DNA from: a virus
Direction: 5' to 3' (one strand)
Virus record (IMG/VR): IMGVR_UViG_3300049216_000050
Span: 1-29,096 of that record
DNA: 29,096 nt
Each line of letters begins with the position of its first letter. Position 1 is the first letter of the stretch. Shown here one piece after another: positions 1 through 29,096 of the stretch. The translations under genes were made by a program, and so were the position numbers. Under the pieces are notes generated by a model. It was not told the origin of the DNA. It made no database searches and saw only the letters and a list, made by a program, of their open reading frames with translations.

Positions 1-1393
1 CCAGGTTGAAGAAGTTGCATTCCTTATGGATGTAGCTGCGGGAACCGCCCGCCGTCAGGAACCAGTACCACTTCTCCGGTTGCGCCGGGTTGATCCGGTC
101 GCCGTACCCGTCGGTGATGACGAACACCGCTTCGGGGTACTTTCCGCCTTCGTCCTGGATCGCCTTCTGGACGTGGTTTTCCAGAATGCTGAAGGAAGTC
201 CCGCCGCCGCCGTAAATCTTCTTCGACGCCAGGGTGGTTTCCTGCACCGTCGTGTCGAAACAGAACAGGCGAATGTCGAACCGCTCGGTCGGCAGCGATT
301 CTGCGGCGGCGAAGAACCGATCCTTCAACCCCCAGCAGCTACCGCTGGTGTCGAGGAAGAAGTACACCTTGATGCGGGTTTTCTCGTCGGCTTCCTCTTC
401 CACTTCCATGTCGGACGGGAGGAACATATCCTTGGGCAGCATCGTCATGCGACGGTTCAGGCGTGCCCACTGTTCGATCTCCTTGTCCGACTCCTTCATG
501 TACTTCCGTGCCCACTTCTTGATTACCGTCTCCCACTTCTTCTTCTTCTTGACCTTGACGGTGTTGGCGAAGACCCACTGCCCGCCCGTGCCGGTCCCGG
601 CCTGCTGGTTGGTGGACTTCTTCTGCTTGTCCTGCTGAAAGTGCTTCTGCACCATCTTCTTGAGGGATTCCCGCTCCTCGTCGGACAGCCCCTCGTTCAG
701 CTTGTCGATGACCGAACCCCAATCGTCGGACTTCTCGCCGCCCATCATGGAGTGGTCGTCAACCGTGCCGCCCGGCATCGAACCCATCGTGCTGTCGCCG
801 CTCCCGTCGCCGTCACCCTGACCGCCGTGTCCGTACACCTTCTCGAAGAGTCCGTAGTAGAACTCGAACATTTCGTCGTCGGGCGGCAACGGCTTGCGAC
901 CCTTGAAGACGGTATCCGTCCAGCACAGCTTGGCTTCGTTGATGATCTTCGCCCGCTCGAACCCGAAGTTGCGGAGCAGGGTGTGGTTGACCACCACGTC
1001 GAGGGCGGCATTGCACGCTTCCCGGTTCATCTTGGCAGCGTCGGTGATGCGAACGCCGTGATTCAGGATGACGTGAAGCGCCTCGTGGCAGATCACGAAC
1101 AGCTTGTTGTAGAAGTCCAGCGACAACCAAAACTTCGGGTTGAAGTGGAACCACACGAACCCGCCCGTCTCGTCGAATTGAACGGCTGCGGTTTCGATCT
1201 CTTCGGTGAAGTGCGGACGCCCCATCTGCCACACTTTGTAGAAAACGGCGTGGTGTTCTTCGAGGGCGGCGGAAATGGCGAACCATTCGTCCCGGCTGAT
1301 CTTCATGCGCTTCTGCGGGTCGTAGGCTTCCCCCTTCGGGATCACCACGCCATCGCCGTCAACCAGATCGGGTTCAACTACTGCTTCACTCAT
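1..1393 (-). CDS. VWA-domain protein with putative metallopeptidase domain (3' end outside window)
   Basis: Reading the minus strand from ATG at 1393 gives 464 codons with no stop before the window edge, so the C-terminus is missing. The N-terminal part has a zinc-peptidase-like motif, HEALH (residues 103-107) followed by NH at 111-112, as in the putative metallopeptidase domain found N-terminal to VWA-like domains (DUF2201-type proteins). A Gly/Asp/Ser-rich linker (about 187-220) and a Lys-rich stretch lead to a VWA domain with a complete MIDAS: DTSGS at 348-352, Thr399 in GGGGTS and Asp428 in ITDGYGD. The start has an AAAGGAG ribosome site and a promoter about 20 bp upstream. In cellular genomes such proteins pair with MoxR-type AAA+ ATPases, and one is the next gene upstream here. 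The family assignment is firm; the substrate is unknown. Confidence 0.88.
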   Translation of the reverse strand, partial: MSEAVVEPDLVDGDGVVIPKGEAYDPQKRMKISRDEWFAISAALEEHHAVFYKVWQMGRPHFTEEIETAAVQFDETGGFVWFHFNPKFWLSLDFYNKLFVICHEALHVILNHGVRITDAAKMNREACNAALDVVVNHTLLRNFGFERAKIINEAKLCWTDTVFKGRKPLPPDDEMFEFYYGLFEKVYGHGGQGDGDGSGDSTMGSMPGGTVDDHSMMGGEKSDDWGSVIDKLNEGLSDEERESLKKMVQKHFQQDKQKKSTNQQAGTGTGGQWVFANTVKVKKKKKWETVIKKWARKYMKESDKEIEQWARLNRRMTMLPKDMFLPSDMEVEEEADEKTRIKVYFFLDTSGSCWGLKDRFFAAAESLPTERFDIRLFCFDTTVQETTLASKKIYGGGGTSFSILENHVQKAIQDEGGKYPEAVFVITDGYGDRINPAQPEKWYWFLTAGGSRSYIHKECNFFNL

Positions 1394-1414
1394 CGCTGCT
1401 CCTTTGGCCCTATG

Positions 1415-1443
1415 ATGTTACCACAATAGAGTGGGGTTGTAAA
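1415..1443 (-). promoter_or_regulatory. sigma70-like promoter of the VWA gene
   Basis: On the minus strand, TTTACA (1438-1443) is followed by a 17-bp spacer and TAACAT (1415-1420). The -35 box continues as TTTACAACCCC, the same extended box seen at 3217 and 5500. Transcription would begin near 1408, giving a short leader that contains the AAAGGAG site. Confidence 0.72.
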
Positions 1444-1448
1444 GCAAA

Positions 1449-1469
1449 GGGGCGGCTTATTGCCGCCCC
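1449..1469 (-). terminator. rho-independent terminator after the AAA ATPase gene
   Basis: A perfect 8-bp stem, GGGGCGGC (1449-1456) with GCCGCCCC (1462-1469) and a 5-nt loop, is followed on the minus strand by TTTGCTTTAC. It lies 25 bp past the ATPase stop and just before the next promoter, so it separates two transcription units. Confidence 0.8.
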
Positions 1470-1493
1470 TCGTTGGGAACTTCCGAGCGGCCT

Positions 1494-3098
1494 TTACTTG
1501 GCCTGGGGCATCAGGAGTTTGCTCTGGAGCGAGCCTTCCTTGATCTTCGAGAGCAAGTCCTTGAACCGGGTTCCGAAGCGGTTGAGGATACCCGTCCAGT
1601 CCAGGCCGGTGTTGCGGTGGATTTCCCCGATGCAGTGGTTGACCACGCCCATCAGGTTGCCCATCGACTGAGCCGTCATCACCGACGGCCACGAATCCTT
1701 CACCGATGCCGACAGCAACTCCAGGGTTGCGAGGGCTTCGTCGGCGGTGAGGGCTTCCGGGATCGACTTCTCGATCCGTTCGTACACCGTGTTCCGCTGG
1801 CTGGCGGTCGTCGGCGGGGTGACTTTCAGTTCACCCAACACCTTGCTGTACTTGTCGGTGGGCTTCTTCTGGAAGAAGGCGACGGCGGGCGTGTTGGTCG
1901 CCCCCGACCCCTGTGCCGTGGCCTGATACGCCGCCGACAAGTCCTGGTTCTCCGACAGCGCCCGGCGAATCTTCTTGACCAACCGCTGGTTGGTGTTCGC
2001 CGTCAGGATCGTCTTGCACGCTTCCTGGAACAGCGGAACCTTGTCGCTGTTGTTGATGATGTACTTGCACGGCCCTTCCTGATCCGCCATCAGAGCGCCC
2101 AGCTTCTCCTTCGGCAGCAGGGGCAGGAAGAACGCCATCATCGTGTCGGACGCCGGGATGTACTTCATCGCCGACGTGTAGTTGTTCTCGTTCGCCATGA
2201 ACGTGCGAGCGCCCGTCACGTCGTTCGCCTTCATCAAGGCTTCCAGGCGGTCGGGGGTGTGCCCGGTGTTCAGAGCGGTCGTCAGCTTGCTGACGTTGCT
2301 CGTGACCGGCAGCACGTCCCTCATGTCGCCCTTCATCCGGCGAACGGCCAGGGCGTACTCCAGACGACGGGGGGAAACCTTCTTCTTCTCCTCGTCCGGG
2401 AGTTCCTTCCACCATGCGATGGCGATCTTCGCCGTCTGCTCGCCGAACTGGTCCTTGAACCACTCGCCGTTCGGCTCGTAGGGAATCTCGATGGTGATGT
2501 GGAAGCGGTCGGCCTGGGCCGGGTCCAGCTTCTCCACGTCGTACTCGTTGTCCTCGTCGTCTTCCGGGTTGATGGCAGCCCACACCATCTTCAGCTTGTT
2601 GAACTTCCGCCCGTTGATGCTCTTGAACTGCAAGAGTTCCATCACGGCGTTCCGTACCTTCTTCGGGGCACGGTTGAACTCGTCGAAGAACAACGCTTCC
2701 ACGTCGTCTTCGGCGAAGGCACGGGGCCGGACGAGATCGAGGTAGGTGACGGCTTCGCCGACCTTATCCATGTAGTCGATGATGCGATTGCACGCCTCTT
2801 CGTCCATCTTCCAGTTGGCGATGATCCACTGCACCGCCAGCTTGCGGTCAATGGCGGCGAGTTGCTTCACGACCTGGAAGGATTCCGCCATCTTGTCGGA
2901 GTGTTCCTTCGGGACGCCGATGAAGTCAACCCACGGGTCCATCGTGGCTGCCGAGAAGTACAGCCACTTGAGATCGTTCCGCTCGTAGGCAGATTTGACC
3001 ATACTGGTCTTGCCGACGCCGTGCTTCCCGATGAAAAGGACGTTCAGGCCGTTCTTGACCCAGAAGTCCAACTTTTCTTCACGGAGGTTGCTGCTCAC
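1494..3098 (-). CDS. MoxR-type AAA+ ATPase
   Basis: This 534-residue protein has a Walker A motif, GKHGVGKT (residues 24-31), a Walker B motif, LFFDE (136-140), a sensor-1 Asn in AAINP (177) and an Arg in DRF (198), which is the arrangement of MoxR/ATPase-associated chaperones. The C-terminal half (from about 240) is helical with no familiar domain. Translation starts with GTG behind AAGGGA. MoxR ATPases remodel target proteins together with VWA-domain partners, and the next gene downstream encodes such a partner. They are transcribed separately: a terminator follows this gene and each has its own promoter of the same type. A role in remodelling host or virion proteins is inference. Confidence 0.9.
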   Translation of the reverse strand: MSSNLREEKLDFWVKNGLNVLFIGKHGVGKTSMVKSAYERNDLKWLYFSAATMDPWVDFIGVPKEHSDKMAESFQVVKQLAAIDRKLAVQWIIANWKMDEEACNRIIDYMDKVGEAVTYLDLVRPRAFAEDDVEALFFDEFNRAPKKVRNAVMELLQFKSINGRKFNKLKMVWAAINPEDDEDNEYDVEKLDPAQADRFHITIEIPYEPNGEWFKDQFGEQTAKIAIAWWKELPDEEKKKVSPRRLEYALAVRRMKGDMRDVLPVTSNVSKLTTALNTGHTPDRLEALMKANDVTGARTFMANENNYTSAMKYIPASDTMMAFFLPLLPKEKLGALMADQEGPCKYIINNSDKVPLFQEACKTILTANTNQRLVKKIRRALSENQDLSAAYQATAQGSGATNTPAVAFFQKKPTDKYSKVLGELKVTPPTTASQRNTVYERIEKSIPEALTADEALATLELLSASVKDSWPSVMTAQSMGNLMGVVNHCIGEIHRNTGLDWTGILNRFGTRFKDLLSKIKEGSLQSKLLMPQAK

Positions 3099-3188
3099 GA
3101 TTTGGTTCCCTTGGTAACGATTCGATGCTTGTAGACCGTATAGTTCGCTGCTAGTTCACGAAGTATTCGGTTTTTTCTCGGTAGGTAG

Positions 3189-3217
3189 ATACTACTCCGA
3201 AAACGCATGGTTGTAAA
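3189..3217 (-). promoter_or_regulatory. sigma70-like promoter of the AAA ATPase gene
   Basis: On the minus strand, TTTACA (3212-3217, extended TTTACAACC), a 17-bp spacer and TAGTAT (3189-3194). It leaves a leader of roughly 85 nt before the GTG start at 3098. It is the same architecture as the promoters at 1415-1443 and 5472-5500. Confidence 0.72.
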
Positions 3218-3227
3218 CGTGAAAAAT

Positions 3228-3245
3228 CCGAGCCACCCGGCTCGG
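3228..3245 (-). terminator. terminator after the Bax inhibitor-like gene
   Basis: The stem CCGAGCC (3228-3234) pairs with GGCTCGG (3239-3245) around a 4-nt loop, and the minus strand continues ATTTTTC. It follows the stop of the membrane protein gene by about 25 bp and sits just upstream of the next promoter. Confidence 0.82.
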
Positions 3246-3271
3246 ACTTTCCCATTATAGCAACAGCACTA

Positions 3272-4093
3272 TCAATCACTGCTTTTCAACTTGGCGTACA
3301 GCCGAAGGATTTCGAGGTACAGCCACACCAGCGTGACCAACAGGCTGAACCCGGCGTACCACTCGTACCACTTGGGAGCCTTCTCTTCGGCGGCGTCGGC
3401 GATCATGCCGAAGTCCAGGATCAGGTTCAGTGCGGCGACCCCGACGATCACGAACTGCAACACGACACCCCACGGGCCGCTGCTGTGAACGACTGATACA
3501 TAACTGCCGAAGCCCTGGGCGATGAGATCGACGATATAGAGGGCCAGGATGCCCACCATCGCCGCCAACAACCCGGCTGCGAACTTCGCCGACGGCCTCA
3601 ATATACCCGCCCCGTACAACACCAACATGCCGAGCGTGACGCCCAGGGTTGATGCCACCGCTTCCAGGGCGATGCCGGGGAACTTGGCCTCGAACGCCGC
3701 CGAGATTGCCCCCAGCGCCAAACCTTCAAGCCCGGCGTAGACGGGGGCGAGGAACGGAGCCGTGTTCTGTTTGAAGATCACGACCATCGCCACCAGGAAG
3801 CCGCCGAAGCACCCGATCAGCGCCAAGTTGATGGAAGCGGGGGAGATGTCGATGGCGTCCGGCGGGCGACCTTCGGCGTTCACCACGCTGAAGGCTTCGG
3901 AGTACCCTTGCGTGCTGAGGTTCCAGGAATAGGCGAAGGTGACGGAAAGAATCGCCAACAGGAACAGGGACTTGAGCGCCGCACCCTGGACGGTGAAGGC
4001 GTTACTCTTTTCGACAAGTGGCCCGTCGTACTCGTTGCGGGCGGGGTTGTCGAACCAGGACTTCTTCTTCGGAGTGTCTTCTTCGGCAGCCAT
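3272..4093 (-). CDS. Bax inhibitor-1-like (TMBIM) integral membrane protein
   Basis: This 273-residue protein has a short charged N-terminus and then about seven hydrophobic segments. Its sequence follows the bacterial Bax1-I family: APVYAGLEGLALG in the middle, then NLILDF (retaining the conserved Asp) and a C-terminus rich in WYEWYAG and LVWLYLEILRLY. In bacteria and eukaryotes the superfamily forms membrane proteins linked to calcium leak, stress tolerance and membrane protein turnover. The start follows GAGGAG. It lies downstream of the ParB-like gene past a weak hairpin and upstream of a strong terminator. I read it as a host-derived gene that may alter host membrane physiology or lysis timing. 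The family call is strong; the role is inferred. Confidence 0.88.
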   Translation of the reverse strand: MAAEEDTPKKKSWFDNPARNEYDGPLVEKSNAFTVQGAALKSLFLLAILSVTFAYSWNLSTQGYSEAFSVVNAEGRPPDAIDISPASINLALIGCFGGFLVAMVVIFKQNTAPFLAPVYAGLEGLALGAISAAFEAKFPGIALEAVASTLGVTLGMLVLYGAGILRPSAKFAAGLLAAMVGILALYIVDLIAQGFGSYVSVVHSSGPWGVVLQFVIVGVAALNLILDFGMIADAAEEKAPKWYEWYAGFSLLVTLVWLYLEILRLYAKLKSSD

Positions 4094-4115
4094 GTTGCTC
4101 CTCGTTACATGAAAC

Positions 4116-4137
4116 GACCCGGTATTGCTACCGGGTC
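4116..4137 (-). terminator. hairpin after the ParB-like gene, possible leaky terminator
   Basis: A perfect 9-bp stem, GACCCGGTA (4116-4124) with TACCGGGTC (4129-4137), has a 4-nt loop. On the minus strand only GTTTC follows, a poor U-tract, and no promoter is evident before the next gene. Partial read-through into the Bax inhibitor-like gene is therefore likely. Confidence 0.55.
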
Positions 4138-4163
4138 TAAATTACCACACGACGGTCTGTTGC

Positions 4164-5426
4164 TCAAGCCTTCTTCTGGGACGGGGCGTTCGGGGGAAGT
4201 TCCCAACCGTCCTGCCACTCGAAGATGTCGTCGCTCGACTCGTGCAGTTTGGAGATCGGGCGACCCGTCACCAGGGCGTCGATGGCCTGGAGGGTCTTCC
4301 GGTACGCCACGAGCGTCACGTTGCTGCGGTTCTTCTTCGCCGCATCCAGCGAGCGGAACAGCGCCTTCGCCGGATCGCCGTCGTCCGGGAACTTCAACTC
4401 CCGGAGCCGGTAGCAGAACGGCTCGATCTTCTCCGGGCCGTACCACAGGTACGCCTTGGCGACCACCGCCTGCACTTCGGCACGGGCGACCGGCAGGTGG
4501 GTGTGAACCCAATTCAACAGGTCGTCCCACTTGCAGGCGAACTCGGCGATGTCGCTGTCGGTGTACTTCAGACGAGTGCCCAGACCCCTCATGATGGCCT
4601 TGCAGAAGCCGCTCGTCCGGTTGCCCAGCGGCGGGTCCACGACCATCTTCAGGCGCTCGGCCAGCGTCCGCTTCGCCCCGGACTCGACGAAGAACTTGGC
4701 CTCGTCCAGCACGTTCCAGGTGATGTACATCGGCATCGGCTTGCCGGACTCGAAGATCGCCCACAGCCGGTGCTGGCCGTTGTAGACCTCGAACGACAGG
4801 TTGATGCCGATGGCCTCGTCCGTCGGAATCCAGCGGTCGTTGTCGATGTCCCGCTTGTACGCTTCCACCAGAGCGGGCTTCTTGTTCCGGTTGCCCTCGT
4901 CCTTGCTCCACAGGTGTTCCAGGGCGACCTTCGCCATCTCCTTCGTCAACATGACGAATTCGCTGTACTGGTGCGGATAGCGGGGGTACATGAACCACGG
5001 CTTCGGACCACCGGGCCGCTTGTCCTCCATCTGAGCGAGGAGGTAGAAGTCCTGGTTCTCCTGAGCCATCTTCCAGATGAGTTCCTTCTGGTTGTGGCTC
5101 TGCGTCACCAGCGGTTCCACCTTGATTTGTGGAGCGGGCTGGGCCACCGGAGTCGGCGGCGGAATCAGCGAAGGGGCCGGGGCCACGTTGGGCTTCGGCA
5201 TCTCCAGCTTGGGCGGCGGCTGGGGCGGAAGGACGGCCACCTTGGGCGGCTCCTTCAGGGTGTGAACCCGCTCCAGAATCCGGTCGGCGAAACTCTTGGA
5301 ACGACCCATCTCGCCGTCTTTCAGCGTCACGATTTCCCCTCCCAGGCCACCACGCAGGGTTTTCGCACGGTCGAGAGCCAGTTTCTCTCGCCGCATCTTC
5401 TTTTCACGGCTCCTGCTAGACGACAT
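4164..5426 (-). CDS. ParB/Srx-fold protein with proline-rich N-terminal linker
   Basis: This is a 420-residue protein. A basic N-terminus (residues 1-20) and a Pro-rich linker (about 59-100) precede a domain with NGQHRL at 216-221, the signature of ParB N-terminal/sulfiredoxin-like folds; phage members usually keep the form NGQHRL plus a following S/G turn, here FESG. The ParB fold can bind nucleotide (CTP or ATP) and some members are nucleases. A helical C-terminal half of about 180 residues has no known match to me. The start follows GGGGGAT and has its own sigma70-like promoter. DNA binding or modification is plausible, but partitioning cannot be claimed: there is no ParA here. Confidence 0.72.
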   Translation of the reverse strand: MSSSRSREKKMRREKLALDRAKTLRGGLGGEIVTLKDGEMGRSKSFADRILERVHTLKEPPKVAVLPPQPPPKLEMPKPNVAPAPSLIPPPTPVAQPAPQIKVEPLVTQSHNQKELIWKMAQENQDFYLLAQMEDKRPGGPKPWFMYPRYPHQYSEFVMLTKEMAKVALEHLWSKDEGNRNKKPALVEAYKRDIDNDRWIPTDEAIGINLSFEVYNGQHRLWAIFESGKPMPMYITWNVLDEAKFFVESGAKRTLAERLKMVVDPPLGNRTSGFCKAIMRGLGTRLKYTDSDIAEFACKWDDLLNWVHTHLPVARAEVQAVVAKAYLWYGPEKIEPFCYRLRELKFPDDGDPAKALFRSLDAAKKNRSNVTLVAYRKTLQAIDALVTGRPISKLHESSDDIFEWQDGWELPPNAPSQKKA

Positions 5427-5471
5427 GAATGATCCCCCTGTCGTTGGATGTTTTTTGACCCACGCTCACCC

Positions 5472-5500
5472 ATAGTACGACGGAACTTCGGGGTTGTAAA
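5472..5500 (-). promoter_or_regulatory. sigma70-like promoter of the ParB-like gene
   Basis: On the minus strand, TTTACA (5495-5500, extended TTTGCTTTACAACCCC as at 1443), a 17-bp spacer and TACTAT (5472-5477). The expected leader is about 40 nt and contains the GGGGGAT ribosome site. Confidence 0.74.
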
Positions 5501-5559
5501 GCAAACTTCCAGAGGAATCCGCCACGGCTTCCGAAAACCACTCCATTCCGTGGCATCGC

Positions 5560-5582
5560 AAGTGCTTTGACTTCAAGCACTT
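5560..5582. repeat. 8-bp perfect inverted repeat in the divergent intergenic region
   Basis: AAGTGCTT (5560-5567) and AAGCACTT (5575-5582) flank a 7-nt centre. It lies between the promoter at 5472-5500 and the plus-strand gene at 5710. It could be an operator or an RNA hairpin; there is no T-run, so it is not a standard terminator. Confidence 0.5.
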
Positions 5583-5593
5583 CGCCCCAGAAA

Positions 5594-5672
5594 AATGATC
5601 CCGTTTTGGGTCATTCTGGAGTTCGGTGAAAAACTTTCCCGAAGTCCTAGATAGCTGATACGGCGAAAGCCG
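5594..5672 (+). promoter_or_regulatory. structured 5' leader region upstream of the gene at 5710
   Basis: Two further hairpins lie here. AATGA/CCC (5594-5602, one bulged T) pairs with GGGTCATT (5608-5615), and CGGC (5661-5664) pairs with GCCG (5669-5672) around a GAAA tetraloop. No convincing plus-strand promoter was found between 5500 and 5700. The following gene has an AAGGAG site at about 5697-5702. Confidence 0.35.
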
Positions 5673-5709
5673 GGTTACTCTCTTAGAAAGGCACACAAGG
5701 AGAACAGAA

Positions 5710-6450
5710 ATGGATGAGAAAAATCAGCGGCCACCTTCGGGCGAGCCGGTTTACACGATAGGTCAGTGCAGCAACACGCTTCCCCAGGGACCGTTGAGTC
5801 ACTGGATGCAGCCGTGCGAGGCGGGCGATGGTTTGCTGGAATCCTACGAGAAGGACGCCGAGATGCCCGACCTTCGGGCGGCGGGTGTTCGTAAGATCGA
5901 CTTCACAAAGGACAAAGAGGCGTGCGAGTTGTCGGGCGTCAAGACCCCGGAACCGAAAGACCCGGATTTCGAGTCGATGGAAGATTACCGCCGCAAGAAG
6001 AAGTTGCGCACCCGTCAGGTGAAGGAATCCTACAGCATCGGAGCGGTATCCGGGGCGGCGCAGGAGAAGATGCACTTCGCCGCCAAGACTGCTGAAGTGC
6101 AGGCGGAATTGTCGCCGAAGCCGCAGAAGTCGATATTGGAGCAGTATAAGGCTGCACCCGAAGGCACTATCCGTCGCACCTGGGCCGATGCCGCCGAGAA
6201 GAAGGAATTGTCCGGTAGCGGTATGCCGACCTATATGCAGTTGATCGCCGAGGGCAAGGAAGAGCAATACGATCAGGAAATGCTCAAGTATTGCAAACTG
6301 GCGGGATTGAAGTACGTCACTACCAAGCAGAAGATGAAGAAGGAAATCGAGAGTATTCAGAAGGGTATGCGTGACGCCATATCCATTATGGAGAGCCGGT
6401 TGAGTAAACTGGTCGAGTCCTTCAAGCAGTTGGATATTGACGAAGACTAA
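5710..6450 (+). CDS. hypothetical protein, coiled-coil C-terminus
   Basis: I do not recognise this 246-residue protein. It is hydrophilic and rich in Lys, Glu and Pro. The middle (about 90-160) has many short charged segments, and the last 60 residues have the heptad-like pattern of a coiled coil and an acidic end (DIDED). ATG follows a strong AAGGAG site. It stands alone between a structured leader and a bidirectional terminator, and points towards the minus-strand baseplate block. A phage-specific regulatory or structural role cannot be separated on this evidence. Confidence 0.75.
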   Translation: MDEKNQRPPSGEPVYTIGQCSNTLPQGPLSHWMQPCEAGDGLLESYEKDAEMPDLRAAGVRKIDFTKDKEACELSGVKTPEPKDPDFESMEDYRRKKKLRTRQVKESYSIGAVSGAAQEKMHFAAKTAEVQAELSPKPQKSILEQYKAAPEGTIRRTWADAAEKKELSGSGMPTYMQLIAEGKEEQYDQEMLKYCKLAGLKYVTTKQKMKKEIESIQKGMRDAISIMESRLSKLVESFKQLDIDED

Positions 6451-6452
6451 AC

Positions 6453-6484
6453 GGAAACAGGGGGCTTAATTGCCCCCTGTTTCT
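6453..6484. terminator. bidirectional terminator between convergent genes
   Basis: A perfect 12-bp stem, GAAACAGGGGGC (6454-6465) with GCCCCCTGTTTC (6472-6483), has loop TTAATT. T-rich sequence follows on the plus strand (TTTATTT), and the arm's A-run gives T residues on the minus strand. It serves the gene ending at 6450 and the minus-strand gene ending at 6485. Confidence 0.85.
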
Positions 6485-6925
6485 TTATTTGGTTTCTGCC
6501 GGTGGGTTGTCCCAACCGCATATCGTATTCGGCGACCTGTAAATCTTTACCATCTCCCGATATTGTAATTTGAGACGGTGTTGAACAACATCACTGTTGC
6601 CGTAGTCGTAATCCAGGGCGTGACCCTTGAGTTCGACGCCGTTGAAGTCGATGACGTAGAGTTTGTTGCCGCAGCCGTCGAGGGCGATTAGGCTGAAGTC
6701 GTCGCTGTACCCTTCTTCCATCATTTCTTCGATCCAGTCTTGCCCGGAGAGGGTGACTCGTTCGTAGATGGACATCCTGATGGTTTTATTCAGGTAGTTG
6801 AACTTCACCTTGCTGGTGAAGTGTTGCATCTCAGGTTTTTTCTTAGATACGAACAGAAAGCGAAATGTGCGGGCGAATACTTTTTCTGCACCGAGCGGGC
6901 CGATCCCCATGTTCTGGGCTTCCAT
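6485..6925 (-). CDS. tail-tube-fold protein, short paralogue (gp48/gp54-type candidate)
   Basis: This 146-residue protein shares with the two tube proteins at 14698 and 15304 a late block of the form L-x-x-x-DGCGN-x-L followed by a hydrophobic strand, a Y/F-DY turn and LKLQYREM. That matches LALYDGCGNV...LDYSS...LTLRYSEV in the tube. It begins by TAATG overlap with the upstream gene and has a GGAGG site. In T4, the tube-initiator proteins gp48 and gp54 contain a tube-like domain and lie beside the baseplate hub genes. Here the gene lies in the same block as the gp26-like gene. The shared fold is well supported by the motif; the initiator role is inferred from position. Confidence 0.68.
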   Translation of the reverse strand: MEAQNMGIGPLGAEKVFARTFRFLFVSKKKPEMQHFTSKVKFNYLNKTIRMSIYERVTLSGQDWIEEMMEEGYSDDFSLIALDGCGNKLYVIDFNGVELKGHALDYDYGNSDVVQHRLKLQYREMVKIYRSPNTICGWDNPPAETK

Positions 6926-7329
6926 TAGCCTCCAAAGGTAGGTTTTTTGTTGACCCTTTCGATTACGTCAAATTTGAGGCTTACTGTATGAAACAGCGGC
7001 GTGTCGTTTCCTTTCAGGAAGGACGTTTCGTGATCGAGCAAGGTCAGGTTGAGCAAACGTAGCATACAGAGGATGTCGCCTTTGGAGTCCAGCGCCATGA
7101 CGGTGATGATCTCCTTTTTCAAATCCTCGTTCGCCAGCCCTGCAACCCAATTGAGGACGGCGAATTCTTGCGTCTCTTCGATGTCGAGTTCCAGCACGCT
7201 TTGACACAGGTTCAGGTCGCAACGCTTGACGTTACTGACCATCTTCGTGAACGACTCCGGGACGACCCGGAAGTGGCCGCTGAGTGGAATGACTTTCTCG
7301 ATCTTCTTTTCTTGCTGTTTCAGTATCAT
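6925..7329 (-). CDS. tail-tube-fold protein, second short paralogue
   Basis: The frame is open further upstream, but ATG at 7329 gives a sensible start 4 bp after the stop of the preceding gene and 134 residues. The C-terminal half has MALDSKGDILCMLRLLNL followed by HTVSLKFDVIE, which lines up with the DGCGN-strand-turn-LxLxY pattern of the neighbouring paralogue and of the two tube proteins, although the Cys/Gly turn is changed to SKGD. The next gene begins on its stop codon (TAATG). It is probably a baseplate-proximal tube-like protein such as gp54/gp48. The relation is weaker than for its neighbour. Confidence 0.62.
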   Translation of the reverse strand: MILKQQEKKIEKVIPLSGHFRVVPESFTKMVSNVKRCDLNLCQSVLELDIEETQEFAVLNWVAGLANEDLKKEIITVMALDSKGDILCMLRLLNLTLLDHETSFLKGNDTPLFHTVSLKFDVIERVNKKPTFGG

Positions 7330-7333
7330 TTCT

Positions 7334-8062
7334 TTACTCGAATATTTGTAGCTGGTTCTTTTCCGAGATGTAGGTGTTTTCACCGTAACACAACTCGAAC
7401 CAGATGTCGTAAATGCCCTCGTCCATTTCTTCCGTGTCGAGGAAGAAGTAGGCGTAGCCTTTTTCCCGATGGTCCACGAGTTGCCGGTCCACCACGAGCC
7501 GCAAGTCCTTCTCCTTGGGTACACATTCCCCGCAGTTGAGACTTATTGAAACTTTCAAATCCGAGACTATGGCGAGATTTTCGTAGTACGGTATGATGTC
7601 GGCCCCCCGTGGAACATTCGGGATAATGTTGATGATGAGATACCGCTTACTCCCCTTCACGATCTTGTTGGGCCGGAACGAGAAGTTGAAGTCGTAAACG
7701 GGCGGCAGCGGCGTCGTGAACCACAGGTCCGGGTAGACCTGGAAGAAGTTCTTGATCGTCCCCTGGCCGCATGTCGTGTCCTGGACGAACTGAATCGTCC
7801 ACTCATCCAGATACTTTCCGATTGTGTATTGGGGGCGGGTGAGCGACAGTGGAAGCATGTAGGCTCCGGTGGACAGGTACTCCACTTGGCTGCCGTCGAT
7901 GGTTTCCACCAGCCGCTTGCCGTCGGCGTCGTCGATGTGATAGATGTCTATCTTCTCGACACGTTCCACGTTGGCGAGGTTGTTCGAGTTGTACACGAAC
8001 AACCTCAGATTCACCGTGTCGCCGCACGTCGGGTTTTGGTATCTCTCTTTTGTCGCTGCCAT
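7334..8062 (-). CDS. beta-rich virion structural protein, probable baseplate component
   Basis: This 242-residue protein has strongly alternating hydrophobic patterns typical of beta-sandwich domains. Two similar halves (about 1-115 and 120-242) each start with an extended segment and end in a YxFFLD/WTIQF-like strand. Cysteine pairs occur at TCG near residue 12, TCG near 98 and CGEC near 177. ATG follows GAGGAAAG. It is in the same minus-strand run as the gp26-like protein and the two short tube paralogues, so a baseplate or tail position is likely. I do not recognise a named family. Confidence 0.7.
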   Translation of the reverse strand: MAATKERYQNPTCGDTVNLRLFVYNSNNLANVERVEKIDIYHIDDADGKRLVETIDGSQVEYLSTGAYMLPLSLTRPQYTIGKYLDEWTIQFVQDTTCGQGTIKNFFQVYPDLWFTTPLPPVYDFNFSFRPNKIVKGSKRYLIINIIPNVPRGADIIPYYENLAIVSDLKVSISLNCGECVPKEKDLRLVVDRQLVDHREKGYAYFFLDTEEMDEGIYDIWFELCYGENTYISEKNQLQIFE

Positions 8063-8080
8063 TCTTTCCTCACGCTGCGA

Positions 8081-8263
8081 TTAGTGCTTTTTCTTCCGGC
8101 TCTGAGCATCCATCGCTTCTTTTTCTTTCTCTTTTTGGTCGATGTACCGTTCGATCATCCATTTTCTGAGGTTGATTGGCAGCGTCATGGACGATGCCAT
8201 CGGCAACCTCATGTGGTACTGGAAGAAGAAGATTTCCTCTGCAAGTTGCTTCCACAAGCTCAT
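8081..8263 (-). CDS. small helical protein next to gp26-like gene, possible gp51-type hub assembly factor
   Basis: This 60-residue protein starts by ATGA overlap with the end of the gp26-like gene, a sign of translational coupling. The sequence is helical: FFFQYHMRLPMASSMTLP is followed by RKWMIERY and a Lys/Glu-rich tail. In T4, gene 26 is followed by gene 51, a small hub assembly factor. Order and size fit, but sequence similarity could not be tested. Confidence 0.6.
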   Translation of the reverse strand: MSLWKQLAEEIFFFQYHMRLPMASSMTLPINLRKWMIERYIDQKEKEKEAMDAQSRKKKH

Positions 8264-9462
8264 GCTTGCGTCTTGCCCTTCTTCTTCCGGGGGAAGAAAA
8301 AATTGGCCTCCAACGGCAGGTCAACCGAGAATTCGTGGAGACAGGACGGACAGACGATTTCGACATCGGTGTCTACACCGAACGGCGGCTCGTTCACGCA
8401 GTTGCGGATGTGTGCAACGTCACTGATCGGCAGGCTCTTGATGAGCGTCTGAAGTTCCCGCTTCTCGGTCAAGCCTTCGATGTCCACGAGCAACTGAGCC
8501 GTGCGGTGGGTCAAGGTGTCGTCAGCCGAAGCGTCTCCGAACATCTTGATCCGGCGGTCACGGTAGTCCTGGATTTCCTGTTCGTCCTTGCCAGTCGAGA
8601 GACGGTAGGTGAACTTGTATTTGGAAGTCGGCAGCACGTCCGTCAGCGACGGGCCGAAGTCGTCCGGGCAGGACTCGACGTACAAGGAGTTCAGGTCGAG
8701 GGTCGTGCCGAACTTCTTCTCGCACTCCGGGCACTTCACTTCGACATCGTACTCAGGGCTGTACGAAATACCACGGAGGTAAATCAACAGGTAGGTACGG
8801 TCAACCGTGAGGAGGTTTTCCGGGCGGAAGTCTTCCTTCAAGCACTTGGAGAAGATCATGTTGATGGCCTGTCCCTTGCGCACGAAGCGGGGGGTCGCCA
8901 AAATCTGTTCTTCTTCGCCGGTCATCGGACGGATCGCAACGACGCCGTTGGACGGGCCGCTCTCGCCGTCATAGAACCGGCCCTTCGACGGCAGTTCGAT
9001 CTCTTCGTACAGAGTCGTCGAACCCTTCAAACCTTCGAGCAGTTCTTTCAGTTGCCCGCTGGACGCCGACACGATGCTCGGTGCTTCGTTGGTGAACTTG
9101 GTCGGAGCAGCCTTCTTGGATGCGCCCTTGGCGTTGCCACCCATCTGGCCGAACCCACGCTTCGGTTCTTCCGGCGGCTTGTTGCCACGCCGCATCGCTT
9201 CCAGGAAGCCCTGGGGCACGTTTCCGCCGACCTTGAACGGGAGTTCGTTCGGGGTCGGGGTGTGTTCACGCTCCCGCCCGCCTACATCACCGTCGTCGTC
9301 GCCTTCGTCGTTCCGCTCGTCCCGTGCAGCGGCCTGACGCATGGCATCAATCTTGTTGAACATATCTGCTCCCGGTCCTTGGGGCTGCCCTTCCAACATA
9401 TCCTCTTCGTCTTCCCTCTTCGGGGGAGTCGGACGGCGTGGGCGGAAAGTTTCATCTGCCAT
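8260..9462 (-). CDS. T4 gp26-like baseplate protein with two CPxC knuckles
   Basis: This 400-residue protein opens with a disordered, charged N-terminus (1-150). From about 155 it follows the T4 base plate protein family (gp26 type): ELPSKGRFY, a VAIRPMTGEEEQIL block, then KGQAINMIFSKC and a LTVDRTYLLIYLRGISY block. CPEC (244-247) and CPSC (371-374) are each followed by an F-x-x-x-L/V-D strand and probably form one zinc site. Marine T4-like relatives of this family carry similar cysteine pairs as far as I recall. ATG follows AAGGAG. It heads the baseplate run 6485-9462. Confidence 0.82.
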   Translation of the reverse strand: MADETFRPRRPTPPKREDEEDMLEGQPQGPGADMFNKIDAMRQAAARDERNDEGDDDGDVGGREREHTPTPNELPFKVGGNVPQGFLEAMRRGNKPPEEPKRGFGQMGGNAKGASKKAAPTKFTNEAPSIVSASSGQLKELLEGLKGSTTLYEEIELPSKGRFYDGESGPSNGVVAIRPMTGEEEQILATPRFVRKGQAINMIFSKCLKEDFRPENLLTVDRTYLLIYLRGISYSPEYDVEVKCPECEKKFGTTLDLNSLYVESCPDDFGPSLTDVLPTSKYKFTYRLSTGKDEQEIQDYRDRRIKMFGDASADDTLTHRTAQLLVDIEGLTEKRELQTLIKSLPISDVAHIRNCVNEPPFGVDTDVEIVCPSCLHEFSVDLPLEANFFFPRKKKGKTQA

Positions 9463-9514
9463 AATTATCTCCTTGTTGCTACTCCTGTATAGCGAGCAGC
9501 CCTAAAATAGTGTC

Positions 9515-9877
9515 ATGGAACTAAATCTGCAAAATATCGAAGATGCAATCTTCTTCGACAAAAAAGTTCAATCCCTGCTCCCTGAGTTCAGACACCTGTT
9601 CGATCAGTGGAGTCTCAGTAAGAGAGTGCCGGGGATGCAAACCCTGGGCAAGAGAACCGTCATCGACTTTCTCAACTCCCTCGAAGCGGAACACGTCCGC
9701 AAGCTAGAGGAGTATTTTGGCACAACAATTATCGTTGACAAAGTAGAGGGTCATCTCGTTAAAAATTACGAGGGCGATCTGGAATTGATAGAGGGTGAAC
9801 TCTGCAAATTTCACGGGTTCAAAGAATTCTCGGTCTACCGTGACGCCGAGAAAGCATACATAACATACTGGAGATAA
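9515..9877 (+). CDS. hypothetical protein
   Basis: This 120-residue protein is unrecognised. The N-terminal two thirds are helical (IEDAIFFDKKVQSLLPEF, FLNSLEAEHVRKLEEYF) and the C-terminus is a beta-rich segment ending in YITYW. No SD site precedes the ATG; instead TAAAAT stands at 9503-9508, six bases upstream, so the message could be leaderless. It diverges from the gp26-like gene across 52 bp and is followed at one base by the next gene. Confidence 0.72.
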   Translation: MELNLQNIEDAIFFDKKVQSLLPEFRHLFDQWSLSKRVPGMQTLGKRTVIDFLNSLEAEHVRKLEEYFGTTIIVDKVEGHLVKNYEGDLELIEGELCKFHGFKEFSVYRDAEKAYITYWR

Positions 9878-9878
9878 C

Positions 9879-10307
9879 ATGGACAAGAAGAATTGCGGCA
9901 ACTGCGGATGGGACGGCGAAACGCCTCTCGACAACGGCGACCCGAAGATGGCGGAATCGCCAATCAACCTGGAGCGGTGCGAAGGTCTGGAAGAACCGAC
10001 CGAAGCCGTCTGGGGCAAGGCGGGCGAATGGGCCGAGTACAAACAGTACGACGAGAAGTTGCCCCAGGACGCCGAGTGGGACAGCAACAGTGGTCCGGCT
10101 GACACCGACGATTTCGTCCGGGGTTGCTTGGTGTTTTATATTGATGTAGGCCAACTCCCGCCGTTCAAAGCCGAAGCCTTCGTCGAGAGGATGAAGGACC
10201 AGTTGGACAGCAAGGGCGGATTGAAGCGGATCAAGCGGGACCAGGAAATCTTTTTCCTCCCGGTTCGGGGCGGCGGCACTAGAGTAAGATACATTCCCTT
10301 CCAGTAA
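9879..10307 (+). CDS. hypothetical protein with N-terminal CxxC and a phage beta domain
   Basis: This 142-residue protein starts with CGNCGW at residues 6-11, then has an acidic middle and a C-terminal domain (about 85-142) of the form FYIDVGQLPPFKAEAFVERM...IFFLPVRGGGTRVRYI. I associate such domains with uncharacterised proteins of large marine myoviruses, but cannot name a family. It has a GGAG site, one base after the preceding stop. Function unknown. Confidence 0.75.
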   Translation: MDKKNCGNCGWDGETPLDNGDPKMAESPINLERCEGLEEPTEAVWGKAGEWAEYKQYDEKLPQDAEWDSNSGPADTDDFVRGCLVFYIDVGQLPPFKAEAFVERMKDQLDSKGGLKRIKRDQEIFFLPVRGGGTRVRYIPFQ

Positions 10308-10316
10308 GGAGATACG

Positions 10317-10667
10317 ATGGAACTGTTGTTGTTTTTCGCCCTCTGTACGATTGGCATGACCCACATCATCATTGACGGGTCTATCCTGGAGGGCTTCCGA
10401 GAGTGGTGGAAGAAGTTCACCACCGACACGCTCGGCTGGCCCAAGTTGGGCAGCCTAGTTGACTGCTACTTGTGTTGCGGTACTTGGTGTGGTTTTGCGA
10501 TGGCTTTGGTCTGGGTCAGTTACAACCCCTTCAAGGTGATCGCCCTGGGCTTCGCTGGCGGCTTCCTGGCGAACTTCGCCGCCGTGCTGTTGAACTACCT
10601 TGAAGCCCAGACGATGGTGAGCCTCGATCATCACCACGACGAGACGCCGCCAGAGGAGCCGAAGTGA
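10317..10667 (+). CDS. small membrane protein, DUF1360-like
   Basis: This 116-residue protein has a first membrane segment (about 1-22), a charged loop, then DCYLCCGTWCGFAMALVWV and a third hydrophobic segment ending near residue 96, with a His/Glu-rich tail. The C-x-x-C-x-x-W-C turn before a membrane helix resembles the DUF1360 family seen in phages and spore formers. Start is ATG behind AAGGAG. The next gene overlaps by GTGA. Confidence 0.68.
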   Translation: MELLLFFALCTIGMTHIIIDGSILEGFREWWKKFTTDTLGWPKLGSLVDCYLCCGTWCGFAMALVWVSYNPFKVIALGFAGGFLANFAAVLLNYLEAQTMVSLDHHHDETPPEEPK

Positions 10668-11014
10668 GTGTAAAGACGTATCAGTTGTATTGTGAATACT
10701 GTGGGTACAAGCGGATCACCGACGGGTCCGACGTACAAGACCTACGGGCGGTTAAGACCGCCCCCGTTCCGGGCGGGTCGCCACAGATCGACCCGAACGC
10801 CAAGAAGGTCGTCAAGACCGGCCTGCACCAGCCCGCCGACGTAACGAGCGGCACGTTCGTCCCGAAGGCGATGTTGCAACGCAAAAGGTTCAAGTGTCCC
10901 AAGTGCGGGCGTGTCATCATGGCCCGACAAATTCAGAAAACCGAGCATGAGCCAGATGAAACAAATCAGTCTGATGGAAGTGAAACAGGCACTCAGGGAC
11001 TCTCGTTTCCGTGA
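10664..11014 (+). CDS. zinc-ribbon protein
   Basis: This 116-residue protein uses a GTG start inside the end of the previous gene (GTGA overlap). CEYC (residues 10-13) and CPKC (79-82) are separated by a Pro/Lys-rich loop of about 65 residues; both pairs sit in zinc-knuckle contexts (CEYCGYKR and FKCPKCGRVIMAR). A single zinc ribbon with a long insertion is likely. Function unknown; nucleic acid or virion binding are both possible. Confidence 0.75.
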   Translation: MSVKTYQLYCEYCGYKRITDGSDVQDLRAVKTAPVPGGSPQIDPNAKKVVKTGLHQPADVTSGTFVPKAMLQRKRFKCPKCGRVIMARQIQKTEHEPDETNQSDGSETGTQGLSFP

Positions 11015-11333
11015 AAGCCTGCCCGAAGTCTTCAAGGGCGACGTTCAGAAGTACCTGCAAAATCCTGGATGCGCCTGCAATCTGCCGATCTACAGGCGCA
11101 TATTGCGGGAGGCCGTACCGCAATTAAAAGCGTATTACCCAGGCAAAGAAATCGCCAACCTTGAGGAAGAAATATCGAGGTTGGCGCAGAACCATTTTTC
11201 GGTCATCAACTGTCACAAAGACCAATTGGAAGAGCAGTTGCGGCTACTCGGTCCAGGTCGAAAACAGATTGCCGTATCACGATATGAAGATCAGGTAACT
11301 GTCGTCGTGAACGACTTGGATATTGTGTTTTGA
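10947..11333 (+). CDS. hypothetical phage protein with PGCACN motif
   Basis: Three in-frame ATGs (10947, 10956, 10971) are possible; all overlap the end of the previous gene, and none has a strong SD, so the exact start is uncertain. From 10947 the protein has 128 residues. It contains NPGCACNLPIYRRIL, a YYPGKEI turn, then a helix and a C-terminal beta strand pair ending VTVVVNDLDIVF. I associate this pattern with small conserved proteins of T4-like marine phages, without a known role. Confidence 0.7.
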   Translation: MSQMKQISLMEVKQALRDSRFRESLPEVFKGDVQKYLQNPGCACNLPIYRRILREAVPQLKAYYPGKEIANLEEEISRLAQNHFSVINCHKDQLEEQLRLLGPGRKQIAVSRYEDQVTVVVNDLDIVF

Positions 11334-11339
11334 TGGCTC

Positions 11340-11347
11340 TATATACT
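11340..11347 (+). promoter_or_regulatory. TATATACT motif upstream of PAS gene (candidate late promoter)
   Basis: TATATACT lies about 24 bp before the ATG at 11371, with the GGGAGG ribosome site (11361-11366) between. The spacing suits a T4-late-type promoter, whose single upstream element is TATAAATA. Similar motifs stand before genes at 22001 and 26057. Confidence 0.4.
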
Positions 11348-11370
11348 TAATGCCTAGTTTGGGAGGTATT

Positions 11371-11841
11371 ATGGATGATTACAAGAAGTTCTACGAATCT
11401 TCTCCGATTGCGTTTTGGAGAACATGCGTCGAGAACGGAAAGTTTCTGATGGCGAATCAGGCGTGTGCCACGTTGTTAGGGCACACGTCGTTGGAAGATT
11501 TGTTGAAAGACAGTTCGCTCAATTTCTACACGAACGGCGACCGCCGACATTTGATCGAAGAGATGAGAGCCAAGGGCGAAGTTTCTAACTACAAAGTCGA
11601 ACTCATCACCAAATCCGGCGATCACATCTGGGTCGCAATTACGGCCAAAATCAATGAAGCCGAAGGGTATACCGAAGGGTCCATGATTGATGTCACTTCC
11701 GAGAAGTCAATCGAGAGCCGGGTGTCGGTCGAAACCGAACGGCTGGGCGAGTTGCAGAAGGGCATCATGGCGAAGATCGAGGAGTTGTCTTCGACTCAGC
11801 CGATTCTACCCGCCCGGAATAAACTCTTGAAGAAGCAATAG
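11371..11841 (+). CDS. free-standing PAS-domain protein
   Basis: ATG at 11371 is chosen over upstream in-frame starts because GGGAGG lies 4 bp before it. The 156-residue product is one PAS domain: FYESSPIAFWRTC, a FLMANQACATLLGH block with the usual N-x-A-x-x-x-L-x-G pattern, and strands through residue 110 ending EGSMIDVTSEK, the typical PAS exit. A charged coiled coil (about 111-140) follows, as in the linker of histidine kinases or diguanylate cyclases, but no output domain is present. The last 77 bases overlap the convergent glycosyltransferase gene. PAS domains sense ligands, redox or light and bind partners; which applies is unknown. It probably came from a host sensor protein. Confidence 0.85.
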   Translation: MDDYKKFYESSPIAFWRTCVENGKFLMANQACATLLGHTSLEDLLKDSSLNFYTNGDRRHLIEEMRAKGEVSNYKVELITKSGDHIWVAITAKINEAEGYTEGSMIDVTSEKSIESRVSVETERLGELQKGIMAKIEELSSTQPILPARNKLLKKQ

Positions 11842-12757
11842 CCTTTTCGCATGTAGCGATCATTTTTGAAGGGTATTCTTTGTACTTCGCTATCTCGAAC
11901 GGCCAGTCGTCGTTTTTCAGGCGGCGGCTCCCCAAGATTATGGCGTTGTCGTAGAAGACCGATGCCTTGTCGTATTGATTCACGGCGTAGTATACGTCCC
12001 CCAACAGACACCAGAACTCGGCCATCGTCGGCTTGTCCGCAATGCAGTGGACCAGATGTTCCAGCGCCTTTTGGTGGTCCTTCATGACGTAGGAGTTCAC
12101 CATCGCACAGTAGTAGCGGATCATGGTGAGCGACATTTTCTTCTTCTTTTCCTGGAAGATGTAGTGGTGGGCCGCATTCAAGAACTCGGCCCATTTCTTC
12201 TCGACCAGCATGGTGCAGGCGTCATAGTACACCGGCTCCATCGCCAGGGGCTTCGCCGCCCGCCACTTCTTCACCAGTTCCTTCTGATCCGTCCTGCCGC
12301 CCGTGGCGTGCAGGTACGCCCCCAGGTCCGTGGCCCCGTCTTCGATGATGGTTTCGTACACGGGGTTGATGAACTTCAGGCCCATCTTCTTGGGCCACAG
12401 CCGCACCTGTTTGGTGATGATTTCACTTTGCAACACGCTCAGTCGGTAGGCGACGGGCGGCTTCTTCAGGGCCGACAAGATTGCATCGTGTCCGTGTAGA
12501 ATCGTCTCCCACGGTTCGATCATCATGATCCACTCTTCTTCGGTGTCGGCGATCATTTCGTTGCGCACTTTCCCGTAGTCGTCACTAAGGTAAAGTCGCT
12601 TTATCTTAGCCCCGTACTTTTTGCAAATTCTGATGGTTTCTGGATTTGCACCGAGGTCGCCGACGTGTATCTGGCCGTTCAGGGGCAGGATGGACTCAAG
12701 AGTCTTCTCCAGGGTTTGTTGATCGTTCTTCGCCAAGAGATGGATTGCCAGCTTCAT
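11765..12757 (-). CDS. glycosyltransferase family 2-like protein with TPR repeats
   Basis: This 330-residue protein begins as a GT-A/family 2 enzyme (MKLAIHLLAKNDQQTLEKTL, then GDLGANPET and DDYGKVRNEMI). The position that normally holds the metal-binding DxD (as in LDADE) reads IEPWE at 80-84, so catalysis may be altered. After about residue 150 it becomes helical with a clear TPR unit (KPTMAEFWCLLGDVYYAVNQYDKASVFYDNAI is the tail of the repeats, about 228-275). This GT2-TPR arrangement resembles SunS-type and related sugar transferases. The gene starts in the end of the small gene at 12696-12905 and overlaps the PAS gene at its 3' end. Confidence 0.78.
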   Translation of the reverse strand: MKLAIHLLAKNDQQTLEKTLESILPLNGQIHVGDLGANPETIRICKKYGAKIKRLYLSDDYGKVRNEMIADTEEEWIMMIEPWETILHGHDAILSALKKPPVAYRLSVLQSEIITKQVRLWPKKMGLKFINPVYETIIEDGATDLGAYLHATGGRTDQKELVKKWRAAKPLAMEPVYYDACTMLVEKKWAEFLNAAHHYIFQEKKKKMSLTMIRYYCAMVNSYVMKDHQKALEHLVHCIADKPTMAEFWCLLGDVYYAVNQYDKASVFYDNAIILGSRRLKNDDWPFEIAKYKEYPSKMIATCEKAIASSRVYSGRVESAESKTTPRSSP

Positions 12758-12905
12758 TTTTACCGAATCTCTTCTCTAATAGGAAGGTAAGTGCGTCGGC
12801 GTCTTCGGTACGACCTTGTTTAAGGTAGTGGTCCCGGAGTGCCCGGTAGAATTTCGGGGCGTTGGGCCGTTCCCAGAGTGCCACGAGTATTTTGAACGTG
12901 TCCAT
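12696..12905 (-). CDS. small helical protein upstream of glycosyltransferase
   Basis: ATG at 12905 gives 69 residues; the frame is open further upstream, but that would run into the divergent gene. Residues 1-45 form two helices resembling a TPR hairpin (FYRALRDHYLKQGRTEDADALTFLLEKRFG). The last 62 bases overlap the following gene, pointing to coupling. No strong SD was seen. It may be a partner of the glycosyltransferase; function otherwise unknown. Confidence 0.55.
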   Translation of the reverse strand: MDTFKILVALWERPNAPKFYRALRDHYLKQGRTEDADALTFLLEKRFGKNEAGNPSLGEERSTNPGEDS

Positions 12906-12926
12906 AAAGGAATAGAGCGACAACCC

Positions 12927-13766
12927 ATGAAAACTGATCTGGCCCCGCTGAAGGGAATGCTGGCCGAACAACGACCCTGGGAGGGCAGTTGTGAGGAGAA
13001 GCCCTGGACTTACCGGGTGACGGTTGCGATCCCCGTTATCGACACTTACGAACAACTAGACATCTGCATCAAACTACTGAAACTACAGACTGTAAAACCA
13101 TACATTTTGGTTATCGACACCGGCAGCACTCCCGAAGAGTACGCCAAGATCGAAGCCCTGCGGAGTGATAGCGTCGAGGTTCACGCCATCCGGTTGAACG
13201 GTGTCCTTCACCCTTCTGATTTTCCGGCGATGGCGATGGACTTGGCCTTCACCCTTTGTCGAACGCAGTTCATGTTCGCCACCCACGCCGACTGTTTTCT
13301 GAAGAGGCGTGATTTCTTGGAGCATTTGCTGACTCTCTGCCCGGATAAGTCTCCGGTGGTCGGTTATCAACTGAGTCCCCGGAATCACGCCGATTGGCGG
13401 GGGATGGTGAGTCACACTGCGACCATGTATCACATGCCGAGCATGGACAAGATCGGCTTCGGGTGGAGTCAACGGCGGTTGTGCAACTTGTACGACATGG
13501 CGGATTACCGCCCGAACCCGTTGCGACCGAACTGGCCGGACACCGAGATATTGGGCAACTACCTTTTGCGCATGTACAAGGTGGTTCCGCACTTGATCGG
13601 AGAAGAGAAAAACTTCCAGCGGCACGTCGATGACAATTTGGACCACTTCCGCAGCTTTACTTCAGGCAAACTTTACAGCCCCACTTATTACAACACCGCC
13701 AACGGCTGGTTCCAAGATGCGAAAACTGCCGCCCTTGCAAGGATTAACGCCTGGGAGAATGAATGA
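12927..13766 (+). CDS. glycosyltransferase (GT-A fold, family 2-like)
   Basis: The ATG at 12927 gives 279 residues; the open frame upstream runs into the divergent gene and is not used. RVTVAIPVIDTYEQLDICI (30-48) and ILVIDTGSTPEEY (60-72) are the classical nucleotide-binding start of family 2, and THADCF (119-124) stands where the DxD-like metal motif falls (HAD). The C-terminus has YRPNPLRPNWPDTEILGNYLL and then a region about dimension and glycan binding that I cannot assign. Phage glycosyltransferases modify DNA, virion proteins or host surface glycans; which one is unknown. It is oriented opposite to the other transferase, 21 bp from the divergent gene start. Confidence 0.75.
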   Translation: MKTDLAPLKGMLAEQRPWEGSCEEKPWTYRVTVAIPVIDTYEQLDICIKLLKLQTVKPYILVIDTGSTPEEYAKIEALRSDSVEVHAIRLNGVLHPSDFPAMAMDLAFTLCRTQFMFATHADCFLKRRDFLEHLLTLCPDKSPVVGYQLSPRNHADWRGMVSHTATMYHMPSMDKIGFGWSQRRLCNLYDMADYRPNPLRPNWPDTEILGNYLLRMYKVVPHLIGEEKNFQRHVDDNLDHFRSFTSGKLYSPTYYNTANGWFQDAKTAALARINAWENE

Positions 13767-13843
13767 AATGCGAACCCACATGATAGATAGCTATCCCCCT
13801 ATTTTCAGTATTCTCTCCCTTGGGGCGAGACACAAGGAGCTAG

Positions 13844-14383
13844 ATGGCAGCGGAGTATTTGAACAACAAAAACTTCGAGAAGATCATCTCGAAGTTCCAG
13901 GATGCGAAAAGGGAGAGGGCCAAGTATGAGTTGATAATTGAAGACATCAGGGCCACCGAAATCAGGACGGCCAAAAGGAACAAATATCAGAAGCCCGAAT
14001 CGTGGGTGGTTACGCAATCTGCCTACGAGGTTGTTGCTCATCGCTTCACCGAAGCCCAGAAGGATTTGGCTACGGCTTTCTACACACTGTCCGAAAACAT
14101 TGTGCGATATGCAAAGTTCAACCTGATTGACCAGGATGACGCCATCCAAGAGGGGGTCATGATATGCTTCGAGAAGATCGACAGATTCGACCCGACCAAA
14201 GGCAAGGCGTTCAATTACATGACGACTTGTATCCTTAACCATTTTCGTCAACTGTACAGGACGGCCAGAAACTACAACGAGTTGAAGAAGAAGTATCATG
14301 ACTTCATGCAGACTCAGATAGACCCGGCCTCCCGGACTCAGCGGACTCAGAAAAGCCCGCACAGCAATAACAGCAAATCTTGA
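13844..14383 (+). CDS. late sigma factor, T4 gp55-like
   Basis: This 179-residue protein has a sigma70 region 2 core: helical approach (about 75-95), DQDDAIQEGVMICFEKIDRFDP (97-117) and KAFNYMTTCILNHFRQLYR (121-139), the last with the aromatic/basic face that contacts the -10 element. There is no region 4, and length is close to T4 gp55 (185). In T4, gp55 directs host RNA polymerase to TATAAATA late promoters and works with gp33 and the sliding clamp. ATG follows AAGGAG. It ends at a strong terminator, and the next gene may be the gp33-type partner. Confidence 0.85.
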   Translation: MAAEYLNNKNFEKIISKFQDAKRERAKYELIIEDIRATEIRTAKRNKYQKPESWVVTQSAYEVVAHRFTEAQKDLATAFYTLSENIVRYAKFNLIDQDDAIQEGVMICFEKIDRFDPTKGKAFNYMTTCILNHFRQLYRTARNYNELKKKYHDFMQTQIDPASRTQRTQKSPHSNNSKS

Positions 14384-14413
14384 TTGTAAGCAACAACGGC
14401 CTACAATACTTCA

Positions 14414-14445
14414 GGCTAACGGGGTTCGCCTCGTTAGCCGTTTTT
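14414..14445 (+). terminator. rho-independent terminator after the sigma factor
   Basis: GGCTAACG (14414-14421) pairs perfectly with CGTTAGCC (14432-14439), followed by GTTTTT. It falls between the sigma factor and the next plus-strand gene, so the latter depends on read-through or on a promoter I do not see. Confidence 0.85.
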
Positions 14446-14460
14446 GTCCTTTGGAGTGAA

Positions 14461-14697
14461 ATGAAGAATAACTTGATAGAACTATTGGAACGACAGGAGC
14501 TAATTGACAAGCTGATCGAACGTGGTTATGGACCGCTCATCGACGCCCTCCTGCTTAACGACAACAAAGTGTACACCAAAAAGGGGCGGCTGAACAAGAG
14601 CGGTGCTTGTCGGGTTCTCGGCTGGAAGGCCAAAGAACTCGAAGACGCCCTCGAAGCGTGTCGAGAGATATTGAAGGAAGATATTTCCTACGAGTAA
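14461..14697 (+). CDS. small possible DNA-binding protein, gp33-like candidate
   Basis: ATG at 14461 follows GGAGTG. The 78-residue product has an acidic helical N-terminus (LIELLERQELIDKLI), then VYTKKGRLNKSGACRVLGWKAKELEDALEACREIL, which has helix-turn-helix spacing with a basic turn. Its place directly after the gp55-like gene suggests the late co-activator gp33, but the order is weak evidence and I could not compare sequences. The stop (14695-14697) directly abuts the stop of the minus-strand tube gene. Confidence 0.6.
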   Translation: MKNNLIELLERQELIDKLIERGYGPLIDALLLNDNKVYTKKGRLNKSGACRVLGWKAKELEDALEACREILKEDISYE

Positions 14698-15207
14698 TTA
14701 CATAATGTAAGCTCGGTCGTATCGAATGGTAAGATCGCAGACGACGAGATCGCTGGATTGCATGTCCAAGTCGCCGAACTCTACGCTCTGAACCCATGCG
14801 TTCTCGAACACCCAAGTTTCGATAGTCACACCGCAGCCGTCGTACATTTCGAGCATGACCCGATCTTTTTTGAACCCGTTGCAAGACGGTTTGAACTCGG
14901 AGTCACCCGCCGGATTGTAGATCGTGTCGATCCAATTAAGAACGGGATGCCCACCGGGGACTTTCACTTCGTACAAAGTCAGGTTGACGGGCTTCCATTC
15001 CGGTTTGGCGGGAAAGTACACCGTCTCCGAGAGATGCTGCGCCTCCATTTCTTTGAACGACAAATTCGGCCTCGCTCCCTTGGAGGGCGGCAGCGAGTTC
15101 ACTCCTTCTGCACTTACCGATGGTATTTTGAACAACCAGCGGTGCTTTCTTTTCAAACACGACCCCACGTTGTCGAGTCCGAAGTCGAATCCCATAGCTC
15201 TTGCCAT
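14698..15207 (-). CDS. tail-tube protein (gp19-like), copy B
   Basis: The first in-frame start is TTG at 15213, but ATG at 15207 sits 7 bp from GGAGG and gives MARAMGFDFG, so it is preferred (169 residues). It is homologous to the tube protein at 15304: KRKHRWLFKIP matches KRKYRWTFFLR, ARPNLSFKEMEAQHL matches ARPNLTIEETEINFL, and YDGCGVTIETWVFENAWVQSVEFGDLDM matches the same block there. It is probably a minor or second tube component. The two genes are separated by two terminator hairpins, which may lower expression of this copy. Confidence 0.82.
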   Translation of the reverse strand: MARAMGFDFGLDNVGSCLKRKHRWLFKIPSVSAEGVNSLPPSKGARPNLSFKEMEAQHLSETVYFPAKPEWKPVNLTLYEVKVPGGHPVLNWIDTIYNPAGDSEFKPSCNGFKKDRVMLEMYDGCGVTIETWVFENAWVQSVEFGDLDMQSSDLVVCDLTIRYDRAYIM

Positions 15208-15226
15208 CTTCAATCCTCCAAAAGAA

Positions 15227-15253
15227 AAAGCCCACGCTTTGAGGCGGGGCTTT
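15227..15253 (-). terminator. terminator hairpin 2 between the tube genes
   Basis: AAAGCCC (15227-15233), a bulged A, then CGC pairs with GCG and GGGCTTT (15247-15253). On the minus strand the hairpin is followed by T-rich sequence (TTTTCTTT). It is the downstream partner of the hairpin at 15258-15288. Confidence 0.68.
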
Positions 15254-15257
15254 GTTT

Positions 15258-15288
15258 AACCCGTCGGAATACAAGAGTCCGACGGGTT
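15258..15288 (-). terminator. terminator hairpin 1 between the tube genes
   Basis: A perfect 11-bp stem, AACCCGTCGGA (15258-15268) with TCCGACGGGTT (15278-15288), begins 15 bp past the stop of the tube gene at 15304. The flank has few T residues on the minus strand, so it may attenuate or protect the 3' end of the abundant tube message. Confidence 0.68.
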
Positions 15289-15303
15289 GTATTTCTACTT
15301 CGA

Positions 15304-15885
15304 TTAGGACGACGGGCAACCGTCGCAGCACGGCTGGAACTGCATTCCGCAGAATGGCGTGTACTTGACTTCCGAGTAACGTAGAGTCAACTCGATTGTC
15401 ACTTCTTCCGACGAGGAGTAGTCCAACTCGCCGAAGTTGATGGCCTGCGGCCAAATGTTGCCAAGCTGCCAAAGTTCCATGACGTTACCGCAACCGTCAT
15501 ACAGGGCCAAGTCAGCCGAACCCGAATAGCCTCTGACGTTACCGCCGTCGCCCCGACGGGACGACTGGTAGAGGTTGACCGGATCGGTGAAGTCGTAGAT
15601 CGTGGCGAGCCACGAGTACAGACCGCCCAATGCGTTGTTGCCGCCGATGTCGTAGTAAGTGACAGTGATGGTTTCCCATGTGCCCTTACCCGGAATCCAC
15701 ATCTTGCCGTGCAAGAAGTTGATTTCAGTTTCTTCAATCGTCAGGTTCGGCCTAGCCGCCAACTTGACAACTTGTTCGCCAATCGGTGGTCCGCACGGCG
15801 TCCTCAAGAAGAAGGTCCAACGATACTTTCTTTTGAAGACAATGTTTGGCCCGCCCAACTGTCCCATACCCATAGGTCTGCCCAT
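15304..15885 (-). CDS. major tail-tube protein (gp19-like) with Cys-rich tail
   Basis: This 193-residue protein follows directly behind the sheath gene, the usual place of gp19 after gp18. It has the tube-family start (KRKYRWTFFLRTP), a long loop, the LALYDGCGNVMELWQL block and a terminal LTLRYSEV strand. Four Cys occur in the last 15 residues (179, 186, 187, 190). ATG is preceded by GGAGAG. Tube proteins stack as hexamer rings within the sheath and form the DNA channel. Because it follows the sheath within the same operon, I assign this copy as the major tube protein. Confidence 0.88.
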   Translation of the reverse strand: MGRPMGMGQLGGPNIVFKRKYRWTFFLRTPCGPPIGEQVVKLAARPNLTIEETEINFLHGKMWIPGKGTWETITVTYYDIGGNNALGGLYSWLATIYDFTDPVNLYQSSRRGDGGNVRGYSGSADLALYDGCGNVMELWQLGNIWPQAINFGELDYSSSEEVTIELTLRYSEVKYTPFCGMQFQPCCDGCPSS

Positions 15886-15922
15886 ATTTCTCTCCTTATG
15901 GTCTTCTTAGTTAAATACGCCC

Positions 15923-18295
15923 TTAGAAGGTAACGGCGGGTTCCGTGAAGCTGCCGGTGCGGAAGATGGCAAATTCAAGGAAGATGAATTCTGCCGCACG
16001 CACAGGTTGTACGCCAATCTGTGCCCTGAACTCGTTCCTGTCGATTACGTCAGGAGTGTTCAGTTCCGTATCCGCTTTGATAATGAAGTCGTGGATACCA
16101 CGTCCAATCTGAATCTGTCTCAGAATGTTCGTAGCGAGCGTCACGAACTGCGAGCGGAATGTTTCATCGTTCGGCTCGAAGATCAGCGTCCGGCTGGCGG
16201 CACGCATCTTCTTTTCCAACACGAACATCATTCGACGCACGTTTACACGGTCCAAAGCGGTCGGAGTCCGTTGCAGGGTCTTCTGGCCCCAAATTACGAA
16301 GCCGTCGAAGTCCGAGAACTGTACGATTGGGTTGATGGCGTTTCTGTTGCCGTACATCAGGTCACGCTCTTCGAGCGTCGGGCGGTTGTACACGTCCGTG
16401 ATGCCTGGGACAGAACCACGATTCAAACCAGCAGGAGCGAACCAAGGAGCCGCCAAGAAGTCGTTGCGGGCGATGGTTGCCATCACCGCACCCGATGGCG
16501 GAATCCACACGTCAACCAAGTTGAACGTGTCACGAATCTTCACCCAAGGCCAGTAGAGAGCGCCGAAGTCGCTGTCGAAGCGGGTCAGGTTCAGCGGGTG
16601 CGAACCGTTCTGCCAAGCCACGATTTCGTTCACAGTCAGGCCGAACGGCGGGTCGATGATTGCCAAGCAATCCTGACGGGCGTTCTGGCACAGGTCCAAC
16701 AGGGCGATGACCACGCTGGTGCTGGAGTGACCCGGCACGGCGATCAAGTCGATGTCGATCTGCTCAGGTTCCGACAGGCAGTACATGCCGGTGAATCCGA
16801 TCTGGCTGCCGATCAACAGGCTGTCCTGCTTGTCCGGGTCAGACGGGATGCCGTCGCTGCCGCCGACCAACTGGTAGGTTCCGTTCAACGGGCCAGCAGT
16901 GGTGTCGGTGTTATCCGTTACACGAATGAAGTCGGAAACCAAGGCGATGTAAGTTTCGACGTAGTAGCTGCTCGCCTGATCCTTGGTCAAGTTGCCCCAA
17001 GATTCGACAGGTACTCCGTTGTTGAACACTTCCAGGACGAAGTGGCTCTGGCGGGTATCGTTCGTGATACGCACCTGAGTCTGGTTGCCTTCGATACCAG
17101 CCGAGTCAGCGGTGATGGTGAACGTCGCCGTTCCAGCGTTGTTCGTAGCACCGGAAACAATCGCAAAGGTTTCGATGGCCGCATCGCCGGTCACGCCGCT
17201 CGGAGAGGTTCCGATGTGGGTGGTCGTCGGGAGGCCGAAGATGCCCGCTGCGGTGCTGTCGGCCTTAACCCGAATACGGGAGTCCTGACCAGTTGCCAGC
17301 GTCTTGAAGCTGAGGTTGTTGCCAACCGCCACGGCAATCCATCCACCTGGGAGGTCGCCGCTGTTGATTGCCAGTTCGTTGTTGATCGCCGTCACGATCT
17401 GAGCGAGCGTGTGCGAAGAGCCTTCCAGAGCCGACAGGTCAATCGTCTGAACCACTTGGTCGATCAGCACGTTGTCCGTACCGTCCACCAGGATGTTCAG
17501 GTTGAGGCCCGTCAAACCCGTGAAGTCGTAGTGCCCAGGGGTCTGGTAGCCTACGTTCGGGTACATGGCGAGCGTGCCTGTGACCTGAGCTACGGTCATG
17601 CCCGTGCCCAATCCGGTCGGGTTGCCGTTCATCACGGTGTTGCCGTAGATGGCGTCCTGAACGGATACCAGTTCCAGGGTGCTGTTCGGCCCGTATGCCC
17701 ACAGCGTCTTCACGCCGAGGGTGTTCGAGATGCCGTCCGCAGCCAGGGTGGTTACGAAGAACTCAATGCCGTCGTTCTCGGTGTCGATCTGAGCGTTCAG
17801 GTCGTCAACCAAGTCGGCCACGTTGTAGGTGTCGGCCAGAACCACGAGGGTCTTGGAAGACAGTACGCCGTTCAGCCTCCAGCGGAAGAACGAGTCAACA
17901 TCGAAGGTGTACGGGCCAGTGGTGTCGGAAGTAATCTTCACGACAGTACCGGCAGCCGGGACCACGATGCCAGCAGACAATGCCTGCTCGTCCGACAGCG
18001 GATCGTCGTCAGCCACACGCACGACGTACAAGGTGTTGGCGACGAGCAAGAACTGCTCGGCGGCGTACAACAGGTACGGGTCGCCAACCTCTGGGTGGGC
18101 GTAACCGAATACGGTGTGAAGCTGCCGCCGACTCGTCACTGCGACGGGCAAGTTGATCGGGCCTTTAGAGGCGAAACCAACAAGACCTGCGCTGTGGAAC
18201 GACTGGTCTGGCGGAATGAAACTCAAATCTTTTTCTGTGATCCGAACACTAGGGCTAATAGTGTTGGAAGGCGGAAACCCTTGTAGAATCGCCAT
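15923..18295 (-). CDS. tail sheath protein (gp18-like)
   Basis: At 790 residues it is longer than T4 gp18 (659). The N-terminus has the sheath start (SPSVRITEKDLSF) and the region around SAGLVGFASKGPINLPVAVTS and FLLVANTLYVVRVADD. The C-terminal domain carries YGNRNAINPIVQFSDFDGFVIWGQKTLQ, the helical NVRRMMFVLEKKMRAASRTLIFE and the final FIIKADTELNTPDVIDRNEF, ending EFIFLEFAIFRTGSF, all typical of contractile sheaths. The variable insert (about 190-500) lies on the outer surface in relatives. ATG follows GGGAGAA. It is transcribed with the 73-residue protein and gp15-like protein upstream and the tube downstream. Confidence 0.93.
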   Translation of the reverse strand: MAILQGFPPSNTISPSVRITEKDLSFIPPDQSFHSAGLVGFASKGPINLPVAVTSRRQLHTVFGYAHPEVGDPYLLYAAEQFLLVANTLYVVRVADDDPLSDEQALSAGIVVPAAGTVVKITSDTTGPYTFDVDSFFRWRLNGVLSSKTLVVLADTYNVADLVDDLNAQIDTENDGIEFFVTTLAADGISNTLGVKTLWAYGPNSTLELVSVQDAIYGNTVMNGNPTGLGTGMTVAQVTGTLAMYPNVGYQTPGHYDFTGLTGLNLNILVDGTDNVLIDQVVQTIDLSALEGSSHTLAQIVTAINNELAINSGDLPGGWIAVAVGNNLSFKTLATGQDSRIRVKADSTAAGIFGLPTTTHIGTSPSGVTGDAAIETFAIVSGATNNAGTATFTITADSAGIEGNQTQVRITNDTRQSHFVLEVFNNGVPVESWGNLTKDQASSYYVETYIALVSDFIRVTDNTDTTAGPLNGTYQLVGGSDGIPSDPDKQDSLLIGSQIGFTGMYCLSEPEQIDIDLIAVPGHSSTSVVIALLDLCQNARQDCLAIIDPPFGLTVNEIVAWQNGSHPLNLTRFDSDFGALYWPWVKIRDTFNLVDVWIPPSGAVMATIARNDFLAAPWFAPAGLNRGSVPGITDVYNRPTLEERDLMYGNRNAINPIVQFSDFDGFVIWGQKTLQRTPTALDRVNVRRMMFVLEKKMRAASRTLIFEPNDETFRSQFVTLATNILRQIQIGRGIHDFIIKADTELNTPDVIDRNEFRAQIGVQPVRAAEFIFLEFAIFRTGSFTEPAVTF

Positions 18296-18299
18296 AGTC

Positions 18300-18521
18300 T
18301 TATTCTCCCTTGCTTAACTTGTTTGGTATGTGCCTTGTGGAAATCAATCCCTCTTTTTCGGCCCTGTCTATATACTCCGTAGCTCTTTCATCTTCCAAGT
18401 AGTAGACATTTTTTCCAGCACCTACCCCTGGAATGTTTAGACAGGTGAAAGCACGAGGAGCCTTCCGTGAACGAATCACCAACTGAACCGGATGCTTCTT
18501 GTTGTTTTTAATCTCTAGCAT
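18300..18521 (-). CDS. small conserved-looking phage protein before the sheath
   Basis: This 73-residue protein begins in the last codons of the gp15-like gene (7 bp overlap) with an AAAGGAG site, and ends 4 bp before the sheath start. It has beta-type start KKHPVQLVIRSRKAPRAFTCL, then PGVGAGKNVYYLEDE and a short helix. The small size and position suggest a chaperone or completion factor of the tail; no family is recognised. Confidence 0.68.
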   Translation of the reverse strand: MLEIKNNKKHPVQLVIRSRKAPRAFTCLNIPGVGAGKNVYYLEDERATEYIDRAEKEGLISTRHIPNKLSKGE

Positions 18522-19519
18522 TCAAGCTCCTTTACAGCTTCTTCCAATCTTGCGACGACCTGAGTAATTTCTTCCTCGGTCATGCCATCGACAAAATCAA
18601 CTCTTGTCTTGAGGATGGCTTTCCTTCTTGCAATTGGCTGGGGTATATACGTTTCAGCCGTGATATTGAACTGAAACTTTATCACCCTTATCGCCTGATC
18701 TCCCGGTTCCGTGTCCAAGTTATTAGCGATGCTGTCCAACTTGGCTACGCATTCCCAAGATACGCCTCTTACTCGTATGTATGCAATGGGGCTGAATTTT
18801 AGAAGAATTTGTTCGAGGATTTGGTTCATGTCTTCGATGTACATTGTCCACGCCGTCATGGTGTAGGTAATGTTCACCGGGATGCCCCTCGTCTTGCCGA
18901 AAATCGTACTTCTCTCCAGTCCCCTTTCGTTGATGGTGAAGCCCGGTTTCCCGTCCTCACGCAAGCCTCGCATGAAGTCCAACGCATAGTGATATGTGTA
19001 GCGATTCATGTCGTAAGAGAAGTCGGTGGAGGAGATCGCCAACATCGGAAGGCGGATACGATCAACGACTAAACTCTCGTCTTTCCTGACGTTATCGAAC
19101 ATGATCGCCGCAACCGCCTTCTCCTGTGACGCCCAGATAATAGGGACAGGATGGGCCTTGCCGTCTTCGTCGATCACTTCAATGTCCCCGAACATATCCA
19201 ACATCGCCTCGTCCGTTCCACGCAACGCTTTCGAGTAGCGGTACAGAGCAGTCGGGTTGGGATTGTTCGGGTCGGGGCGGATGTGACCCGTCATCATCGG
19301 GTCGCAATCCACCTTGGCTCCGTAGCCCTCTTTCTGATTCAAATCGTCCGTCAGCCAGTTCGATGCGTCGTCGATGATGGCACGTTTGTTTACCTTGTCA
19401 TCGAAGTCGTCGTCGTTGGCACAGTACGGAGGCGCAGGGTCGAGATTCGGCGTCGGAACCGGCGCTTGCGGTTGACACTCGGCCAAACTCTTCTGTGGGT
19501 CTTGGGGAATCTGACTCAT
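18515..19519 (-). CDS. sheath terminator/stabiliser, gp15-like
   Basis: This 334-residue protein has a Pro-rich disordered start (1-35). The rest follows T4 gp15: PIIWASQEKAVAAIM corresponds to the PITYASKEHF region, VVDRIRLPMLAISSTDFSYD to the LPRINLHLVDFSYN region, and TYTMTAWTMYIEDMNQILEQIL to the ELSIFTRYEDDMFQIVEQIL region, followed by the VIKFQFNITAETYIP strand. gp15 caps the sheath and joins tail to neck. ATG follows GAGGAG. It lies immediately upstream of the sheath operon. Confidence 0.86.
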   Translation of the reverse strand: MSQIPQDPQKSLAECQPQAPVPTPNLDPAPPYCANDDDFDDKVNKRAIIDDASNWLTDDLNQKEGYGAKVDCDPMMTGHIRPDPNNPNPTALYRYSKALRGTDEAMLDMFGDIEVIDEDGKAHPVPIIWASQEKAVAAIMFDNVRKDESLVVDRIRLPMLAISSTDFSYDMNRYTYHYALDFMRGLREDGKPGFTINERGLERSTIFGKTRGIPVNITYTMTAWTMYIEDMNQILEQILLKFSPIAYIRVRGVSWECVAKLDSIANNLDTEPGDQAIRVIKFQFNITAETYIPQPIARRKAILKTRVDFVDGMTEEEITQVVARLEEAVKELEC

Positions 19520-19702
19520 GCAACTCCTCTAATAAAGATAGGTAGGGTATTAAGGCTCAAAAAATCACGGTCTGTACACTAGAAGAGCCGGGTTGTCGCA
19601 AAAGCAGGTGAAAATGAAGGCTTACAAGCTAAAAAGACGTGAAGGAAAAAGTCCGACCATCATCGTCAAGTATGAAGAGACGGTCCCGCTACTCGACAAA
19701 CC

Positions 19703-19742
19703 AAAACTCCCGTGTACCTTCATCAAGAAAGTACACGGGAGT
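19703..19742 (-). terminator. terminator after the proline/glutamine-rich gene
   Basis: A perfect 12-bp stem, ACTCCCGTGTAC (19706-19717) with GTACACGGGAGT (19731-19742), has a 13-nt loop. On the minus strand TTTT follows. It starts 8 bp past the stop at 19750, so it separates the neck genes from the gp15-sheath operon. Confidence 0.78.
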
Positions 19743-19749
19743 CAGTTGC

Positions 19750-20139
19750 CTACTGCCCAGCCGGTTTTGCTGCCGCTCCCGGAGCGGGCGGCTGGCCCTG
19801 TGCCGGTTGCTGCCCCTGCTGAGGCTGCTGAGGTTTCTGTTGCGAGGCCATCCCCTGCAACATCGTCGTCCACATTTGCTTCATCTTCGGGTCTGTAATT
19901 TTCCCCACCAACCCCTGAATCTGCTGGGCCTGCGGAGCCAACAACTGCTGGATCGCCTGGATGCCCGGATCGGGCGTCGGGACCGGAGGAGCCGTGGCGT
20001 TCTGGGCGGGCTGCGCACCCGGAGCCGCCTGTGGTGCGGTCCCCGGAGCGGGCGGCGCAGCGCCAGCACCGGCCTGCGGTTGACCCGTGTTCTCCTTCAA
20101 TACTTTCTGATAGAACTTGTAGAATGATGAATTCTTCAT
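19750..20139 (-). CDS. low-complexity Pro/Ala/Gln-rich protein
   Basis: This 129-residue protein has a short helical start (KNSSFYKFYQKVLKE), then two Pro/Ala/Gln-rich stretches (about 20-55 and 99-129) flanking one helical block (IQAIQQLLAPQAQQIQGLVGKI to about residue 90). It is basic and without membrane segments. ATG follows AGGGAG. It sits between the gp14-like gene and the gp15-sheath unit. Function unknown; a flexible linker or scaffold-like role is possible. Confidence 0.72.
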   Translation of the reverse strand: MKNSSFYKFYQKVLKENTGQPQAGAGAAPPAPGTAPQAAPGAQPAQNATAPPVPTPDPGIQAIQQLLAPQAQQIQGLVGKITDPKMKQMWTTMLQGMASQQKPQQPQQGQQPAQGQPPAPGAAAKPAGQ

Positions 20140-20148
20140 GCCGCTCCC

Positions 20149-20694
20149 TTAGATGATCTTGTACTTAGGCGTCGGGTTCTTTTGCGTAACCTTGCCCTCG
20201 CCGGTGGTTGTGGATTCCTGGAACCTCTGCACGATGAGCGTCAAACGCAACGCCCCCCACAGCTTGAACTCACCCAGGTTCCGCTGGATGATGACCCAAT
20301 TCTCTCTCAGGTGAGGCGTATACAACCTCGATCCGATCTTCGGTGGGTGGCCGATCTTTTGCAACACGTCACGATAGTTGAACTCGATTTCCATCTCGTC
20401 CGGGGCGTCGATGCCGAAAGCGTTCACCAAGTTCTGGGCGTGCTTCGGGTCGTAACTACAGTACAGGGAAACCGGAAACTGTGAGAACAACTTGCCCCGT
20501 GCCTCGTTGTACTGACGGTCGATGCTCTGCGGGGAGATGATGACTTCGTAGTAAAGGATCGGCGATCCGCCCTGGCGGATGGCTTCCTGGTCCCACAAGT
20601 TGAACAGTTCGTGCGATGGATCGTTCGGATCGAACTGCTCGATACTTCCGCTGACTTTGTACGGCGATCCGTCCGGGTTCTTCAATCCACTCAT
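20149..20694 (-). CDS. neck protein, gp14-like
   Basis: This 181-residue protein contains the gp14 core: LVNAFGIDAPDEMEIEFNYRD, then GHPPKIGSRLYTPHLRENWVI, where T4 gp14 has a similar FSNFG...DEVTLSINPN and GDLIYFPMDNSLFEINWV run. In T4, gp13 and gp14 form the neck that seals the head and docks the tail. It overlaps the end of the preceding gene by ATGA. The first 14 residues (SGLKNPDGSPYKVSG) match the start of the protein at 22030. Confidence 0.76.
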   Translation of the reverse strand: MSGLKNPDGSPYKVSGSIEQFDPNDPSHELFNLWDQEAIRQGGSPILYYEVIISPQSIDRQYNEARGKLFSQFPVSLYCSYDPKHAQNLVNAFGIDAPDEMEIEFNYRDVLQKIGHPPKIGSRLYTPHLRENWVIIQRNLGEFKLWGALRLTLIVQRFQESTTTGEGKVTQKNPTPKYKII

Positions 20695-21503
20695 GCTTTT
20701 TTGTACCTCGACGCAGGCATGTTGACGCCCATCTCGGCGGCAACCCGTTGCGACACTTCCTGAATCTCGCCCAGAATCTTGTTAATCAAGCCACGGCTGA
20801 CATCCGGGAACATGCCCGCCAACTCGTCCAGACTTGGGAAGTCCGGCGGGTTCTCCCACCGCTTCTCGGCAACCTTCTTCGCAAGCTCCCACCGCCGGAT
20901 GGCGTCCGGGTGTGTAGCCTTCTGCTTCTCACGCTCCAGTTCCATGATGATGCGACGACGCATCGAGTCCATGCGGGCCTGCGGGTCTTGCATGTCGGAA
21001 CCGCCGTCCTCGATCTGGTCAATCGAACGACCGCCGATGTCCTGACGGTCCAGCACGCTGAACGCCTTGGTCTGTTGGTCGGACTTCCTTCTCGTGAACT
21101 GAGTGCCCAGCCGACGAACACGAATGGAACCCGCATTGGTAAAGTAAGCGGTGATCTGCCGTTCCTTGTCCGGGCCTTCCGGCATCTGGAGCAGCGGTGC
21201 AATACCTTGGTAGAACGGATCGGCTTCGTTCTTCGCCCGGATGCCTTGAATGATTTCCGTGGCGGCGTCGGACGCAGCGCCCAGGGCATCTTGACCCTTG
21301 GCGTACTTGGTGGCCGCACCCAACAAAATGCCGAACCAGTTCTTTTGAATGCCAAACAGTCTCGACAACTCGGCGTTGTTCGAGATCATCGCCGCATCGA
21401 CTTCACTGTTCCCTTCTTTCAACATGAAGACCGCACAAACAGCCTCCACGAGTCTGCCGAATTCTTGGTCGAGCAACCATTCTTTGAATTTTGTGTCCAT
21501 CAT
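20691..21503 (-). CDS. head/neck-region protein with FKEW N-terminus and HTH-like end
   Basis: This 270-residue protein begins MMDTKFKEWLLDQEF, a short amphipathic tag shared with other proteins of this region. Residues 25-110 are helical. The C-terminal part (about 215-265: FPSLDELAGMFPDVSRGLINKILGEIQEVSQRV) has the look of a helix-turn-helix with recognition helix SRGLINKIL. ATG has no clear SD. It couples by ATGA to the gp14-like gene. Structural or DNA-binding role cannot be decided from sequence. Confidence 0.68.
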   Translation of the reverse strand: MMDTKFKEWLLDQEFGRLVEAVCAVFMLKEGNSEVDAAMISNNAELSRLFGIQKNWFGILLGAATKYAKGQDALGAASDAATEIIQGIRAKNEADPFYQGIAPLLQMPEGPDKERQITAYFTNAGSIRVRRLGTQFTRRKSDQQTKAFSVLDRQDIGGRSIDQIEDGGSDMQDPQARMDSMRRRIIMELEREKQKATHPDAIRRWELAKKVAEKRWENPPDFPSLDELAGMFPDVSRGLINKILGEIQEVSQRVAAEMGVNMPASRYKKA

Positions 21504-21531
21504 GATGTTATTTAGCCCGAAGGAAAGAAAA

Positions 21532-21556
21532 ACCCGCCCCCAAATTGAAGGCGGGT
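21532..21556 (-). terminator. terminator after the 143-residue structural gene
   Basis: ACCCGCC (21532-21538) pairs with GGCGGGT (21550-21556). The minus strand then reads TTTTTCTTTCC, a good U-tract. It follows the stop at 21570 by 13 bp. Confidence 0.85.
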
Positions 21557-21569
21557 CTGTTAGGTGTGA

Positions 21570-22001
21570 TTAGTTGTTCATGGCGAATGTTGGGGTTACG
21601 CCGATCTGTCCCCCACCGTCTGGCAGAAGGAACGGGGCGTTGGTGAATCTTTCCGACCACAACAGTCTCGGACTAGCTTCAATCGTTGTGACATAATAAC
21701 CGTACAGTGTTACGCCAGTCGTGAAAGTGAAAGTCTGCTCGCTGTAGACCGCCAGCCCGCCCCCGTTGGTGATTACCGTCGTCCAACTAGAACCGGGCAA
21801 CGTAATTGGTGCGTATCCAGTAGGCGTCGTTGCCTCAGTCAAATCCGTCAATGCAGTAGTCGCATTTGGCGTCGTGTTGCTCGTGAAAACCCGGAGGAGC
21901 CTGTGACCGCCAGCAGGCGCAGCGTTGCCGTCCGTACCGATCATGTTGACAATAAATTGCAACATCAGAACTTCAGACGTGTTTGGCACTACTATTGACA
22001 T
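21570..22001 (-). CDS. small beta-sandwich virion protein (head decoration or fibre candidate)
   Basis: ATG at 22001 follows AGGAGA and gives 143 residues; the open frame upstream runs through the promoter region and is not used. The protein is Thr/Gly/Ser-rich with strong beta alternation (LRVFTSNTTP, YSEQTFTFTTGVTLYGYYVTT), and ends SERFTNAPFLLPDGGGQIGVTPTFAM. I associate this ending with small structural proteins of large tailed phages. Its single gene has its own candidate promoter and terminator, as expected for a highly expressed virion protein. Confidence 0.68.
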   Translation of the reverse strand: MSIVVPNTSEVLMLQFIVNMIGTDGNAAPAGGHRLLRVFTSNTTPNATTALTDLTEATTPTGYAPITLPGSSWTTVITNGGGLAVYSEQTFTFTTGVTLYGYYVTTIEASPRLLWSERFTNAPFLLPDGGGQIGVTPTFAMNN

Positions 22002-22017
22002 AGGTTTCTCCTGTGGG

Positions 22018-22025
22018 GGTATATA
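22018..22025 (-). promoter_or_regulatory. TATATACC motif upstream of structural gene (candidate late promoter)
   Basis: On the minus strand TATATACC (22025-22018) precedes the ATG at 22001 by about 16 bp with the AGGAGA site between. It lies within the 28-bp divergent gap between the genes starting at 22001 and 22030; the latter has no SD of its own in the usual place. Confidence 0.42.
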
Positions 22026-22029
22026 GAGT

Positions 22030-22689
22030 ATGGGACTAAAGAATCGAGATGGTACACCGTATAAACTCCGTGGACCCAATCCGCTGATGGAAGAACAGAA
22101 AACCTGGAGCGGCTTCCAAGTTCATAACATGAAGTTTCAAGGTGAAACGACCGTGGATGACCGTGAAGTCGAAGCAATGGAAAGCGACTTCAACGTCCGA
22201 GACAGCTTCACCGAAGAACTCCAAGCCACCAAGCCCGAACCCAAAGTCGTCGAGCCGAAACCCGAAGTAATCAAGCCGGAACCTAAACCCGAACCTAAAC
22301 CGGAACCCAAGCCCGAACCGAAAAAGTTCGAGCCAGAACCGGAGCAACCACGAAAGAAATCGACCGTACCCGACAGGTCGAAAGTGTTCATGTATTGTCT
22401 CCCGGCCACCATGCGTGACCGCCGTGACGGTATGTATGGACAAAAATACCAAACAATTCAGTACAACAAGCCATTTTCTTTTGAAGGCGTCATGGTCGAA
22501 GAAGAAGATATGTTCATCAAAGTGTGGACGACCGTGGCCGAAGTGACGGCGGGGTCCGTCCTCTATCCGAAGAAGAGCCGAGACGCCCAACGCTGGTGGC
22601 GGGTGCAGGACATCGAGAAAAAAAATGACGGGTTCCTTTTGACAGGATACCCGTCCGATTTCACGCCTTCGTTCAACGGCGTCGATTAA
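22030..22689 (+). CDS. neck-region protein with PEPK linker and connector-like C-terminus
   Basis: This 219-residue protein has three parts: an N-terminal peptide GLKNRDGTPYKLRG shared with the gp14-like protein, an acidic segment, and a linker of Pro-Glu/Pro-Lys repeats (about 69-110). Its C-terminal domain (about 117-219) contains a YNKPFSFEGVMVEEEDMFIKVWT region and RWWRVQDIEK, resembling the beta-barrel of head-completion/stopper proteins. That last resemblance is tentative. It diverges from the structural gene at 22001. Its stop overlaps the convergent gene at 22686 by 4 bp. Confidence 0.68.
   Translation: MGLKNRDGTPYKLRGPNPLMEEQKTWSGFQVHNMKFQGETTVDDREVEAMESDFNVRDSFTEELQATKPEPKVVEPKPEVIKPEPKPEPKPEPKPEPKKFEPEPEQPRKKSTVPDRSKVFMYCLPATMRDRRDGMYGQKYQTIQYNKPFSFEGVMVEEEDMFIKVWTTVAEVTAGSVLYPKKSRDAQRWWRVQDIEKKNDGFLLTGYPSDFTPSFNGVD
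22276..22323 (+). repeat. four 12-bp repeats encoding Pro-Glu-Pro-Lys
   Basis: Four consecutive 12-bp units encode PEPK x4 in the middle of the gene 22030-22689. Synonymous changes among units (CCT/CCC/CCG, AAA/AAG) mean the repeat is partly diverged at DNA level and is kept by selection on the protein. Such runs make stiff, extended linkers. Confidence 0.85.
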
Positions 22690-22949
22690 CTCGTCGGGGC
22701 GACCACCCGAACCTGAATGCCAGCCTTTTGAAGCTGTTCTTTGTGGTCGTCCACCGCCTTCATGTATCCAGTCTCGTAGGTGTCCATCATCAATTTGATG
22801 AACGCCTGCACGTCGCCTTCAGTCTGGAGAGATGTCGCCAGCCGCTCAATGATCTGATCGTTCCGCCCGTATCGCTCTTTCAAGAAATCGAACATCATCT
22901 TTCGTATGGCGTAACTTTTCGGGTTAGCCATCATGTTCATCCAGTTCAT
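22686..22949 (-). CDS. small helical hypothetical protein
   Basis: This 87-residue protein is Met-rich at its start (MNWMNMM) and almost wholly helical, with YAIRKMMFDFLKERYGRN and a VQAFIKLMMDTYETGYMKAV helix. ATG follows GGAGG and starts one base after the stop of the upstream gene. It ends in a tail-to-tail overlap with the plus-strand gene. No family recognised. Confidence 0.72.
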   Translation of the reverse strand: MNWMNMMANPKSYAIRKMMFDFLKERYGRNDQIIERLATSLQTEGDVQAFIKLMMDTYETGYMKAVDDHKEQLQKAGIQVRVVAPTS

Positions 22950-22950
22950 T

Positions 22951-23235
22951 TCAGTCCTCCACCTGCGTCGGTTCGCCCCCGAAGTTGAGGGCCAGCTTCA
23001 GCTTGTGCTTCTTCTTTTTGTGGTGCTTTGGCTTCTCCACATCTTTCTCCATGTGGTCGTGGGCCTGCTTCTGGGTTTTGCCCGCCGTCTCCGGTGCGCC
23101 CCACCAGTTGTAGTCACGCTTGTTGGCGGGGAGGTCGCCCTTGCCGACGCTGTAGTCCGTCGCCTTCTCGCCGTTGTAGATCGCCCCGGTCCCGACCATC
23201 TCGTTCTTGAGTCGCCATTCTTTGAAACTTATCAT
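22951..23235 (-). CDS. hypothetical protein with FKEW N-terminus and Lys/His-rich tail
   Basis: This 94-residue protein starts MISFKEWRLKNEM, another example of the short F-x-x-W tag of this region. A middle section with NWWGAPETAGKTQK is followed by a strongly basic stretch (about 69-80: KPKHHKKKKHKL). It overlaps the stop of the 941-residue gene by ATGA. The basic tail could contact DNA in the head; function unknown. Confidence 0.72.
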   Translation of the reverse strand: MISFKEWRLKNEMVGTGAIYNGEKATDYSVGKGDLPANKRDYNWWGAPETAGKTQKQAHDHMEKDVEKPKHHKKKKHKLKLALNFGGEPTQVED

Positions 23236-26057
23236 GTGATGTCTCCAAACTGCGGCGTCTGCCTCTTGCCCAACAAACCACGCAAGTGTTCAACCGCAAA
23301 TTCGTGATTCTCTCGTTCCATGCCGTTCTTGGCCTGCATCTCGGCTTCCAACTTCCCGATCACCGCCTGCAAGTGGGCCGCAGGAGCGTGCTGGAGGAAG
23401 TACACGTTGTTCGACAAGGCGATCCAGTTCTTCGCTGCAATCAACTTGTTGGCCTCCACCTGTCCCGGTCCACCCGTGGCCGCTGCTGGTTGGGCAGCCG
23501 CTTGTGCGGGCTGTTGAACTGGTGCGGCGGCAGGCGTCTTCCCGAACGCCTTGTCTGCTTCCGCCTTCAGAGCCGCCTGGAACTCTTCCGGCTGGCTCTT
23601 GATGTAGTTGTAGATCATGGCCTGGGTCGCAGGCTCACTCTTCTTGTCCGGCGGCAACCGATCCAGTACGCCATGTAGTTTTTCAATGGCGTCCCGTTCG
23701 GCTTCCGACGATGCGTTTTCCGTTTCTTCCGGCTGGGCCAGAAGTTCCTGAACCATCTTGTCGGCTTTGAATGCCGCAACGATGCCCTTCGACTTGCCGC
23801 CCGAAGAAGAAACGTACTGGTTGACTTTGGCCTTCGCCATCTCTTCGGCTTTGTTGGCGTCCGAGCTACCCAGGAACAGTTGAGTAAGCAGGAACTCCAT
23901 CTTGATGGTCAATGCCGCTTTGTCGGCGATGGAATCACCAATCAAGTCGGCGATCTCGTCGCTGATCTGCGACCGGCTCATGCCGACGGCCCGGTCCCGC
24001 TTGGCGTCGGCTTGTTCGGCTTCGCCTTCCATTTCTGCGAGGCTCGCCCGGAAGTTGTCGATGTTGTACGGGAAGCCGTGTTGACCCGCACCCGGACGGG
24101 CCTTCTGTCCACGACTGAGTTTGGTCGGGTCGCCCCCGGCGTCTTTTTCCCTCATCTGCTGTTGGATCGAGTCACGCAGACTCAACTTGTCGCCGCTGTC
24201 CCCGCTCGTCGTAGCGTCCATGCTGGAGCTACGGGCGGTTTGTTTCAATTTACGCAGACGACGGGAACCGCCGCCTTCGCCCAAGTCCTGTTGTGCCCAA
24301 CTCGACACCACGTTGCGGGCGAAGGCCCGGCGTCCGCTCGGCGTGCCCAGCTTGTTGCTGCGCAGGCTCATCATCATTTTTTGGTAAACCATCGTGTGCA
24401 AGTCGGGCACGTTCTGCTTCATGATGCTGACTTCGTGAGCCGTCATGCCGCCGCATCCGCTGTTGATGCAGTTCCAAATACCCTTGATGATGTCGAAGAA
24501 GTATTGTCCCTCGCCGCCCTTGGAAGGTTTGTTCTGACCGTCCAGGGCCGTCATGCCCATCTCTTCTTCGATCCGAGACTTCGTTTCTTCGTAGTCCGGG
24601 TCGGACGGGTCCAAGTGTTCACGACCGTGACTGTTGTGGGTCAAGTGCAACGCACCCGACGCCAAGTAGCCCCGCTTGCCTTTCTTGAAATCTCGGTGGT
24701 CAACGGCGACGTAATCCTGGGCGTGCCCCCGCAACTGCGACTGGTCAACCGAGTCGTCGTCTTCTTCGCTACCTAATTCCCGCAAGTATTCCGCCGGGTT
24801 CACCATCGGAACTTCGTGCATGACGGTTTTGGGCGGCTGGTCCGGTGACTCCTGGACGGTCACGGGAACCTTCTTGTGGGGGAGCATCAGCGGCGGGGCG
24901 TCCAAAACCTTCTTGCCACGAACCGTTTTGACCAACACCGGCAGACCGTTCGGTTGACCGGGGTACGGTGCGCCCCGAACCTGTCCGGCTTCGGCCATTT
25001 TGATGACTTCCATCTTCGCCAACTCAGCCGCCACCTTCCGCCTCTGGTCTTCGCTGTCGAATCCGCCTTCGGGCGGAACCCTGGTCCCGTCCTCAAGGGT
25101 GTAGCTGCCCGGTTCCGCCGTGTTGATGGTGGAATAGATGCGAGAGAACACTTTGTTCTGGATTTTCTTGATCGCCCAATTGTCTTTGTAGACGGTTCGC
25201 CCTTCGCCCATCTGCTTGTACACAACGTCCGGGCCGGTCGGCAACTGCCCGTACATGCCGTGGGCGTTGTGGGCCAAGTAATCCCTCATACGGGTCTGGA
25301 CTTCAGCCGACGGCGGCAACTGCATACCACGGGTGGTGTGCGGGTCGCCGTCTTCGCCGCCCTCTTTGACGCCGTACAGGTCGTACCCGTACTGCCCGTG
25401 GGTCTGGCCCAACGCTTGAAGGCCGGACTGCGGGTGGTGTTCGTGGTCCCGTGTCCTTTCCAACTTGTGAATCAATCGGTTGATGTACGGGCGGGCCACA
25501 ATCGTGACCGTTTCGTTCCCCCGGCGACTCTTCTTAAACGTGTACCTTTTCAAACCGGGGCGTAGTCCGTCCTCTTGCTTGTCGAGGCCGTGCGGTATCG
25601 ACTTCTCGGTTTCCAGTTCGGCCAAGTGGCGGGCTGCCCGGTCAGCCAGTTGGTCGTCGCCGGAAACGTGGTCGTACTCCTGGTTGCTGAGTCGGGTCAT
25701 CAACTCTTCCGACACCTGACCCCGCAGGGCTTCGTGGTTGCCGGTTTCGAGCGCCCGCTTCAACAATCCGTACAGTCTTTTTTCGACCGGCCCACGGCGG
25801 CTTTCACGCTCGGCCAGGGCGTCTTTCAGGTCGTGATAATATCGCTGGTGCATCGCCTGAGTCCAATACTGAGGCGGAAACTGCTGGAGGTACTGGATGT
25901 CGTCTGCGTCTGGTTTTACCGGCAACTTGGCGATGTCGAACGGGACCGCCATCTCGTGCAAAACATTCGACATGGAAATGTCAACGTACTTCCGATCTAC
26001 GTCGAAAAAACGCTCTTGAAAAAAGTCCCGGAATGTAATGGAAGTCTCTTTCGCCAT
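23232..26057 (-). CDS. large uncharacterised protein, candidate internal head protein
   Basis: This 941-residue protein is unrecognised. It begins MAKETSITFRDFFQERFFD, matching the tag seen on neighbouring proteins. It is highly polar, with many Gln, Arg and Asp residues, no membrane segments, and His/Gly/Asp-rich loops (about 200-290). Near 838-863 it has a Pro/Ala/Gln-rich linker, and a helical last domain of about 78 residues. ATG follows AAAGGA. It heads a minus-strand unit that continues through 22686. An internal or ejected head protein is a reasonable guess from tag, size and neighbours, but the sequence does not show it directly. Confidence 0.72.
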   Translation of the reverse strand: MAKETSITFRDFFQERFFDVDRKYVDISMSNVLHEMAVPFDIAKLPVKPDADDIQYLQQFPPQYWTQAMHQRYYHDLKDALAERESRRGPVEKRLYGLLKRALETGNHEALRGQVSEELMTRLSNQEYDHVSGDDQLADRAARHLAELETEKSIPHGLDKQEDGLRPGLKRYTFKKSRRGNETVTIVARPYINRLIHKLERTRDHEHHPQSGLQALGQTHGQYGYDLYGVKEGGEDGDPHTTRGMQLPPSAEVQTRMRDYLAHNAHGMYGQLPTGPDVVYKQMGEGRTVYKDNWAIKKIQNKVFSRIYSTINTAEPGSYTLEDGTRVPPEGGFDSEDQRRKVAAELAKMEVIKMAEAGQVRGAPYPGQPNGLPVLVKTVRGKKVLDAPPLMLPHKKVPVTVQESPDQPPKTVMHEVPMVNPAEYLRELGSEEDDDSVDQSQLRGHAQDYVAVDHRDFKKGKRGYLASGALHLTHNSHGREHLDPSDPDYEETKSRIEEEMGMTALDGQNKPSKGGEGQYFFDIIKGIWNCINSGCGGMTAHEVSIMKQNVPDLHTMVYQKMMMSLRSNKLGTPSGRRAFARNVVSSWAQQDLGEGGGSRRLRKLKQTARSSSMDATTSGDSGDKLSLRDSIQQQMREKDAGGDPTKLSRGQKARPGAGQHGFPYNIDNFRASLAEMEGEAEQADAKRDRAVGMSRSQISDEIADLIGDSIADKAALTIKMEFLLTQLFLGSSDANKAEEMAKAKVNQYVSSSGGKSKGIVAAFKADKMVQELLAQPEETENASSEAERDAIEKLHGVLDRLPPDKKSEPATQAMIYNYIKSQPEEFQAALKAEADKAFGKTPAAAPVQQPAQAAAQPAAATGGPGQVEANKLIAAKNWIALSNNVYFLQHAPAAHLQAVIGKLEAEMQAKNGMERENHEFAVEHLRGLLGKRQTPQFGDIT

Positions 26058-26083
26058 GCCTGTTCTATCCTTTAGAGATTTCG

Positions 26084-26983
26084 ATGTCGCACACGGTATA
26101 TATCAGCATGAACAACAATATGCTCTTCGTTTCCAGACCCAATAAAGCCGACTATGCAAATGCTCAGTGTGGCGGGTGCAATACACTTGGCCCCACCGAT
26201 CCGACGTATGTTAAGCTCCTCAGTCCCAGGAAAGACAGAGAAGTTGTACGAGATCAAATCAAAACCTACGTTCTAGCTATGCTCGGCGCTCCAGCAATTA
26301 AGCTGGAACTCGACGAACAACAGCTAGATTTGGCCGTCGATGAGGCGTTGATGATCTTTGAAGACTACGCCCCGATGGAATACTTCCAGTATTACACCTT
26401 CCAGACCGTGCCGGGCCAGAGCGTCTACGAGATGCCGCCCGATGTCGGTTTGATCCGCAACGTCTTCTACAAGAACACCGCTCAACAGGCGTTCTCGGCA
26501 TCCGATCTGGGCGGCGTCATCCCCCTGGAATACATGGGTGCGGGCGCTTACGGCTCCATCGCCGGTGGCATCAACCCCCAGCAGCCGGTGTGGGGCAAGA
26601 TGTCGGAATGGGTTCTCTACAAGCAATACGAGTCCATGTATAACCGTATTTCTTCCCAGCAGGGTGGATGGGAATGGCTCGGCGGGTACAACCACGTCAA
26701 GCTCTACCCGATCCCTTACCGTACTTACTTTGTTGTTGTTCACTACCTTCAGAAGAAAGTCAACTTCCGGGAAGTGAAGCAGGTGATGCAGGAAGGCGCT
26801 CTCGCCTTCGCCCGCATCATGCTCGGTGAAATCCGGTCCCGGATCATGAACCCCCCTGGTCCGAACGGCGGCGTCCAGTTGAACGGCCAGGATATTCTTC
26901 AGCGTGGCGTCAAGGAGAAGGAAGAATGGGAAGAGAAGTTGTTGACCAAGTTCGGGGACGTGTTGGGGCCGACATGGGGATAA
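26084..26983 (+). CDS. neck protein, gp13-like
   Basis: This 299-residue protein has the gp13 pattern: VRDQIKTYVLAMLGAPAIKLELDEQQLDLAVDEALMIFEDYAP, with the LGAP and LDEQQLDLAVDEAL runs, then a long beta-rich part (EYFQYYTFQTVPGQSVYEMP) and C-terminal helical ending EKLLTKFGDVLGPTW. ATG at 26084 has only a weak GAGA site; ATG at 26108 is a second possibility. gp13 with gp14 forms the neck of the head. It is separated from the gp14-like gene by the 941-residue gene and others, and points the other way. Confidence 0.75.
   Translation: MSHTVYISMNNNMLFVSRPNKADYANAQCGGCNTLGPTDPTYVKLLSPRKDREVVRDQIKTYVLAMLGAPAIKLELDEQQLDLAVDEALMIFEDYAPMEYFQYYTFQTVPGQSVYEMPPDVGLIRNVFYKNTAQQAFSASDLGGVIPLEYMGAGAYGSIAGGINPQQPVWGKMSEWVLYKQYESMYNRISSQQGGWEWLGGYNHVKLYPIPYRTYFVVVHYLQKKVNFREVKQVMQEGALAFARIMLGEIRSRIMNPPGPNGGVQLNGQDILQRGVKEKEEWEEKLLTKFGDVLGPTWG
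26095..26102 (-). promoter_or_regulatory. TATATACC motif upstream of the 941-residue gene (candidate late promoter)
   Basis: On the minus strand TATATACC (26102-26095) is about 38 bp before the ATG at 26057, with AAAGGA between. It also lies just inside the divergent gp13-like gene, so it overlaps that gene's start region. Confidence 0.4.
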
Positions 26984-27165
26984 CCTTTCGGGAATACCTA
27001 ACTATGCTGGAGGACAACGAGACATTGAACCCGAAGGTTGCGATGCCGCCGTCCGAGTGTCCGTGCAAAAAGAAGAAGACCAAGGACGCCGTGATCTATC
27101 CCATCCCGGACCAGCAAACCAATCAGACGTTCGCCGCACAGACCCGTGTGGCGGGAGGATATTGA
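26974..27165 (+). CDS. small protein with FREY N-terminus
   Basis: ATG at 26974, inside the end of the gp13-like gene, gives 63 residues: MGITFREYLTMLEDNE, then PPSECPCKKKKTKD and an extended C-terminus. It carries the region's F-x-x-Y/W tag. The stop overlaps the next start (TGATG). Function unknown. Confidence 0.68.
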   Translation: MGITFREYLTMLEDNETLNPKVAMPPSECPCKKKKTKDAVIYPIPDQQTNQTFAAQTRVAGGY

Positions 27166-27500
27166 TGAAGACGTTTTTTGGCTGGCTGGGCGAGAACGCC
27201 GAAGACCTGACCGACCAGTTGCGCAGGCTCGCCGGTCAATTGGACGGCCAGAATCTTGAACACGGGTTTAACTACCGTGACTTCAACGCCGCTCTTCAGC
27301 AAGCCCAGGCGACCGCCGCAGGCTACGAGCGGCGTGGATATATACCACCGGGCGTACTCGACGGTATCGAGCAGGCGATGAACAACATGCCACAGTCGTT
27401 GCCCCGGATCATCTTGGCGACTATCGCCAAGATACAGCAGTGGCAGCCCACCGTCGCCAAGACGACCGGCTTCCAGGCGTTCGGCGACGACGACGAATAA
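27165..27500 (+). CDS. hypothetical protein with N-terminal FFGW tag
   Basis: ATG at 27165 overlaps the preceding stop by one base (TGATG) and follows GGGAGG. The 111-residue product starts MKTFFGWLGENAEDL, then has helices (LTDQLRRLAGQL) and an acidic end. An LGE triplet at about 8-10 fits a T4-type prohead protease cut (L/I-x-E). No family recognised. Confidence 0.72.
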   Translation: MKTFFGWLGENAEDLTDQLRRLAGQLDGQNLEHGFNYRDFNAALQQAQATAAGYERRGYIPPGVLDGIEQAMNNMPQSLPRIILATIAKIQQWQPTVAKTTGFQAFGDDDE

Positions 27501-27508
27501 GGGGAGAT

Positions 27509-28102
27509 ATGAAGAGATTCGAGGATTGGAAACAAGAACTGGCCGTCGATCCTGCTACGATCCAGAAGATCGGGCAAGAAGAGTTCGCACGGACGTGCTT
27601 GGAGTATTTCCGGGTCGTATTGTGCGGCGGGCTGAAGACGTATCACGAACACCGGCAGGCGAATCTCGCCGAAGCGGTCGAGACTTCTCGATACGCCGTC
27701 GAAGTGAACTTCCGCACCACTGCCAAGGAAGCCCAGGAAGGCTTCGCCAAGATCGCCCTGGGATATGTCTCTGCGGCTTTGAAGAACCACGGCTTCCACA
27801 CCAAGCACGTCTTCACCGAGAAACCGCTAAGGCTTATGGTTTCGAGCCGTAATTGGGACGACGGCGAGTGGTCGGGTTGTGTCACCTGGAACCACGAGCA
27901 TAACTGCTTCGTTATATCCAAAGGTTTCTATAACCGTGAAAGGAAGACCGTATCCCTCCAAAACAGCAAGAAATGCACGGGTGACTCGGCAGCCGAGATC
28001 GCCAAAGAACTCCACAACATGATGCACGGGGCCAAAAACGAACCCGACCGGCACATGGAAAAACTCAAGCCAGTACCGCTCAAAAGAGGTCCGAAGACAT
28101 GA
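27509..28102 (+). CDS. hypothetical protein with FEDW N-terminus
   Basis: ATG at 27509 follows GGGGAG and gives 197 residues. It starts MKRFEDWKQELAVD. The middle contains a beta-rich domain (about 85-150: LRLMVSSRNWDDGEWSGCVTW...) that I cannot name, and the C-terminus is basic (MEKLKPVPLKRGPKT). The next gene starts within its stop (ATGA). Function unknown. Confidence 0.72.
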   Translation: MKRFEDWKQELAVDPATIQKIGQEEFARTCLEYFRVVLCGGLKTYHEHRQANLAEAVETSRYAVEVNFRTTAKEAQEGFAKIALGYVSAALKNHGFHTKHVFTEKPLRLMVSSRNWDDGEWSGCVTWNHEHNCFVISKGFYNRERKTVSLQNSKKCTGDSAAEIAKELHNMMHGAKNEPDRHMEKLKPVPLKRGPKT

Positions 28103-28716
28103 TCGACCCGAAAACCGGCCACGAGTACAACAACGTCTGCTGCAAGTGCGGGAAGCCTTTTGGGGCATGGTTCCACGGGCAGGGGGTCATTTGTTCAGTA
28201 TGCTCAGAGTGGGGTATCACACGAAAAGATGTTTTCCCAACTCTGGCCGATCTCTTCGAGGGCAAGGGCGACCTGGGCACGCTCGGAGCGGGTATGGTTT
28301 TCACGGACGGGAAGAGCATCCTGTTGCTCAAGCGTGAGAAAGGCGACGAAAAAGAGACGTGGTGCATCCCCGGTGGGCGGGCCGACGAGGGCGAAACGCC
28401 GATGGACTGTGCCATGCGAGAAACCAAGGAAGAAATCGGCAAGTTACCTGACAGCAAGGAGTTCGGTCACTTCGACATGAAAGATAAGTCTTACCACTTC
28501 CACGTCTATCTGATGGCGGTGAAAAAGGAATTCAAGGTCAAACTAAGTGACGAACATTCAGATTACGAGTGGATCAAGCTGGACAAACTTGAGGATTATC
28601 GCCTCCACCCGAAGCTGAAGGTGTCGCTCCCGACCTACCTGAAGTCCATTGCTAAACATTTCGGCGGGACGGCAAAAACCTTCTCTGAGTGGCTGGACAG
28701 CAGACAAAAAGGCTGA
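28099..28716 (+). CDS. zinc-ribbon/Nudix hydrolase
   Basis: This 205-residue protein has a four-Cys zinc ribbon (C14/C17 and C32/C35) then a Nudix domain. The Nudix box is complete at G93, E99, R107, E108, E111, E112 (GRADEGETPMDCAMRETKEEIG). Nudix enzymes cleave nucleoside diphosphates linked to other groups (dNTPs, ADP-ribose, NADH, mRNA caps). The C-terminus ends TFSEWLDSRQKG, again an F-x-x-W pattern, here at the other end. ATGA overlap places it in one unit with the previous genes. Confidence 0.9.
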   Translation: MIDPKTGHEYNNVCCKCGKPFGAWFHGQGVICSVCSEWGITRKDVFPTLADLFEGKGDLGTLGAGMVFTDGKSILLLKREKGDEKETWCIPGGRADEGETPMDCAMRETKEEIGKLPDSKEFGHFDMKDKSYHFHVYLMAVKKEFKVKLSDEHSDYEWIKLDKLEDYRLHPKLKVSLPTYLKSIAKHFGGTAKTFSEWLDSRQKG

Positions 28717-28764
28717 AAACCGCTTGTGGACGCCCCAAAGTGGTGGTAAATTGGACTTGTTGAA

Positions 28765-28805
28765 GTTGTACACCATCAAGATTTGATGAAGATGGGTTGT
28801 ACAAC
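28765..28805 (+). promoter_or_regulatory. strong hairpin in the intergenic region after the Nudix gene
   Basis: GTTGTACACCATC (28765-28777) pairs with GATGGGTTGTACAAC (28791-28805), 13 bp with a 2-nt bulge and a 13-nt loop. It lacks a clean U-tract (ACAAACTTTCT follows), so it may be a weak terminator, mRNA stabiliser or regulatory element. The rest of 28717-28911 shows no convincing gene. Confidence 0.5.
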
Positions 28806-28911
28806 CACAAACTTTCTAGTTGTTCACCCCGCCGATGGTAAGGTCGGCACAGTGCGTGCAGTATTTCCCTTTGTCGCCGGGAAAAGATCGCACCAGGAGT
28901 AGGAGTCTACG

Positions 28912-29096
28912 ATGTCTGCCAAACCCGTCCGGCTTAGAAGGCTTGTCCGAGAGATCGCCAGCCAGCACCCTCAAGGGCTGCGGCACTCCGAGTTCGTCAC
29001 GGAGGTTCTGCACTCCGGGTACGTCCACGAGGGCGACAGCAGGCTCTCGGTGAGCGTGCAGCAGGTTATCAAGCGGCTCGTTACGGAAGGCGTTCT
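28912..29096 (+). CDS. small winged-helix-like protein (3' end outside window)
   Basis: ATG at 28912 follows GGAG and the frame is open to the end of the window (61 codons). The sequence RLRRLVREIASQHPQGLRHSEFVTEVLHSGYV and then DSRLSVSVQQVIKRLVTEGV has the helix, strand and wing spacing of winged-helix DNA-binding domains. Without the remaining sequence this is a tentative call. I see no operator to link it to. Confidence 0.55.
   Translation, partial: MSAKPVRLRRLVREIASQHPQGLRHSEFVTEVLHSGYVHEGDSRLSVSVQQVIKRLVTEGV

Follow-up and report, generated by a model that had tools for sequence, protein, structure and literature searches.

The stretch of DNA analysed here, called the window below, is the whole of a 29-kb viral record (IMGVR_UViG_3300049216_000050; 29,096 nucleotides) which carries a T4-like tail module including sheath, tube, sheath stabiliser, baseplate hub and neck genes. 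Two adjacent genes on the minus strand occupy the left end of the window, one for a MoxR-type AAA+ ATPase and one for a protein combining a metallopeptidase-like domain with a VWA domain. The gene order of the window is collinear with that of a 532-kb relative at 399-427 kb. The main features are:

2-1393, minus strand: gene for a DUF2201_N metallopeptidase-like plus VWA (MIDAS) protein, 464 aa (open reading frame, motifs, profiles, structure model)
1415-1443, minus strand: promoter-like sequence TTTACAACCCCACTCTATTGTGGTAACAT before the VWA gene; counterpart at 425505 in the 532-kb relative
About 1447-1470, minus strand: terminator-like hairpin between the ATPase and VWA genes, GAGGGGCGGC-AATAA-GCCGCCCCTT followed by a T-rich tail
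1494-3098, minus strand: gene for a MoxR-type AAA+ ATPase, 534 aa (open reading frame, motifs, profile matches, Foldseek); AAA+ core at about residues 1-260, then an all-helical C-terminal region
3189-3217, minus strand: promoter-like sequence TTTACAACCATGCGTTTTCGGAGTAGTAT before the ATPase gene; counterpart at 423722 in the 532-kb relative
4164-5426, minus strand: phrog_5931 gene (E=3e-20), a conserved neighbour with the same promoter class
5472-5500, minus strand: promoter-like sequence TTTACAACCCCGAAGTTCCGTCGTACTAT before the phrog_5931 gene (pattern match)
8260-9462, minus strand: T4-baseplate-type gene, a conserved neighbour upstream of the pair (Pfam T4_baseplate 3e-19; phrog_150 baseplate hub 3e-24)

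Several other genes of the window deserve mention in their own right. A Bax inhibitor-1 family membrane protein (3272-4093, minus strand; Pfam BaxI_1 2e-65, no PHROG match) is encoded between the phrog_5931 and ATPase genes. It is missing from this position in the 532-kb relative and has relatives in just 5 of 50,697 phage records; a YccA/FtsH-type role would be a guess. A sigma-70 region 2 protein (13844-14383, plus strand), located amid the tail genes and kept in many relatives, might read the phage's own promoters. The tail module also includes tandem tail-tube paralogues (14698-15885, minus strand; both phrog_4542), kept in the 532-kb relative, and, unexpectedly, a PAS-domain protein (11323-11841, plus strand; Pfam PAS_9 1e-8). 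A NUDIX hydrolase is encoded at 28099-28716 on the plus strand (Pfam 1.2e-21).

Domains and conservation of the two proteins

The VWA gene is interrupted by the end of the record and about four C-terminal residues are missing: in the closest full-length relative (L002) the protein extends just four residues further (D-D-Y-E). The C-terminal end, L-x-[DE]-[YF]-E, is kept in most full-length relatives. The protein is organised as a metallopeptidase-like domain, a long linker and a VWA domain. The first includes a zincin-like motif, H103-E104-x2-H107-x4-H112 (HEALH-x4-H), with N128, D132 and N136 downstream, while the MIDAS of the VWA domain is complete (D348-x-S350-x-S352, T399, D428). The HEALH motif and full MIDAS claimed for this protein in an earlier note on this DNA were therefore both found, and their residues show little or no variation among 23-25 diverse relatives (35-85% identity). 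In one divergent relative (L046) HExxH is replaced by HMCQH and the MIDAS reads DTSAS; the peptidase motif seems to have been lost there.

Pfam DUF2201_N (PF13203) matches the VWA protein with E=5e-11 (43.1 bits against a cut-off of 23.2). Its AlphaFold model is confident at about 34-187 (metallopeptidase) and about 340-464 (VWA), with a low-confidence linker. Foldseek matches of the model in the PDB are VWA domains and its viral structural matches are phage metallopeptidase/VWA-like proteins. When the VWA alignment was used for a profile search of the PDB, the single match, the heat shock protein 3ied (E=0.021), was not significant. The best PHROG is phrog_1314 (E=1.7e-37), whose label, "HNH endonuclease", is very probably a misannotation, since the window member bears metallopeptidase and VWA motifs. 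N4 gp25 has received the same annotation.

The ATPase gene starts with GTG preceded by an AAGGGAA-like ribosome binding site. The AAA+ core carries a clade-specific helical insert of roughly 45 aa. Walker A (G24-KHGVGK30-T31), Walker B (D139-E140) and sensor-1 (N177) are intact, as had been read from the sequence earlier, and are accompanied by an Arg finger (R198) and sensor 2 (R244/R245); all five are invariant or nearly so in an alignment of 25 sequences. The best PHROG is phrog_1297 "ATPase" (E=2.7e-18). The predicted structure has a mean pLDDT of 87 and its top PDB matches are NorQ and NorQ-NorD complexes, then CbbQ (Foldseek, E from 4.5e-6); a profile search of the PDB matched 2r44 at 1e-4. 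The HMM searches suggested in the earlier note placed DUF2201_N above its cut-off but the ATPase just below those of AAA_3 (PF07726; 21.0 bits, cut-off 27) and AAA_5 (21.7 bits, cut-off 22). Because of these scores, strict MoxR family membership is accepted only with reserve, and the label "MoxR-type" is based on fold, motifs and pairing with the VWA protein. An NCBIfam search gave nothing relevant.

Between the window and the 532-kb relative, dN/dS is 0.13 for the VWA protein and 0.24 for the ATPase, so both genes are under purifying selection. These observations support the earlier proposal of a MoxR AAA+/VWA-metallopeptidase remodelling pair on a tailed-phage contig, with putative activities.

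Transcription signals of the pair

Each gene is preceded by a promoter of one class, as the earlier note had stated: TTTACAACC-N15-TANNAT, at 1443-1415 and 3217-3189 on the minus strand. In the window this class occurs solely before the VWA, ATPase and phrog_5931 genes, and TTTACAAC is found nowhere else beyond these three sites. About 0.3 matches to a looser pattern, TTTACA-N16..18-TANNNT, are expected in the window from mononucleotide shuffles. The promoter pattern itself was defined post hoc, once the window sites had been noticed. The 532-kb relative contains 25 copies of TTTACAAC-N15..16-TANNAT and none of a reversed control pattern. Over the 62 kb from 389.7 to 451.9 kb of that contig, the sole two copies precede the ATPase and VWA genes. 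Elsewhere, the class precedes clpX (NCBIfam 3e-172) and genes for a proteasome-type ATPase and PRPP synthetase, as well as ADP-ribosylglycohydrolase, coaD-like and CoaB-like genes. The tail genes of the window do not have it, so the pair is not bound to act at the same time as they do. It may be expressed earlier than they are.

The hairpin between the two genes corresponds to the separating terminator described earlier: its 65-nt region has a folding energy of -26.3 kcal/mol (z -3.44). It was missed by a generic terminator scan of the window, probably because the extended stem takes up part of the T run. The gap between the ATPase and VWA genes is 100 bases in the window, whereas in other relatives the spacing goes down to overlaps of 4-74 bases. 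In one relative (L029) the two genes are 1.7 kb apart and at three loci (L038-L040) they are divergent. Since the genes overlap in some relatives, co-transcription is suggested there, and separate transcription would therefore be a trait of the window lineage. The earlier description of the pair as "co-regulated rather than co-transcribed" holds for this lineage but not for several relatives in which the genes abut or overlap.

Distribution and genomic context

Scans of viral contigs identified 16 loci for the VWA protein and 31 for the ATPase, with both genes present in most. In 22 distinct records, which belong to one clade and are hence not 22 independent events, a T4-baseplate-type gene is followed by a 7334-8062-like gene and, just downstream, by the ATPase gene, the phrog_5931 gene being present between them in some records and absent in others. 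In many relatives this gene precedes the pair. The VWA gene comes next after the ATPase gene in 20 of the 22 and is lost to the contig end in the other two. The window's gene order is also that of the pair in LR756511, a 595-kb huge phage. Among distant contigs, the pair is flanked by tail sheath and major head protein genes in L038, and in L039 the gene for the major head protein is about 3 kb away. The search for the same pair beside virion genes in other phages, suggested earlier, therefore shows that the arrangement recurs.

Other lineages have different neighbours: NAMPT (L037), GroEL (L041) or tRNA nucleotidyltransferase (L042). Three contigs with the titles Armatimonadetes, "bacterium" and Fimbriimonadales, of 1.36 Mb, 485 kb and 12 kb respectively, also carry an adjacent pair; the surrounding genes, judged by eye, look bacterial. 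The ATPase is sometimes unpaired, since Vibrio phage phiKT1024 has a MoxR-like ATPase with no adjoining VWA protein, the next gene being nucleotidyltransferase-like. L038 and L040 are parts of a single 350-kb contig with two divergently arranged ATPase/VWA pairs. On a 146-kb contig (L003/L045) both genes are split into several frames, possibly through sequencing errors or decay.

The mirror-tree correlation between the ATPase and the VWA protein is 0.84, a value reached in 0 of 5000 permutations. It was set aside as proof of a complex because shared descent alone can yield 0.84.

Relation to known systems and possible function

The pair is real and well conserved, but its kind is already known, from jumbo phages in 2021 (PMC7824862) and as gp24/gp25 of N4. 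In group 2.2 jumbo phages, a MoxR plus metallopeptidase-vWA pair was described and a role in virion assembly was proposed (Iyer et al., PMC7824862). Like that of the window, it consists of an adjoining MoxR ATPase and a vWA protein whose N-terminal part is a metallopeptidase domain, and it belongs to large tailed phages that have T4-like tail genes. Unlike it, the window genes have separate promoters and an intervening terminator, ASV44729.1/ASV44728.2 being compared here by their published description. N4 gp24 (AAA+) and gp25 (vWFA) are core genes of N4-like phages (PMC4193335, PMC7650795) and are middle genes in N4 (PMC4193335). These Escherichia phage proteins have the same best families as the window proteins (phrog_1297/phrog_1314), their genes are adjacent and in the same order, and hhalign gives 98.9% (VWA) and 95.2% (ATPase). 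N4 is a podovirus and its gp24 is shorter, with 352 aa compared to 534 in the window ATPase.

Another viral MoxR/VWA pair, p618/p892 of Acidianus two-tailed virus, is reportedly involved in tail development. It does not include a peptidase domain (PMC7824862). Comparison of p892 with the window VWA family gave no significant sequence similarity (hhalign probability 1.4%) and homology was dropped for this reason. VMAP ternary conflict systems have a vWA plus MoxR core (PMC7159879), as does the window pair; these systems carry variable effectors while the window pair instead has a conserved metallopeptidase domain. No VMAP-like gene was seen among the annotated genes of the window, which breaks off within the VWA gene.

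The best structural match of the window ATPase is NorQ/NorD (Paracoccus, Jhaorihella), whose client is nitric oxide reductase. NorD and the window VWA protein both consist of an N-terminal domain, a linker and a VWA domain. Unlike the window protein, NorD is not known to have an HExxH metallopeptidase domain. In NorQD, the C-terminal opening of the ring holds the VWA domain, a finger enters the pore, the NorQ post-sensor-1 loop is touched by the C-terminus of NorD, and the linker is strained by ATP-driven twisting (PMC13036017). The C-terminal docking element of NorD (PMC13036017) may correspond to the conserved C-terminal tail of the window VWA protein.

We infer a NorQD-like machine because the layout is shared, the NorD C-terminus contacts NorQ and the VWA tail is conserved. 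Both gene products would form one machine in which the MoxR (CGN/NorQ-like) AAA+ ring takes the VWA domain of its partner into its C-terminal opening, with the conserved C-terminal tail aiding docking. The MIDAS metal site would bind a client protein and ATP-driven movement of the ring would strain the linker joining the VWA and N-terminal metallopeptidase-like domains, which would remodel the client and possibly cleave it. This client would most likely be a phage virion protein, of the tail or baseplate, or of the head in some lineages, and the chaperone would be expressed under a promoter class of its own that virion genes do not use. We hold with about even confidence the reading of a remodeller of the NorQD type, or an unfoldase-protease, that targets a virion component and serves as a chaperone in virion assembly or maturation. 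A more specific version, in which the MoxR ring passes one particular protein of the tail or head on to the tethered zincin in an ATP-driven maturation step distinct from known prohead proteases, under a separate regulon and earlier than the virion genes, is doubtful. In all of these, complex formation, ATPase and peptidase activity, the identity of the client and the timing of expression are what we infer.

Maturation of virion proteins, one of the options in the earlier note, is favoured by synteny and published precedent (PMC7824862). The intact conserved motifs, the likeness to NorQ and NorQD, the retained pairing and the position in virion modules of several lineages argue for it. Against it are the promoter class, which the adjoining tail genes lack and which, in the 532-kb relative, is found before non-virion genes, the middle-gene status of the N4 homologues, the metabolic and chaperone neighbours elsewhere and the presence of the pair on bacterial-looking contigs. 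In view of the regulatory signal, and of the metabolic surroundings of the pair in some lineages, a host-directed or an enzyme-activating role is conceivable. In the former, the ring would unfold a protein of the host, for instance a component of a defence or a regulator, and the metallopeptidase would cleave it. We consider this unlikely, even though the promoter class is common to non-virion genes including clpX and that of the proteasome-type ATPase, genomic contexts vary among distant relatives and the homologues in N4 belong to its middle genes (PMC4193335). The proximity to virion genes persists both in the clade of the window and in L038/L039, and both proteins are highly conserved, which would be unlike many fast-evolving anti-host factors. 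Countering of host defence, also entertained in the earlier note, left no sign in a PADLOC search, which returned weak matches (E 0.002-0.003) to portions of other ATPases.

As an activator of the NorQD/CbbQO/CoxDE type, the pair would open a phage or host metalloenzyme for cofactor insertion or inhibitor removal, with DUF2201_N serving as a metal- or client-binding domain and not as a protease. The nearest folds (NorQ, CbbQ, NorQD), the NAD and nucleotide metabolism enzymes adjoining the pair in some relatives and the putative nature of the protease role all point this way. Yet HExxH together with H112, N128 and D132 is retained in nearly all relatives, as for an active zincin, and no one enzyme gene stays with the pair from lineage to lineage; such a role seems quite unlikely to us. 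General protein quality control, with a pair of bacterial origin retained for long infections and having no specific virion client, would fit the adjacent pair on contigs with bacterial-looking neighbours (L087, L090, L091) and the promoter class common to ClpX and the proteasome-type ATPase. It is very improbable given that gene order with the tail genes is conserved in 22 records and that the pair belongs to the core genes of N4-like phages (PMC4193335).

To what is known of this kind of pair, the analysis adds the regulatory separation of the pair from the tail module, the conserved C-terminal tail of the VWA protein and the positions beside baseplate or head genes. The pair belongs to the core gene set of N4-like phages and is common in huge phages. 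A conserved machine located beside a tail module and provided with its own promoter class offers a testable lead on how large virions with contractile tails may be assembled or processed.
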